From: Candidatus Giovannonibacteria bacterium RIFCSPHIGHO2_01_FULL_45_24 | GTDB taxonomy: Bacteria > Patescibacteriota > Minisyncoccia > UBA11713 > 2-01-FULL-45-33 | Direction of reading: 5' to 3' | Assembly: GCA_001778495.1 (NCBI GenBank) | Contig: MFHE01000006.1 | Coordinates: forward strand, 1-53,086 | DNA length: 53,086 nucleotides | Part shown: positions 1 through 53,086 of the stretch, piece after piece | Position numbering within the stretch: the stretch's first letter is position 1 | How the letters are laid out: each line of letters begins with the position of its first letter | Program-made: the position numbers and the translations under genes | Notes under the pieces: model-generated | Seen by the model: the letters and a program-made list of their open reading frames with translations, nothing else | What the model was told of the DNA's origin: nothing | The model's database searches: none

Positions 1-1
1 C

Positions 2-1894
2 AGAAAAGCGCGCAAGGGGTCGCCGTCGCAAGAAGCATCCCAGACCACAACCCCAACGCCATCAACGTTTATTCTGGGGCCGGGCGACTACACCAGAGAA
101 GTCCCGGGCTGGAAAGACCGTCCCTATGACCTGCATGTCCCTACAGGTTATGATGGCTCCAAGTTCACTCCAGTTGTTTTGGCTATTCATGGCGGAGGGG
201 GTAATAGCGAGGCGCAGAAAAAATTAACCTGCCCTAATGGCGATGTTAGCAATTCAAAGTGCCTTGACAAATTAGCTGACCGAGAAGGATTTATTGTTGT
301 TTATCCAAACGGAACCGGCTTTCGTCTAAAAAATGTTCGGGGCTGGAATGCGGGAGGGGGCAAAGACGGGTACGCCTGTATAAGCGCCAAGGCCTGCGAG
401 GAGAATATAGACGATGTCGGCTATTTCAGAACCCTTCTTGATGATCTTGAAAAAGCAGTTAATGTTGACTCTTCGCGGGTATATGCAACAGGTATCTCTA
501 ACGGAGGCGCGATGAGTTATCGATTGGCGTGCGAACTTTCAGACAGAATTGCGGCGATTGCTCCGGTGGGCGGCGGCTATCAATTTCCTGCCGTTGCGTC
601 TTGCGCGCCGAAACGGCCGATCCCAATGCTTCAAATCCACGGCACGGAAGATCCATTATGGCCTTATCAGGGTGGCGAATCCGCGTCTCCGCTCATGGAG
701 GACAGAGGAATAATGTATTCAATTACGGACACCATCGCCAAATGGGGCTCAATAAACGGATGCGCCAAAGGAGCGCCTATTCAGATTGAGAATTTGCCGG
801 ATACCGATACAGCTGACGGCACTACAGTGACCATGTTTACTTATCAAGGATGCAAAGCCGGGGTAGCGCACTACAGAGTCAATGGCGGCGGGCATACCTG
901 GCCGCAAGGATTCCAGTATTTTGGCGAAAAGGTTATAGGAAAAACAAGCCAAGACATCAATGCCAATGAAGTCATTTGGGAATTTTTCAAGAAGCATGCA
1001 ATTTCTGGTGAGGTATTGTCTCCATCAACTCTTGGCCCTGGCGATTACGAATTTTCCTTGGAGCATGACGGGCTAACACGAACCTACAAAGTTCACGTGC
1101 CACCGCAATACGATAGCAGGTCCCCGGCATCGGCAGTGATTTACGTTCATGGCGGCGGAGGCAATGCGAGGTCCGCGTATTTGGACAAGATGGACAAAAC
1201 TGCAGATAAATTCGGTTTTATCTTGGTTATTCCGGAAGGGACAGGCGAGGTGAAATTTGGCGAACTGCGCGCCAGCTGGAACGGCGGGAAATGGGATATG
1301 GGAGAATGTTGCGGCAATGCCGATGACGTTGGCTTTATATCTGCCATGATCAGTGATATCAAAAAGAATTTTAATGTGGACAGTAAACGCATCTACGCCA
1401 CAGGAATTTCAAACGGTGGATTGATGGTTAATCGTCTTGGCTGTGAGCTGGCGGATAAAATCGCGGCAATTGCCACGGTGGCGCCGGCGGGGATAGAATC
1501 TAGCTGCAGCCCCTCGCGGTCGATTCCGGTAATGGACATCCACGGCACGGCCGATACTTGCAATCCTTATAACGGCGGCGAGCCGTCCAATTCGTTTTGC
1601 CGCAACGTGGGCTACACGCGTATGGCCCCTGACCAGGTGGTAAATAGGTGGCTATCAATCAACGGATGCGCGGCTGATCCCAAAAAATCCAAATTAAACG
1701 AGAAGGTTTCTTATACTACGTACTCTAATTGCAAAGAAGGTGCAGAGGTAGTGTTTGTGAAAGTGGGAGGAATGGGTCATGCCTGGCCGAGCGGTTTTGA
1801 GTCAAAATTGCTTGGCATCTATCCAGTGTCATATGATATTTCGGCTGACCAGATTTGGGAATTTTTCAAAGAAAATCGCCCATCAAAATTTTAA
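2..1894 (+). CDS. Tandem-domain LpqC/PHB-depolymerase-like esterase, 5' partial
   Basis: The frame is open from base 2, so the gene begins before the window; the ATG at 179 lies inside the first domain and is not the start. Two homologous alpha/beta-hydrolase domains of about 275 residues are visible, each opening with LGPGDY and HGGGGN. Counting residues from base 2, domain 1 has nucleophile Ser166 (GISNGG), Asp217 (HGTEDP) and His298 (GGGHTWP); domain 2 has Ser470 (GISNGG), Asp518 (HGTAD) and His593 (GMGHAWP). Both triads are intact. Each domain carries several Cys, fitting an exported, disulfide-containing enzyme. The family hydrolyses polyester or feruloyl-type ester substrates outside the cell; the actual substrate cannot be told. 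A Ser/Thr/Pro linker (nt 26-70) precedes domain 1, so a further N-terminal part lies outside the window. Confidence 0.85.
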   Translation, partial: RKARKGSPSQEASQTTTPTPSTFILGPGDYTREVPGWKDRPYDLHVPTGYDGSKFTPVVLAIHGGGGNSEAQKKLTCPNGDVSNSKCLDKLADREGFIVVYPNGTGFRLKNVRGWNAGGGKDGYACISAKACEENIDDVGYFRTLLDDLEKAVNVDSSRVYATGISNGGAMSYRLACELSDRIAAIAPVGGGYQFPAVASCAPKRPIPMLQIHGTEDPLWPYQGGESASPLMEDRGIMYSITDTIAKWGSINGCAKGAPIQIENLPDTDTADGTTVTMFTYQGCKAGVAHYRVNGGGHTWPQGFQYFGEKVIGKTSQDINANEVIWEFFKKHAISGEVLSPSTLGPGDYEFSLEHDGLTRTYKVHVPPQYDSRSPASAVIYVHGGGGNARSAYLDKMDKTADKFGFILVIPEGTGEVKFGELRASWNGGKWDMGECCGNADDVGFISAMISDIKKNFNVDSKRIYATGISNGGLMVNRLGCELADKIAAIATVAPAGIESSCSPSRSIPVMDIHGTADTCNPYNGGEPSNSFCRNVGYTRMAPDQVVNRWLSINGCAADPKKSKLNEKVSYTTYSNCKEGAEVVFVKVGGMGHAWPSGFESKLLGIYPVSYDISADQIWEFFKENRPSKF

Positions 1895-1907
1895 AACTCC
1901 TGCACCC

Positions 1908-1916
1908 TGTGGATAA
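1908..1916 (-). promoter_or_regulatory. DnaA-box-like 9-mer
   Basis: The reverse strand reads TTATCCACA, a perfect match to the bacterial DnaA-box consensus, in the 61-bp gap upstream of the surface-protein gene at 1956. Three further perfect copies lie in other intergenic gaps of this window. Function is not shown. Confidence 0.4.
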
Positions 1917-1955
1917 AACTCTTTGAGAATGTGTGTTATATGCTAATCTAAAATC

Positions 1956-3599
1956 ATGGAAAATCACAAAGAAGAATTAGCCCAAAAGGGCCTTAAGGCA
2001 TTTCAAAAGGAATTTTTGGTCATCGGCAGGACTCACATCAAGGCCTGGCACGCCTGGCTTGTTTTAGGGTTAGTTGCCGGCATTACGGCCGGCGTTTTGT
2101 TTGTGGCGAACCGTTCCGGGAAATTTAGTTTTGGCTTGGCGGAAGGAAACGCCAAACCGGTCATAAGCCAGCCCGTACTTCCTTCCGGCAAGACCCCTGC
2201 CGAGGAAAGCGCTTCATTTACTTTTACCGCAAGCGATGCGGATAACGACGATTTGGCATGGTTTGTTGAATGGGGGGACGACTCTGTGACCTACTGGGAC
2301 GGCGAGAGAGAAGTTGCAAGCGAATCTGAACTTTGCCTCAATCCCGGGCAAAACCAAAAGGGCTGGACATTCAACGCTTCGCACAGCTGGCGGGCGGAGC
2401 AAATATATCGTATCGGCGCAGCTGCCTGGGATTGCAAGAGCGACGGAGTAGCCGATATCGTTTTTCAATTTTTCGTGGGCGTAGGAGCGGGCACGCCCCA
2501 AATTTCTTCCCCCAACTTATCCGGCCCATATACCGTGGGCGGAAGCTACAATTTTACTCTCCGTGGGAGCGGCGGATATCCTCCGGATTATACATGGCGC
2601 CTCGATGCCGGTTCGCCCGGTCCGCTCCCCCCAAATTTCACGCTCCAAAAAAGCGCAACTAACATGGGTAGCGCCGAACTCAAAGGCTCTTTTGCCACTC
2701 CGGGAAGCTATGCCTACACCATTACTTTGAGTGACGGCCAGAAACAGTCCTCCAAGCAATTTACCACGATAGTCAGGCCCCGCCCCAGCGTTGACATAAA
2801 AGCCAACGACCAGGACGGCGACATAACTATCCAGCAGGGCTCTCATCTTGGTATTTCCTGGACCTCCAGCAACAGCGATTCTTGCGCGGCATCGCCTGAA
2901 GTGCCCGCTCTTTGGTCCGGCGCCAAGCCGGCGAGCGGCTCCCAGAATATCGGCCCATTCAGCGGAACGGTGCGGTTTGGATTAACTTGTAAAACAAGCC
3001 AGGCCTCGGCTTCCGACAGCGTTACGGTAACGTCCGTACCACTGCCCAGCGTTGATCTTAAGGGCAACGGTTCGGACGGTCCGATAACTATTCCATATAA
3101 TACCTCTCTCGCTCTTTCCTGGACTTCCAGCAACGCTACCTCTTGCAACGGGGAAGGACATTCTTCTTGGTCGGGTGCGAAAGCCATAAGCGGCTCCCAA
3201 ACCATCGCTCCATTGACCAATGGTGGCACAAATAGATTTAGTTTAACGTGCACCGGATCCGGGGGTTCTAGGTCGGACGGTGTTACGGTGACGGTTGCTT
3301 CGCAACCAACTCAACAATCTTCTTTTAATGTGACATCTCCCAACGGAGGCGAAAGCTGGAAGCAGAAAAGCACTCACAAAATCAAGTGGACCTCAACCAG
3401 CAAATCAAAGAAGGTGAGCATTTCTCTTGAGAACCCTTCTTATACTCTCATCATCAACAGCAATACCGACAACGACGGGCTTTTTGAGTGGACGATTCCC
3501 AAGAACGTTCCGCCGGGGCAATATCAGATCACGATAGCGGATGCTTCCAAGCCAAGCGATTTTGACCGCAGCGACGCGCCGTTTAGTATTGTTCCCTGA
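1956..3599 (+). CDS. Membrane-anchored Ig/PKD-like surface protein
   Basis: 547 aa, no recognised enzyme. A short cytoplasmic N-terminus is followed by one membrane segment at about residues 31-53 (HAWLVLGLVAGITAGVLFVA), so the rest is probably outside the cell. The exterior has a PKD-like segment (TFTASDADNDDLAW..EWGDD), a cadherin/Ig-like stretch, then two copies of a module with SWTSSNS/A..SC..WSGAK..SGSQ..F.LTC, each with two Cys that could form a disulfide. The C-terminus (residues about 455-547, SPNGGESWKQ through FSIVP) resembles the Ser-Thr-rich Kre9/Knh1-type beta-sandwich module. Proteins of this layout are frequent in Parcubacteria; adhesion or envelope structure is an inference. 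Base composition matches the neighbours. Confidence 0.75.
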   Translation: MENHKEELAQKGLKAFQKEFLVIGRTHIKAWHAWLVLGLVAGITAGVLFVANRSGKFSFGLAEGNAKPVISQPVLPSGKTPAEESASFTFTASDADNDDLAWFVEWGDDSVTYWDGEREVASESELCLNPGQNQKGWTFNASHSWRAEQIYRIGAAAWDCKSDGVADIVFQFFVGVGAGTPQISSPNLSGPYTVGGSYNFTLRGSGGYPPDYTWRLDAGSPGPLPPNFTLQKSATNMGSAELKGSFATPGSYAYTITLSDGQKQSSKQFTTIVRPRPSVDIKANDQDGDITIQQGSHLGISWTSSNSDSCAASPEVPALWSGAKPASGSQNIGPFSGTVRFGLTCKTSQASASDSVTVTSVPLPSVDLKGNGSDGPITIPYNTSLALSWTSSNATSCNGEGHSSWSGAKAISGSQTIAPLTNGGTNRFSLTCTGSGGSRSDGVTVTVASQPTQQSSFNVTSPNGGESWKQKSTHKIKWTSTSKSKKVSISLENPSYTLIINSNTDNDGLFEWTIPKNVPPGQYQITIADASKPSDFDRSDAPFSIVP

Positions 3600-3655
3600 A
3601 ATTAGTATTGTGGCGGCTCCGAGCGGTGGTGGCCTGTAATACTTTAAAAAATAAC

Positions 3656-3689
3656 CCCAACCCGCGCTGGAAGACCGGCGCGGGTTGGG
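3656..3689 (+). terminator. Perfect 12-bp hairpin abutting the pfkB-type -10 box
   Basis: Arms CCCAACCCGCGC (3656-3667) and GCGCGGGTTGGG (3678-3689) are exactly complementary, with a 10-nt loop. No T-run follows; the next bases are the TATAAT box of the downstream gene. It could end the transcript of the surface-protein gene and insulate the next promoter. Confidence 0.55.
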
Positions 3690-3695
3690 TATAAT
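3690..3695 (+). promoter_or_regulatory. -10 box TATAAT, leaderless spacing
   Basis: TATAAT ends 6 nt before the ATG at 3702, so transcription should begin at or next to the start codon. No Shine-Dalgarno sequence is present. The -35 region lies in the hairpin arm. Confidence 0.65.
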
Positions 3696-3701
3696 TAAAC
3701 A

Positions 3702-4703
3702 ATGGAGAAATTTCGCGAATATGATTTCATCGCCATCGGTGATACGGTAACGGACGCCTTCATTGACCTTAAAGAAGGAGGGGCGGCGCATCTGGACATA
3801 GACAAGGGAGCGCGGGAGCTTTGCCTGCGCTTTGCCGACAAAATTCCCTATGACGAGGTCTACGTCGTGCCGGCGGTGGGGAACAGCGCCAACGCCGCGG
3901 TGGCGGCCTCGCGATTGGGACTCAAAAGCGCTTTGGTTTCAAATATCGGAGACGATTACTTCGGCAAAGAGTGTCTTGACGCACTCAAAAAAGAGAAGGT
4001 GGCGACGAATTTTATAAAAGTTCACAAAGGCATTAAGACCAACTACCATTATGTTTTGTGGTATGAAGACGACCGGACGATTCTGATAAAGCACGAAAGT
4101 TTTCCTTATGAACTGCCGGATATCAATGAGCCCAAGTGGGTTTATTGCTCTTCTCTTGCCGGCAATTCGGAAGAATTTCACAAAGATATCGAAAATTATT
4201 TAAATATACATTCCCAAATCAAGTTTGCCTTCCAGCCCGGCACTTTTCAGATGAAAATGGGGAAAGAAAAGCTCGCCGGGATTTATCGGCGCTCCGATGT
4301 TTTTATCTGCAATAGAGAGGAAGCGCAGAGAATTTTAGGGACTTCGGAAGAAGACATAAAAAAACTTATGGACTGGCTTCACAAATTAGGCCCCAAAATT
4401 GTGGTTGTGACCGATGGGCCAAAAGGCGCTTACGCTTCAGACGGGAAGGAAGCGTGGTTTATGCCGCCTTATCCCGACCCCAAACCGCCCTACGAGAGAA
4501 CCGGCGCGGGCGATGCGTTTTCTTCCACTTTCGTGGCGGCTTTATGTTTGGGTAAAAGCGTTCCGGAGGCGTTGTTGTGGGCGCCCGTAAATTCCATGTC
4601 GGTGGTGCAGTATGTCGGGGCGCGGGAAGGGCTTTTGACGCGCGAAAAACTTGAAGAATATCTCGCCAAGGCCCCGAAAGATTACGAACCAAAGAGGATA
4701 TGA
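3702..4703 (+). CDS. PfkB/ribokinase-family carbohydrate kinase
   Basis: 333 aa, full family length. It shows the N-terminal glycine-rich sugar-binding region (GNSANAAVAASRLGLKSALV, about residues 60-80), a central VVVTDGPKGAYA segment and the signature GAGDAFSSTFVAALCLG near residue 270, whose Asp is the catalytic base in this family. It phosphorylates a sugar, nucleoside or sugar phosphate with ATP; the substrate cannot be assigned from the sequence. Its stop overlaps the start of a class II aldolase by four bases (ATGA), so the pair is co-translated and probably works in one sugar route, possibly a fructose-phosphate step. The start is set by the -10 box 6 nt upstream. Confidence 0.85.
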   Translation: MEKFREYDFIAIGDTVTDAFIDLKEGGAAHLDIDKGARELCLRFADKIPYDEVYVVPAVGNSANAAVAASRLGLKSALVSNIGDDYFGKECLDALKKEKVATNFIKVHKGIKTNYHYVLWYEDDRTILIKHESFPYELPDINEPKWVYCSSLAGNSEEFHKDIENYLNIHSQIKFAFQPGTFQMKMGKEKLAGIYRRSDVFICNREEAQRILGTSEEDIKKLMDWLHKLGPKIVVVTDGPKGAYASDGKEAWFMPPYPDPKPPYERTGAGDAFSSTFVAALCLGKSVPEALLWAPVNSMSVVQYVGAREGLLTREKLEEYLAKAPKDYEPKRI

Positions 4704-5566
4704 GTCTTAAAGAAATTCTAGCTCAAGCTTCCAGCGAAAAATGGGCCGTCCCACATTTTAATTTTTCCAATTTGGAAATTTTGAAAGCCGTGGTCGAGGC
4801 CGCGCGCGAGACCAAAAGCCCGGTTTTGGTGGGGACTTCAGAAGGGGAGAGAAATTTTGTCGGGCTTCCCGAGGCGGTCTCAATGGTTAAAGCCTTTCGC
4901 GAATCTTCCGGGCTTCCGATTTTTTTGAACGCCGACCACACTAAGTCGGTTGAGGCCGCCAAACAAGCGATGGACGCCGGATATGACTCCGTGCACATTG
5001 ACCTCTCGGCCCTCTCTTTTGAAGAAAATGTCCGCGGGACTACAGAGGTGGTAAAATATGCGCGCGACAAATCTTCTGAAATTTCCGCGGAAGGAGAATT
5101 GGGCTATCTTCGCGGCGAGTCAAAAATAGAAAAGAAAAAAATTGAGATAAGGCCGGAAGATTATACTGACCCCGAAGAGGCGGCGGATTTTGTCAAAAAA
5201 ACCGGCGTGGATAGATTGGCGATTGCAGTCGGGAATGTTCACGGGATTACTCTGGATGAACCGAAGCTGGATGTCGAACGCATAAAAAAAATCCGCGCTG
5301 TTGTTTCGCCTGAAGTGGCGCTCGTTTTACACGCGGGTTCGGGCATTCCGGACGAGGATATCAAGACCGCGATTTCGGCCGGGATTTCCAACATCCACAT
5401 TTCCACCGAACTTCGCGCCGAATTTCGCGAGGAACTTGAAAAATCTTTGCACAAAAAAGGCGAAGCCGAATACGCACCGTATAAAATTTTGGAGCCCGTG
5501 GTCGAAGCCATAAAACAAAAAGCCGTTGAAAAAATAGAATTGTTCAGCTCGGCTAACAGGATGTAG
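4700..5566 (+). CDS. fba: Class II fructose-bisphosphate aldolase family protein
   Basis: 288 aa, near the usual length. Zn-aldolase motifs are present in order: NADHTKS (zinc-binding His, about residue 80), GYDSVHIDLS, EGELGYLRGE, VGNVHGI (second metal His) and LHAGSGIPDEDI followed by GISNIHISTELR (third His and phosphate loop). It catalyses reversible cleavage of a ketose bisphosphate to dihydroxyacetone phosphate and an aldehyde, in the cytosol, in glycolysis, gluconeogenesis or pentose metabolism. The four-base overlap with the upstream PfkB-type kinase suggests that the kinase supplies its substrate. Fructose-1,6-bisphosphate is the likely but unproven substrate; tagatose-bisphosphate is the alternative. 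Confidence 0.85.
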   Translation: MSLKEILAQASSEKWAVPHFNFSNLEILKAVVEAARETKSPVLVGTSEGERNFVGLPEAVSMVKAFRESSGLPIFLNADHTKSVEAAKQAMDAGYDSVHIDLSALSFEENVRGTTEVVKYARDKSSEISAEGELGYLRGESKIEKKKIEIRPEDYTDPEEAADFVKKTGVDRLAIAVGNVHGITLDEPKLDVERIKKIRAVVSPEVALVLHAGSGIPDEDIKTAISAGISNIHISTELRAEFREELEKSLHKKGEAEYAPYKILEPVVEAIKQKAVEKIELFSSANRM

Positions 5567-5594
5567 GTCGGCAAGGATGAAGTTGGTTATTTAG

Positions 5595-5624
5595 TTGACT
5601 AACTTTTCGCGATCGCGTAAAGTT
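5595..5624 (+). promoter_or_regulatory. Promoter with palindromic operator in its spacer
   Basis: -35 TTGACT (5595-5600) and -10 TAAAGT (5618-5623) are separated by 17 bp, and the -10 ends 7 nt before the ATG at 5631. The spacer and -10 form a near-perfect palindrome (5601-5624): AACTTT, CGATCG core, AAAGTT. A related palindrome lies beyond the gene at 6216. This is what an autorepressor operator would look like. Confidence 0.65.
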
Positions 5625-5630
5625 GAACCA

Positions 5631-6194
5631 ATGGCAAAGTATCTGTATAGTCCGATAAAACAACGAGTGGTGTTACTCCTTGCGGCGGGTTTAACCTTGG
5701 GGTTTTCTCCCTCGCCGCGCGTGCACGCCAGGATTTGGAAAAGTTTGCCAAAGGCCTGGAAAGAAATAGGACGGACAACGCTTCGAAGAATTATTAAGGA
5801 GTTTAAATATAAGCGACTCGTGGATTTGAAAGAAGAAAAAGATGGAACGGTTACGGTTGTTCTGACAAAATTGGGAGAGTTACATGCCTTAAGATATAAT
5901 CCCGAAAATATCAAAATAGCTGTACCGGCTAGGTGGGACAAGAAATGGCGGATTGTAATATTTGATATTCCCGAGAAGAAAAAGAAAGCAAGAAACGCTC
6001 TTAGATGGGAGCTCAAAAAACTAGGGTTTTTTGAGCTCCAAAAAAGCGTTTGGGTTTTTCCGTACGAATGCGGCGACGCCATTGATTTTCTGATGGAGTT
6101 TTTTGAAATCCGCAGCCATGTTCGTCTTTTGGAAGTTTCTGATATGAGTCACGATGCCGATTTGCGGTTGCATTTTAAATTGGGTGTGAATTAG
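5631..6194 (+). CDS. PaaX-type regulator with Cas2-like domain
   Basis: 187 aa. The ATG at 5631 is preferred over the in-frame TTG at 5595 because the TTG is the -35 box of the promoter. Residues about 15-75 form a probable winged helix (GRTTLRRIIKEFKYKRLVDL..DGTVTVVLTKLG). Residues about 100-187 have the ferredoxin-like Cas2 fold seen in PaaX-type proteins: WRIVIFDIPEKKKKARNALR, LGFFELQKSVWVFPYEC. No CRISPR array or other cas gene is nearby, so it is most likely a DNA-binding regulator rather than an adaptation nuclease. Palindromes in its promoter (5601) and just after its stop (6216) suggest control of itself and possibly of the dehydrogenase downstream. Confidence 0.7.
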   Translation: MAKYLYSPIKQRVVLLLAAGLTLGFSPSPRVHARIWKSLPKAWKEIGRTTLRRIIKEFKYKRLVDLKEEKDGTVTVVLTKLGELHALRYNPENIKIAVPARWDKKWRIVIFDIPEKKKKARNALRWELKKLGFFELQKSVWVFPYECGDAIDFLMEFFEIRSHVRLLEVSDMSHDADLRLHFKLGVN

Positions 6195-6215
6195 CGCGGG
6201 CAAGTTCATTGGTAT

Positions 6216-6239
6216 AACTTTCAACGATCGCTGAAAGTT
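6216..6239 (+). promoter_or_regulatory. Second palindrome related to the 5601 operator
   Basis: A 24-bp near-perfect dyad with AACTTT and AAAGTT arms around CGATCG; spacing and core match the palindrome at 5601-5624. Both continue with GAA on the right. It lies between the Cas2-like regulator and the dehydrogenase, about 42 bp upstream of the latter's -10 box. Confidence 0.6.
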
Positions 6240-6281
6240 GAATAAAATAATTTGAGGATAGCCATTACGTCCTTTTTTGAG

Positions 6282-6287
6282 TATAAT
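6282..6287 (+). promoter_or_regulatory. -10 box TATAAT, leaderless spacing
   Basis: TATAAT ends 7 nt before the ATG at 6295. No convincing -35 box is seen at 17 bp. Confidence 0.6.
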
Positions 6288-6294
6288 GTGAAAT

Positions 6295-7263
6295 ATGCCC
6301 AAGATTTTTGTAACCAGAAAGATTCTAGAGGCGGGGATTAAAAAACTCCAGAACGCCGGATATGAAGTGGAAGTAAATCCTGAAGACAGGGTTCTTACTA
6401 AAGATGAGTTGATTAAGCAAGTTAAGCAAGTTAAGCCGGATGCGGTTTTGGCGCTTTTGACGGACAAGCTGGACGCGGAGGTTTTTGAAGCGGCTGCCGG
6501 AGTGAAAATTTTTGCGAATATGGCCGTGGGGTTTGATAATGTTGATGTCGCGGCCGCAAAGAAAGCCGGGATTATGGTCGCCAATACCCCGGGAGTTCTT
6601 ACTGACACTGTCGCCGAGCATACTTTTGCCTTGATGCTCGCGATAGCGCATCGGGTTTCGGAAGGGGACAGATTCGCGCGCGCCGGGAAATACCACGGCT
6701 GGGAGCCGATGATGCTCTTGGGCACGGACTTGTCGCAAAAAGTAGTGGGAATTTTAGGGCTTGGGCGGATCGGCTCGCGCGTGGTGCATCACGCGGCCAA
6801 AGGATTTGACGCCCGCGTGATTTATTACGACGTCAAACGAAACGAGGATTTTGAAAAAGAGATTGGAGCGGAGTTTCGCGCAACCCCGGAAGAGGTTTTG
6901 AAAGAAGCGGATTTTGTTTCTATTCATGTGCCACTTTTATCCCAGACACGCCATCTGATAAACGCCGAGCGCTTGAAGCTTATGAAACCCACCGCTTATT
7001 TAATTAATACTTCCCGCGGCCCGGTGGTGGACGAGAAAGCGCTCGCCGAGGCCTTGAAAAACGGAATTATCAAAGGAGCGGCTTTGGACGTTTTTGAAAA
7101 CGAGCCCGCCATAGAACCAGAGCTTTTAAAATTGGAAAATATAATTTTAACTCCGCACATTGCCTCGGCCACCGAAGAAACCCGCGCCAAAATGGCCGAA
7201 CTCGCGGCTGAAAACATAATCGCGGCCCTTTCCGGCAAAGAACCTCCTAATCTTGTAAAATAG
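6295..7263 (+). CDS. D-2-hydroxyacid dehydrogenase (glyoxylate/hydroxypyruvate reductase-like)
   Basis: 322 aa, full length. The Rossmann motif GILGLGRIGSRV sits near residue 150, followed by the family signatures STSRGPVVDEKALAEAL (shown as INTSRGPVVDE) near residue 237 and NIILTPHIASATEETR near 285, which contains the catalytic His. It reduces a 2-keto acid such as glyoxylate or hydroxypyruvate with NAD(P)H in the cytosol; glyoxylate reductase is the closest-looking subgroup, but substrate choice is not decidable here. It has its own leaderless-type promoter and a palindrome upstream that may bind the neighbouring Cas2-like regulator. Confidence 0.85.
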   Translation: MPKIFVTRKILEAGIKKLQNAGYEVEVNPEDRVLTKDELIKQVKQVKPDAVLALLTDKLDAEVFEAAAGVKIFANMAVGFDNVDVAAAKKAGIMVANTPGVLTDTVAEHTFALMLAIAHRVSEGDRFARAGKYHGWEPMMLLGTDLSQKVVGILGLGRIGSRVVHHAAKGFDARVIYYDVKRNEDFEKEIGAEFRATPEEVLKEADFVSIHVPLLSQTRHLINAERLKLMKPTAYLINTSRGPVVDEKALAEALKNGIIKGAALDVFENEPAIEPELLKLENIILTPHIASATEETRAKMAELAAENIIAALSGKEPPNLVK

Positions 7264-7288
7264 CCAATTCGGGTGTAGCATATGCTTT

Positions 7289-7969
7289 ATGCAGTCAATA
7301 ATCGCGGAAAAGCGCGATATTTTAGGCAAACAAGTAAAAACCTTGCGCAGCAAGGGTTTTTTGCCCGCGGTGGTCTATAGCGGTGGCAAGGCGGCGGAGC
7401 CGATCTCGGTAAAAGAGTCGGATTTCAACAAGCTTTGGCAATCGGCTGGAGAGTCCACCGTTATTGAGCTGGTTTTAGGCGGGCAGAAAAGAAACGTACT
7501 GATACACGACGTTGCAGTTGATCCTTTGAAAGACAAACCCGTCCACGCGGATTTTTACGCGGTGGATATGCATAAGAAAATCCGTGTTGACGTGCCTTTG
7601 GAATTTTCCGGAGAGTCGGAAGCCGTGAACGCCGGTGGAATTTTGATTAAGGTTCTGCACTCGCTTAAAATTGAGGCCTTGCCGAAGAACCTGCCTCACT
7701 CAATTTCCGTTTACATATCCGCCATCAAAACCATAGGAGATTCTATTTTAATAAGCGATTTAAAAATTCCGGCAGGCGTTTCCTTATTGGACGCCGAGTC
7801 GGAAACCGTTGCCGTGGTTGAAGCCCCGAGGACAGAGAAGGAGCTAAAAGCGGCTGAAACCGCTGTGGCGGAAGAGCCGCCTTTAGAGTCCATTGAGGTT
7901 TTGAGCAAAAAGCCCAAAGCCGAAGCCGAAGAGGGCGGGGAAAGCAAGGCCGCTCTAAAAAATGAGTAA
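7289..7969 (+). CDS. rplY: 50S ribosomal protein L25/CTC
   Basis: 226 aa, the long CTC form. The N-terminal L25 domain (residues 1-90, 5S rRNA binding) includes GKQVKTLRSKGFLPAVVYSGG and ends near DPLKDKPVHADFYAVD. It is followed by the beta-rich TL5/CTC domain (VDVPLEFSGESEAVNAGG..) and an acidic, Lys-rich tail after residue 190. A -10-like TAGCAT (7276-7281) lies 7 nt before the ATG. The 3' end overlaps the next gene by 8 bp, so the two are co-transcribed. Confidence 0.92.
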   Translation: MQSIIAEKRDILGKQVKTLRSKGFLPAVVYSGGKAAEPISVKESDFNKLWQSAGESTVIELVLGGQKRNVLIHDVAVDPLKDKPVHADFYAVDMHKKIRVDVPLEFSGESEAVNAGGILIKVLHSLKIEALPKNLPHSISVYISAIKTIGDSILISDLKIPAGVSLLDAESETVAVVEAPRTEKELKAAETAVAEEPPLESIEVLSKKPKAEAEEGGESKAALKNE

Positions 7970-9299
7970 TCTAATAAATTTAATAAGCGTTTTTTCGCTG
8001 GCCGTGTCTTTTGCCAACGCCCAGATTGACCCCGTTAGAGGCATTGCCTCTAACGGGGTTGACCCGGCGCTGGTTAATTCGCGCCGGACGGAGCTGGAAG
8101 CGCAGCTCCGCGAATACGAAGCGCAAATAGACCAATATCAGAATCTTATCCGGGGCAAGCAGGCGGAAGCAAATTCGCTGAAGCGGGAGATAGATATACT
8201 AAACGCCGAAATATCCAAAGCTAAGCTGGAAATCAAAACCAGAACTTTAAACATTCAAAAATTAATCGGGGACATAAATCAAAAATCAAAAAATATTGAA
8301 GAGCTGGCTGCCGAGATAAACGCGTCCCGGCAGTCGCTTACGGAATTTTTGCGCAAAGTCAGGCAAAACGACAATTTTTCCGCTTTGGAGCTCGCACTGA
8401 TTTACGACAACGCGTCGGAATTCTTCGGAGAATTGCAGTCAATTGACAATCTGCAGGTGTCTTTGCAGCAGGCGCTCGCGAAATTCAGCAATTTAAAAAT
8501 AGAAGAAGAAAAAGCCAGGGACGAACTGGAAGAGCAGAGAGGGGAAGAGCTGGAGTTGCGGGCCTTGCAGGAACTCCAGAAAAAGGTTTTAGAGAAAAAC
8601 GAAAAAGAAAAGCAAAAACTGCTGAAAGACACTAAAGGAAAAGAATCAGAATACCAGAAAATTCTCAAAGACAAGCAAAAAAACGCGGCAAGCATCCGAA
8701 GCCAGCTTTTCCTTTTGGTTGGGTCGCCTTCCATCCCGTTTGAAAAAGCTTTGGAATACGCCAATTTAGCGGAAAAAGCCACGGGCGTGCGGCCGGCGTT
8801 TCTTTTGGGGCTGATTACCGAAGAATCAAATCTGGGGCAGAACGTAGGCAAGGGAAATTGGAAAATAGATTTATCGCACGCGAGGTGCGCCAAACAAAGG
8901 GAAGCATTTTTGCAAATAACTTCGGAGCTCGGCTTGGACCCAGACCTGACGCCGGTTTCAAAAAAATCCTGGTATGGGTATTGCGGCGGCGCCATGGGCC
9001 CGGCGCAATTTATCCCGACAACCTGGCAGCTTTATAAAGACGCTGTCGCCAGGCGCACCGGAAACAACCCGTCCTCGCCATGGAACCCCAAAGACGCGTT
9101 TATGGCCGCGGCTTTGCTGTTAAAAGACAACGGCGCGCGCGCGGGCAACTACGACGCCGAATGGACCGCGGCGATGAAATATCTGGCCGGTTCCAATTGG
9201 AAGAAAAAGGCCTATCGCTTCTACGGCGACGATGTTATGGCAATCGCCAAAAAATATCAAGAGCAGATTGATTTGCTCCAGGGCCTAGCGCAGAGATAA
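7962..9299 (+). CDS. Secreted coiled-coil lytic transglycosylase (SLT/MltB-like)
   Basis: 445 aa. Residues 1-20 form a signal peptide (SLAVSFANA). Residues about 40-250 are a long coiled coil with EnvC-like heptads. The catalytic domain follows: GLITEESNLGQNVG with the likely catalytic Glu287, and YCGGAMGPAQFIPTTWQLY, the MltB-type substrate-groove motif. It should cut peptidoglycan glycan strands outside the membrane; the coiled coil may localise it to the divisome. The start overlaps rplY by 8 bp. A 31-bp perfect inverted repeat (8029-8059) lies in frame at the signal-peptide junction and encodes the PVRGIASNGV segment, probably an inserted repeat. Confidence 0.8.
   Translation: MSNLINLISVFSLAVSFANAQIDPVRGIASNGVDPALVNSRRTELEAQLREYEAQIDQYQNLIRGKQAEANSLKREIDILNAEISKAKLEIKTRTLNIQKLIGDINQKSKNIEELAAEINASRQSLTEFLRKVRQNDNFSALELALIYDNASEFFGELQSIDNLQVSLQQALAKFSNLKIEEEKARDELEEQRGEELELRALQELQKKVLEKNEKEKQKLLKDTKGKESEYQKILKDKQKNAASIRSQLFLLVGSPSIPFEKALEYANLAEKATGVRPAFLLGLITEESNLGQNVGKGNWKIDLSHARCAKQREAFLQITSELGLDPDLTPVSKKSWYGYCGGAMGPAQFIPTTWQLYKDAVARRTGNNPSSPWNPKDAFMAAALLLKDNGARAGNYDAEWTAAMKYLAGSNWKKKAYRFYGDDVMAIAKKYQEQIDLLQGLAQR
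8029..8059 (+). repeat. 15-bp-arm perfect palindrome inside a CDS
   Basis: Arms ACCCCGTTAGAGGCA (8029-8043) and TGCCTCTAACGGGGT (8045-8059) are exactly complementary around one base. It lies in frame just after the signal peptide of the transglycosylase. Such perfection is not needed for coding and points to an inserted palindromic repeat. Confidence 0.8.
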
Positions 9300-9300
9300 A

Positions 9301-10254
9301 TTATTTTCTGAACGATTCTGTAATCTGGTCAATGTTGCCGGACATTATGTTTTGGATGTTGTGCCAGGATTTTTTGAGGCGGTGGTCGGTGACGCGGTCC
9401 TGCAGAAAATTGTAGGTGCGGATTTTTTCGCTTCTCTCGGCTGTGCCGATTTGCTCTTTTCTTTCTTTACGGAGCGCTTCCTCTTCTTTTCTCAATTTTT
9501 CATCCAAAAGTTTGGCGCGCAAAATCTCCATAGCGCGCTCGCGGTTTGCCTGCTGGGACCTTTCCGTTCGTGAAGATATTATAATTCCAGTCGGCTTATG
9601 AAGCAGGCGCACTGCTGTTTCCACTTTGTTCACGTTTTGCCCGCCCGGGCCGCCGGCTCTTGAAAAACTAACTTCCAATTCTGACTCTTTTATTTCTATT
9701 TCTTTTTCTTCCGCCGCGGGCAAAACGGCCACGGACGCGGTTGAGGTGTGGATTCTGCCGGATTTTTCGGTCGCCGGCACGCGCTGGATTCTGTGCACGC
9801 CGGATTCGTAGCGCAGGGTGCCATAGACGTTCTTGCCTTTTATCTCGGCGACCGCTTCTTTGTACCCGCCCAAATCATTTTTTGACTCGTCCAAAACGGA
9901 AAAGCCCCAGCCCCGTTTTTGGGCGTAATTTTTATACATGTTAAAAAGGTCAGACGCGAAAAGCGCGGCCTCGTCTCCGCCGACGCCGGCGCGTATTTCC
10001 AAAATGGCTTTGTTCCTCTCTTCACCGTCTTCGCCGGTCGCCGGACCCAGCATGCCTTTCAGTTGTTCTTCAATATCTTTTTTGCCGGCCTCGTCCGCTT
10101 TTTCGTATTCGTCAGCCATGACTTTCAATTTTGAGAGCTCTCCGAACTTCACCACTTTATTTCTGGGCCATTTAAAGCTCTCGGCGACGTCCATTTCCAA
10201 GGCATCGTATTCCTTGAGGGCATCCCCAAGTTTTTTTTGCAGTTCGGGGTTCAT
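9301..10254 (-). CDS. prfA: Peptide chain release factor 1
   Basis: 317 aa, slightly shorter than the usual 355-360 because the N-terminal domain is trimmed. The catalytic GGQ is in [19 protein letters not shown] and the stop-codon-reading PAT tripeptide is in [10 protein letters not shown], which marks RF1 (UAA/UAG) rather than RF2. ATG starts 3 bases after the stop of rpmE, so rpmE-prfA is one reverse-strand operon, a common bacterial pairing. Many genes in the window end in UGA and keep family length, so an RF2 should exist elsewhere. Confidence 0.93.
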
Positions 10255-10257
10255 GCG

Positions 10258-10479
10258 TTATTTTTTAGATTTTTTCGGCGCGCTTTTAGCCGCTCTCGCC
10301 CTGAATTTTTCCACTCTGCCGGCCGCGTCAACCAATTTTTCCTTCCCGGTGTAGAACGGGTGGCAACTTGAGCAGATTTCAACGGATATTTTCTCTTTCG
10401 CGGAGCCGACTGGAAAAACCGCGCCGCAGGCGCACTCTATTTTTGCTTTGTGGTATTTCGGATGTATATCGGTTTTCAT
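10258..10479 (-). CDS. rpmE: 50S ribosomal protein L31
   Basis: 73 aa starting [19 protein letters not shown]. The zinc ligands CAC and CSSCHPFY identify the Zn-binding (C+) L31 form. A longer in-frame reading extends upstream past 10600 but would overlap rpsB on the other strand; the ATG at 10479 is chosen because a -10 box (TAAAAT, reverse strand, 10492-10487) lies 7 nt upstream. It is followed 3 bp later by prfA. Confidence 0.93.
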
Positions 10480-10486
10480 AAAAATC

Positions 10487-10492
10487 ATTTTA
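10487..10492 (-). promoter_or_regulatory. -10 box of rpmE-prfA, leaderless spacing
   Basis: Reverse strand TAAAAT, 7 nt from the ATG at 10479. It fixes the start by lying across an alternative upstream ATG. Confidence 0.55.
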
Positions 10493-10503
10493 ACATGCCG
10501 CGC

Positions 10504-10532
10504 TTGCCCTTGCAACGTTTTTCGCATACACT
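10504..10532 (+). promoter_or_regulatory. rpsB promoter
   Basis: -35 TTGCCC (10504-10509), 17-bp spacer, -10 TACACT (10527-10532), 10 nt before the rpsB ATG at 10543; the predicted 5' leader is at most a few bases. It is divergent from the rpmE promoter. Confidence 0.6.
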
Positions 10533-10542
10533 TGATTGTATT

Positions 10543-11262
10543 ATGGAAATTACGGAAAATACCGAAATTGAGGCGCTTTTTGGCGCAGGCGCGCATATAG
10601 GATACACAAAATCGCGCCGCCATCCCAAGATGTCCGAATTTGTTTTTGGGACCAGAAATAACGTGGAGGTTTTTGATTTGGTTAAAACCGAGTCAAGGAT
10701 TAAGGAGGCGGAAGAATTTTTGAAGGCGCTTGGCAGGGCCGGCGCGGCGGTTTTATGGGTCGGCACAAAACCCCCGGCCAGGGCGCATATTGAAAGTGTT
10801 GGTAAAAAAACAAAATCGCCCTATGTTTTTGAAAGATGGCTTGGCGGGACATTGACTAATTTCAAAATTTTTGAGGGCCGGCTGGGATATCTGGCAAAAC
10901 TTGAGGCGGAAGAAGCGTCCGGCGAATTTGAGAAATATTCCAAGAAAGAAAGAATGATGAAGATGCTGGAAATCAGAAAACTTGCTAGAATGTTCGGAGG
11001 GCTAAGACTGCTCAAGGCTCTCCCCGCGGCGCTGGTAATCGTTGACCCGGGCGAGGAAAAAACTGCTCTGGCGGAAGCCGAAAGAAAAAATATTCCGGTT
11101 GCGGCTTTGCTCAATGTTGATTGCGACCCGAGGGGCGTAAATTACCTCATACCGTTAAACGACAACTCTTCGGCCGCAATCGCCTTGGTTTTGGCTCGCC
11201 TTGGCTCGGCTTACGAGGCTGGAGCCCGAGAGAAAGAAAAAGAACAAACAGCACAATCATGA
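10543..11262 (+). CDS. rpsB: 30S ribosomal protein S2
   Basis: 239 aa, normal length. Recognised by [18 protein letters not shown] at the N-terminus, [12 protein letters not shown] near residue 98, [17 protein letters not shown] and [26 protein letters not shown]. The ATG at 10543 is preferred over an in-frame reading from 10450 because the promoter lies between them. The stop overlaps the tsf start by four bases (ATGA), the classical rpsB-tsf operon. Confidence 0.95.
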
Positions 11263-11711
11263 ACATATCTGCGGATTCAGTCAAGCGCCTAAGGGAGCTT
11301 ACCGGCGCCTCCGTGGCGCTTTGTAAAAAGGCGTTGGAAGACGCGGAAGGGGACGCGGACAAAGCAATGGCGCTGCTCCAAAAATCTTCCGAAGCGCTGG
11401 CCATGAAAAAAACGGAGCGCAAAACCGGCGCCGGCGTTGTTGATTCTTACATCCACGTAAATAAGCGCGTGGGGGTTTTGTTGGAGCTCCGGTGCGAAAC
11501 GGATTTTGTCGCCAGAAACGCGGAGTTCCAAGCCCTGGCGCACGATTTGGCTTTGCACATTGCTGGAGTGGCTCCGGAGGACGTCCCGTCGCTTATGGGG
11601 CAGCCATATGTTAAAGACCCTGGCGCGAGCATTGAAGAATTAATCAAGCGCGCCGTCGGGCGTTTTGGAGAAAAAATAGAGGTCGCGCGATTTACAAGGT
11701 ACGAGGTGTAA
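11259..11711 (+). CDS. tsf: Elongation factor Ts, short form
   Basis: 150 aa. The N-terminal UBA-like domain (SVKRLRELTGASVALCKKAL) and the EF-Tu-contact motif TDFVARN near residue 85 are present, so nucleotide-exchange activity on EF-Tu is expected. E. coli EF-Ts is about 283 aa and the short thermophile form about 196; here the second core subdomain and coiled coil are largely missing. The start overlaps rpsB by ATGA, and readings from further upstream lie inside rpsB. The reduction fits a small-genome lineage. Confidence 0.92.
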   Translation: MNISADSVKRLRELTGASVALCKKALEDAEGDADKAMALLQKSSEALAMKKTERKTGAGVVDSYIHVNKRVGVLLELRCETDFVARNAEFQALAHDLALHIAGVAPEDVPSLMGQPYVKDPGASIEELIKRAVGRFGEKIEVARFTRYEV

Positions 11712-11720
11712 ATTAGTATT

Positions 11721-12038
11721 ATGTTGTTTTATTTAATAATTTTTCTTTTGAGCGTCGGCGGGATAATAATGATTATCCGGCGCAACCGCGAAGAGTTCGT
11801 TTCTTTCAACTTTGCCGAGTTTATGGATGGGCTCGTGGATGACGCCGCGGAGGCGTGGCATTCGCACTTGCGCGAAAGGTCACTCACTTTTTTGGAGAAG
11901 CGTTTGCGCGAGGCGAGAATCTGGGTTTTGAAGACCGAAAGCATGCTTTTCCGCACGGCCAGCAAAATCCGCGGGATAAAAGAGAGAAACGGGAACCCAG
12001 AAAACGGGAACGGCGCTTCAGACGAAATATTAAAATAA
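11721..12038 (+). CDS. Small single-pass membrane protein, unknown
   Basis: 105 aa, not recognised. Residues 1-19 are hydrophobic (MLFYLIIFLLSVGGIIMII) followed by RRNRE, an inside-positive membrane anchor. The remainder is charged and probably helical, with an Asn/Gly-rich tail. It follows tsf after 9 bp, so it is likely the third gene of the rpsB operon. Confidence 0.6.
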   Translation: MLFYLIIFLLSVGGIIMIIRRNREEFVSFNFAEFMDGLVDDAAEAWHSHLRERSLTFLEKRLREARIWVLKTESMLFRTASKIRGIKERNGNPENGNGASDEILK

Positions 12039-12041
12039 TTT

Positions 12042-12118
12042 GCCACCCTAGCTCAACGGCACCGCGCCTGCAACGCTTCGCGTAGCGATGCGGGCGGGGG
12101 GCAACGGTTTTGTAAATT
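12042..12118 (+). pseudogene. tRNA-Thr-like 5' remnant broken by a palindrome
   Basis: GCCACCCTAGCTCAACGGCA resembles the 5' third of the intact tRNA-Thr at 12383 (GCCGGCGTAGCTCAGCGGTA, 15 of 20 identical). It runs into a GC-rich hairpin (about 12067-12095, inner stem CGCT/AGCG), then GGTTTTGTAAA, which matches the UGU anticodon loop region of that tRNA. No T-arm or 3' acceptor strand follows. It looks like a decayed tRNA copy carrying an inserted palindrome. Confidence 0.4.
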
Positions 12119-12129
12119 TTCTATAAAAT

Positions 12130-12378
12130 ATGTTTTACTATACTTATGTTTTGAAGAGTAAAAAAGACGGTAAGTTATATATTGGTTTTTATGAGAATTT
12201 GAAACGAAGATTTGAAGAACACCAAAAAGGGTTAGTAGAAGCAACAAAAAATCGTAGGCCGCTAGAATTGATTTATTACGAAGCTTGTAGAAAAAAGGTA
12301 GATGCCATTGATCGTGAAAAACAATTTAAAACAGGTTTTGGCCGAGCTTACTTGAAACACAGAATTTCAGATTTATAA
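12130..12378 (+). CDS. GIY-YIG domain protein
   Basis: 82 aa, a stand-alone GIY-YIG module of the UvrC/UPF0213 type. The two signature segments are FYYTYVLKSKKDGKLYIGF (in YVL..LYIG form), the catalytic Arg lies in NLKRRFEEH, and the metal Glu is probably in AIDREKQFK. Members are single-strand or junction nucleases of mostly unknown role. It is more AT-rich than its neighbours and sits between a tRNA-like remnant (12042) and an intact tRNA-Thr (12383), a position typical of acquired DNA. Confidence 0.8.
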   Translation: MFYYTYVLKSKKDGKLYIGFYENLKRRFEEHQKGLVEATKNRRPLELIYYEACRKKVDAIDREKQFKTGFGRAYLKHRISDL

Positions 12379-12382
12379 ATTC

Positions 12383-12454
12383 GCCGGCGTAGCTCAGCGG
12401 TAGAGCAGCTGTTTTGTAAACAGCAGGTCGTCAGTTCAAATCTGACCGCCGGCT
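12383..12454 (+). tRNA. tRNA-Thr (anticodon UGU)
   Basis: 72 nt. Acceptor GCCGGCG pairs with CGCCGGC. The D-arm is GCTCAGCGGTAGAGC, the anticodon stem GCTGT/ACAGC has loop TTTGTAA with TGT at 12415-12417, and the T-loop is TTCAAAT. CCA is not encoded. Confidence 0.95.
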
Positions 12455-12486
12455 CAAAGTTGTAAAAAAAGCAACAAATCGCGTAT

Positions 12487-12492
12487 TATAAT
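12487..12492 (+). promoter_or_regulatory. -10 box TATAAT, leaderless spacing
   Basis: TATAAT ends 7 nt before the ATG at 12500. Confidence 0.6.
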
Positions 12493-12499
12493 TAAGCCA

Positions 12500-14407
12500 A
12501 TGAAAAAGCTTGTTTTTGTTGCCTCCTTTTTACTTTTGACGGCTGTTTTTACAGCCCCTCTTTCTGTTTCTGCTGCCGAAAACGCCGGAATTAAGCCTGG
12601 CAGTTTTTTCTACGGCTTTGTCACGACTTTTGAGAAAGTAAATCTATTTTTTACTTTCAACCCCGAGAAAAAAGCGGAGAAAGCTCTTAAATACGCCGAA
12701 AAGCATCTCGCCGAAGCAGAGGCGGTTGCCGGAGATAAAAATTCAAACGCGGTTAAAACCGCGATTTCCGGCTATGAAGAAAACATCGCCCTCGCGGCCG
12801 AGGCCTCAAAAAAAGTTAAAGATGAAACAAAAGTCGAAAACTTGCTTAATTTAATCGCGGAAAACACATCAAAACACCAAACAATTCTGTCGGATGTCTT
12901 ATCTAAAGTCCCCGACGAAGCCAGAGAAGCCATAACGAAAGCAATTGAAGCCAGCAAAAAAGGCCAAGAGGAAGCTCTAAAACAAATTCAAGAGTTAAAC
13001 AAAACAATAACCGGACAAAGCGCAGAAATCGAAGCCTTACGAAAAGAAGTTGAGGCATTAAAATCTCGCCCCTCGCAAACACCGCTCGTTATCTCATCAC
13101 CAAAAATCACACAAAAACTTTCTAACGCTGAAATAATAAGAAAAATCAAACCTACTATTGTTTATGTTGAAACCAATAACAGTGTTGGTAGCGGAATGAT
13201 TTTGAGTGTTGACGGATTTATTTTAACCAATGCCCACGTTATTAGTGGCGTCTCGTCTGTTCAAATTAAATTATTTAACAGCAAAACATTTTCTGGAGTT
13301 GTGGTTGGAAGAGACGAAAATATAGATTTAGCTTTGTTAAAAATCAACACAGATAATGTTTCTGCGATTGAATTGGGCAACTCTGACGATGTCCAACAAG
13401 GAGATGAAGTATTCGCTTTGGGTTACCCATTTGGTTTAGAGGGGGATGTTAGTTTTAAAGAGGGCACAATTTCGAGAAGAATAGAAAATTATCTTGAAAC
13501 ATCAGCAGAAATGCATCCCGGCAACAGTGGCGGACCATTGGTAAATAGATACGGCCAAGTTATTGGCGTAAATACTAAAAAAATCGGCAAGGGCGTTTCA
13601 GGTGTTCAAATTGGCGAAACAATTAAACTGGCAATACCTATTAATATAGCAAAAGACTATATTCCAAAATTAAAATCAGGAATAAATGTGATTAACGTGG
13701 TGGATGGTACCAAAAACTCAACGCACATCCAACTATCATGCGAAAAAATTAGTGATGCGGTAATTGCGTTCGATACGGAATATAATATATTGTCAAAATC
13801 ATATCTAGACATATCTAAAATATTTTCTGATGCATTGTCATCAACCAGTTTAAAAGGATTAGCCGCTTTCAAGTATTGGTACAATAACTGGGTTGCCATG
13901 CACGATCAGATAAGTCTTAAAACCAAGGCCTTACAGGAAAAAGCGCGGCGAAATTATGTTCTATATATAGAGCAAGATAATTTGATAAGCTTGAATACGG
14001 CTTTCGCACAAACAGCAATTTATTCTAAGGGGTATTATGATGCTCGCCTAGAGACTTTAAATTTTATTGTAAATAACGATTATTGGGATGATTATTTTAT
14101 TATAAAAATAAAAGATTTATTGGCTAAAGACAATGAAATAAAACAAAAAGCCGATGACTCGTACGAAGTTGCAAAATTATGGTATAAAAATATTCAAAAT
14201 GATTACATTAGGTTCAAGACAGATAATGGGTGTTCGTTAAAGATGGCGCAGACAATTAGGAGAAGTGTTCTTGATGCAATGACACTAAATCCACAGTTAA
14301 GGTGTTCTGATCTTGGCTTTTCTCAATCAGATATTAATTCATGTAGTTTGTATAGAAACTACTCATCTTATTACGATTGGAAAATTATAGAGGATAATCA
14401 GCAATAA
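12500..14407 (+). CDS. DUF5667-like plus trypsin-like (HtrA-type) serine protease
   Basis: 635 aa. Signal peptide at residues 1-25 (LLLTAVFTAPLSVSA). Residues about 30-170 are helical and Lys/Glu-rich, opening PGSFFYGFVTTFEKVNLFF, as in the DUF5667 domain common in Parcubacteria. Then comes a chymotrypsin-fold protease with intact triad His246 (TNAHV), Asp276 (ENIDLALL) and Ser343 (HPGNSGGP). There is no PDZ domain; instead about 240 residues of unrecognised sequence follow (after residue 395). The second half is clearly AT-richer than the first half and neighbours, so the unknown C-terminal part may have been acquired by fusion. It is expected to act outside the membrane, perhaps in envelope protein turnover. 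Confidence 0.8.
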   Translation: MKKLVFVASFLLLTAVFTAPLSVSAAENAGIKPGSFFYGFVTTFEKVNLFFTFNPEKKAEKALKYAEKHLAEAEAVAGDKNSNAVKTAISGYEENIALAAEASKKVKDETKVENLLNLIAENTSKHQTILSDVLSKVPDEAREAITKAIEASKKGQEEALKQIQELNKTITGQSAEIEALRKEVEALKSRPSQTPLVISSPKITQKLSNAEIIRKIKPTIVYVETNNSVGSGMILSVDGFILTNAHVISGVSSVQIKLFNSKTFSGVVVGRDENIDLALLKINTDNVSAIELGNSDDVQQGDEVFALGYPFGLEGDVSFKEGTISRRIENYLETSAEMHPGNSGGPLVNRYGQVIGVNTKKIGKGVSGVQIGETIKLAIPINIAKDYIPKLKSGINVINVVDGTKNSTHIQLSCEKISDAVIAFDTEYNILSKSYLDISKIFSDALSSTSLKGLAAFKYWYNNWVAMHDQISLKTKALQEKARRNYVLYIEQDNLISLNTAFAQTAIYSKGYYDARLETLNFIVNNDYWDDYFIIKIKDLLAKDNEIKQKADDSYEVAKLWYKNIQNDYIRFKTDNGCSLKMAQTIRRSVLDAMTLNPQLRCSDLGFSQSDINSCSLYRNYSSYYDWKIIEDNQQ

Positions 14408-14415
14408 ATATTCGT

Positions 14416-14691
14416 ATGAATTTGATAAAAAGTTTCTTTGAAAAGAAAAGGGCAAAAAAAATCGAACAGAAAGTTTTGAATCATTACAAAGAATTGGCTG
14501 GCGCATTTGGAAGTAGCGGCGAGATGTTAAATAAAGACAAAGAAGGTCGCGCAAGAGTTCGGGTTAAAGAGCAAGAGAAACTTGCACCCAAACTCGAACC
14601 CTTTTGGAATAGTCGGACAATACAAGCGGCGTTTATCGGTGGCGGTTTTGTTGTATTGGCTACCCTGCTTACGCTCTATTTATCAAATTAA
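14416..14691 (+). CDS. Small tail-anchored membrane protein, unknown
   Basis: 91 aa, not recognised. The N-terminal two thirds are charged and helical (FFEKKRAKKIEQKVLNHYKEL), and residues about 69-90 form one membrane segment at the C-terminus. It starts 9 bp after the protease stop and shares its AT-rich composition, so it is probably co-transcribed and may be a partner of the protease. Confidence 0.55.
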   Translation: MNLIKSFFEKKRAKKIEQKVLNHYKELAGAFGSSGEMLNKDKEGRARVRVKEQEKLAPKLEPFWNSRTIQAAFIGGGFVVLATLLTLYLSN

Positions 14692-14791
14692 CTTAGTCTA
14701 CGTCAAAAATCCGCTGGCCCGAGCGATGTGCGAGACGGAAATGAGATTTACGCAACTATTTTTCCGGCGGGCGGGCGGGGGAAAATGCTTG

Positions 14792-14807
14792 CCTGCCGGT
14801 AGGCAGG
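14792..14807 (+). repeat. CCTGCC-N4-GGCAGG palindromic repeat
   Basis: Arms CCTGCC (14792-14797) and GGCAGG (14802-14807) around GGTA. A second copy with the same arms lies in the second intein at 36788. It lies in the 251-bp gap 14692-14942, which otherwise holds a DnaA-box-like site, a promoter and a terminator. Confidence 0.6.
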
Positions 14808-14819
14808 GAGGGATTTGAG

Positions 14820-14828
14820 TTATCCACA
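14820..14828 (+). promoter_or_regulatory. DnaA-box-like 9-mer
   Basis: Perfect TTATCCACA, 18 bp upstream of a strong promoter (14846). Confidence 0.4.
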
Positions 14829-14845
14829 AAGCCCGCTAGCGTGGG

Positions 14846-14874
14846 TTGACAGTAATTTTTACTTTTGCTACACT
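14846..14874 (+). promoter_or_regulatory. Strong sigma70-type promoter
   Basis: -35 TTGACA (14846-14851), 17-bp spacer, -10 TACACT (14869-14874). A transcript from here meets a terminator hairpin at 14890 within about 10 nt, before reaching the NYN gene. Confidence 0.7.
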
Positions 14875-14889
14875 ATGATTATTAACCAC

Positions 14890-14925
14890 CCCCGCGCCGT
14901 CTTCGGATCGTGCGGGGTTTTGTTT
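14890..14925 (+). terminator. Rho-independent terminator or attenuator
   Basis: Stem CCCCGC (14890-14895) with GCGGGG (14912-14917), followed by TTTTGTTTT. It lies between a strong promoter and the NYN gene, which has its own -10 box (TAAAAT, 14931-14936) 6 nt before its ATG. Confidence 0.65.
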
Positions 14926-14942
14926 TGTGCTAAAATAGCCTT

Positions 14943-15476
14943 ATGAATGAGAAAGAAAGAATTTTTATACTAATTGATGGGAATAATTTCTATCATCGTC
15001 TCAAGGAGTTAAAACTTAATAATTTATTGTCGTTTCATTATGAAAAACTGTCTGACTTTCTGACAGGCCAAAGGCTTTTAATATTCAAACATTATTATAT
15101 AGGAGCTATTCGCGAAGAGCAGGGCAACCCGAAAAGTAAAGAATTGATGCGCGGGCAAAGAAAATTGACTAGCATACTTCAAAGAGACGGCTGGATAGTT
15201 AAATTTGGTCATATGCTTAAAACCGATGGTTATCACGAAAAAGGGGTTGATGTTCAAATCGCCGTTGATTTACTGATTGGAGCTTACGAAAATCTTTATG
15301 ATACAGCAATTTTGGTCAGCTCCGATACCGATTTGATTCCCGCATTAGCTAAAGTGCGCTTTATGAAAAAGAAAGTTGAATATATGGGGTTTAGTCATAA
15401 ACCATCTTATGGCTTGATTACACATTCGGATATAAGAAGGCTTTTGACAAAAGAAGATATTAATCAATTTCTATGA
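14943..15476 (+). CDS. NYN (LabA/DUF88-type) nuclease-domain protein
   Basis: 177 aa, a single PIN-like NYN domain. Acidic active-site elements are intact: IFILIDGNNF (Asp12, Asn14), GVDVQIAVDLL (two Asp) and LVSSDTDLIPAL (two Asp). NYN proteins are metal-dependent RNases or structural relatives; the target is unknown. It ends in a four-base overlap (ATGA) with an NADH dehydrogenase. The same signature is found inside the two inteins of the 2778-aa protein (nt 33950-34990 and 35846-37036), an unusual coincidence. The gene is AT-richer than its downstream neighbour. Confidence 0.85.
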   Translation: MNEKERIFILIDGNNFYHRLKELKLNNLLSFHYEKLSDFLTGQRLLIFKHYYIGAIREEQGNPKSKELMRGQRKLTSILQRDGWIVKFGHMLKTDGYHEKGVDVQIAVDLLIGAYENLYDTAILVSSDTDLIPALAKVRFMKKKVEYMGFSHKPSYGLITHSDIRRLLTKEDINQFL

Positions 15477-16717
15477 TTCATGAAATTATAATTGTCGGAG
15501 GGGGGTTTGGGGGAGCGAGGGTGGCGAAATTGCTGGCGGAGGAACCGAATTTCCATATCACGCTGGTAGACAAAAGCCGATACCATACTTTTTATCCCAA
15601 TCTTTATGAAGTGGCTACTGCCTATTTGCCGGAAGCCTTCGGCCATCTGCCGATTGATTTTGTTGATTTGAAATCTTCCGCCATCTATCCCTTGGAGGAT
15701 ATTTTTTTGGACGACATAAATGTCTCCGTATTAGAAGACGAATTTTTGGGCGCGGATTTTAAAAAGCATTTTGTGAATTTGCGAAAAACAGGGAAACTGC
15801 GCTACGATTTTTTGGCGCTTGCGATGGGCAGCGAGACGAATTATTTCGGCATCCCCGGCATGGCGGAAAAGGCCCTGCCGCTTAAAAACTTTTTTGACGC
15901 GCTCGGGCTTCGGAACGCCATTGACGAGCTTTTTTTCAGAGCTCCGAAAAACCAGCTCATAAAAATCGTGATAGGCGGAGGAGGGTTCACCGGGTGCGAG
16001 CTGGCCGGAGAGCTTATGGGATATATGGATAAACTTTCCCGGATTCACGGCAGGCCGCGCTATTACGCGGAATGTTTGATTGTTGAGGCGGCGGAAACTC
16101 TTTTGGGGAGCGCAAGCCCATGGGTTCAGAAAAAAGCCAAAGCGCGGCTGGAAAAACTCGACGTGAAATTTATGTTCAAAAGCGCCATAAAAGAAATCCG
16201 GCAGAATGAAATCATTTTGGGTGTCGGTTCCAAAGTTCCATACGATTTGCTTATCTGGACGGCCGGAGTAAAAGCAAGCGAATCAGTCAAAACGCTGGAG
16301 AGCGTGAAATTAGAAAAGGCCTCGTGCGTGCCGGTTGATAAAAATTTGAGAATCGCGCCGCATGAAAACGTTTTCGGGGTGGGGGATATTACTTACTCTG
16401 TTGACGAAGCAACTGGCAAATCTCTTCCTATGACCGCCTCCGTCGCTTTAAGGGAAGCGAAATGCGTCGCGGAAAATATAAAAAGGATGGCTGCCAAAAA
16501 ACCGCTTCTCTACTACCGCGCGAGCCACCCCGGCTTTATAATCCCGCTTGGGGGCAGATACGCGCTTTTGGAGCTTTACGGCGTCCGTCTTTCTGGCCTT
16601 TTACCGTGGCTTTTAAAAGAATTTATCGCACTTAAGTATTGGGCCGGACTTTTGGGCTGGCGGAGGGCGTTTGGCTTGTGGAAAAAGGGACTTGAAATCC
16701 ACTCGTGGAATGACTAA
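15473..16717 (+). CDS. Type II NADH dehydrogenase-like FAD oxidoreductase
   Basis: 414 aa, normal for NDH-2. The FAD-binding GGGFGGARVAKLL lies at residues 7-19, the NAD-binding GGGGFTGCELAGEL near residue 165, and the second FAD motif NVFGVGDITYS near residue 300. The C-terminal about 80 residues (YALLELYGVRLSGLLPWLLKEFIALKYW) are amphipathic and should bind the membrane. It would pass electrons from NADH to quinone or another acceptor without proton pumping. The start overlaps the NYN gene by four bases. Such a lone NDH-2 in a small fermentative genome may serve redox balance or oxygen removal; this is inference. Confidence 0.82.
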   Translation: MIHEIIIVGGGFGGARVAKLLAEEPNFHITLVDKSRYHTFYPNLYEVATAYLPEAFGHLPIDFVDLKSSAIYPLEDIFLDDINVSVLEDEFLGADFKKHFVNLRKTGKLRYDFLALAMGSETNYFGIPGMAEKALPLKNFFDALGLRNAIDELFFRAPKNQLIKIVIGGGGFTGCELAGELMGYMDKLSRIHGRPRYYAECLIVEAAETLLGSASPWVQKKAKARLEKLDVKFMFKSAIKEIRQNEIILGVGSKVPYDLLIWTAGVKASESVKTLESVKLEKASCVPVDKNLRIAPHENVFGVGDITYSVDEATGKSLPMTASVALREAKCVAENIKRMAAKKPLLYYRASHPGFIIPLGGRYALLELYGVRLSGLLPWLLKEFIALKYWAGLLGWRRAFGLWKKGLEIHSWND

Positions 16718-16741
16718 AATCGGACTATAAGTGTCCGATTT
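16717..16741 (+). promoter_or_regulatory. Palindromic operator enclosing the -10 box of the Rrf2 gene
   Basis: Arms AAATCGGAC (16717-16725) and GTCCGATTT (16733-16741) are perfectly complementary around TATAAGT. The -10 box TATAAG (16726-16731) is the loop, and the ATG follows at 16742. A half-site GTCCGAT recurs at about 16992, close to the IscS start. Confidence 0.7.
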
Positions 16742-17017
16742 ATGAAAAAGTTTGATTATGGGGTTATTTTGATTGAGCGCCTGAAAGTCGCGGAAAGGGC
16801 TTATTTGGACGCGAAAAGCGTGGCAAAAGAGCATGGCTTACCCACTGCTTACATGGAAAAGGTGGCGCAGGAGCTTCGGCGCGCAGGGTGGCTTGAGGCG
16901 CGCCGGGGCATCGGCGGAGGGTATAAGCTTATAAAAAAAGACTTGGAAATTTCTGAGCTGATTAATTTTTTTGAAAGGCCTTATAATATTTGTCCGATAA
17001 CAAGAATGCAAAAATGA
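16742..17017 (+). CDS. Rrf2-family transcriptional regulator, short
   Basis: 91 aa. The winged helix of Rrf2/IscR proteins is clear: YGVILIERLKVAE, SVAKEHGLPTAYMEKVAQELRRAGWLEARRGIGGGYKL. IscR-type proteins continue to about 130-160 aa and bind a [2Fe-2S] cluster through three Cys and a His; here the protein stops after YNICPITRMQK with a single Cys, so cluster sensing in the usual way is doubtful. The stop overlaps the iscS start (ATGA), and the perfect palindrome covering its own -10 box points to autorepression of the whole Fe-S operon. Confidence 0.82.
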   Translation: MKKFDYGVILIERLKVAERAYLDAKSVAKEHGLPTAYMEKVAQELRRAGWLEARRGIGGGYKLIKKDLEISELINFFERPYNICPITRMQK

Positions 17018-18267
17018 AGAGAATCTATTTGGATTACGCGGCGACGACCCCAACGGACCAGCGCGTGAAAGACGCGATGGGGCGTTTTTGGACGGAAGAG
17101 TTTGGCAATGCCGGAGGGCTTTATGAAGAGGGCAGGCGCGCCAAAGAAAATTTGCGCGCTTCGCGCGAGCAGATTGCCAGAGCAATCGGCGCGCGCCCGG
17201 ACGAAATTATTTTTACTTCCGGCGGCACCGAGTCGGACAATCTGGCGATTTTCGGCGTTTCTGGAGCGGCGAAGCACGGGCATATAATTACCACCGAATT
17301 TGAACATCACGCGGTTTTGGAGCCCTGCCAACGTTTGAAAAAGGAGGGGTTCGATGTAACTTTTTTGGACGTCGGCGAGGACGGAATTGTAAAGCCGGAG
17401 AACGTCAAACGTTCTTTACGGCCGGAAACGATTTTGGTTTCCATAATGTATGCCAACAACGAAATCGGAACTATTCAGCCGATCGCGGAGATTGGAAAGA
17501 TTATTAAAGAATTTAAGGGGGGTGGGGCGGGTTATCCATATTTCCATACCGACGCCTGCCAGGCGGCGGGGTATTTGGATTTGAACGTAAATAAGTTGGG
17601 CGTTGATTTGATGACGGTCAACGGCTCTAAAATTTATGGTCCGAAAGGAATCGGATTTTTATATAAGCGCGCTGGGGTGAAAATAAAACCGCAAATCATC
17701 GGCGGCGGGCAGGAGATGCGGATGAGGTCGGGCACGGAGCCAGTGGCTCTAATCGTTGGTTTAGCAAAAGCGTTAGAGATTGCCCAAGCCGAGCGCGTTG
17801 CCGAATCGGCGCGGCTTGCTCCACTTCGCGACTATTTCGTTTCCGAAATACAAAGGCGCGTTCCAAAAGTCATTTTAAACGGGCATCCGGCGAAGCGGCT
17901 CCCAAACAATATAAATATTTCCATTTTGGACATTGAAGGCGAGGCGTTGGTGCTTTATCTGGACGCCAAAAGAATTTCTTTTTCTACCGGCTCGGCTTGC
18001 ACATCGGAGTCGCTGGAGCCGTCACATGTTATTTTGGCATTGGGCAAGCCCTACGAATTCGCGCATGCGTCTATGCGTTTTACAATGGGCAGGAGCACGA
18101 CTAAAGAGGACTTGGATTATGTTTTAAACGAACTGCCGAATGCCGTTCTGTGGCTCCGCAAAGTTTCTCCTTTAAATCTTGAAGCCGGCGCAAAATCAAT
18201 GAGTCACCCCGAAGCGTTTGCCGGAGAAAATTTAAAGGTTAAAGCGAAAAGTAAGAGTTATAAATAA
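17014..18267 (+). CDS. iscS: Cysteine desulfurase
   Basis: 417 aa, a NifS/IscS-type PLP enzyme. YLDYAATTPTD at the N-terminus, SGGTESDNLAIFG, EHHAVLEPC, HTDACQAAG, the PLP Lys206 (VNGSKIYGPKG) and the catalytic Cys329 (STGSACTSES) are all present. It releases sulfur from cysteine as a persulfide for the scaffold encoded next. The ATG at 17014 is chosen over an upstream TTG because MKRIYLDYAATT is the usual N-terminus and it overlaps the regulator stop as ATGA. The last 40 residues are a Lys-rich extension. A possible internal -10 (TATAAT, 16982-16987) lies upstream. Confidence 0.92.
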   Translation: MKRIYLDYAATTPTDQRVKDAMGRFWTEEFGNAGGLYEEGRRAKENLRASREQIARAIGARPDEIIFTSGGTESDNLAIFGVSGAAKHGHIITTEFEHHAVLEPCQRLKKEGFDVTFLDVGEDGIVKPENVKRSLRPETILVSIMYANNEIGTIQPIAEIGKIIKEFKGGGAGYPYFHTDACQAAGYLDLNVNKLGVDLMTVNGSKIYGPKGIGFLYKRAGVKIKPQIIGGGQEMRMRSGTEPVALIVGLAKALEIAQAERVAESARLAPLRDYFVSEIQRRVPKVILNGHPAKRLPNNINISILDIEGEALVLYLDAKRISFSTGSACTSESLEPSHVILALGKPYEFAHASMRFTMGRSTTKEDLDYVLNELPNAVLWLRKVSPLNLEAGAKSMSHPEAFAGENLKVKAKSKSYK

Positions 18268-18268
18268 T

Positions 18269-18928
18269 ATGAATAACAAACAAGATATAGACGTCATTAA
18301 CCAGTATACCGGAGAGAAGTGGTATTATTCGGATATCGTTAAAGACCACTTTTTTCATCCGAGAAATTTATTGTGGGAACGGCCGAAGGATGAGTCGGAA
18401 TACGACGCGCATGGGATGGTTGGCTCGCCGGCCTGCGGAGATATGATGGAGATGTGGATGAAAATTGACCCGGCAACGGCACGGGTAAAAGATTTAAAAT
18501 GGAAAACGTTCGGATGCGCGTCGGCGATCGCGGCGACCTCAATGTTTTCGGTGATGGTGACTGAAAACGGCGGCTTGTCGGTTGAGGAAGCGCTGAAAGT
18601 CCGTCCCCAGGACGTGATGCTGCGCTTGGGAGGGCTGCCTAACCGCAAAATCCACTGCTCTGTCTTGGCGGATAAGGCGTTCCAGAAGATCGCTAATGAC
18701 TATTTCAGAAAAACCGGCCGATTTGATAAAATAGTTGTGGAGGGCGCGCGGGTGATTGACCCGCGGCTCAATATCACGGACAAAGATATAGAGGAAGCCG
18801 TTTTGGAAGGTGCGCAAAATTTGGAGGACGTACAAAAAAAGCTCAAGGTCGGCGTCGGCGCCTCGGAAGAAGTCAAAACCGAAGTTGAGCAGTTAGTCAG
18901 ATTTTATAAGGATAAATATTATGGATAA
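18269..18928 (+). CDS. iscU: Fe-S cluster scaffold, IscU/NifU N-terminal type
   Basis: 219 aa. The three cluster-ligand Cys occur in SPACGD, TFGCASA and HCSVLA, the canonical IscU order. IscU is usually about 130 aa; here about 75 extra residues follow the core, with DIEEAVLEGAQNLEDVQKKL and an acidic helical end. It receives sulfur from IscS (1-bp gap upstream) and builds [2Fe-2S]/[4Fe-4S] clusters in the cytosol. The end overlaps the ferredoxin gene by 8 bp. Confidence 0.9.
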   Translation: MNNKQDIDVINQYTGEKWYYSDIVKDHFFHPRNLLWERPKDESEYDAHGMVGSPACGDMMEMWMKIDPATARVKDLKWKTFGCASAIAATSMFSVMVTENGGLSVEEALKVRPQDVMLRLGGLPNRKIHCSVLADKAFQKIANDYFRKTGRFDKIVVEGARVIDPRLNITDKDIEEAVLEGAQNLEDVQKKLKVGVGASEEVKTEVEQLVRFYKDKYYG

Positions 18929-19148
18929 AAAAATCGCGAAAATCTATGTTGACCGGGAGCTTTGCATTGGGGCGGCGAGTTGCGTAGCCATCGCGCCGGG
19001 GGTTTTCCAGTTGGACGAAGAAAATAAGGCCTACGTGGTAAACCCAGAAGGCGCGGATGAGGAAACCATACTTTTGGCGGCGCAGAGCTGCCCCACGCGC
19101 GCGATTTCGCTTTACGACAAAGACGGAAACAAAATTTATCCGGAATGA
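18921..19148 (+). CDS. Small ferredoxin, probably [3Fe-4S]
   Basis: 75 aa. Cluster region ELCIGAASCVAIAP and a distal SCPTRAI. The spacing is C-x5-C ... C-P, with Ala at the position where [4Fe-4S] members have Cys or Asp, so only three Cys ligands exist and a [3Fe-4S] cluster is likelier. It overlaps the scaffold gene by 8 bp and probably donates electrons for cluster assembly in this operon. Confidence 0.85.
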   Translation: MDKKIAKIYVDRELCIGAASCVAIAPGVFQLDEENKAYVVNPEGADEETILLAAQSCPTRAISLYDKDGNKIYPE

Positions 19149-19158
19149 TTATAAATTT

Positions 19159-19761
19159 ATGGCACGCGAAATAAAAAAATTAAAATACACGGAACTGGAC
19201 GGGCTTTCGGAGAAGCAGTTAAAAGAGCACCACAATGTGCTATACGCCGGCTACGTCAAAAAAATAGGGGAGATTGAGGAGAAGTTGAAAAGTGTTGATT
19301 TGTCTTCCGCCAACGCGACTTATTCCGACCTCCGCGAGCTTAAAATAGAAGAAACCTTTGCCCTAAACGGCGTAAAACTGCACGAAGGATATTTTGATAA
19401 TATGGTAAGCGCGGGCAGTCCGACGTCAGGGAAAATTCTTGAAATGATTAATCGCGACTTCGGCTCTTATGAAAACTGGGAGAAGGAGTTTAAAGCACTC
19501 GGGCTTGCGGCGCGCGGCTGGGTCGTTTTGGGGTATGATTTGGACGAAAAAAAACTAAAAAACATCCTCTGCGACTCGCACCATCAAGGCGCGCCGTGGA
19601 ATATGTTCGCGCTTCTTATTATGGACGTCTACGAGCATGCTTATTTTATTGATTACGCCACGGGCCGCAAGGCCTACATTGAGGCATTCTTTAAAAATAT
19701 AGATTGGAAATACGTTGATATGCGCATTTCCGAATACAGCCTGTTTTTCTTAAAGAAATAA
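19159..19761 (+). CDS. sod: Fe/Mn superoxide dismutase family protein
   Basis: 200 aa. Family blocks: LKEHHNVLYAGYV (first His ligand), LHEGYFDNM (second His), WVVLGYD, and MDVYEHAYFIDYATGRKAYIEAF (Asp and His ligands). The active-site gateway His normally found in the HHxxHHxxYV block is replaced (NVLYAGYV), so activity or metal preference may differ. The ATG at 19159 is used; an in-frame reading from 19057 lies in the ferredoxin gene. Placing SOD inside the Fe-S operon couples cluster building to protection from superoxide. The stop overlaps the next ATG by one base. Confidence 0.87.
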   Translation: MAREIKKLKYTELDGLSEKQLKEHHNVLYAGYVKKIGEIEEKLKSVDLSSANATYSDLRELKIEETFALNGVKLHEGYFDNMVSAGSPTSGKILEMINRDFGSYENWEKEFKALGLAARGWVVLGYDLDEKKLKNILCDSHHQGAPWNMFALLIMDVYEHAYFIDYATGRKAYIEAFFKNIDWKYVDMRISEYSLFFLKK

Positions 19762-19985
19762 TGGAGGCGGCAATCAAAGAAATTCTGGAAAAAGAGGTAA
19801 AGCCGATGCTGAAGATGCATTTGGGAGCTTTGGATTTCATCGGTTTTGAAAACGGCGTGGTTTCAGTGCGTTTTCAGGGCACATGCAAGGGGTGCCCGCT
19901 TTCTAATTTGACCCTAAAAACAGGAATTGAATCCCTGCTTAAGGAAAAAGTTAAGGGAGTTGAAAAAGTGGAGGCAGTTGACTAA
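19761..19985 (+). CDS. Nfu-type Fe-S carrier (NifU C-terminal domain)
   Basis: 74 aa, a single Nfu domain: AIKEILEKEVKPMLKMHLGALDFI, CKGCPLSNLTLKTGIE with the CxxC cluster motif, and a closing VKGVEKVEAV. It accepts clusters from the scaffold and delivers them to apoproteins. It is the last gene of the Fe-S operon, sharing one base with sod. Confidence 0.9.
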   Translation: MEAAIKEILEKEVKPMLKMHLGALDFIGFENGVVSVRFQGTCKGCPLSNLTLKTGIESLLKEKVKGVEKVEAVD

Positions 19986-19988
19986 AAT
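19960..19988 (+). promoter_or_regulatory. Promoter inside the nfu 3' end
   Basis: -35 TTGAAA (19960-19965), 17-bp spacer, -10 TAAAAT (19983-19988), 6 nt before the ATG at 19995, again leaderless. Confidence 0.6.
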
Positions 19989-19994
19989 AAATCT

Positions 19995-21245
19995 ATGAAC
20001 GACATGAATAAGCAACAGCTTGTCCTTTTGGTGCTTTTGGTGAGCTTCGTAACCGCCTTGGTTACGGGCATCGTCGCCGTAACTTTGCTGAATCAGGCGC
20101 CGCAGCCCATCACCCAGACTGTCCAGCGCGTCATTGAAAAAACCATCGGCTCCTTGCCGGAGCCCTTAAAGAGAGACGAGAAAAAAGAGCTGGAGGCGAG
20201 CGCCATAGCCCGCGATATTTTAATTGAAGACATCGTGCAAAGAGTTTCTCCATCGGTAGTGAGCATTGTCGCCTCAAAGGATATACCGGTAATTGAACAG
20301 TATTTTATAAACCCTTTCCCAAACGATGATTTTTTCGGCGATATCAGGATACCGCAGTACCGCCAGCGTGGCACGGAGAGGCGCCAGGTTTCCTCCGGCA
20401 GCGGATTTTTTGTTTCTTCGGACGGATATATCCTGACCAACAGGCACGTTGTTGAAGACGCCGAGGCGGAATATTCGGTTATCATGAACGACGGGAGAAA
20501 ATTAAAAGCGAAAGTTTTAGCGCGCGACGTTTTGAACGACACGGCCGTGCTTAGGATGGACGGAACGTATATCCCCATTGATTTGGGCGATTCCGAATCT
20601 TTGCGGATAGGCCAGACGGCGATAGCCATCGGGAACGCTTTGGGTGAATTTCAAAACACGGTTTCCATAGGCGTGATCTCCGGGCTCCGCCGGACCATTG
20701 TCGCTTCCGGCGCGCTTTCCGGGCCGGAGGAGCTTTCACAGTTGATTCAAACGGACGCCGCAATTAATCTAGGCAACTCCGGCGGGCCGCTTTTGAATTT
20801 AAGAGGTGAGGCAGTCGGCTTAAACACGGCCAAAGCCCAAAACGCGGAAAATGTAGGGTTTGCGATTCCCATAAACCAAATCAAGCGCGCGCTCCGCGAC
20901 GTCCAGACAAAAGGTAGAATAGTAAATCCGTACGTCGGCGTGAGATATGTGCTTGTTGCGCCCCAGCTTAAGGAAAAAAATAAATTGTCCGTTGATTATG
21001 GCGCGCTGATTACCAAAGGTGCAGGGGGCGAGGATGCAGTGCTTTTAAATTCGCCGGCGTCCACGGCAGGAATAAAAGAGGGCGACATTATTTTGGAATT
21101 CGGCGGGATTAAGGTGAATATGGATAATCCATTAAACAAGCTTATCCAGCTTCACAGCGTCGGCGATAAGGTCACAATCAAAATTTTACGCGACGGTCGC
21201 GAGATAAAGCTGGAGCTGACTCTTGAAGAGCGCAAGAATTTTTAG
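19995..21245 (+). CDS. HtrA/DegP-type serine protease with PDZ domain
   Basis: 416 aa. One membrane anchor at residues about 6-30 (LVLLVLLVSFVTALVTGIVAV), then a chymotrypsin-fold protease with His151 (TNRHVV), Asp182 (LNDTAVL) and Ser262 (NLGNSGGP), and a single PDZ domain at about residues 310-410 (NSPASTAGIKEGDIILEFGGIKV). It is an envelope quality-control protease and chaperone acting outside the membrane. It has its own promoter and is followed 13 bp later by clpB, giving a protein-quality pair. Confidence 0.9.
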   Translation: MNDMNKQQLVLLVLLVSFVTALVTGIVAVTLLNQAPQPITQTVQRVIEKTIGSLPEPLKRDEKKELEASAIARDILIEDIVQRVSPSVVSIVASKDIPVIEQYFINPFPNDDFFGDIRIPQYRQRGTERRQVSSGSGFFVSSDGYILTNRHVVEDAEAEYSVIMNDGRKLKAKVLARDVLNDTAVLRMDGTYIPIDLGDSESLRIGQTAIAIGNALGEFQNTVSIGVISGLRRTIVASGALSGPEELSQLIQTDAAINLGNSGGPLLNLRGEAVGLNTAKAQNAENVGFAIPINQIKRALRDVQTKGRIVNPYVGVRYVLVAPQLKEKNKLSVDYGALITKGAGGEDAVLLNSPASTAGIKEGDIILEFGGIKVNMDNPLNKLIQLHSVGDKVTIKILRDGREIKLELTLEERKNF

Positions 21246-21251
21246 TATAAT
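21246..21251 (+). promoter_or_regulatory. -10 box TATAAT of clpB, leaderless spacing
   Basis: TATAAT ends 7 nt before the ATG at 21259; it spans the stop region of the upstream protease gene. Confidence 0.6.
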
Positions 21252-21258
21252 ATCAATT

Positions 21259-23976
21259 ATGCCTCCATTAGGACAATTTACGATAAAGGCCCAGGAGGCC
21301 TTGAAAAAGGCGCATGAGCTGGCGATAGAGCGCGGCTCAAGCCAGATAGACGGCTCGCATCTTTTGGCCGCGCTGATTTTGCAGGAAGAAGGCGTTGTGC
21401 CATCTTTGCTGGACAAACTGGAAATAGACAACGCCGGCCTTTTGGATTTGGTGACGGGCGAGCTTGAGAGCCCCATCCGCTCCAGCGTCCTTTCCCCGGC
21501 GCATCAGATTTACCTGACGCCGGAGCTGGCCAGAATTTTGGAAGAAGCCCACAAGTCAGCCATCTTTTTAAAAGACGAATTCATTTCAACCGAGCACCTG
21601 TTTTTGGGCATTTTGGAAGCGCCGTCGCGGGCGAAAGATTTACTCTCCAGATTTTCTTTAAACCGCGAAATGGTTTTGCGAGCGCTTGCCGACATACGCG
21701 GAACCCAGAGGGTTACGGACGCCGAGCCGGAGAATAAATATCGCGCGCTTGAAAGATACGCCAGAAATCTGACCCGGCTCGCGCGCGAAGACAAGCTTGA
21801 CCCGGTTATCGGCAGGGATGGCGAAATCAGGCGGGTAATGCAGGTGCTTTCCCGCCGGACGAAAAACAACCCGGTTTTAATAGGCGAGGCCGGCGTGGGA
21901 AAAACCGCCATCGTTGAGGGTTTAGCTCTGCGCGTTTCTTCCGGGGACGTTCCGGAAGGCCTGAAAGACAGGGAATTGATTTCTCTTGATTTGGGGGCTT
22001 TGGTGGCCGGGACAAAATATAGGGGAGAATTTGAGGAGCGCTTAAAAGCTGTAATGAAAGAGCTTGAGCGCGCTTCCGGCAAATTCATATTGTTCATAGA
22101 CGAACTCCATACGCTCGTTGGCGCCGGAGCCGCCGAAGGGTCAATGGACGCTTCCAATATGCTGAAACCCGCTTTGGCCAGAGGGGAGTTGCACGCGATC
22201 GGCGCCACAACTTTGAAGGAATACCAAAAATACATAGAAAAGGATGCAGCGCTGGCCAGACGCTTCCAGCCGGTTTACGTTGAGGAGCCCTCAACGGAAG
22301 ATACAGTTTCAATCCTTCGCGGCATAAAAAGCAAATATGAACTGCACCACGGCATAAAAATTACCGATTCGGCGATAACCACGGCCGTAAATCTTTCCGC
22401 GCGCTACATCACTGACCGCTTTTTGCCGGACAAAGCCATTGACCTTATAGACGAAGCAGCTTCTTCACTGCGCCTCCAGATGGATAGCATGCCAAATGAA
22501 CTTGAGGAAGCCAGAAGGGAAACGATGCGGCTGGAGATTGAAAAGGAGGCGCTGAAAAAAGAGGAAAATGCCCCGGAGAACAAGCAAAAAGTGAGAAAAC
22601 TGCAAAAACAGCTGGGCGAGCTCAAAGAAAAAACCGGAGGGCTGGAGTTTCGCTGGAAGCACGAGAAAGAAACCATAGATTCCATCCGCCAGCTTAAAAA
22701 AGATTTGGACGCTTTGCGCCAGGAGTCAGAGGCGGCGGAGCGGAAAGGCGATTTGGCGAAGGTCGCCGAAATACGCTACGGGCGCGTTCCGGAATTCCAA
22801 AAAAAGCTGTTTGCCGAGGAGGGCAAGCTCCGGAAACTGCAGGGGTCAAGGCGCATTTTGCGCGAGGAAATTATTGAAGAAGACATCGCAGACATTGTTT
22901 CTAAGTGGACGGGCATACCCGTGCGCCGGATGCTTGAATCTGAAGCCAAGAAACTTTTGAGAATGGAAGGCGAGCTTAAAAAGCGCGTCGTGGGCCAGGA
23001 AGAAGTTATTGAAAAAATATCCCAAGCCATCCGCCGCTCGCGCGCCGGGATTGCGGATGAGAAGCGGCCCATAGGGTCCTTTATGTTTTTGGGGCCGACC
23101 GGGGTAGGCAAGACAGAACTCGCTCTGGCTTTGGCGGAGTTTCTTTTCAACGACGAAAAAGCGCTGGTGCGGGTGGATATGTCGGAATACATGGAGCGGC
23201 ACGCCGTCTCCAAATTTATCGGCTCGCCGCCGGGATACGTCGGCTATGAAGAAAGCGGGCACCTTACCGAGGCCATTCGCCACAGGCCTTACGCCGTTTT
23301 GCTTTTTGATGAAATTGAGAAAGCGCACCCGGAAGTTTTCAACATAATGCTCCAGATTTTGGACAACGGCACCCTCACCGACGCTAAGGGTAGGCATGTG
23401 AATTTCAAAAACACGGTTATCATTATGACCTCCAACATAGGCGGGGAATTTACCCGTGAGATGGGGAGTTTGGGATTCGTTTCGGAGAGCAGCGGTAAAA
23501 TTGCCAAGCGCGAAGACGAGCTTAAAGCCAAAATCCAGCGCGCGCTGGAGAACCATTTCCGCCCGGAATTTTTAAACCGGCTGGACGATATAATCATATT
23601 TAATTCTCTGACGCCGGAGATGTTGAGGCAAATCGCCAAAATACAGATTATGAAGCTTGCCCGGCGCGTCAGCGGCAGAGGCATTGAGATTTTGGTAAAT
23701 AAATCCGCCGAGGACGCTCTGGCAAAAGATGGCTACGACCCCAATTACGGCGCGCGGCCTCTGCGCCGGCTTATCCAAAACAAAATTTTGAACCTGCTTG
23801 CTGAAAAAATAATTTCAAAGCAGATAAAAGAAGGCGACACGGCTTTGGTGGATTACAAAGACGGCGAGTTTGTAATCTCCGTAAAGAAGTCATCCGCCCC
23901 TTTGCCAGAGAAGCCGAAAAAGGTTAAAATAGTTGCGGGCGCAGGTGGCGGAGTGGTCAATCGCACGCGGCTGTAA
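21259..23976 (+). CDS. clpB: ClpB-type AAA+ disaggregase
   Basis: 905 aa. Order: N-domain ([16 protein letters not shown], residues 7-150), AAA-1 with Walker A GEAGVGKT (Lys215) and Walker B ILFIDELH, a long coiled-coil middle domain at about residues 410-535 that separates ClpB from ClpC, then AAA-2 with GPTGVGKT (Lys618) and VLLFDEIE. It pulls aggregated proteins through its pore with ATP. The ATG at 21259 is set by the -10 box 7 nt upstream. The last about 12 codons run into tRNA-Tyr: the stop TAA (23974-23976) uses two bases of the anticodon, so the C-terminal tail is encoded by tRNA sequence. Confidence 0.93.
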
Positions 23977-24023
23977 ACCGCGCGCCCGGAAGGGCTACGA
24001 AGGTTCGAATCCTTCCCTGCGCA
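23939..24023 (+). tRNA. tRNA-Tyr (anticodon GUA), overlapping clpB
   Basis: 85 nt, class II with a long variable arm. Acceptor GCGCAGG pairs with CCTGCGC, the anticodon stem is CGCGG/CCGCG with loop CTGTAAA (GTA at 23973-23975), and the T-loop is TTCGAAT. The first 38 bases are also the 3' end of clpB on the same strand. Confidence 0.93.
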
Positions 24024-24033
24024 AAATTTTTTT

Positions 24034-24106
24034 GCCGAGGTAGCTCAGTTGGCAGAGCACGCCCTTGGTAAGGGCGAGGTCGGGAGTTCAATCCTCCCCC
24101 TCGGCT
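24034..24106 (+). tRNA. tRNA-Thr (anticodon GGU)
   Basis: 73 nt. Acceptor GCCGAGG with CCTCGGC, D-arm GCTCAGTTGGCAGAGC, anticodon stem CGCCC/GGGCG with loop TTGGTAA (GGT at 24067-24069), T-loop TTCAATC. It lies 10 bp after tRNA-Tyr, so both probably come from one transcript. Confidence 0.94.
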
Positions 24107-24186
24107 TAAATTTCAGCAATTGATTTTCTTGGCACGGCCTGTTAAACTTGTTTCAGTATTTGTTCGTTTGATATGTCGCCCAATTT

Positions 24187-25167
24187 TTATTTTATCTCGC
24201 AGAGCGTCTTCAGTGCCGCGAGGTCGTCAGGAGTCGCGGTTTCGTTCATTCCGCTGTTTAGGCGGTACATTATCGCTTTGTGATTTTCCAGATGCTCCAG
24301 CCCAAGCGCGTGCCCAAGCTCGTGCGCCAGCACCCTTACCAATTTTTGGCGACTGTCAAACTGGTAAATGTCTATTTGCTCGCCCCCTGGGCCGCTCCGG
24401 TAGGTTCCCTCTTCAAACTCTCTTCCCGCGGCGCCACCGATTTCGTTGTATTTTGTGACGTTGAGGTTGAGCGTCTCTACCAATCTATTCAGAACAATCA
24501 CAAACGCGTTTATGTCGTCAACTTTTGCGTTGAGCTCGGCTTCCAGCGCTTTTATTTTTGAAAATTCCTGGTCAAGCGCTTTTTTTTCCGCCGTTAGGCG
24601 GTCGTAGATATCTTTAGGCGCGCCGCCCTTCCGGTTCCAGCTCCCCACCTCGGCGTTGTAACTATCTTGGCGGACTTCAAATTCGGCAACGAGCTTTTCG
24701 TAATTCGCTTTAAGAACGCCGTAAGAAACTTTCATCGCTTCATACTGCGCTTTTAACGTTTCGTAGGAGGATTTTGTGTCCTTTACGGCAATCCCCAGTT
24801 TTTGGAGTTTAAGCGTCGCATCTTGGCGGTAGTCGTAAATCAGGTTTATTTTAAGCGCCCCGCCAGGCTTGTAAGAAAACAGCTCCAGACCCATCGGGCG
24901 CTCCCAGACATCTTCGGCCTTGGATACAGCATCCAAGAAATCTTTTTGTGAGAGGCCAAATTTTTCGTCAAAAGAACCCAAGCCGTAGGCGATCGGCTTT
25001 TGACAAGGGGAGAGTGGTAATTCAAAATTCGCCAGCGGAAGCTCAAAGTTTTCGCCCGCTTCGCCGAATCGAGGCGAGCCGTTTTTTTCCTGAATCTGCC
25101 CCCAAAAGATATAAAAAACCGCCGCAACCGCGGCAAGCAAAAGCGCAATTTTTACCGCCTTATTCAT
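24187..25167 (-). CDS. Membrane-anchored matrixin-like zinc metalloprotease
   Basis: 326 aa from the ATG at 25167; a longer form from 25197 is possible, but a -10-like TAAAAT (reverse strand, 25181-25176) 8 nt upstream supports the shorter one. One hydrophobic segment at residues about 4-22 acts as signal or anchor. Residues about 105-240 are coiled coil (VKDTKSSYETLKAQYEAMK). The C-terminal catalytic domain has VLAHELGHALGLEHLEN, the HExxHxxGxxH zinc motif of metzincins, followed by the Met-turn-like AIMYRLNSG. It probably cuts proteins at the cell surface; targets are unknown. It is convergent with the tRNA genes. Confidence 0.83.
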   Translation of the reverse strand: MNKAVKIALLLAAVAAVFYIFWGQIQEKNGSPRFGEAGENFELPLANFELPLSPCQKPIAYGLGSFDEKFGLSQKDFLDAVSKAEDVWERPMGLELFSYKPGGALKINLIYDYRQDATLKLQKLGIAVKDTKSSYETLKAQYEAMKVSYGVLKANYEKLVAEFEVRQDSYNAEVGSWNRKGGAPKDIYDRLTAEKKALDQEFSKIKALEAELNAKVDDINAFVIVLNRLVETLNLNVTKYNEIGGAAGREFEEGTYRSGPGGEQIDIYQFDSRQKLVRVLAHELGHALGLEHLENHKAIMYRLNSGMNETATPDDLAALKTLCEIK

Positions 25168-25239
25168 AAATACTAATTTTAACCGATATTCAATCAAATA
25201 AAAAATCCCCGGCCTCTAGCCGAGCTTCTTATTTTTTGT

Positions 25240-25245
25240 TATAAT
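25240..25245 (+). promoter_or_regulatory. -10 box of tRNA-Trp
   Basis: TATAAT, 9 nt upstream of the tRNA 5' end. Confidence 0.55.
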
Positions 25246-25254
25246 CTTTTTGAT

Positions 25255-25325
25255 GGGAGATTAGTTAAGTGGCATAACTGCGGTCTCCAAAACCGCTATC
25301 GGGGGTTCGATTCCCTCATCTCCCG
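25255..25325 (+). tRNA. tRNA-Trp (anticodon CCA)
   Basis: 71 nt. Acceptor GGGAGAT pairs with ATCTCCC, anticodon stem GCGGT/ACCGC with loop CTCCAAA (CCA at 25287-25289), T-loop TTCGATT. The single UGG-reading anticodon agrees with UGA being a stop. Confidence 0.93.
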
Positions 25326-25328
25326 AAT

Positions 25329-25487
25329 TTATTTTTTCCCTTCTTTATGCGTAGTGTGCTTGCGGCACCACTTGCAAAATTTGGAAAGCTCAATTTTCCG
25401 TTCCATCTTTTTCTTATTTTTGCGGCTCCAATAGCCGATTCTTTTGCAGGATTGGCACTGCAGTTTTATCAGGTTGTCTTGAGACAT
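25329..25487 (-). CDS. rpmG: 50S ribosomal protein L33
   Basis: 52 aa, found by reading the reverse strand between tRNA-Trp and the Cys-rich gene. It begins MSQDNLIKLQCQSCKRIGYW and ends KWCRKHTTHKEGKK. Two CxxC pairs (CQSC and CKWC) mark the zinc-binding form. Length and motifs are typical. It follows the Cys-rich surface-protein gene by 17 bp on the same strand and could be read through from it. Confidence 0.93.
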   Translation of the reverse strand: MSQDNLIKLQCQSCKRIGYWSRKNKKKMERKIELSKFCKWCRKHTTHKEGKK

Positions 25488-25504
25488 TTAGATATTTTAG
25501 CAGA

Positions 25505-27454
25505 TTATCTGACGAGCCGCAAGAAGGCGTCGTATACCGAACCGGGAGAAAATTCCGCAGGCTGCTGGAAATTCGTGGGGGCTTTGCATTGGGCGCCGTC
25601 CCAAACTCCGCCTTGGGATTCGCATTGCCTCTGAAATTCTTCCTGATACTGCTGCTGGTACTGCTGTTGATATTGTTGTTGTGACGGCGGCTGTTGTGGT
25701 TGCTGTAAATGTAAATTAGAAAAATTACATTGGTTTCCGTCCCAGCTGCCTCCCTGTTTGACACATTCCTCGCCGCCACGCTCAATGTGGGGGTAATTAC
25801 AATTTGTTCCGTCCCAGGCGCCTCCCTGCTTGGCGCATTCTTCCGTGCCGCGATCACTGCCGGGGAAATTACAAGTTTCGCCGTTCCAACTGCCCCCTTG
25901 TTTTACGCATTCCTCGCCGCCATGGTCTCCACCGCCAAATCCGCATGCTTCCGGATTTGATGTGCAGTATGCCTCGCATTCCTCGCGCGACCTGCAACCT
26001 CCCAGACCGTTAAATTGCCCGTTTTCGCCAAACTCAAATTGGCCTTCCATGCCCTCCGGAATCATTTTTTCAAAACACTCTTTCATTTTTTCTCCCAGCT
26101 CCGGCCCGCCGGCGAATCCTCCCTGTTCCAATTTATCTATGTCTATCACGGATTTAAGGCATTCCTGAACCTCGGGCGGCCCGCTTTCAATCTGCCCGCG
26201 CAAAATGCGCTTGCCTTCTTCCATTCTGCTTAAATCTTCTTCGGAGATAAGGCCATATTGTTTGCCGAACTCAAAACAAGCTGTTTGATTTGCCGGGTTC
26301 TCGCAGAACGTCTGGCAGGCCCTCCCACGGCAACCGCCGGGACCCTTGCCGCCGGTTTTCCGCATTATCTCAAGGTCTTTTTCGGACACAAGCCCCGCTT
26401 TTTCCGCGAAAGCAACGCATTCGTCAAAATGCCCCTCGTCTTCGCAAAAAACTTCGCATTCTTCTTTGGATTTGCACCCTCCGGGCATCTGGCCGCTTCT
26501 CATAAGCGGAAGAATCTTTTCCATCTCTTTTAATTCCTCTTCGCTTATAAACCCGGCTTCTTTGGCAAAAGCCACGCATTCGTCCGCGTGCTCGGGAGTT
26601 TTGCAGTAAAGCTCGCAGGCGGCGCGGTTTGTGCAGTTGCCGGGGAATTTAGTTCCGCGTTTGACCGCGTTTTGAATTTTTTTCATCTCTTCCAGCTCCG
26701 CGCCGGAAACCAAGCCGCTATTTTCCGCGAAAACGACGCATTCTTCAAGCCGCCCGACATCGTTGCAGTAATCCTTACAAGAGGCCTCGGTTTTGCAGCC
26801 CCCTGGCCCGCCGCCCGTTTTTACTATCGCGGCGAATTTTTTGCCGCGTTCAATTTCGCCTTTTGTTAAAAGCCCGTTTGTCTCGGCAAAAGCGATACAG
26901 CGCTCAAGGTTCGCCGGCGTGTCGCAATAAGTTTTGCAGGCCTCTTGGCTCTCGCATCCGCCCAATTCTTTAATCGGATATTCTAAAACCGCGGGCGTTG
27001 CTTGAGTAGTCGCTGCGCCCGCCGAAGTCTCTGACGAAGGCTGGGAGGCCTCTGTCGGAACTGCTGGCGCTGATACTGGCTCAGGAAGAGGCGGCTCAAC
27101 TTTTTTCACTTGGGCAACTCCGCCAACCGGCGCGGTTATTTCAAATTCCGTTTCCTCTCCGCGGCAGTCAACGATTACCGCCTTCATCATCGGCTTAAAA
27201 TCGGAGATTTCGTTTATCAAAACATTGTCTATTTTGCGGTTTTGGGGGCACCCGTTCAAATCGCCGCTGTAAGGAAGCTTATCGGTTGGGAAAACCAGAG
27301 CGAAACTCCGGATGCCTTGGGAGTCGCGCATATTCAATATAAAAAGGTCGGTGCTTTTGTCTTTTTGAAGCGAAAAGGAAGCGTTGCCGCCGGAAGTGGC
27401 GTTTACCTGCAACGCGGCGATTAATAACCCTGCCAAAATTATCGCTTTTTTCAT
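25505..27454 (-). CDS. Secreted Cys-rich repeat surface protein
   Basis: 649 aa. Signal peptide at residues 1-19 (AIILAGLLIAALQVNA). After a beta-rich domain and a Pro/Thr linker come five to six modules of about 50 residues with pattern GGC-x5-C-x2-YC-x8-EC-x2-FA-x3-GL (for example PGGCKSKEECEVFC, DECVAFAEKAGLVS), four Cys each. A second repeat type follows, four copies of EECVKQGGSW-GETC-like units, then a Gln-rich tract (QQPQQPPSQQQYQQQYQQQ). The even Cys number per module suggests disulfides or metal binding outside the cell. No enzyme is recognised. Similar arrays occur in Parcubacteria. Downstream at the 3' side lies rpmG. Confidence 0.75.
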   Translation of the reverse strand: MKKAIILAGLLIAALQVNATSGGNASFSLQKDKSTDLFILNMRDSQGIRSFALVFPTDKLPYSGDLNGCPQNRKIDNVLINEISDFKPMMKAVIVDCRGEETEFEITAPVGGVAQVKKVEPPLPEPVSAPAVPTEASQPSSETSAGAATTQATPAVLEYPIKELGGCESQEACKTYCDTPANLERCIAFAETNGLLTKGEIERGKKFAAIVKTGGGPGGCKTEASCKDYCNDVGRLEECVVFAENSGLVSGAELEEMKKIQNAVKRGTKFPGNCTNRAACELYCKTPEHADECVAFAKEAGFISEEELKEMEKILPLMRSGQMPGGCKSKEECEVFCEDEGHFDECVAFAEKAGLVSEKDLEIMRKTGGKGPGGCRGRACQTFCENPANQTACFEFGKQYGLISEEDLSRMEEGKRILRGQIESGPPEVQECLKSVIDIDKLEQGGFAGGPELGEKMKECFEKMIPEGMEGQFEFGENGQFNGLGGCRSREECEAYCTSNPEACGFGGGDHGGEECVKQGGSWNGETCNFPGSDRGTEECAKQGGAWDGTNCNYPHIERGGEECVKQGGSWDGNQCNFSNLHLQQPQQPPSQQQYQQQYQQQYQEEFQRQCESQGGVWDGAQCKAPTNFQQPAEFSPGSVYDAFLRLVR

Positions 27455-27457
27455 TTT

Positions 27458-27715
27458 TTATTGTTCAAAAGGGTTCTTATAAGCGTCTTTAAAAGGATTC
27501 GCCCGGTCAATCGGGTTCAGTTCTGGCACTTTATTTTGAATCGGGTTTGAGGGCACCTCCAGATTGGGCGTCGTCACGGCCTCCACAACGTCTTCGGCGG
27601 TTTTTATGGGTTCGGACTTTCCCGCAAACCAATACCAGTACCAAGCCCCGGCCGCGATTGCTATAAGCGCGATACCCGCCAGAATCAGTTTGGTCTTAAT
27701 ATCTTGAATCTCCAC
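27458..27715 (-). CDS. Small single-pass membrane protein, unknown
   Basis: 85 aa, not recognised. One membrane segment at residues about 10-30 (LILAGIALIAIAAGAWYWYWFAG), then an extracytoplasmic Pro/Asn-rich tail with NPIDRANPFKDAYKNPFEQ. It ends 3 bp before the start of the Cys-rich repeat protein, so the two form an operon and may be partners in the envelope. Confidence 0.6.
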   Translation of the reverse strand: MEIQDIKTKLILAGIALIAIAAGAWYWYWFAGKSEPIKTAEDVVEAVTTPNLEVPSNPIQNKVPELNPIDRANPFKDAYKNPFEQ

Positions 27716-27754
27716 GTTATTTTAATTTTACCATAGGATGCTAACATTGAAAAT

Positions 27755-28378
27755 ATGGCGCTTGTGGATGATTTAGTTGAAAAGGGTGCGTTAAAAAACC
27801 CGAATCTAATCAGGGCTTTCCGCGCCGTTGACCGCTGGGATTTTGTTCCGGAGCCAATGAAAGATTTCGCTTACGTTGACGAGCCGCTTGCGATAGGTGA
27901 GGGGCAGACCATCTCCCAGCCGTGGACGGTGGCTTTTATGCTTGAGCTTTTAAGTCCTAGCCCCGGGGATAATATTATGGAGGTCGGCTACGGCTCCGGC
28001 TGGCAGACGGCGCTTTTGGCCTATGTAGGTGCGAATGTCTACGCAGTTGAGCGGATTCCAAAATTGTGTGAATGGGGGAAGAGGAATGTTGAGAAATGCG
28101 GGTTTCGAGGCGTGAAATTTTTCTGTCAGGACGGAACCATGGGTTTGCCGGACATTGCCAAGCGCGTCGGAGGTTTTGATAAAATCATCGCCGCCGCCTC
28201 CGGCAGAGAACTGCCTCCGGCTTGGAAGAACCAGCTTAAAACCGGCGGGAAAATCATTGCCCCAATAGGGCACAGCATTTTTGAATTTACGAAACGGACT
28301 AAAGCCGCGTTTGACGCGTTTCCGCACCACAGCTTTGCGTTTGTGCCTTTAATTTCTGACAATGATTCAAAATGGTGA
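27755..28378 (+). CDS. pcm: Protein-L-isoaspartate O-methyltransferase
   Basis: 207 aa, normal length. The family hallmark region YVDEPLAIGEGQTISQPWTVAFMLELL is near residue 40, followed by the SAM-binding MEVGYGSGWQTALLA near 80 and VYAVERIPKLCEWGKRN. It methylates isoaspartyl residues to start repair of aged proteins. A -10-like TAACAT (27742-27747) ends 7 nt before the ATG. The 3' end overlaps mltG by 17 bp. Confidence 0.88.
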   Translation: MALVDDLVEKGALKNPNLIRAFRAVDRWDFVPEPMKDFAYVDEPLAIGEGQTISQPWTVAFMLELLSPSPGDNIMEVGYGSGWQTALLAYVGANVYAVERIPKLCEWGKRNVEKCGFRGVKFFCQDGTMGLPDIAKRVGGFDKIIAAASGRELPPAWKNQLKTGGKIIAPIGHSIFEFTKRTKAAFDAFPHHSFAFVPLISDNDSKW

Positions 28379-29129
28379 CATCAAAAAACTTTTAATCGCG
28401 GCCTTTGCGCTAGTCCTTCTTCTTTTTAGCATTTTCTTTTTGGGAAAATTTCCGGCGTACATAAAATATAAAGAAGAAGAAAAAATAGTTTCCAATGAGG
28501 TGGCCGTGACCATTCCGGAAGGATACAACGTCCGCCAGATGGGGGAGACGTTTGAGAAAGCGGGGCTTTTCCCAAAAGACGAATTTGTTTTGGAGGCCCG
28601 GAAACACGAAGGATATTTGTTCCCCGACACTTACAGATTTTACAAAACTGCGAAGCCGGAGCAGGTGATAGGCCGGATGAGAGATAATTTCAACAAGAAG
28701 ATAACTCCCGAGATTTTGGCGGAAGCAAAAAACTCCGGCAAAACTCTGGAGCAGATTATAATAATGGCGTCTATCTTGGAAGAAGAAGTTAAAAGCGCTG
28801 CGGACATGAAAATCGTAGCGGGGATTTTATGGAAGCGGCTCCAGCTTGGCATGGGGCTCAATGTTGACGCGTCGCTCACTTACGTTTTGGGCAAACCCAG
28901 CAGCGAGTTGACGGAGGAAGATTTGAAATACGATTCTCCTTACAATACCTACCGCTATCGCGGTTTGCCGCAGGGACCGATTTCCAACCCGGGGATGGAC
29001 GCGATTTTGGCGGCTTTGCGGCCGATGGTCTCCGAATATTTTTATTACCTTACGGATAAAGGCGGCGTTGCGCGCTACGCCTGGACGCTGGAGGAACACG
29101 GCTCAAATAAATTTAAATATCTAAAGTAA
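28362..29129 (+). CDS. mltG: Endolytic transglycosylase MltG-like
   Basis: 255 aa, shorter than the usual about 340. One membrane segment at residues about 9-28, a short LysM-like part (VAVTIPEGYNVRQMGETFEKAGL), then the YceG core: GYLFPDTYRF, IIIMASILEEE with likely catalytic Glu140, GILWKRLQLGMGLNVDASLTYVLG, SPYNTYRYRGLPQGPISNPG. It cuts nascent glycan strands beside the membrane and sets their length. It overlaps pcm by 17 bp, and the reduction is in the N-terminal region. Confidence 0.9.
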   Translation: MIQNGDIKKLLIAAFALVLLLFSIFFLGKFPAYIKYKEEEKIVSNEVAVTIPEGYNVRQMGETFEKAGLFPKDEFVLEARKHEGYLFPDTYRFYKTAKPEQVIGRMRDNFNKKITPEILAEAKNSGKTLEQIIIMASILEEEVKSAADMKIVAGILWKRLQLGMGLNVDASLTYVLGKPSSELTEEDLKYDSPYNTYRYRGLPQGPISNPGMDAILAALRPMVSEYFYYLTDKGGVARYAWTLEEHGSNKFKYLK

Positions 29130-29132
29130 GAG

Positions 29133-29161
29133 TTGACCTAATTTCTTTTATAATATATACT
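29133..29161 (+). promoter_or_regulatory. rpsP promoter
   Basis: -35 TTGACC (29133-29138), 17-bp spacer, -10 TATACT (29156-29161), 7 nt before the ATG at 29169. Predicted leaderless. Confidence 0.7.
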
Positions 29162-29168
29162 TCCATTT

Positions 29169-29411
29169 ATGTTAATTATCCGCTTACAGCGCGTTGGCCG
29201 GAGAAACGACCTGAACTTCCGGCTGGTGGTTACGGATTCTAAAAGGGGGCCCAAGAGCGGCGGCTATTTAGAGGCGCTCGGCTCCTACAGCCCGAAAACG
29301 AAGAAAGCAATTTTCAAAAACGAACGCATTAAGCGCTGGGTGGCGAACGGTGCCCGGATCTCTGCTACGGCGCGCAGTTTGCTGGTTAAGGGTGGTATAA
29401 TTATCAAGTAA
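29169..29411 (+). CDS. rpsP: 30S ribosomal protein S16
   Basis: 80 aa, typical. MLIIRLQRVGRRNDLNFRLVVTDSKRGPKSGGYLEALGSY-type N-terminus and INERIKRWVANGARISATARSLL-like core. In many bacteria it heads the rpsP-khpA-rimM-trmD cluster; here rpsP, a KH protein and trmD keep that order and rimM is absent. Confidence 0.94.
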   Translation: MLIIRLQRVGRRNDLNFRLVVTDSKRGPKSGGYLEALGSYSPKTKKAIFKNERIKRWVANGARISATARSLLVKGGIIIK

Positions 29412-29469
29412 CGCCGAAAATGGTCGAAAATTCGGATATTACAGGGGCTAAAGAACGGAATTTGCTATA

Positions 29470-29796
29470 ATGGTTGCAAAAGCATCTAGCACGTATTCTG
29501 ACGAGGAATTTTTGGAGTATGTGGTCAAAGCGCTTGTTGATAATCCCAGCGCCGTCAAGGTTGCGAGGAAAGTTGATGAGATGGGTGTCCTTTTGTCCGT
29601 GCAAGTGGACAAGGAAGACGTCGGCAAGCTCATCGGCCGCCAAGGCAACACCGCTAAAGCGCTCCGCACGCTTCTGCGCGTGGTCGGCATAAAGAACCAC
29701 GCGCGGGTGAACCTCAAGATTGAGGAACCGGAAGGAGGAACTCACGTTCCAAGAAGCCGGGAAGTGGACGACATGGTTGACGACCTCAAGTTATAA
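29470..29796 (+). CDS. khpA: KH-domain RNA-binding protein KhpA-like
   Basis: 108 aa. The single type II KH domain contains VGKLIGRQGNTAKALRTLLRVVG, with the GxxG-type loop IGRQGN. The N-terminal EFLEYVVKALVDNPSAVKV is typical for KhpA (UPF0109). It binds RNA, probably with a partner, and affects ribosome or cell-wall control. The ATG overlaps a TATAAT (29466-29471), so if that box is used the real start may be an in-frame TTG at 29512 or GTG at 29521; family length favours a start close to 29470. Confidence 0.88.
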   Translation: MVAKASSTYSDEEFLEYVVKALVDNPSAVKVARKVDEMGVLLSVQVDKEDVGKLIGRQGNTAKALRTLLRVVGIKNHARVNLKIEEPEGGTHVPRSREVDDMVDDLKL

Positions 29797-29811
29797 TTTT
29801 GTTTAAGCAAA

Positions 29812-29843
29812 ATAGAAAAACCCTCAATTGAGGGTTTTTCTAT
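29812..29843. terminator. Bidirectional Rho-independent terminator
   Basis: A 32-bp perfect palindrome with arms of AGAAAAACCCTCAA type, giving T-runs on both strands. It ends the rpsP-khpA transcript. Confidence 0.85.
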
Positions 29844-29845
29844 TG

Positions 29846-29868
29846 ACTTAGCAACTGGATTGCTAAGT
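29846..29868 (+). repeat. ACTTAG/CTAAGT palindrome, left copy
   Basis: Arms ACTTAGCAA (29846-29854) and TTGCTAAGT (29860-29868) around CTGGA. It is the inverted copy (22 of 23 bases) of the palindrome at 29923. Confidence 0.75.
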
Positions 29869-29922
29869 TGGATTAAATAAGGCATTATCTCAATAATGAG
29901 AAAATTTAAGTTTATCAGATGT

Positions 29923-29945
29923 ACTTAGCAATCCAATTGCTAAGT
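29923..29945 (+). repeat. ACTTAG/CTAAGT palindrome, right copy
   Basis: Arms ACTTAGCAA (29923-29931) and TTGCTAAGT (29937-29945) around TCCAA. Together with the left copy it bounds a 100-bp element with 54 bp of AT-rich interior. Confidence 0.75.
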
Positions 29946-29975
29946 GATAAGTGAAGAGAATAAGACACTCAAAAT

Positions 29976-30680
29976 ATGAGATTTGATATAATCACAATTT
30001 TTCCGAAAGTTTTTAGGAGCTACTTTAATGAGTCCATAATTTCGCGCGCCCAAAAAAGGGGACTTGCAAAAATAAAAATTTGGGATTTGAAAAAGTTTTT
30101 GCGCGAAGGAGAGAGGGTTGATGACCGGCCCTATGGCGGCGGCCCAGGGATGGTGCTTAAAATTGAACCGATTGCTAAAGCGCTTGATTCAATTCTTCAA
30201 CTTAGACGTCCGACGTCTAAGTCGGGGAAGACGTCGGACGTCTTGATAACTTTCCTCTCTGCTTCCGGAAAACAATTTAATTCTAAAATGGCTGGCGATT
30301 TCGCCAAGAAATATAAATGGATTATTTTTATCTGCGGTCACTACGAGGGCGTTGATGAGCGCGTTAAATCAATGATTGAAAATTTGAAATTGAAAATTGA
30401 AAATTTGAGCATAGGCCCTTATGTTCTCACCGGCGGGGAACTTCCCGCGATGGTTGTTGTTGACGCCGTTTTAAGAAAAATTCCCGGGGTTTTGGGCAAG
30501 TACGAATCGCTTGAAGAAAAAAGGCACGGCATCGGCGTGCCGGTCTACACCAGGCCAGAAATATTCAAATGGAAGGGGGGAACATACAAAGTTACCAAAA
30601 TCCTTCTTTCCGGTAACCATAAAAAAATAGGAAATTGGCGGATTAAACATAAGATAAAAAATAAAGCTCTGCAGTATTAA
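29976..30680 (+). CDS. trmD: tRNA (guanine37-N1)-methyltransferase
   Basis: 234 aa, normal. MRFDIITIFPKVFRSYFNESI, DDRPYGGGPGMVLKIEPI, ICGHYEGVDERV and the knot region IGPYVLTGGELPAMVVVDAV are all family hallmarks. It methylates G37 next to the anticodon to prevent frameshifting. Residues about 76-90 (LRRPTSKSGKTSDVL) are encoded by a palindromic insertion (30200-30244) in a loop that tolerates length changes. Confidence 0.93.
   Translation: MRFDIITIFPKVFRSYFNESIISRAQKRGLAKIKIWDLKKFLREGERVDDRPYGGGPGMVLKIEPIAKALDSILQLRRPTSKSGKTSDVLITFLSASGKQFNSKMAGDFAKKYKWIIFICGHYEGVDERVKSMIENLKLKIENLSIGPYVLTGGELPAMVVVDAVLRKIPGVLGKYESLEEKRHGIGVPVYTRPEIFKWKGGTYKVTKILLSGNHKKIGNWRIKHKIKNKALQY
30200..30244 (+). 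repeat. Paired palindromes inserted in frame in trmD
   Basis: First palindrome: ACTTAGACGTC (30200-30210), one base, GACGTCTAAGT (30212-30222). Second: AAGACGTC (30228-30235), one base, GACGTCTT (30237-30244). Their cores are reverse complements of each other. Outer ACTTAG/CTAAGT ends match the intergenic palindromes at 29846 and 29923. Confidence 0.75.
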
Positions 30681-30757
30681 GGTTTAGTAATATTTATTAA
30701 ACTTAATTTTTTAGCGTCTCTGACGTTTCAGCCGGAGCGCCGACCGTAGCGTCGGGG

Positions 30758-30766
30758 TTATCCACA
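30758..30766 (+). promoter_or_regulatory. DnaA-box-like 9-mer in a terminator hairpin
   Basis: Perfect TTATCCACA; its ATCCACA forms the left arm of the hairpin that ends trmD. Confidence 0.35.
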
Positions 30767-30789
30767 GAAAATTGTGGATTTTTTATTTA
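30760..30789 (+). terminator. Rho-independent terminator after trmD
   Basis: Stem ATCCACA (30760-30766) with TGTGGAT (30773-30779), loop GAAAAT, then TTTTTATTT. The 26-bp sequence 30776-30801 is itself a perfect palindrome (GGATTTTTTATTT and its complement), so it could work on both strands. Confidence 0.75.
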
Positions 30790-30808
30790 AATAAAAAATC
30801 CGCTGATT

Positions 30809-30814
30809 TATACT
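30809..30814 (+). promoter_or_regulatory. -10 box TATACT upstream of the 2778-aa gene
   Basis: TATACT lies 51 nt before the ATG at 30866, implying a leader of about 45 nt without a clear Shine-Dalgarno, unlike the leaderless pattern of most genes here. The gap 30681-30865 also contains the trmD terminator. Confidence 0.4.
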
Positions 30815-30865
30815 GAAAGATATAGAAGACCTAAAAAAAAGAATATTTCTTACGAAAGCTTCTTT

Positions 30866-33800
30866 ATGAAAGATTCTCGCGAAATTATCTTAGAAGGAGA
30901 AAGATATATCACGGCTTCCGAGGCCGCGGCTGTTTGCGGTTATACGCGCATCTATGTTGGGCAGCTTTGCCGCGAGGAAAAAATCAAAGGAAAAAAAATC
31001 GGCACCGACTGGGTGGTTTCCGAAAAATCTATTTTGGATTACAAAAAATCCATCTTGCGGACGCAAGAGAAAATGGAGCCGCAAATTATCCTTACAAAGC
31101 AAGCAATCTTTCATACAACAGATGAATGGGATAAGGAGATTTTAGGCGAGCAACAAAAAGCTCCGAAATTTTCTCTGAAGCAATGGTCGCTGGGAGCGGC
31201 TTCTCTCTCGTCAGTGCTGATTGCCGCGCTGATTTTTTATAACGCTGGCGCAATTGGAAGGAGTATTGCGGGCGCGGTTGAAAGTGTTAACGTCTCCGCG
31301 ATGAAAACAGCAGACACTATTTCACAAAACGCATTTGCCATTGCCGATGCAACTGTAAACAATATTGTCTTTGCGAAGGACGGAATAATCAGTGCTGTTG
31401 AAAGTGTTAACGTCTCCGCGAAAAAATTCGCGAACAATGTTTCGAATTTTGGAAATTCTAGTTTGAAGCTTGCGCAAAACGGCAAAAATCGGGTTTCGGA
31501 AACCGCATTTGCTGTCGCGGACGAAATCAACAATAATGTTGTCTTTGCGAAAGAAAAAATCTTTAACCTTGCTTACGCCGCGAGTCAATCGGTTTTAGAT
31601 TTTGGAAGTTCGGGCTTGGGATTTGCTTGGAATTTAGAGCTTGGCGCTCGGGATTTTGCTCAAGACGCCGCAAGGGCAACTTTAGGCAATATCATCTCCG
31701 TGAAAAAACTTACTGCCGAATTTTTTGAGGTTTTCACTTCACCCTCTTCCCCAACTCTCCTTACTAAGGAGGGAGGGTTGGGAGGCGAGGTTAATGTTAA
31801 AGCAGTGCTCGGGAACGTTTTCCAAAGCATCAAAGACCGGGCTTCGCTGGCTCTTGCTTTGCCCGAATTCTCGCTTCCGTCTTTGCCTTTTACTTTGGAG
31901 GACGTCAAATTCTCCATCACCGACCTAAGAGACAGATTTATAAACAACGTCCTCGGCTGGCGGGGATACATAGCGTCTTTGGGGAGCGACCTGAAACTGG
32001 CGGCAAGAGACTTCTTCTCGGTTAAGCCGCCTGAAGTTGCGGAAGCCCCATCTCCCACAACCCCTCCTTCTAAAGGAGGGGAAAATGAAGGCAGCAAAAT
32101 CATAACTTTCGGAGAGGCGACTTCCACACTTCCCCAAAATCCCCTCCTTACCAAGGAGGGGAAAGGGGAGGTTAGAACAGTAATTGAAAAAATTATCTCC
32201 GGCATCTCTCAAGCCGATTTAGACCAGCGCCTCTCTTCTCTCAACCAAGTCATCCTGGCCCAAGTCCAGCTTTCTCTGGCGGCTTTAGAAAAACGGCTTC
32301 CTTCCAATCAAGTCCAAAACCCCGTTGTCTTTCTCACGACTTCAATCCCCGGGCCTTACTCTTCCTCTCCTTCCCAAACCGGCTCCGGCGTTTCTGCTTC
32401 TTTCGGAGATTTTTCCAACGGGATTTCCACCGGCGGCAACTTAAGAGCTTCAGGAAACGTGACTCTCGGGGCTGAAGGCAAAGACGTATCCGTTACTTCC
32501 AATGTTTGGAATATCACTTCAGCGGGAGCGGCATCGGGGCTGACCTCCCTTACCTCTACTTCAATCAACTCCACTTCTTTAACCACGGGGACGCTTACGG
32601 CATCTTCCGGGAACATATCGAGTGGCTTAGCCGCCTCCTCAACCCTTCAGGTTACGGGGGACATGACTCTTTACGGCAATCTCGCTTTCTTCAACCAAGC
32701 CACCACGACCATTCCGGCTTCTTTAATGAATGCCCTGACCTTCGCCACCTCATCGGCTTCAGTCCCTTTTTTCACCTTTGACACAAAAAACTACAGAATC
32801 GGCATAGGAACAACTTCTCCCGGCGCGACTTTTTCGGTAAGCGGGGACATACTTGCCAGCGGAGGGCTTAACGTCTCCGGCGCTTCAATGAACGTAAACG
32901 CCACCACAACTCTCACCGAACAGCTTTTGGTCACAAAAAGCCCGACAGTTTCTCACACTTTCGGCACTTGGGCTGTTGGCGTTGCCAACTCCGCGGTCAC
33001 GGACTCGGTTGTGGTCATCAACCCGGCTTCGGCGGCGGCGGATACCAACCTTTTCGGCGCCGCGGTTGGAGGAGCGGTCCGCTTTCTGGTTGACGCTGAC
33101 GGGGATGTTTTCGCCAACGGGCTAACCACGGTAGGCGGCACGACTTTGGCTTCAACCACCGCCTCCAACTTCACTGTTGAAAATCAATTTACAATGGGAG
33201 ACGCCCCCAATGCCGACAGCCATATTTTTAATGGAAGAATCACTCATTTAGCCACCACTACCGGAGCCGCGTATACAATGTGGAATTCAACCGTTTCGGG
33301 CGACCTTCTGCGCCTTCAGGACGGAGACACCTCTCCCACCACCAGATTCGTTTTCTCGGCCGCGGGGCAAGCCGCTTTTGGAACCACTACTCACTCTGGG
33401 CTCTCGGTGCTCACTATAGGGGCTACCACAACTACCGCTATTCCTCTTACATTAAAAGGAGTCACGAGCCAATCCGCCGACCTTTTCCGCGTCCTCTCCT
33501 CGTCCGACTCCTCGCTTTTCAACGTGACCGGAGCAGGCAATGTCGGCATCGGGACGACGAGTCCGGCGCAGCTTCTGTCGGTTCAGGGGAATAGTTATAT
33601 TTCAGGAACTTCATTTTTCGGAGGGGCGATTACGGCAACCTCAACTCTCGCCATCTCTGGAGCCATCACTTCCACCGCCTCGGGCGCCAACACTTTTCCT
33701 TACGCTTCCACGACTGCTTTAACTGTTTCAGGAACCGCAAGCACTACCAATTTCACGGCTTCCGCCATGACTTCCGGCTCCGTTCTTTTCGCGGGCGCGG

Positions 33801-36800
33801 GAGGACTTTTATCGCAGGACAATTCAAACCTCTTTTGGGATGATACGAATAACAGACTCGGCATCGGGACGACGAGCCCGTGGGGGCTTCTTTCGGTAAA
33901 TCCCAACGGCATCGCCGGTCCCGCGTTCGTGGTCGGCTCTTCAACCAAGTGCGTTACCGGGGACACCAAGCTTAAACGCCGCCGCAAGAGACGCCGCAAA
34001 AACGGCAAAGGCGAGTGGGAAGAGGAAGAATATTTTGAAGATACGCGGATTGATGAGATTAAAGAAGGAGACGAAATCCTCACGCTGGACGAAAAAACCG
34101 GCAAGCTTAAGGTCTCCCGCGTCAACAAACTTATGGATATGGGCGTTAAAGAAATCTACACTCTGACCACCGCCACCGGCAAAAAAATCCGCACCACCGC
34201 TAACCATCCTTATCTTCTCGCGCCGGAATTTCCGAAAGAGCGCGTCGCGATATTCATTGACGGGGCGAATGTAGAAGCAAGTTTGCGGCATATGAGCGCG
34301 AGGATTGACTACCAAGAGCTTCTTTCGGCGTTCGGCGGGAAAGAAGCGGTTTCGCGCGCGGGATTTTATAAAGTTGATTTCCAGCACAAAGGACAAGGCC
34401 AATTCTTTACCCGGCTCAAGAAACTTGGCTATCGGCTTATTACTAAACCCCTTAAAATCATTGAACAGCGCCATCTCGCCGACGAGCATAAGGGAAATTT
34501 TGACGTTGAGATCGCCGTTGACGCCGTAGAGCGCAAAAACGCTTTTGATACTGCGGTGCTCTTCTCCGGCGATTCGGATTTTGCTTATCTTGCCGAGCGG
34601 CTCCAGCAAAATGGTAAACGTTTATTAGTTATTGCTCCTTATCGGGCCACCGGCAGAGAGCTGCGCAAACAGGCGGACGTGTTTTTAAGCCTCGCCGATA
34701 TGCCCTTCGTTGATTTCGGAGCAACTAAAAAAGCCCCGCAAAGGGGGCATCACAACCGGCTTTCACCGGCACTTCCCATCCTAGCGCAGGCGCATCCCTA
34801 TGTCAACGGGGGGGTGTGGACAAAGGTTTCCGAAATTAAGGAAGGGCAGATGATTGCGACTTCCGGCGCGAACGGCAAACCGGTCTTTGAAAGAATTATG
34901 TCAATTGAAAAAACCGCCGCCGAGCAGGTCTACGACATAGAAGTGGAAGGCACGCACAATTTCATCGGCAACGACATCGTGGCGCACAATACCTATCTCA
35001 CTGTAACCAACGGCGGCAACGTCGGCATCGGGACGACAAATCCCGGGGCAAATCTGGATGTAGATGTGCCGTCAGGTCAAGGTACTATAAGATTGAGTGA
35101 TACTAACGTTAATGTTATTAAATTATCGGACGCTTCCAGTGGTGCTACTACAAACGGGATAATATCAGTATATTCAGGTGGAACTGAAAATATCAAATTG
35201 TTTGCTAGTAGTAATGATTCATCTTGGATTAATGCTGGCAACGTCGGCATCGGGACGACGAGTCCGGCGACAAGATTGTCAGTGCAGGGAAATGGTTTGT
35301 TTTCAGGAAACCTTACAATCGCCGGGCTGACCGCTACCGGAACGGCTTCGTTCAATGCTGACGCAAGAACAAGCGGCTCATCGGCCCTTTGGAGTTTTGC
35401 CGGAGGAGCAGACACCGGTCTTACGGCTTCCACCGAGGCCACTGACGCGCAATTCAATCTGGCCAGAACAAAAACCCACGCCAACGGAACAATCACGCTT
35501 CAGCGGGACGCGTTAATCAATGCCGCGACCCATGCTTTCACCAATTTCGCTTCAGGCAACATAACCGACCTCGCGACTCTCGGGATTACCGGAGCTCCTT
35601 TGGCGGGAACTAATGCCACAACCACCAACGCCCATACCATATATCTGGGCGCCTCTGCCCTTAACGCCTCCACCACCAATTCATACGGCCTTACGGTCAA
35701 CGCCAACACGGGAGCGACAAACAATTATGCCGCGGCTTTTCTTGGCGGCAACGTCGGAATAGGGACGACCTCACCTTGGGGGCTTCTTTCCGTAAATCCC
35801 AACGGCATCACCGGCCCGGCGTTCGTGGTCGGGTCTTCAACCCAGTGCGTTACTGGGGACACTCGCCTTCGTCGAAGACGAAGGAAATCCAAAGGCAAAA
35901 GCTCAAATGCCAAATCAAGCTCAAAGTTCAAAATCCAAAAATTGGGAGAAGACGAGGAATTCATCTATGAAGAAGTCGCGATTGTGGATGTCCAGTCCGG
36001 AGACGAAATCGCCTCCTTGGACGAGACAACCGGAAAAATTGTCTGGTCAAAAGTGAGAGCGCTTATGCATATGGGCCGAAAACCGATTATTGAGCTGGAA
36101 ACGGCGCTCGGCAGGAAAATCAGGACAACGGAAAATCATCCTTATTTTGTTCGCGAACGCGCGTCGGAACCGATTCGAGCGGTGGCGTTTATTGATTACG
36201 CGAATATAAAATCATGGCTTATTGATAAAAAGCTGCGGATTGATCTCGATTTGCTCCACAGGGAGCTAAAAACCTCCGGTGTAAAAGAAGTCAGGTTTTA
36301 CTACGGTTCTGACGAGCTGGGCAAAAATACCTCTTTTTTCGCGGCACTGCGCCGAATGGGCTACGCAGTTATCACCAAGCCAGTTCAGTACTTTGCAGTA
36401 CGGCTTTTGGATATTTTACAAAAGTCTCGGAATCGTCGATGGCTTGATGCGCTTTCACAAAATATCCGCGAGACGCTTCTTAAAGAGTCGAGCCAACTTG
36501 ATACTAAAGGCATTCGCTTGTTTGAGCCGAAAGCAAACTTTGACGTTGAGATTGCGGCAGACGCGCTGGAAATGGCTAATTCTTTTGATGCTGTTTTGCT
36601 TTTCTCCGGCGACGGGGATTTTGCGGATCTCGCGCGACGCCTTTCTGCCAAAGGCAAACAGGTAATCGTAATTTCCGGCAGGAAGTTCATGTCAGGGGTT
36701 TTGATGGGCGAAGCGGACGGGTTTGTGTTTATGGAGCAATTGGCAAAAATGATCCCCGGCCTGGTTTCTTCAGGTGAAAAGGCAAAACCTGCCTTGCGGC

Positions 36801-39202
36801 AGGTCTTGAAGAATAGTAACTCTATTGTAGCAAGGCCGCCGTCCTTGTCAAGCGGGGGGGTGTGGACAAAAGTGGCGAAGCTGAAAGAAGGACAGGAAAT
36901 CGCGGTTTTGGGCAAAAACGGGAAGCCGGTATGGGATAAAATTACAAGCATGCGCGAACTTCCTTCCGAGGATGTCTTTGACATAGAAGTTGAAGGCACG
37001 CACAACTTCATCGGCAACGACATCGTGGCGCACAACACCTATCTCACCGTCACCAACGGCGGCAACGTCGGGATAGGGACGACGAGTCCAGCGAGTTTGC
37101 TCTCGGTTCAGGGCAATGCTCTTTTTTCCGGCAACCTTTCTTTGGCTAATCTCACGGCGACCGGAACAGTTAACTTCACCGGCACCGGAGCGACTACTAC
37201 GATTTCGGGCGGGCTGGTCGCGGGTAATAACGCCGCTTTGGTGGTCAACCAAGCGGCGACGGCAAATAGTCTCTATATTACAAATGCGGGCAACGTCGGC
37301 ATAGGGACGGCTGCGCCGAAAACCCTGCTCCATATAAAAGAAGGCGCCGGCACTGGCTTGACGCCGGACAGCTCGACCTGGCTTTTCATAGACTCGGGCA
37401 CGAACAGCGACATAACGCTGGGTTCGCCCAACGGCAATCTTGGCAGAATCCTTTTCGCGGACCCCCAGAACAACGCCATAGGAATAATCTCCTACAACCA
37501 CGCTTTGGATGCAATGACTTTTACAGTCAACAACGCAACAAGGCTGTCAATAGATGCAGCCGGCAACGTCGGCATCGGGACGACGAGTCCAGCGACAACG
37601 CTAAGCGTCGCGGGCAATACTTATCTTGATTCCAATCTCATCACTTATTCTTCCTCCACCGCCGCCAATCTTACTTTTTCCTATCAGAGCTCCGCGACCT
37701 CAACTTTGCCGCAAAGCGTCAACGCTTTCTCTTTCGCCACTTCAACGACCGCGACGCCGATACTTTCAATAAACGGGCTTAACGGCAAAGTCGGCATCGG
37801 GAGAACGGCAGCAGTAGAACTTGATGTAATTGGACATTTTAGAGTTAGTAATGCTGGAGCTACTAGTATCTACATACAAAATACTGCTTCTGCCCAACAA
37901 TGGGATATACAAAATAAAGTAACAACTAGCAATTTAGCATTTCTTAATCAAGCCGGGACAGAGGTTTTGACAATTCTAAATACTAACGGCAACGTTGGGA
38001 TTGGGACGACGAGTCCGCAGACCAAACTGGAAATCGTGAATACTTCTTCCGGCGCAACCGCAGATCAGCTTTTTATTTCAAATCTTGATTCGGCAACCTC
38101 AACCGCGTCGCGTCTGACTTTCAGAGCAAATGACATTACCAATGGAACTTCAACTGCCGCCATCACTTCAATACTCCAGCAGAACTTTAACACCGGAAAA
38201 GGCGACCTTGCGTTCTCCACGCTGCGCTCCGGCGCCCTCACCGAAGCGATGCGCATCACAAACACCGGCAAAGTCGGCATCGCAAGCACGACGCCATGGA
38301 GAACATTCGGTGTTACCGGCACGGTGGGCTTTGACGGGCTTACGGCCGGAGCCGGAGCCGGAGCTCTCTGCCTCTCCGCGAACAAGGAAGTCACATATAG
38401 CGATGGCGCGGCCTGCACGGGTTCTTCGCAACGTTTCAAACACGACATTAATTCGCTTGGCGCCGGAGCGCTTGAAACGGTATTAAGTTTGCGCCCCGTA
38501 TCGTTCCTTTATAATGACGACATTGGAGTTCGGGGAGAACAGGTCGGTTTAATCGCGGAAGAAGTTTTCAGTATTGACCCGCGGCTTGTCACGCTTGACG
38601 CGTCGTCTACGCCAACCAACGTTAAGTACGCGAATTTGACCGCGGTTCTCGCCAAGGCGATACAGGAACTGAACGCGAAAGTAGAAGCTTTGATGGGGGG
38701 CGCCAGCTTGTCGCTTGATGCCAACGGAAAACTGGTTGTAAGTGAGATTGAAACAGGGAAGCTCACCGTCACCGGCCCGCAAGGAATTACGATTTATGAC
38801 AAAAAAGGACAGGCGGGGTGTTTGAGCGTTGAAGACGTGGCGACGGGAGCAATTTCGGTCACGGCGGGCGCTTGCGGGACCGCCACAAATGTTCAAAGCT
38901 CGGTTTTCAACACTTCGACAACTACAACCGACACCATTCCTCCCACCATCACAATTTTGGGCAACAATCCTGCAACGATTGAAGTCGGCGCGAGCTACGC
39001 GGATTTGGGAGTTAGCGTGACCGACAATGTTGACCAGAATCTTGGCTACACTGCCTCGCTTGACGGCGGGCCGGAGCTTTCGCAAGGCGCTGGGCTTTCG
39101 CTGGATACTTCAACTACCACAACACACACAATTTTATACAAAGCCGTTGACCAGGCGGGGAACGTCGAAACGGCCCAAAGAACGGTGGAGGTGGTTGAAT
39201 AA
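30866..39202 (+). CDS. Giant membrane-anchored surface protein with two NYN-carrying inteins
   Basis: 2778 aa; 2034 aa after removal of both inteins. Residues 10-62 are a MerR/excisionase-like HTH (YITASEAAAVCGYTRIYVGQ). Residues about 107-129 are a membrane segment. Residues 135-260 hold helical repeats (AVESVNVSA twice). From about 560 on, about 12 units of NVGIGTTSP-x-LSVxGN type alternate with Ser/Thr-rich beta sequence. Intein 1 is residues 1029-1375 and intein 2 is 1661-2057, both inserted after VGSST(K/Q) and before TYLTVTNGGNVGIGTT. Residues about 2515-2610 are an S74 endosialidase-type chaperone domain with Ser2520 and Lys2525 (SSQRFKHDI). The C-terminus is a DUF5011/Ig-like domain (PPTITILGNNPATIEVG). 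Three in-frame palindromic repeats encode LLTKEG-like peptides. It is probably a trimeric cell-surface fibre; the cytoplasmic HTH is unexplained. Confidence 0.85.
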   Translation: MKDSREIILEGERYITASEAAAVCGYTRIYVGQLCREEKIKGKKIGTDWVVSEKSILDYKKSILRTQEKMEPQIILTKQAIFHTTDEWDKEILGEQQKAPKFSLKQWSLGAASLSSVLIAALIFYNAGAIGRSIAGAVESVNVSAMKTADTISQNAFAIADATVNNIVFAKDGIISAVESVNVSAKKFANNVSNFGNSSLKLAQNGKNRVSETAFAVADEINNNVVFAKEKIFNLAYAASQSVLDFGSSGLGFAWNLELGARDFAQDAARATLGNIISVKKLTAEFFEVFTSPSSPTLLTKEGGLGGEVNVKAVLGNVFQSIKDRASLALALPEFSLPSLPFTLEDVKFSITDLRDRFINNVLGWRGYIASLGSDLKLAARDFFSVKPPEVAEAPSPTTPPSKGGENEGSKIITFGEATSTLPQNPLLTKEGKGEVRTVIEKIISGISQADLDQRLSSLNQVILAQVQLSLAALEKRLPSNQVQNPVVFLTTSIPGPYSSSPSQTGSGVSASFGDFSNGISTGGNLRASGNVTLGAEGKDVSVTSNVWNITSAGAASGLTSLTSTSINSTSLTTGTLTASSGNISSGLAASSTLQVTGDMTLYGNLAFFNQATTTIPASLMNALTFATSSASVPFFTFDTKNYRIGIGTTSPGATFSVSGDILASGGLNVSGASMNVNATTTLTEQLLVTKSPTVSHTFGTWAVGVANSAVTDSVVVINPASAAADTNLFGAAVGGAVRFLVDADGDVFANGLTTVGGTTLASTTASNFTVENQFTMGDAPNADSHIFNGRITHLATTTGAAYTMWNSTVSGDLLRLQDGDTSPTTRFVFSAAGQAAFGTTTHSGLSVLTIGATTTTAIPLTLKGVTSQSADLFRVLSSSDSSLFNVTGAGNVGIGTTSPAQLLSVQGNSYISGTSFFGGAITATSTLAISGAITSTASGANTFPYASTTALTVSGTASTTNFTASAMTSGSVLFAGAGGLLSQDNSNLFWDDTNNRLGIGTTSPWGLLSVNPNGIAGPAFVVGSSTKCVTGDTKLKRRRKRRRKNGKGEWEEEEYFEDTRIDEIKEGDEILTLDEKTGKLKVSRVNKLMDMGVKEIYTLTTATGKKIRTTANHPYLLAPEFPKERVAIFIDGANVEASLRHMSARIDYQELLSAFGGKEAVSRAGFYKVDFQHKGQGQFFTRLKKLGYRLITKPLKIIEQRHLADEHKGNFDVEIAVDAVERKNAFDTAVLFSGDSDFAYLAERLQQNGKRLLVIAPYRATGRELRKQADVFLSLADMPFVDFGATKKAPQRGHHNRLSPALPILAQAHPYVNGGVWTKVSEIKEGQMIATSGANGKPVFERIMSIEKTAAEQVYDIEVEGTHNFIGNDIVAHNTYLTVTNGGNVGIGTTNPGANLDVDVPSGQGTIRLSDTNVNVIKLSDASSGATTNGIISVYSGGTENIKLFASSNDSSWINAGNVGIGTTSPATRLSVQGNGLFSGNLTIAGLTATGTASFNADARTSGSSALWSFAGGADTGLTASTEATDAQFNLARTKTHANGTITLQRDALINAATHAFTNFASGNITDLATLGITGAPLAGTNATTTNAHTIYLGASALNASTTNSYGLTVNANTGATNNYAAAFLGGNVGIGTTSPWGLLSVNPNGITGPAFVVGSSTQCVTGDTRLRRRRRKSKGKSSNAKSSSKFKIQKLGEDEEFIYEEVAIVDVQSGDEIASLDETTGKIVWSKVRALMHMGRKPIIELETALGRKIRTTENHPYFVRERASEPIRAVAFIDYANIKSWLIDKKLRIDLDLLHRELKTSGVKEVRFYYGSDELGKNTSFFAALRRMGYAVITKPVQYFAVRLLDILQKSRNRRWLDALSQNIRETLLKESSQLDTKGIRLFEPKANFDVEIAADALEMANSFDAVLLFSGDGDFADLARRLSAKGKQVIVISGRKFMSGVLMGEADGFVFMEQLAKMIPGLVSSGEKAKPALRQVLKNSNSIVARPPSLSSGGVWTKVAKLKEGQEIAVLGKNGKPVWDKITSMRELPSEDVFDIEVEGTHNFIGNDIVAHNTYLTVTNGGNVGIGTTSPASLLSVQGNALFSGNLSLANLTATGTVNFTGTGATTTISGGLVAGNNAALVVNQAATANSLYITNAGNVGIGTAAPKTLLHIKEGAGTGLTPDSSTWLFIDSGTNSDITLGSPNGNLGRILFADPQNNAIGIISYNHALDAMTFTVNNATRLSIDAAGNVGIGTTSPATTLSVAGNTYLDSNLITYSSSTAANLTFSYQSSATSTLPQSVNAFSFATSTTATPILSINGLNGKVGIGRTAAVELDVIGHFRVSNAGATSIYIQNTASAQQWDIQNKVTTSNLAFLNQAGTEVLTILNTNGNVGIGTTSPQTKLEIVNTSSGATADQLFISNLDSATSTASRLTFRANDITNGTSTAAITSILQQNFNTGKGDLAFSTLRSGALTEAMRITNTGKVGIASTTPWRTFGVTGTVGFDGLTAGAGAGALCLSANKEVTYSDGAACTGSSQRFKHDINSLGAGALETVLSLRPVSFLYNDDIGVRGEQVGLIAEEVFSIDPRLVTLDASSTPTNVKYANLTAVLAKAIQELNAKVEALMGGASLSLDANGKLVVSEIETGKLTVTGPQGITIYDKKGQAGCLSVEDVATGAISVTAGACGTATNVQSSVFNTSTTTTDTIPPTITILGNNPATIEVGASYADLGVSVTDNVDQNLGYTASLDGGPELSQGAGLSLDTSTTTTHTILYKAVDQAGNVETAQRTVEVVE
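31755..31774 (+). repeat. Palindromic repeat, CTCCTT-ACT-AAGGAG copy
   Basis: Degenerate copy of the repeats at 32061 and 32141, set within an outer CCCAAC/GTTGGG stem. In frame it encodes TLLTKEGG. Confidence 0.65.
32061..32081 (+). repeat. Palindromic repeat, 9-bp arms
   Basis: CCCCTCCTT, loop CTA, AAGGAGGGG. In frame it encodes PPSKGGE in the giant protein. Confidence 0.8.
32141..32161 (+). repeat. Palindromic repeat, 9-bp arms
   Basis: CCCCTCCTT, loop ACC, AAGGAGGGG; arms identical to the copy at 32061. In frame it encodes PLLTKEG, another reading frame of the same repeat. Confidence 0.8.
33950..34990 (+). other. Intein 1 (Hint domain) with nested NYN nuclease domain
   Basis: 347 residues, 1029-1375 of the giant protein. 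Splicing blocks: A, CVTGDTKL with Cys1029; B, TTANHP with Thr1111 and His1114; F, VYDIEVEGTHNFIG; G, NDIVAHN with His1374 and Asn1375; the +1 extein residue is Thr1376. A very basic stretch (KRRRKRRRKNGKG) follows block A. The place of the homing endonuclease is taken by an NYN domain at about 1125-1265 with Asp1132 and Asn1135 (IFIDGAN), Asp1213 and Asp1219 (FDVEIAVDA), and Asp1236 and Asp1238 (FSGDSDF). No LAGLIDADG or HNH motif is seen. All residues needed for class 1 splicing are present. Splicing and nuclease activity are inferred. Confidence 0.85.
35846..37036 (+). other. Intein 2 (Hint domain) with diverged nested NYN domain
   Basis: 397 residues, 1661-2057. Block A CVTGDTRL (Cys1661), block B TTENHP (Thr1755, His1758), block F VFDIEVEGTHNFIG, block G NDIVAHN (His2056, Asn2057), +1 Thr2058. 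The NYN domain keeps Asp1777 and Asn1780 (AFIDYAN), Asp1893 and Asp1899 (FDVEIAADA), and Asp1916 and Asp1918 (FSGDGDF). It carries about 50 extra residues before the second acidic block. The terminal Hint blocks and the flanking extein are nearly the same as in intein 1 at DNA level, but the NYN parts differ strongly, so the copies arose by duplication and the nuclease then diverged or was exchanged. Confidence 0.85.
36788..36803 (+). repeat. CCTGCC-N4-GGCAGG palindromic repeat in intein 2
   Basis: Same arms as the intergenic copy at 14792. It lies in frame in the linker between the NYN domain and intein block F. Confidence 0.6.
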
Positions 39203-39221
39203 CCCCCTCCCAAGGGTGGGG
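39203..39221 (+). terminator. GC-rich hairpin after the giant gene
   Basis: CCCC(C)TCCC and GGG(T)GGGG arms begin directly after the stop codon. No T-run follows, so terminator activity is uncertain; it also resembles the CCCCTCCTT repeat family. Confidence 0.4.
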
Positions 39222-39229
39222 TATACAAC

Positions 39230-39454
39230 TTAATCCTCCAAAACCCGGATTACCAGTTTTTTGGGGGGGGGCGGCAAGCCAATTTTTTTCATCAGCCCTT
39301 CTATTTGTTCGAGGGTATACATTCTATAATTATTTATCGGGTGGCGCGCGGCGCGGAATTTGCGTGCATTGTCCCAGTTGCGCAGCGTAAGCGGGGTTAC
39401 GCCGACCAGCTTTGCGGTTTGATTGATGGTTAAATACTTTTTAGCCAACTCCAT
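39230..39454 (-). CDS. Small MerR/excisionase-like HTH protein
   Basis: 74 aa. One helix-turn-helix: YLTINQTAKLVGVTPLTLRNWDNARKF followed by a wing with HPINNYRMYTLEQIEGLMKKI, as in the MerR N-terminal domain, with no effector domain. The end (GLPPPPKKLVIRVLED) is Pro-rich. It is convergent with the giant gene, whose N-terminus has a similar fold. A -10-like TAAACT (reverse strand, 39467-39462) lies 7 nt before its ATG. It is probably a DNA-binding regulator or partner; the target is unknown. Confidence 0.75.
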   Translation of the reverse strand: MELAKKYLTINQTAKLVGVTPLTLRNWDNARKFRAARHPINNYRMYTLEQIEGLMKKIGLPPPPKKLVIRVLED

Positions 39455-39461
39455 GTTTTTT

Positions 39462-39467
39462 AGTTTA
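39462..39467 (-). promoter_or_regulatory. -10 box of the small HTH gene, leaderless spacing
   Basis: Reverse strand TAAACT, 7 nt before the ATG at 39454. Confidence 0.45.
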
Positions 39468-39510
39468 AAAAGTAAAAAACCGGCTGTCGAGCGAAAGCTT
39501 GTTTACAAGC

Positions 39511-39519
39511 TGTGGATAA
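39511..39519 (-). promoter_or_regulatory. DnaA-box-like 9-mer
   Basis: Reverse strand TTATCCACA in the gap 39455-39533, next to a 7-bp inverted repeat AGCTTGT/ACAAGCT (39496-39511). Confidence 0.4.
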
Positions 39520-39533
39520 TTTATTAAGGTTTA

Positions 39534-40442
39534 TTAAAGTTTTATTCGGATGTATTGTCCGGAGTCAAAAATGACCAGAGCCGGTATTTCTTTATCCATA
39601 AACACTATTTTTGGTTTTTCGCCTTTGTAAAGCGGAGCGATGTTCTGCCCGCCGGATGCGTCCATTTCCAGGGTGTATATTCCGTCGCCGCTTACGACTA
39701 TGAGATAATCCTCCCAGCCGGGGTAGAATCTTGCGTCCGCAAGCTCCGAATCCGAATAAAACACGTGCAGTTCCCGCGCTTTTTGCCACTTGGGCGCGAG
39801 CCCAAAGTCGCCGAACCAATAAGCGTCAATCGAGTGAGCGTCCCAATAAATGATTCTTAAAAAATTTTCGTCAAAAAAGCTGCTTTTGTTGCTTTTTAAA
39901 ATATTATAGGTCGTCGCGCCCCAGAGCCCTGATATGTCCAAATTGTCGCGATTTTTGTAAAAATTGCCGTCCTCCCCCAAAACTATAAAATCTCTGGTTG
40001 TTGGTATTTCCCAGAATTTTTTAATTGAAGGATACGGTGGTTTTGGGATTTCAATCCGCGGCGAGGTTGTCCCAAGGTTTTCCATGTTTGGACTCTTGGG
40101 CACCAAAAGGGCATTGCGCTCCGCTACTATCTCCGGCAAAACCTCAATCCTTTTTGACCACGGCCAAAAACCCTCCTTTTCCGCGCTGATCTGATAATCT
40201 CCCGGGAGAAGATTTTTAACGAGGGCGGATTTGTTGATTAAAGAAGTTTGCTTGTTTTTTTTATCCGCCCTCACCAAAGCCCCGGATTCGGAGGTCCTTA
40301 TAAAAACCCCGCCGGTTTTATGCAGCGCGAAATCTTCTCCCAATCTGTATCCTTGGCTGTAAAAAATTATGGGAAGGGCGGCAAACAAAAAAACGAAAAT
40401 AGATATGTAGAAAAATACTCTGCGCTTTCTTTTGGTTAACAT
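39534..40442 (-). CDS. Membrane-anchored PEGA-domain protein, unknown
   Basis: 302 aa. Basic N-terminus, membrane segment at residues about 9-28 (VFFYISIFVFLFAALPIIFY), then a PEGA-like domain at about 40-110 (GGVFIRTSESGALVRADKK, LLPGDYQISAEKEGFWPWSKRIEVLP). The rest (about 110-302) has repeated beta-strand segments such as YLIVVSGDGIYTLEMDASGG, suggesting a beta-propeller-like exterior. No enzyme motif. It is divergent from murA with overlapping promoter regions, so the two may be co-regulated. Confidence 0.65.
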   Translation of the reverse strand: MLTKRKRRVFFYISIFVFLFAALPIIFYSQGYRLGEDFALHKTGGVFIRTSESGALVRADKKNKQTSLINKSALVKNLLPGDYQISAEKEGFWPWSKRIEVLPEIVAERNALLVPKSPNMENLGTTSPRIEIPKPPYPSIKKFWEIPTTRDFIVLGEDGNFYKNRDNLDISGLWGATTYNILKSNKSSFFDENFLRIIYWDAHSIDAYWFGDFGLAPKWQKARELHVFYSDSELADARFYPGWEDYLIVVSGDGIYTLEMDASGGQNIAPLYKGEKPKIVFMDKEIPALVIFDSGQYIRIKL

Positions 40443-40470
40443 TGCCTTTTGGTTTAATGTATCATAAATT
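40442..40470 (+). promoter_or_regulatory. murA promoter
   Basis: -35 TTGCCT (40442-40447), 17-bp spacer, -10 TAAATT (40465-40470), 7 nt before the ATG at 40478. Confidence 0.55.
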
Positions 40471-40477
40471 TAAGCCA

Positions 40478-41773
40478 ATGGCAAAATTTTTAGTTGAAGG
40501 CGGAAGCCAATTAAACGGGGAAATTTGTCTCTCCGGCTCCAAGAACGCGGCGACGAAAATGATGGTTGCGTCCCTGCTTACGGACGACGAATGCGTTTTG
40601 GAAAATTTTCCGGAAATCGGAGACACTGCGATTACATCCGAACTCCTCTTGGGCATCGGCAGCAAAATCGCAACTTCAAAAAATGTCTGCAGGATAAAAA
40701 CCGCCGACATCTCTCGTAATCAAATTTTATCTTTGACCAGGAAAAACCGCATACCTATTTTGGTTTTGGGCCCCCTCTTGGCGCGGACCGGCAAAGCCGA
40801 GGTGCCGATTTTGGGCGGCGATAAAATCGGTCCGCGCCCGGTTGACATTCATCTCTCCGCGCTCGGGAGCTTGGGAGCGAAAATAGAAGCAAGCTCCTCG
40901 GGCTACAGGGCCGAAGCGCCCGGCGGCCTTCACGGAGCCAAAATCAGCTTCAGGTATCCCAGCGTGGGGGCGACGGAAAACACCATTTTGGCCGCGGTTT
41001 TGGCAAAGGGCCGCACAATTGTGGAAAATGCCGCGGTTGAGCCGGAAATCATTGACCTTATAAAGATGCTGCAAAAAATGGGCGCGATAATTGAGCTCGG
41101 CACCCACAGGACGATTTACATAGACGGCGTCCAGAAACTTCATGGGACGAAACACAAAATAATGCCGGACAGAAACGAGGCTGCGTCTTTTGCCTGCCTG
41201 GCCGCGGCCTCCGGCGGCAGAGTCAGGGTGAACGGAATTTCGCAGGACCACCTGATTACTTTTTTAAACGCCATCCGCCGGATCGGAGGGCAATACCTTG
41301 TTGAAGAGGGCGGAATAATTTTTTGGAGAGATGCAGAACTCATGCCCGCGGAGATTGAAACGGACGCCCATCCGGGGTTTATGACCGACTGGCAGCAGCC
41401 CTTCGCCGTTTTGCTCACGGCCGCCAACGGCATTTCTTTCATCCACGAAACCGTCTACGAGGACCGGTTCGGCTACGCCGGCGACTTGAACTTGATGGGC
41501 GCAAATATTAAAATACTTACGAAGTGCATCGGCGAGCTTAATTGCCGCTTTGCCGGAAAAAATTTTTATCACAGCGCCATAATTGAGGGCTCCAGGAAGC
41601 TCAAAGCCCAAAATTTGAAAGTAAGGGATATTCGCGCCGGAATGGCGCATCTGATCGCGGCGCTCGTCGCCGAGGGGACGTCGGAGATAGACGGCGCTGA
41701 GGAGATTGACAGGGGATATGAAAATATAGACGAGCGGCTTCGCTCAATCGGCGCAAAAATTAAGAGAGTATAA
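40478..41773 (+). CDS. murA: UDP-N-acetylglucosamine 1-carboxyvinyltransferase
   Basis: 431 aa, first committed step of peptidoglycan synthesis (enolpyruvyl transfer to UDP-GlcNAc). Lys22-Asn23 (GSKNAATK) match E. coli numbering exactly. The mobile loop reads ILGGDKIGPRPVD: residue 115, usually the catalytic Cys that fosfomycin alkylates, is Asp115. The ATG at 40478 is supported by the promoter; an upstream in-frame TTG (40442) is part of the -35 box. It is followed 2 bp later by mreB, joining wall-precursor and shape genes. Confidence 0.93.
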   Translation: MAKFLVEGGSQLNGEICLSGSKNAATKMMVASLLTDDECVLENFPEIGDTAITSELLLGIGSKIATSKNVCRIKTADISRNQILSLTRKNRIPILVLGPLLARTGKAEVPILGGDKIGPRPVDIHLSALGSLGAKIEASSSGYRAEAPGGLHGAKISFRYPSVGATENTILAAVLAKGRTIVENAAVEPEIIDLIKMLQKMGAIIELGTHRTIYIDGVQKLHGTKHKIMPDRNEAASFACLAAASGGRVRVNGISQDHLITFLNAIRRIGGQYLVEEGGIIFWRDAELMPAEIETDAHPGFMTDWQQPFAVLLTAANGISFIHETVYEDRFGYAGDLNLMGANIKILTKCIGELNCRFAGKNFYHSAIIEGSRKLKAQNLKVRDIRAGMAHLIAALVAEGTSEIDGAEEIDRGYENIDERLRSIGAKIKRV

Positions 41774-41775
41774 AA

Positions 41776-42786
41776 ATGTTTTTCATAAAAAAAATCGGAA
41801 TAGATTTGGGAACGGCCAACACGTTGGTTTATATTCCCGGGAAAGGAATAGTGTTAAACGAGCCCTCGGTTGTGGCGGTGACGCTCCCGGAAAACCGCGT
41901 CTTGGCCGTGGGGAATGAAGCCAAGGTGATGATTGGCCGCACGCCGGAGACGATTGTCGCTTACCGGCCGATGAAAGACGGGGTGATCGCGGATTACCGC
42001 GTGACGGAAGCGATGCTGCGCTATTTTATCTCCAAGACGACCGGCAGGTGGAATCTCGTCAAGCCGGAGGTTTTGGTTTCCGTGCCCGCGGGCGTGACTT
42101 CAACGGAGCGCAGGTCCGTGGTTGAGGCGGCGGTCAAAGCCGGAGCCAAGTCGGCGTATGTCGTAAAAGAGCCGGTACTCGCGGCAATAGGCGCAGGCAT
42201 TCCGATACACGAACCACAGGGGCATATGGTGGTTGATATCGGCGGAGGGACGGCGGACGCGGCGGTGATTTCCTTGGGCGGGATAGTAAGCTCAATTTCG
42301 GTAAAAGTCGCCGGCAATAAAATAGACCAGGCAATCGCCGATTACATTAAAAAGCAATTTAATCTGGCGATAGGAGATTCAACCGCCGAGCAGATAAAAA
42401 TCGGCATCGGCTCCGCGATTCCGATTGAGGAAGAGCTTACGATGGCCATAAAAGGACGGGATTTTCTCACCGGGCTTCCGAGGTCCATTGACATCCGCAC
42501 GAACGAAGTGGTTAAGGCGATAGACGGCGAGCTCCGGGATATAGTGAAAGCCATAAAACAGGTTTTGCACAACACTCCTCCCGAACTCGCTTCCGATATC
42601 ATTGAGAACGGGATAGTAATGACCGGCGGAGGGTCGCTTCTCCGGAACCTGAACGTTTTGGTTTCAAGGTCAACCGGCGTGCCGGCGGCGGTAGCCAAGG
42701 ACGCGCTTTACTGCGTGGCCAAAGGAACCGGCATCGCTATGGAGCATCTTGAATCTTATAAAAAAAGCATAATTGCCAAAAGATGA
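41776..42786 (+). CDS. mreB: Rod-shape actin homologue MreB, copy 1
   Basis: 336 aa. Actin-fold phosphate loops GIDLGTANTLVYIPGKG and DIGGGTADAAVISLGGI, plus the adenosine motif MTGGGSLLRNLN. It forms membrane-bound filaments that direct wall synthesis. It follows murA by 2 bp and overlaps the clamp-loader-like gene by 4 bp. A second, more typical mreB lies at 46977 in front of mreC; here TTD is TAD in phosphate loop 2, so the two are diverged paralogues. Confidence 0.92.
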   Translation: MFFIKKIGIDLGTANTLVYIPGKGIVLNEPSVVAVTLPENRVLAVGNEAKVMIGRTPETIVAYRPMKDGVIADYRVTEAMLRYFISKTTGRWNLVKPEVLVSVPAGVTSTERRSVVEAAVKAGAKSAYVVKEPVLAAIGAGIPIHEPQGHMVVDIGGGTADAAVISLGGIVSSISVKVAGNKIDQAIADYIKKQFNLAIGDSTAEQIKIGIGSAIPIEEELTMAIKGRDFLTGLPRSIDIRTNEVVKAIDGELRDIVKAIKQVLHNTPPELASDIIENGIVMTGGGSLLRNLNVLVSRSTGVPAAVAKDALYCVAKGTGIAMEHLESYKKSIIAKR

Positions 42787-43364
42787 TCTGGTCGCACGCG
42801 TATCTCTTTTACGGCAACGACGAGAGGGCGAAAGACGAAGCAATAAACTTTTTACTCGGCCGCTTTTTGGGAGAAAGAGCCGAGAAGAGTCCGGATTTCT
42901 TTAGAATTGAATCCGCTCCAATTACTATAGAAGATGTGCGCTCCCTTAAATCCATGGCGTCGCAAAGCCCGATTGCGGGAGCCAAAAACGTTTTTTTGGT
43001 AAAAGAGATTGAAAATTTAAGCCGCGAAGCCGCTCCGGCCATGCTGAAAATTCTTGAAGAGCCGCCAGCCGGTTCCATTATCATTGCGACCACCAAAAAC
43101 ACGCGGGCAATCCCTCCCACGATTAAGTCGCGCTTTTCGGCTTTCAGATTTTTTTCAAAATCTGCCTCCAGAGAGCCGGGCGGAGGGGATGAGTTTGAGC
43201 TGAAACTCAAAAAATCGCTCTGGGGTAAGGAGGCGGCCATGCGCGCCGGGTTAAGCCAAGATAATATTTTAAAATTGGAGAAAGCGCTCCGGGCCTACGC
43301 TCTTTCGGCCGACCCTACGGCGAACAAACGTTTAATCGAAGAATATTTGAATATTCTTGGCTAA
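42783..43364 (+). CDS. DNA polymerase III delta'-like subunit, short
   Basis: 193 aa. Resembles the N-terminal domain of HolB/DnaX: AYLFYGNDERAKDEAINFLL where Walker A would be (no GKT), IEDVRSLKSMASQSPIAGAKNVFLVKEIENL, AAPAMLKILEEPPAGSIIIATT and IPPTIKSRF, matching the conserved LKxLEEPP and TIxSRC/F region. Lack of Walker A fits delta', the non-ATPase clamp-loader subunit. It is about 100 residues shorter than usual. It overlaps mreB by 4 bp. Confidence 0.75.
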   Translation: MIWSHAYLFYGNDERAKDEAINFLLGRFLGERAEKSPDFFRIESAPITIEDVRSLKSMASQSPIAGAKNVFLVKEIENLSREAAPAMLKILEEPPAGSIIIATTKNTRAIPPTIKSRFSAFRFFSKSASREPGGGDEFELKLKKSLWGKEAAMRAGLSQDNILKLEKALRAYALSADPTANKRLIEEYLNILG

Positions 43365-43370
43365 TTTTCA

Positions 43371-43922
43371 ATGATAAATTTTCAGGAGGAAGAGAAAGAA
43401 TTTAAAAAAATTTTAGCGGACTTTGAGGAAGCGCTCAAAAAAATCCGCATAGGAAGAGCATCCGCCGCCATACTGGAAGGAATTATTGCGGATTCTTACG
43501 GAGCGCCGACGCCGCTTGCGCATTTGGCCGCTTTGTCCTCACCGGACCCAAAAAGCGTAATCATTAAGCCGTGGGATAAAAATTTGCTCCCGGCGATAGA
43601 GGCCGCTTTGGGGAAAGCCGATTTAGGACTTTCCATAATTTCTGAAGGAGACCAAGTGAGAGCGGTTTTTCCGGCGCTTACGGAGGAGCGCCGGAAGGAA
43701 TTTGTTAAACATTTAAGCAAAAAAGCGGAAGAAACGAGAATAGAAGTTAGAAAAAGAAGGGACGACATTTGGAAAACGATTCAGGAGGAGGAGCGGGCAA
43801 AATTGATTTCCGAAACCCAAAAATATTTGCAAAAAGAAAAAATGGAAAAAATGGTTGAAGATATAAACAAAAAAATAAAAGAGCTTTCTGTAAAAAAAGA
43901 AAAAGAGATAATGGAAATCTGA
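43371..43922 (+). CDS. frr: Ribosome recycling factor
   Basis: 183 aa, typical. IRIGRASAAILEGIIADSYGAPTPLAHLA, IIKPWDKNLLPAIEAAL and LTEERRKEFVKHLSKKAEETRI-type core are diagnostic. It splits post-termination ribosomes together with EF-G. It follows the clamp-loader-like gene by 6 bp and precedes rseP by 1 bp, one operon. Confidence 0.95.
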   Translation: MINFQEEEKEFKKILADFEEALKKIRIGRASAAILEGIIADSYGAPTPLAHLAALSSPDPKSVIIKPWDKNLLPAIEAALGKADLGLSIISEGDQVRAVFPALTEERRKEFVKHLSKKAEETRIEVRKRRDDIWKTIQEEERAKLISETQKYLQKEKMEKMVEDINKKIKELSVKKEKEIMEI

Positions 43923-43923
43923 C

Positions 43924-44985
43924 ATGGCAATCGCGTTTTTGATATTTTTGGCGGCGCTGCTACTTTTGGTCATTTCTCACGAGGCGGGGCATTTTTTCGC
44001 GGCGCGTGCTTTTGGGATAAAAGTTGAAGAGTTCGGTTTTGGAATTCCGCCGCGCATTTTTGGGTTGTGGCGGGATAAGCGCGGCACGCTTTTTTCTTTG
44101 AACCTTCTGCCTTTCGGCGGGTTTGTGAAAATTTTTGGAGAGGAGGGAAAAGAAGTTTCCAACCCGCAAAGTTTCGGTTCCAAACCGGCTTGGGCGCGCG
44201 CCTCGGTGCTTATAAGCGGCGTTTTGGCGAATGTATTTTTGGCGTATATTTTATTTGTTTTTGTAAGTGGTTTGGGTGTTATGGAAGCGGTTTCCGAAGA
44301 CGGGGCGGCGCTTTATCCGGACGCAAAGATAACGATTTTGGAAGTTGCCCCGAACTCGCCGGCGGAGAGTGCGGGCATACAAATAGGCGACAAAGTAGGC
44401 GGCTTTAAAAAAATAGAAGGATTGCAAAAATTTTTAAAAGAAAATGCCGGCAAAAGCGTCGTTTTAAATATTTCTCGCGGCGGAAAAGAGCTGTTTATTG
44501 AAGCATCTCCGAGAAAAACGCCTCCGGAAGGGGAAGGCGCTTTGGGAGTGGCTTTGGGATGGACAAGAATAAAAAAAGCTCCGTGGATGCTTGCTCCTCT
44601 GGAAGGGGCCAAACTCACGGGGCGGGCGGTTTGGGGAACCATATCGGGATTTTACTGGCTCGCAAAGGATTTTTTGGCGCAAAGACCGCCCGAAGTTGAG
44701 GTGGCCGGCCCGGTGGGAATTTTTAACATCACCGCCTCCGCCATCGGCGCCGGGTGGGGGTTTCTGCTCACTCTTTTGGGGCTGCTTTCAATAAATCTCG
44801 CTATTATAAATATAATTCCTTTCCCGGGCCTGGACGGCGGCCGGCTATTTTTTGTGCTTTTGGAAGTCGTTCGCGGCAAGCGCATTTCTCCAAAAACCAG
44901 CGCTTTGGCCCACAGCTTGGGACTTATGATTTTAATCGCCCTCATGCTTGCCGTAACCTACCGCGATATTGCAAAAATTTTCTGA
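43924..44985 (+). CDS. rseP: Site-2 zinc protease RseP-like
   Basis: 353 aa, membrane-embedded. The first helix has the zinc motif ISHEAGHFFAARAFG (His19, Glu20, His23), a PDZ domain spans about residues 125-210 (PNSPAESAGIQIGDKVGGF), and the C-terminal helix carries FPGLDGGRLFF with the third zinc ligand Asp. It cuts membrane-bound substrates such as anti-sigma factors or leftover signal peptides. Its TGA stop forms the beginning of the palindromic region upstream of the RAYT gene. Confidence 0.92.
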   Translation: MAIAFLIFLAALLLLVISHEAGHFFAARAFGIKVEEFGFGIPPRIFGLWRDKRGTLFSLNLLPFGGFVKIFGEEGKEVSNPQSFGSKPAWARASVLISGVLANVFLAYILFVFVSGLGVMEAVSEDGAALYPDAKITILEVAPNSPAESAGIQIGDKVGGFKKIEGLQKFLKENAGKSVVLNISRGGKELFIEASPRKTPPEGEGALGVALGWTRIKKAPWMLAPLEGAKLTGRAVWGTISGFYWLAKDFLAQRPPEVEVAGPVGIFNITASAIGAGWGFLLTLLGLLSINLAIINIIPFPGLDGGRLFFVLLEVVRGKRISPKTSALAHSLGLMILIALMLAVTYRDIAKIF

Positions 44986-44991
44986 CCAACT

Positions 44992-45012
44992 GGTCAACCT
45001 GGCAGGTTGACC
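44992..45012 (+). repeat. RAYT-flanking palindrome, left
   Basis: Arms GGTCAACCTG (44992-45001) and CAGGTTGACC (45003-45012), perfect around one base. TTGACC of its right arm is also the -35 box of the transposase gene. A smaller dyad TGACCA-AC-TGGTCA overlaps it on the left. Confidence 0.8.
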
Positions 45013-45034
45013 AAAGAGTGCCCGCGGGTATAAT
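45007..45034 (+). promoter_or_regulatory. RAYT gene promoter built from the palindrome
   Basis: -35 TTGACC (45007-45012), 16-bp spacer, -10 TATAAT (45029-45034), 8 nt before the ATG at 45043. Confidence 0.65.
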
Positions 45035-45042
45035 ATAACGAC

Positions 45043-45714
45043 ATGAACAAGGAAATAACTTTTGAGGGCGAGCATTCGGTATACCATATTTTTAGCAGAG
45101 GCGTAGAAAAACGTGATATTTTTTCTGATGACGACGACAGAAATAGATTTTTATTTTTGCTCTGCGCGCTTCAGGGTAATGTATTTTTCAATCACATTTC
45201 CAGCTTAGCGAAAAAATTTGGTCAACGTGGCACGTCGGCGCTTCAGGAAATTGAGCGAGACATTTTTAATGCGCAGATTGTTGAGCTTATCGGGTTTGTT
45301 TTGATGCCAAATCACTATCATTTGATGCTTCTGGAGTTACAAGAAAATGGAATTAGTAAGTTTATGAGCAGATTAGGAAATAGCTACACTAAATATTTTA
45401 ACCTTAAACACAAGCGCAATGGCTATTTGTTCAGCAGCCACTGCAATAAAATATTGGTTGATACTAATGAATATCTTTTGCATTTATCTGCGTATATTCA
45501 TCGCAATCCTAGAGAGTTGATTGGCTGGCGCAATAAAGAATCTAAGTATCCATGGTCTAGTTATCAAGATTATATCGGTTCGAATAGATTCGGAAATTTT
45601 ATAAACAGGTCTATTTTGTTAGATCAATTTTCTAGTCCTGAAGAGTACGGCGCGTTTGTAAGCAGCAGTAAAGCAAAGGATTACGAAGATTTTTTGGCCA
45701 ACCTGCCAGATTGA
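45043..45714 (+). mobile_element. REP-associated Y1 (HUH) transposase gene, RAYT
   Basis: This is a 223-aa coding gene. It belongs to the Y1_Tnp family: HSVYHIFSRGVEKRDIF at the N-terminus, the HUH motif MPNHYHLML (His91, His93), the likely nucleophile Tyr115 or Tyr118 in GNSYTKYFN, and NGYLFSSHCNKILVDTNEYLLHLSAYIHRNPR. Such enzymes nick and rejoin single-stranded palindromes. It is flanked by inverted copies of a 21-bp palindrome (44992 and 45696); the right copy contains its stop codon. It is AT-rich relative to its operon neighbours and interrupts the spacing between rseP and proS, so it is an acquired element. Confidence 0.85.
45220..45240 (+). repeat. Degenerate internal copy of the RAYT palindrome
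   Basis: 16 of 21 positions match the left flanking palindrome (GGTCAACGTGGCACGT start). It lies in frame in the transposase, encoding the FGQRGTSA segment. Confidence 0.4.
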
Positions 45715-45716
45715 CC
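45696..45716 (-). repeat. RAYT-flanking palindrome, right (inverted)
   Basis: Arms GGCCAACCTG and CAGATTGACC; its reverse complement matches the left palindrome at 19 of 21 positions. It contains the transposase stop TGA (45712-45714). Both copies are followed by AAAG. Confidence 0.75.
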
Positions 45717-45737
45717 AAAGTTGTGGAGTTTTATTTT

Positions 45738-45766
45738 TTGATTTTTTATTGAAATACGGCTAACAT
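45738..45766 (+). promoter_or_regulatory. proS promoter
   Basis: -35 TTGATT (45738-45743), 17-bp spacer, -10 TAACAT (45761-45766), 6 nt before the ATG at 45773. Leaderless spacing. Confidence 0.55.
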
Positions 45767-45772
45767 ATTCTC

Positions 45773-46984
45773 ATGCGTTTAAGCGAGCTTTTTACTAAAA
45801 CCCGAAGGACTCCGCCCAAAGACGAGGAGAGCGCGAACGCCATTTTTTTGGAGCAGGGAGGATTTATTAAAAAAGAAGCGGCCGGAGTTTATACTTTTCT
45901 GCCCTTGGGGTTGAGAGTTTTAAATAAGGTAGAAAATATTGTCCGGGAGGAAATGGACAGAGTCGGGGGCGCAGAGATTTTGATGCCCGCGCTGCATCCA
46001 GCTGAAAATTGGGAGGCGACAGGCAGGTGGAATAAGTTTGACGCGCTTTTTAAAACCGAAAGCCGTTTCGGCGGCAGGTACGCTTTGGGTCCGACGCACG
46101 AAGAGATAATTTATCCTTTGCTTAAGCATTTCTTGAGCTCGTATAAAGACCTGCCGATTAAGGTTTACCAGATTCAGACTAAGTTTAGGGACGAAAAAAG
46201 GGCAAAGGCCGGGCTTTTGCGCTCGCGCGAGTTTCGGATGAAGGATTTTTACAGCTTTCACGCAGGCGACAAGGAGCGCGATAAGTTTTACGAAGAGATG
46301 AAAAAGGCCTATCTTAAAACTTTCAGGCGTATTGGGCTTAAAGTGATAGTGGCGGAGGCATCCGGCGGAACTTTTTCGGAGCTTTCGCTGGAGTTTCAGG
46401 TCGCCTCGCTTGCGGGAGAAGACACTTTGTTTTTGTGCAAAAAGTGCGGTTCTGCGCGAAATAAAGAAATCGCCGCCAGCGGCGAAGAATGCCAAAAGTG
46501 CGGCGGAGAAACGGAGGAAATTAAAACAATAGAAGTGGGCAACATTTTCCCGTTAAAAGAGAAATTCGCCGAGGATTTTGGCTTGAAATTCAAAGACACC
46601 AAAGGCAAAGAGCACCTGGTCTCCGCCGGATGCTACGGGCTGGGAACGACGCGCGTAATGGGCACGGCAGTGGAGGTAGGGCACGATGAGCGCGGAATAA
46701 TTTGGCCGAAAGAAATTGCCCCGTTTCAAATACATCTCGTAGGACTGGATAAAGACGCCTCAAAAATTTACTCCATGATGATTGCGGAAGGAAGGGAAGT
46801 GTTGTATGATGACCGCCGGGGCGCGACGGCAGGAGAAAAATTCGCTGACGCCGACTTCATTGGCGCACCCGTAAGAGTTATCCTAAGCGCCCGGACAATG
46901 CAAGACGGCTCGGTTGAAATTAAAAAACGTTCGGCGAAAAATGCAATCATGGTTAAAATTAAAGATTTGCTCAAATATGTTTAA
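45773..46984 (+). CDS. proS: Prolyl-tRNA synthetase without editing insert
   Basis: 403 aa; the common bacterial form is about 570. Class II motifs are intact: motif 2 QTKFRDEKRAKAGLLRSREFRMKDFYSF, motif 3 GCYGLGTTRVMG, plus LGPTHEEI. The editing domain that normally removes Ala-tRNA between motifs 2 and 3 is gone; a short segment with two CxxC pairs (Cys222, Cys225, Cys240, Cys243) lies in that region, probably a zinc ribbon. The C-terminal anticodon-binding domain is present (VGLDKDASKIYSMM). Its end overlaps mreB by 8 bp. Confidence 0.92.
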   Translation: MRLSELFTKTRRTPPKDEESANAIFLEQGGFIKKEAAGVYTFLPLGLRVLNKVENIVREEMDRVGGAEILMPALHPAENWEATGRWNKFDALFKTESRFGGRYALGPTHEEIIYPLLKHFLSSYKDLPIKVYQIQTKFRDEKRAKAGLLRSREFRMKDFYSFHAGDKERDKFYEEMKKAYLKTFRRIGLKVIVAEASGGTFSELSLEFQVASLAGEDTLFLCKKCGSARNKEIAASGEECQKCGGETEEIKTIEVGNIFPLKEKFAEDFGLKFKDTKGKEHLVSAGCYGLGTTRVMGTAVEVGHDERGIIWPKEIAPFQIHLVGLDKDASKIYSMMIAEGREVLYDDRRGATAGEKFADADFIGAPVRVILSARTMQDGSVEIKKRSAKNAIMVKIKDLLKYV

Positions 46985-48029
46985 TAAACTCTTCGGAGCA
47001 TTTTCAAAAGACCTGGGGATTGATTTGGGCACGGCCAACACGCTGGTTTACGTAAAAGGCGAGGGGATTGTGATAAACGAGCCGTCCGTCGTCGCGCTTA
47101 ACCAAAAAACCGGGCAGGTGGTGGCCATCGGCAATGAGGCGAAGAAAATGGTCGGCCGCACGCCGGGGCATATCGTGGCCATGCGCCCTTTGGTGGAGGG
47201 CGTGATTTCCGACTTTGAAGTAACGGCGGAGATGCTTACTTATTTTATAAAAAGCGTGCACAGCGCGACTTCCCAGCTTTTCGCGCGTCCCAGGGTAGTT
47301 ATCGGCATTCCTTCAAGCATTACTGAAGTGGAGCGGAGGGCCGTACGAGACGCGGCGCATAGCGCCGGAGCGAGGGAAGTTTATTTGGTGGAAGAGCCCA
47401 TGGCCGCGGCTATCGGCGCGCGCCTGCCCATACAGGAAGCGGTCGGAAGCATGATTATAGATTTGGGCGGAGGGACTACGGATATAGCGGTGATTTCCTT
47501 GGGCGGGATAGTCGCTTCGCGCAATCTCCGTATCGCCGGCGACAGATTCAACGAAGATATCGCCAATTACGCCAGGGACGAATTTAAGCTTCTCATCGGC
47601 GAGCGCACCGCGGAGGACGTTAAAATTTCAATCGGCTCCGTCTGGAAAACAAACGAGGTTTTGGAAGGGACTTTGCGCGGCAGGGATTTGGTTACCGGTT
47701 TGCCGAGGGAAGTTTTAATCACGGATGGCGATGTGCGAGCGGCTCTCTCTAAATCCACGAAGGCAATCGTGGAAGCGGTGAAAGCGACCATTGAAGACAC
47801 CCCTCCGGAACTTGTGGCGGATATTATGCGCCGCGGGATACTGCTTGTGGGCGGAGGGGGCCTGATAAGAGGCTTGGACCGGCTCTTGGAAAGGGAAACC
47901 AAAATGCCGGTTTATCTGGTTGAGGATCCGCTTACTGCTGTCGTCCGCGGCACGGGAATAATTTTGGAGGACTTGGACGGACTCCGCGAAGTTTTCATTG
48001 AAGACGACTATGACATTCCGCCAAAATAA
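46977..48029 (+). CDS. mreB: Rod-shape actin homologue MreB, copy 2
   Basis: 350 aa. GIDLGTANTLVYVKGEG, DLGGGTTDIAVISLGGIV and LVGGGGLIRGLD are the actin-fold loops. The ATG at 46977 overlaps the proS stop by 8 bp; a reading from 46914 lies inside proS. This copy heads the standard mreB-mreC-mreD-PBP2 order and is likely the main elongasome filament; the C-terminus has an acidic extension (EVFIEDDYDIPPK) of about 10 residues. Confidence 0.94.
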   Translation: MFNKLFGAFSKDLGIDLGTANTLVYVKGEGIVINEPSVVALNQKTGQVVAIGNEAKKMVGRTPGHIVAMRPLVEGVISDFEVTAEMLTYFIKSVHSATSQLFARPRVVIGIPSSITEVERRAVRDAAHSAGAREVYLVEEPMAAAIGARLPIQEAVGSMIIDLGGGTTDIAVISLGGIVASRNLRIAGDRFNEDIANYARDEFKLLIGERTAEDVKISIGSVWKTNEVLEGTLRGRDLVTGLPREVLITDGDVRAALSKSTKAIVEAVKATIEDTPPELVADIMRRGILLVGGGGLIRGLDRLLERETKMPVYLVEDPLTAVVRGTGIILEDLDGLREVFIEDDYDIPPK

Positions 48030-48726
48030 TAAAGCGCCAGGACTTAAATTTTACGCGGGGGCACTTTTCTGGCTGGCGCTTCTGGCGCTCATTTTTTTTA
48101 ACGCGCCCAAGGTGTTTTTAAAAAATATTACCACGAAAGCCGTTTTATTTTTCGCTCCGGAGCTGGCAGGATTGCGCGCGAGCCGCCAAAATCTCGCCTT
48201 GCTTTTGAGAATAGCGGACCTTGAGCACGAAAATGAGCTTCTTAGAAAATCTTTGGGTCTACGGCCGGCGCAGACTATTTCGGCGAAGGTTATTTTCGGC
48301 GGCGGGTATTTTTTTATGGACGCGGTTTTTATTAACGTAGGGAATGAGGCGGGGGCAAGGCCAGGAGACTTAGTAACTTCGGAGGACGGCGTTTTGGTTG
48401 GTAAAATTGTCGAAAGCTCAAGCGGCTGGAGCAAGGTTTTGCTTTTCGGCGGAGTGGGCGAGGAGGCGGCGCTCCGCTTGGGCAAGGAGCCCGGCGCCCC
48501 CGTAGGAGCAATGGGGCGAGGAGGCGGCGAGTTTATCGCCGAGCTCCCGGCCGGCGCGGATGTTGAAGTCGGGGATGCGGCGCGCTTTTCTGATTTGCCA
48601 GATTACATAGCCGGGCTTGTGGATAAAATCGCGGTTGAAGAGGGGAGCAAATTAAAAAGAGTTTTTATTAAAACGCCGTTTTCCCCAAGCGCGCTTTACG
48701 AAGTTAGAGTGCTTCTGAAAAAATGA
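48010..48726 (+). CDS. mreC: Rod-shape protein MreC
   Basis: 238 aa. A membrane anchor at residues about 14-34, a coiled coil (LLLRIADLEHENELLRKSLGL), then the beta-barrel module with AKVIFGGGYFFMDAVFINVGNEAGARPGDLV and a C-terminal LYEVRVLL. It links MreB to PBP2 outside the membrane. The ATG at 48010 overlaps mreB by 20 bp; a TTG at 47998 is also possible. It overlaps the next gene by four bases. Confidence 0.88.
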   Translation: MTFRQNNKAPGLKFYAGALFWLALLALIFFNAPKVFLKNITTKAVLFFAPELAGLRASRQNLALLLRIADLEHENELLRKSLGLRPAQTISAKVIFGGGYFFMDAVFINVGNEAGARPGDLVTSEDGVLVGKIVESSSGWSKVLLFGGVGEEAALRLGKEPGAPVGAMGRGGGEFIAELPAGADVEVGDAARFSDLPDYIAGLVDKIAVEEGSKLKRVFIKTPFSPSALYEVRVLLKK

Positions 48727-49031
48727 TTGATTACAGGATTTTACTCCCGGCGTTTTTGTACGGCATTATATTTGAAAGTTTCGGAGCGGCCCATTTTGGG
48801 TTTTATTTGGCTCCTTTGATGGTCGCCGCGTTTTTGCTTGCGGCGCTCCCTTTTACGATTAGGATCGCAAATCTGGCTATCGCTTGGATTTTGGGCACGT
48901 CACTTATGTTGTTTTTAGCGGTTTTTTGGGGCGGCGGCGCTTTGCCGTCAACCAAGGTATTGATTCATATCGCGGCTTACTTATCGCCGTTTTTAATAAT
49001 TGCAAGCGCATTTTATGATACGAAGAGATAA
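48723..49031 (+). CDS. mreD: MreD-position membrane protein
   Basis: 102 aa, almost entirely hydrophobic with about three to four membrane helices. Sequence alone is not diagnostic; position between mreC and PBP2 with ATGA-type overlaps on both sides points to MreD, although typical MreD is about 160 aa with five to six helices, so this is a reduced version or a functional replacement. Confidence 0.65.
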   Translation: MIDYRILLPAFLYGIIFESFGAAHFGFYLAPLMVAAFLLAALPFTIRIANLAIAWILGTSLMLFLAVFWGGGALPSTKVLIHIAAYLSPFLIIASAFYDTKR

Positions 49032-50697
49032 AAGAGAAATAGAAATAGACGAAATTTTTCTGGACCAAAAAAACGCGCCCGGTTTCCATAAAGAAAATCT
49101 TGAGGGCGTAATAGAAAATCCGGTAAAAAAAGAATTATTTTGGTTTTTGGGCACGGCTATCTTCGTCGTATTTTTGGGTTTCGGATTGCGCGCCTATTTT
49201 CTTCAAATTGTAAATGGAGACGCGTTTTTGGCGCGCGCGGAGAAAAATTTTTTAAGAGCGGTGAGTCAGCGCGTTGAGCGGGGGATAATTTACGACAGGG
49301 ATTTGCTCCCCCTTGCTTACAACGAAACTGTAGCCATAGGCAGCATCAGAAAATATCCGCCGCGCGGACTCCTCCATATTTTGGGTTTTTTAAGCTATTC
49401 CGGCAAAGAGCAGGGCGAACTTGCTTACGGAGCGAGCGGCCTTGAATCGGCTTACGACGAGGTACTCCGGGGAGAACCCGCCAAGGGGATTGAAGAAATT
49501 GACGCGAAGGGGAATATAATCAGCGAAGGGATTTCGGAAAAAGGCAAGCCGGGCGAAAATATTTTAACGAGCATCTCTTACGACCTTCAGCAAAAGCTTG
49601 CGGAAGCGCTGGGCAGGACAATGCTCTCCCGCGGATTTCGGGGCGGAGCCGGAGTGATTATGGACGTAGAGAGCGGCGAAATTCTGGCTCTCGTAAGCGC
49701 GCCGGAGTTTGACCCTAATCTGCTAGCCGGGAAAAATGAACCAGAGGAAGTAAACAAGCTTCTCAATGACGCGAGCAAGCCGTTTTTGAACAGGGCTGTC
49801 TCCGGACTTTACGCGCCTGGGTCAATAGTCAAGCCAGCGCTGGCGGCTGGCGCGCTTTTTGAAAATATTATAACCCCCGAGGAGAAAATACTGAGCACCG
49901 GGAGCATAAGCTTGCCGAATCCTTACAACCCGTCCCGCCCCAATGTATTTCTGGACTGGAAAGCCCACGGGTGGGTTGATATGCGAGAAGCCCTTGCCCA
50001 ATCCAGCGACGTTTATTTTTATGAAATTGGCGGAGGATACCAGGGCCGGAAAGGGCTGGGGCCGTGGAACATAAAAAAATATTTATCCATGTTCGGGATG
50101 AATTCAAAAAGCGGGATTGATTTGCCCGGAGAAGCGGCCGGGCATTTGCCTGACCCTTCAGAAAAACAGGGCGGAAGAGCATGGACCATCGGCGATACTT
50201 ATCACGTCTCCATCGGCCAGGGGGATATTTATATTACGCCGATTGAGGCCGCCGTTTACGCTTCGGTCCTCGCGTCGGAGGGAGCGGTGGTTTACCCACA
50301 TTTAGTTACCGCGATTTTGGACCAAAATAAAAAACCGGTTCAGATTTTAAGCTACCCACAAAAAGAAAAACTTGCTTTGCCGCCGGAAATTTTTAAAGTT
50401 ATACGCGAGGGAATGAGAGCGTCGGTGCTGCGCGGCACAGCAAGCGGGCTTAGCGACATTCCTTTGGAAATCGCGGCCAAAACGGGGACGGCGGAAATAG
50501 GCCAAAAAGACAGGGTGAATTCCTGGTCAATAGGATTTTTGCCGGCAGGAGCTCCCCGGCTGGCATTCGCGATATTGCTTGAATCCGGGCCGCGGCAGAA
50601 CACGATTGGCGCGACGTACGTCGCTTCGGAAGTTTTCCGGTGGGCGGCGGACACAGATTTTCTTTCCGGGATGGATGGTGCTATACTACGGAGATAA
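49015..50697 (+). CDS. mrdA: Penicillin-binding protein 2 (class B transpeptidase)
   Basis: 560 aa. Membrane anchor at residues about 40-62, pedestal domain with RGIIYDRDLLPLAYN, and the transpeptidase with Ser270-x-x-Lys273 (APGSIVKP), Ser330-Ser-Asp332 (the SxN/SxD motif of PBP2) and Lys489-Thr-Gly (AAKTGTAE). It cross-links peptidoglycan during elongation with the MreBCD complex. The ATG at 49015 overlaps mreD by 17 bp. No RodA is seen next to it in this window. Confidence 0.93.
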   Translation: MIRRDKREIEIDEIFLDQKNAPGFHKENLEGVIENPVKKELFWFLGTAIFVVFLGFGLRAYFLQIVNGDAFLARAEKNFLRAVSQRVERGIIYDRDLLPLAYNETVAIGSIRKYPPRGLLHILGFLSYSGKEQGELAYGASGLESAYDEVLRGEPAKGIEEIDAKGNIISEGISEKGKPGENILTSISYDLQQKLAEALGRTMLSRGFRGGAGVIMDVESGEILALVSAPEFDPNLLAGKNEPEEVNKLLNDASKPFLNRAVSGLYAPGSIVKPALAAGALFENIITPEEKILSTGSISLPNPYNPSRPNVFLDWKAHGWVDMREALAQSSDVYFYEIGGGYQGRKGLGPWNIKKYLSMFGMNSKSGIDLPGEAAGHLPDPSEKQGGRAWTIGDTYHVSIGQGDIYITPIEAAVYASVLASEGAVVYPHLVTAILDQNKKPVQILSYPQKEKLALPPEIFKVIREGMRASVLRGTASGLSDIPLEIAAKTGTAEIGQKDRVNSWSIGFLPAGAPRLAFAILLESGPRQNTIGATYVASEVFRWAADTDFLSGMDGAILRR

Positions 50698-50705
50698 TAA
50701 ATTTT

Positions 50706-51176
50706 ATGAACGACCTAGATTCAGCGTATTTTTCAAAAGAGGGTTTGGCCAAGCTTAAAAACGAACTTGGAACTCTTAAGACTAAAAAGCGGAAAGAAAT
50801 AGCCGACCGGCTTGAGTTCGCGAAAAGCTTGGGAGATTTGTCCGAGAACTCGGAATATCAAGAGGCGAAAGAGTCGCAGATATTAAACGAGGCCAAAATA
50901 GCCGAGCTGGAAGATATGCTTCGCCGCGCCGTGGTTGTTGAAGGCGGCGCCAAAGGGGGCGCGGCGAACATTGGATCAAGAATTACGGTTGAGGATTCCT
51001 CCGGCCAGCGGCTCAATTTCACCATCGTGGGTTCCAATGAGGCCTCTCCGGCCGAAAACAAAATTTCAAACGAATCCCCGCTTGGCAAGGCGCTCTTGGG
51101 ACGGAAAAAATACGATTCCGTTTCGGTTCAAACGCCAAAAGGCGCGGCTTTGTATAAAATCGTTGATATAATATAA
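50706..51176 (+). CDS. greA: Transcription elongation factor GreA
   Basis: 156 aa. Coiled-coil hairpin with the tip LSENSEYQEAKESQ (acidic residues that enter the RNA polymerase channel) and the C-terminal FKBP-like domain (NESPLGKALLGRKKYDSVSVQTPKG). It rescues backtracked polymerase. It starts 8 bp after PBP2; a possible GGAG lies 12 bases before the ATG, one of the few Shine-Dalgarno-like sites here, and GATAAT (50693-50698) lies 7 nt before it. Confidence 0.94.
   Translation: MNDLDSAYFSKEGLAKLKNELGTLKTKKRKEIADRLEFAKSLGDLSENSEYQEAKESQILNEAKIAELEDMLRRAVVVEGGAKGGAANIGSRITVEDSSGQRLNFTIVGSNEASPAENKISNESPLGKALLGRKKYDSVSVQTPKGAALYKIVDII
51167..51172 (+). promoter_or_regulatory. -10 box of lysS inside the greA 3' end
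   Basis: TATAAT ends 6 nt before the lysS ATG at 51179; leaderless spacing, although the gene is within an operon. Confidence 0.55.
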
Positions 51177-51178
51177 GT

Positions 51179-52606
51179 ATGCCTTCTCCGGGGGAAGAAA
51201 TAAGAAAACATCGCGTTGGGAAAATCGGCCTTTTGCGCTCATTTGGAATTGACCCTTATCCCGCCATCGCGCAGTTCGCGCTTACGGAAATAAGCGCCGT
51301 GAAAGAAAATTTCAAAAGGCGCAGGGCTGCGGGAAAACCCGTGTGCGTTGCGGGGAGAATTATGGCCAAGCGCGGACACGGCGGTTCCGTTTTTTTTGAT
51401 ATTTTTGATGGTTCGACTTCGCTCACCACAAGCGGGAAGCTTCAGATTTTTATGGGAGAAGATAAAGTAGGCGCCGAGGCGTATAAATTATTTACGGACA
51501 CGGCCGACATCGGCGATTTCGTTGCCGTCTGCGGCAAACCATTTTATACAAAAAAGAAAGAACCGACCATAGAAGTTTTGAAATGGAATATGCTTGCGAA
51601 ATCTTTGCTGCCGCTTCCAGAAAAATGGCATGGACTTCAGGACGTAGAAGAAAGGTTTAGGAAAAGATATTTGGACGCCCTGATGAACCCGGAGGTGCGG
51701 GAGCGTTTTTTGTTGAGGTCCAACATCGCGCGGAATTTGCGGAATATTTTGGACAAGGAAAATTACGTGGAAGTGGAAACCCCGATGCTCCAGCCGATAT
51801 ACGGCGGGGCGCTGGCGGAGCCGTTTAAGACCCGCCACCGCATGCTGGATATGGATATGTATTTAAGAATCGCCCCGGAGCTTTATTTAAAAAGATTGCT
51901 CGCGGCGGGATTTAATAAAATTTACGAAATCGGAAAAAATTTCAGGAATGAGGGCTTGGACGCGACGCACAATCCGGAATTCACCACCATAGAGCTCTAC
52001 GCCGCTTACAAAGACGCGGCGTATCTTAGAGATTTTATGTCCGCTGTTTTAGAACGGCTGATTAAAATTGTTTTGGGCGCGTCATCGTTTGAATTTGGCG
52101 GGAAAACAATAAAATTTCCTAAAAAGATCCCCACGATAAAATTTTGGCAGGTTTTGGAAAAGCACGCCGGTCTTGCGGACACGAAGAAGTTAAACCCAAA
52201 CGATGCGGATGAAATTTTTAAAAAAATATGCCGCCCCAAAATTATAAACCCTGTCTATGTCGTGGATTATCCGATAGAAATGTCTCCTTTGGCGAAAAAT
52301 CGCGCAGGGAACCTGAAAATTGTTGACCGCTTCCAGCTTATCGTCGGCGGGATTGAACTTATTAACGGTTTCTCTGAACTTAACGATCCGGAAGAGCAAA
52401 GAAAGCGCTTGGAAGCCCAAGAAAAATTAAGAGCCGCAGAAAACAAAGAGGCCCATCCGATGGACGAAGATTTTATAGAGATGCTTGAATACGGCATGCC
52501 GCCCGCCGCCGGATTAGCCGTAAGCATAGACCGGCTAGCCATGCTTTTAACGGATATGCACAATATTAAAGAAGTCATTATTTTCCCCACAATGAAGCCG
52601 AAATGA
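51179..52606 (+). CDS. lysS: Lysyl-tRNA synthetase, class II
   Basis: 475 aa, normal. OB-fold anticodon domain (VAGRIMAKRGHGGSVFFDIFDGS), then the class II core: EVETPMLQPIYGGALAEPF, motif 2 NFRNEGLDATHNPEFTTIE and motif 3 GLAVSIDRLAMLLTD. It charges tRNA-Lys. The start follows greA by 2 bp. Confidence 0.95.
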   Translation: MPSPGEEIRKHRVGKIGLLRSFGIDPYPAIAQFALTEISAVKENFKRRRAAGKPVCVAGRIMAKRGHGGSVFFDIFDGSTSLTTSGKLQIFMGEDKVGAEAYKLFTDTADIGDFVAVCGKPFYTKKKEPTIEVLKWNMLAKSLLPLPEKWHGLQDVEERFRKRYLDALMNPEVRERFLLRSNIARNLRNILDKENYVEVETPMLQPIYGGALAEPFKTRHRMLDMDMYLRIAPELYLKRLLAAGFNKIYEIGKNFRNEGLDATHNPEFTTIELYAAYKDAAYLRDFMSAVLERLIKIVLGASSFEFGGKTIKFPKKIPTIKFWQVLEKHAGLADTKKLNPNDADEIFKKICRPKIINPVYVVDYPIEMSPLAKNRAGNLKIVDRFQLIVGGIELINGFSELNDPEEQRKRLEAQEKLRAAENKEAHPMDEDFIEMLEYGMPPAAGLAVSIDRLAMLLTDMHNIKEVIIFPTMKPK

Positions 52607-52612
52607 TATAAT
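52607..52612 (+). promoter_or_regulatory. -10 box TATAAT, leaderless spacing
   Basis: TATAAT ends 6 nt before the ATG at 52619, just behind lysS. Confidence 0.6.
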
Positions 52613-52618
52613 TGGTTT

Positions 52619-52732
52619 ATGGCCCAACTGACAAAACAACAAATCAAACGGCAAGATTTCGTGGATAACGAAGTTTTTGAGTTGGTTCAACGGCTTGCGC
52701 AATCCGCAAAAATTAAATGGGATTATGAGTGA
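52619..52732 (+). CDS. 37-aa protein beside a DNA methyltransferase, possibly truncated
   Basis: 37 codons: begins MAQLTKQQIKRQDFVDNEVF and ends KIKWDYE. It has a promoter of the type used throughout the window and a plausible amphipathic sequence, so it is likely expressed. Similar short proteins next to restriction-modification genes are usually somewhat longer, so the early TGA may mark a truncation. It lies 34 bp before the methyltransferase start. Confidence 0.55.
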   Translation: MAQLTKQQIKRQDFVDNEVFELVQRLAQSAKIKWDYE

Positions 52733-52766
52733 GATGCGGTTTTATCCTTATCTAAAAATATGAAAT

Positions 52767-53086
52767 ATGACAATTAGTACCATAGAAAAAATTGATTTAT
52801 TTAATAAGAAGACAAAAACCAAAGTAAAAGCAAACGTCATTCTTGGTAATTGTCTGGATGTCTTAAAAAACATGCCAAACAATTCTATTGATCTTATAGT
52901 CACATCACCGCCGTATGCCGATCAAAGAAAAAGCACTTACGGTGGAATTAGCCCTAATAAATATGTAGACTGGTTTTTGCCTATCGCTGAAGAGTTATTG
53001 CGTGTTTTACATCCAAAAGGAACTTTTATTTTAAATATCAAAGAGAAGGTTGTTAATAGTGAACGACACACTTATGTCATGGAATT
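52767..53086 (+). CDS. DNA methyltransferase (TSPPY type), 3' partial
   Basis: 106 codons before the window ends. ANVILGNCLDVLKNMPNNSIDLIVTSPPYADQ shows the beta-class order seen in N4-cytosine and N6-adenine methyltransferases, with catalytic TSPPY at residues about 52-56 directly after the SAM-proximal region; TSPPY favours N4-cytosine methylation. LLRVLHPKGTFILNIKEK is the following strand. It is AT-rich and sits at the edge of a probable restriction-modification locus whose nuclease, if any, lies outside the window. Confidence 0.85.
   Translation, partial: MTISTIEKIDLFNKKTKTKVKANVILGNCLDVLKNMPNNSIDLIVTSPPYADQRKSTYGGISPNKYVDWFLPIAEELLRVLHPKGTFILNIKEKVVNSERHTYVME

What the first reader, a model, noticed from the sequence alone, without database searches (positions are those of the whole stretch)
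44983..45716. RAYT transposase bracketed by inverted palindromes that provide its promoter and stop codon
A perfect 21-bp palindrome (44992) supplies the -35 TTGACC; an inverted 19/21 copy (45696) supplies the TGA. A degenerate copy lies inside the gene. This is a compact self-contained REP/RAYT unit placed between rseP and proS in an essential operon.
Basis: partly seen in the sequence, partly recalled or inferred. Interest (0 to 1): 0.55.

Follow-up and report, generated by a model that had tools for sequence, protein, structure and literature searches.

The report
Transposase-like gene with triplicate palindromic sites
In ultra-small Patescibacteria, genes for a REP-type DNA-cutting enzyme carry matching copies of their own short palindrome in the promoter, often inside the coding sequence, and at the stop codon, and related palindromes sit in frame inside housekeeping genes, which suggests a low-copy mobile palindrome system that does not avoid genes.

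Summary
A 23-bp odd palindrome (44991-45013) supplies TTGACC, 16 nt before a TATAAT and a near-leaderless ATG. A 21/23 copy (45695-45717) supplies the TGA. A degenerate copy (45219-45241, 17/23) lies inside the gene, above its codon-shuffled null.

The larger result is that this layout is general. Of 131 related RAYTs, nearly all from Patescibacteria, 101 have cognate flanking palindromes (0 of 131 in shuffles). In 81 of these the best -35 lies inside the upstream palindrome. In 70 a third copy sits in the coding sequence, mostly at one of two fixed places, and follows its own gene's flanks rather than the sister gene's internal copy. There is no GT[AG]G foot.

Solitary palindromes are not extragenic: 45 of 51 lie in long open frames, in genes such as lepA, secA, gltX, gatA and uvrC, often as REPIN-like doublets. 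Inner stems match a resident RAYT in 29 of 54 (18% cross-genome).

'Self-contained mobile unit' is not shown: the RAYT between rseP and proS looks vertically inherited. New variant of the REPtron/TIRtron kind; cleavage, autoregulation and transposition are inferred.

The parts
44991..45013 (.). Promoter palindrome P1, TGGTCAACCTGgCAGGTTGACCA (11-bp arms, 1-nt centre)
45007..45012 (+). -35-like TTGACC, in the right arm of P1
   Evidence: 11 of 12 with the -10, spacer 16
45029..45034 (+). -10-like TATAAT, 8 nt before the ATG (near-leaderless)
45043..45714 (+). RAYT / TnpA-Y1-like HUH protein, 223 aa; HUH = NHYH (residues 90-93), Tyr motif YIHRNP (Y151)
45219..45241 (+). Internal degenerate copy P2 in the coding sequence (about codons 59-66), 17/23 to P1; the ortholog in G002 has 21/23 at the same codon
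45695..45717 (.). Downstream palindrome P3, 21/23 to P1; contains the TGA stop at 45712-45714
43924..44985 (+). Upstream neighbour rseP (site-2 protease, Peptidase_M50)
45773..46984 (+). Downstream neighbour proS (class II tRNA synthetase core plus anticodon domain)
30200..30222 (.). Solitary palindrome ACTTAGACGTCCGACGTCTAAGT, in frame in trmD; the same 23-mer is the promoter, internal and stop palindrome of the RAYT L074 of a relative
30229..30243 (.). Second core of the trmD doublet, exact reverse complement of 30204-30218
29846..29945 (+). Probable decayed RAYT: palindromes 29846-29868 and 29923-29945 around a start codon and about 9 codons (ATG 29896, MRKFKF...), resembling the L064 RAYT of a relative

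Best explanation
This is a RAYT (Y1 HUH endonuclease) with its own low-copy palindrome family, of the REPtron/TIRtron kind, in a Patescibacteria lineage. Shown: most genes of this RAYT family have near-identical odd palindromes at the promoter and the stop codon and usually a third copy inside the gene; these copies change together as the RAYT lineage diverges; related palindromes are scattered through the genome, mostly in frame inside genes and often as inverted doublets; their inner stems match a resident RAYT more often than chance. Inferred: the RAYT binds its palindrome as a single-stranded hairpin and mobilises or rewrites copies with that sequence, which keeps all copies matched. Inferred, less certain: because the upstream palindrome contains the -35, RAYT bound there represses its own leaderless transcript. 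The stop-codon copy is then the other boundary, and the internal copy is an in-frame insertion tolerated in a variable loop and kept matched by the enzyme.
For: Family: Y1_Tnp 1.2e-6; AF2 pLDDT 88, best PDB match 4ER8, then IS608/ISDra2 TnpA. Cognate flanks: joint score >=34 in 101/131 versus 0/131 shuffled. Promoter: -35 inside the palindrome in 81/101, spacer 17 in 67, -10 most often starting 12 nt before the ATG; promoter score >=9 in 79 versus 18 shuffled. Internal copy: >=19/23 in 70/101, at codons 50-69 (54) or 145-154 (14); best match to other genes' palindromes mostly 12-15. Concert: class B inner 5 bp agree 5/5 in 16 and 4/5 in 4 of 20 own comparisons; in sister pairs L007/L060, L062/L063 and L175/L181 flanks and internals differ alike (flank-flank 17, 16, 11 of 23; internal-internal 16, 14, 12; own 19-23). 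Solitary copies: 29/54 match a resident RAYT versus 18% across genomes, 0 of 5000 label shuffles as high; 45/51 in open frames >=150 aa versus 82% of random positions. The same lepA loop carries the core of a resident RAYT in G000 and G004 (AAG), G006 (ACG) and, degenerate, G003 (CGTC).
Against: No cleavage, binding or mobility was observed. No clean, unambiguous insertion or excision event was found: in trmD and the glycosyltransferase the boundaries are blurred, and the rseP-proS empty sites may be losses. About 46% of solitary copies have no matching resident RAYT in these draft genomes. The window's internal copy is degenerate, and 31/101 genes lack one. A sigma-70-like promoter match is not evidence of function on its own. 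The resident class B core sets were assembled by hand.
Confidence: 0.66

Rival explanations
1. Domesticated regulator: the RAYT no longer moves DNA. The palindromes are operators (promoter, internal, end, much like multi-operator repressors), and copies in host genes are regulatory targets or roadblocks.
For: -35 overlap in 81/101; vertical inheritance between rseP and proS in three genera; the trmD palindrome is identical between G000 and G008 although flanking DNA has diverged.
Against: Solitary copies differ between relatives and follow resident RAYT type; the REPIN-like doublets (20/54) look like mobile-element structure; the HUH and Tyr motifs are kept.
Confidence: 0.2
2. Plain transposable element: RAYT plus two palindromes is an IS200-like unit that jumps whole, with the palindromes as its ends.
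For: Palindromes bracket the gene; two family members have only 22-23 nt between rseP and proS; the window holds a probable deletion stub with both palindromes.
Against: Paralogs within the genome are only about 38-40% identical, not the near-identical copies of an active IS; RAYT divergence at this locus resembles that of its neighbours; the Tyr motif is Y---NP, not Y---Q.
Confidence: 0.07
3. The palindromes are only hairpins that recur by chance or serve as terminators or mRNA stabilisers, unrelated to the RAYT.
For: Short palindromes are common next to genes.
Against: 0/131 shuffles reach the score that 101 real loci reach; sequence-specific match of flank, internal and solitary copies; no T-run directly after the stop-codon copy in the window.
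Confidence: 0.03
4. DNA-uptake or replication-related motif shared by genes rather than a mobile repeat.
For: Copies lie inside genes.
Against: Only about 7-25 class B copies per genome, each genome with its own set of stems tied to RAYTs; uptake sequences number in the hundreds to thousands (own knowledge).
Confidence: 0.03

Closest known systems
REPtron / TnpA-REP (RAYT) with REP sequences (E. coli, Stenotrophomonas; PMC6006769, PMC8266576)
   Same: Y1 HUH protein with NH.H and Y---NP motifs, gene flanked by its own palindromes, several RAYTs per genome each with its own palindrome type, copies elsewhere in the genome
   Different: No GT[AG]G foot, few copies, copies mostly inside genes rather than extragenic, palindrome built into the promoter and stop codon, third copy inside the gene at fixed places
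TIRtron / TIRYT (Di Nocera et al. 2013, PMC3733652)
   Same: RAYT-like genes flanked by repeats unrelated to GTAG REPs, some self-complementary, some overlapping the gene ends, moderate copy number
   Different: Here near-perfect 23-bp odd palindromes, promoter overlap, internal copy, in-frame doublets in host genes; Patescibacteria did not appear in the passages I read
TnpA-Y1 subclass 2.1 (Quentin et al. 2018, PMC6006769)
   Same: NH[YF]H and Y[IV]HLNP-type motifs, length about 220-240 aa, C-terminal extension
   Different: That subclass was reported to lack REP-like sequences; these relatives have clear cognate palindromes. Resemblance is by motif, not by tree
TnpA-REP subclass 2.4 with REPs inside the gene (PMC6006769)
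   Same: REP copies within tnpA that keep the reading frame
   Different: Reported generally between HUH and Tyr; here mostly before HUH (codons 50-69) or at/after the Tyr motif (about 145-154)
REPINs (Bertels and Rainey 2011, PMC3116915)
   Same: Inverted doublets of RAYT-linked palindromes able to form one hairpin
   Different: About 38 nt, few copies, within coding sequence
Rickettsia palindromic elements (own knowledge; not read here)
   Same: Palindromic elements in frame in conserved genes
   Different: Much longer, and no RAYT link that I know of

Membership tests
RAYT / TnpA-REP protein family | HUH motif and single catalytic Tyr in Y---NP | tested here: met
   NHYH 90-93 and YIHRNP from Y151; H91, H93, Y151 and N155 invariant in 20 relatives
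RAYT / TnpA-REP protein family | Sequence and fold similarity to TnpA-REP | tested here: met
   Pfam Y1_Tnp above its cut-off; NCBIfam REP_Tyr_transpos matched but below its cut-off (36 of 80 bits); Foldseek best hit 4ER8
Canonical REP sequence | GT[AG]G tetranucleotide at the hairpin foot | tested here: not met
   6/202 palindromes versus 10/202 random positions
Canonical REP sequence | High copy number, mostly extragenic | tested here: not met
   4 copies of the window's type with up to 3 mismatches; 7-25 class B copies per genome; 45/51 solitary copies in long open frames
REPtron/TIRtron | RAYT gene flanked by its own repeat family | tested here: met
   101/131 versus 0/131 shuffled
REPtron/TIRtron | Enzyme cleaves and rejoins its own repeat | not testable with these tools
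   needs purified protein
IS200/IS605 element | Y---Q motif and near-identical multiple copies | tested here: not met
   Y---NP motif; paralogs about 38-40% identical
REPIN | Two palindromes in inverted orientation forming one hairpin | tested here: met
   For the solitary in-gene copies: 20/54 (10 of 11 in the window's genome) have a partner core within 3 mismatches, nearly all directly adjacent and as reverse complement. Not so for the RAYT promoter palindromes (10/101)
TnpA-Y1 subclass 2.1 | Phylogenetic placement in subclass 2.1 | not tested
   motif resemblance to the published table only

The most novel reading that the evidence does not exclude
A Patescibacteria-wide RAYT system in which the enzyme keeps its promoter operator, an in-gene copy, its stop-codon boundary and in-frame doublets in essential genes matched to one sequence by writing or converting them, so that it both regulates itself and inserts short peptides into loops of housekeeping proteins.
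Probability: 0.3. Interest if true: 0.85.

Novelty: new variant of a known kind. Interest (0 to 1): 0.62.

Why it matters
It gives a candidate substrate for RAYT-like proteins resembling subclass 2.1, which a published survey described as lacking REPs. Because each gene carries two to four matched copies with varying inner stems, it offers many natural enzyme-site pairs for working out how a RAYT reads its hairpin. It also points to an enzyme that could explain in-frame palindromic insertions in conserved genes of reduced genomes, as seen here in lepA, trmD and others.

Tried and rejected
Clean insertion boundaries were sought at rseP-proS, in the glycosyltransferase and in trmD: all are blurred by divergence, by a shared intergenic tail (G000/G008) or by length-neutral replacement. 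lepA is clearer (G009 lacks any insert) but is a hot spot with different inserts. 'Inverted' as a defining property was rejected. A GTAG foot was rejected. A plasmid control set gave only two weak records, so I could not test whether the layout is limited to Patescibacteria. Start codons of L009, L057 and L082 were corrected by hand and the fragment L086 was left out of the counts. Uptake sequences, terminators and chance were considered and rejected (see rivals). Literature searches for RAYT with Candidate Phyla Radiation, Patescibacteria or Parcubacteria, and for REPINs within genes, found no description; only open-licence PMC papers are held, so this does not prove absence.

Full report
What was checked. 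The finding's sequence features are as described: a perfect odd palindrome at 44991-45013, a 21/23 copy at 45695-45717 that holds the TGA stop, a 17/23 copy at 45219-45241, and between them a 223-aa ORF. The right arm of the first palindrome is TTGACC, 16 nt from TATAAT, with the ATG 8 nt further on. Near-exact copies elsewhere in the 531-kb genome are at C10:87471 (inside a glycosyltransferase ORF) and C10:63128 (between genes). Four paralogous RAYTs, 38-40% identical, are present.

Each RAYT has its own palindrome. In the window's genome the four paralogs carry different palindromes, again one upstream and one at the stop. In ten genomes of the family there are 2-9 RAYTs per genome. Many fall into a class ('class B') with constant outer arms ACTTGG/CCAAGT and a variable inner 5 bp; the window's belongs to a class with TGGTCAACC arms. 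Named relatives are almost all Patescibacteria of the Paceibacteria and Microgenomatia groups (one record is labelled Spirochaetia); in a phylum-wide draw 89 of 240 genomes have a match. RAYTs identical to family members in Ca. Giovannonibacteria MAGs (L131, L195) tie the window's family to that group.

Statistics. A joint search for two palindromic, mutually matching 23-mers, one near the start and one near the stop, scores at least 34 in 101 of 131 genes and in none of 131 with shuffled flanks. In 81 of the 101 the best -35 lies inside the upstream palindrome; the -10 most often begins 12 nt before the start codon and the spacer is 17 in 67. Real promoter scores reach 9 in 79 cases versus 18 after shuffling. 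This is a consensus scan on related genes, so the counts are not independent events.

The internal copy. In 70 of 101 genes a copy of the gene's own palindrome matching at least 19/23 lies in the coding sequence, 54 at codons 50-69 (before the HUH strand) and 14 at 145-154 (by the Tyr motif), mostly in one reading frame. Some genes have both (L008, L063). In sister genes whose flanking palindromes differ, the internal copies differ too and follow their own flanks. That is concerted change: either the enzyme's specificity selects matched sites, or the copies are rewritten from one another. These data do not separate the two.

Copies in host genes. In the window's genome the solitary class B copies lie in frame in lepA, uvrC (twice), mnmA, rsmI, gatA, gltX, secA, an RNA methyltransferase and membrane or glycosyltransferase-like genes, and a related palindrome lies in trmD in the window itself. 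Over five genomes 45 of 51 lie in open frames of at least 150 aa, against 82% of random positions in the same stretches: coding sequence is not avoided. Twenty of 54 are doublets of a 23-mer and the reverse complement of its 15-nt core. In trmD the doublet sits at one codon position in four genomes of three genera, and in each the two cores remain exact reverse complements, including a variant in G005. In lepA one loop carries palindromic inserts of several different RAYT types across the family and none in G009. Inner stems of solitary copies equal those of a resident RAYT in 29 of 54 cases versus 39 of 216 cross-genome comparisons; no label shuffle of 5000 reached this.

The rseP-proS locus. 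RAYTs 66-67% identical to the window's lie upstream of proS in G002 and G008, at a divergence like that of RseP and ProS; G003 and G006 have a class B RAYT there; G005 and G007 have 22-23 nt. G008 also keeps half of an ACG-type palindrome, and G000 has orphan ACG-type copies but no ACG RAYT. An ancestral pair of RAYTs with differential loss would explain this, as would repeated insertion at a favoured site. It does not show recent transposition.

Mechanism. The protein's motifs, model and closest structures make single-strand hairpin recognition by a Y1 HUH enzyme the leading reading; E. coli and Stenotrophomonas TnpA-REP cleave single-stranded REPs, and some REPs are perfect palindromes (PMC8266576). 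The -35 overlap makes autorepression plausible but unproven. I put about 0.66 on the RAYT-plus-cognate-palindrome reading as a whole and nearer 0.4 on autorepression.

Comparison and novelty. The nearest known kinds are REPtrons and TIRtrons. The GTAG foot, high copy number and extragenic placement of canonical REPs were tested and not met; the flanking repeat family and HUH/Tyr protein were met. Promoter-embedded and fixed-position internal copies, matched across a phylum, with in-frame doublets in host genes, were not described in the papers I could search. I therefore rate it a new variant of a known kind.

Noticed in passing
window 29846-29945: Two palindromes around a RAYT-like start and about nine codons (MRKFKF), probably a RAYT deleted between palindromes, just upstream of trmD.
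   Followed up: partly
window 30866-39202: A 2778-aa ORF holds two intein-like (HINT) segments, each apparently enclosing a NYN/LabA-like nuclease domain instead of a homing endonuclease (read by eye from the translation).
   Followed up: no
L280 (G008:C28) and L278 (G005:C20): lepA is interrupted in frame by about 400-500 nt near residue 64, perhaps an intein.
   Followed up: no
rseP-proS stretches of G001 (L025), G006 (L082), G008 (L018/L090): The last 18-30 nt of rseP are repeated downstream of inserted genes, as if the rseP 3' end, which may hold the proS -35, were duplicated with the insert.
   Followed up: partly
window 41776-42786 and 46914-48029: Two mreB-like paralogs flank the rseP-proS stretch.
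   Followed up: no
lepA loop in L271-L280: A single loop of LepA has palindromic inserts of different RAYT types in seven of ten family genomes, a hot spot for in-frame insertion.
   Followed up: yes
L130: A MAG labelled Spirochaetia carries the same RAYT-palindrome layout; transfer or misbinning.
   Followed up: no
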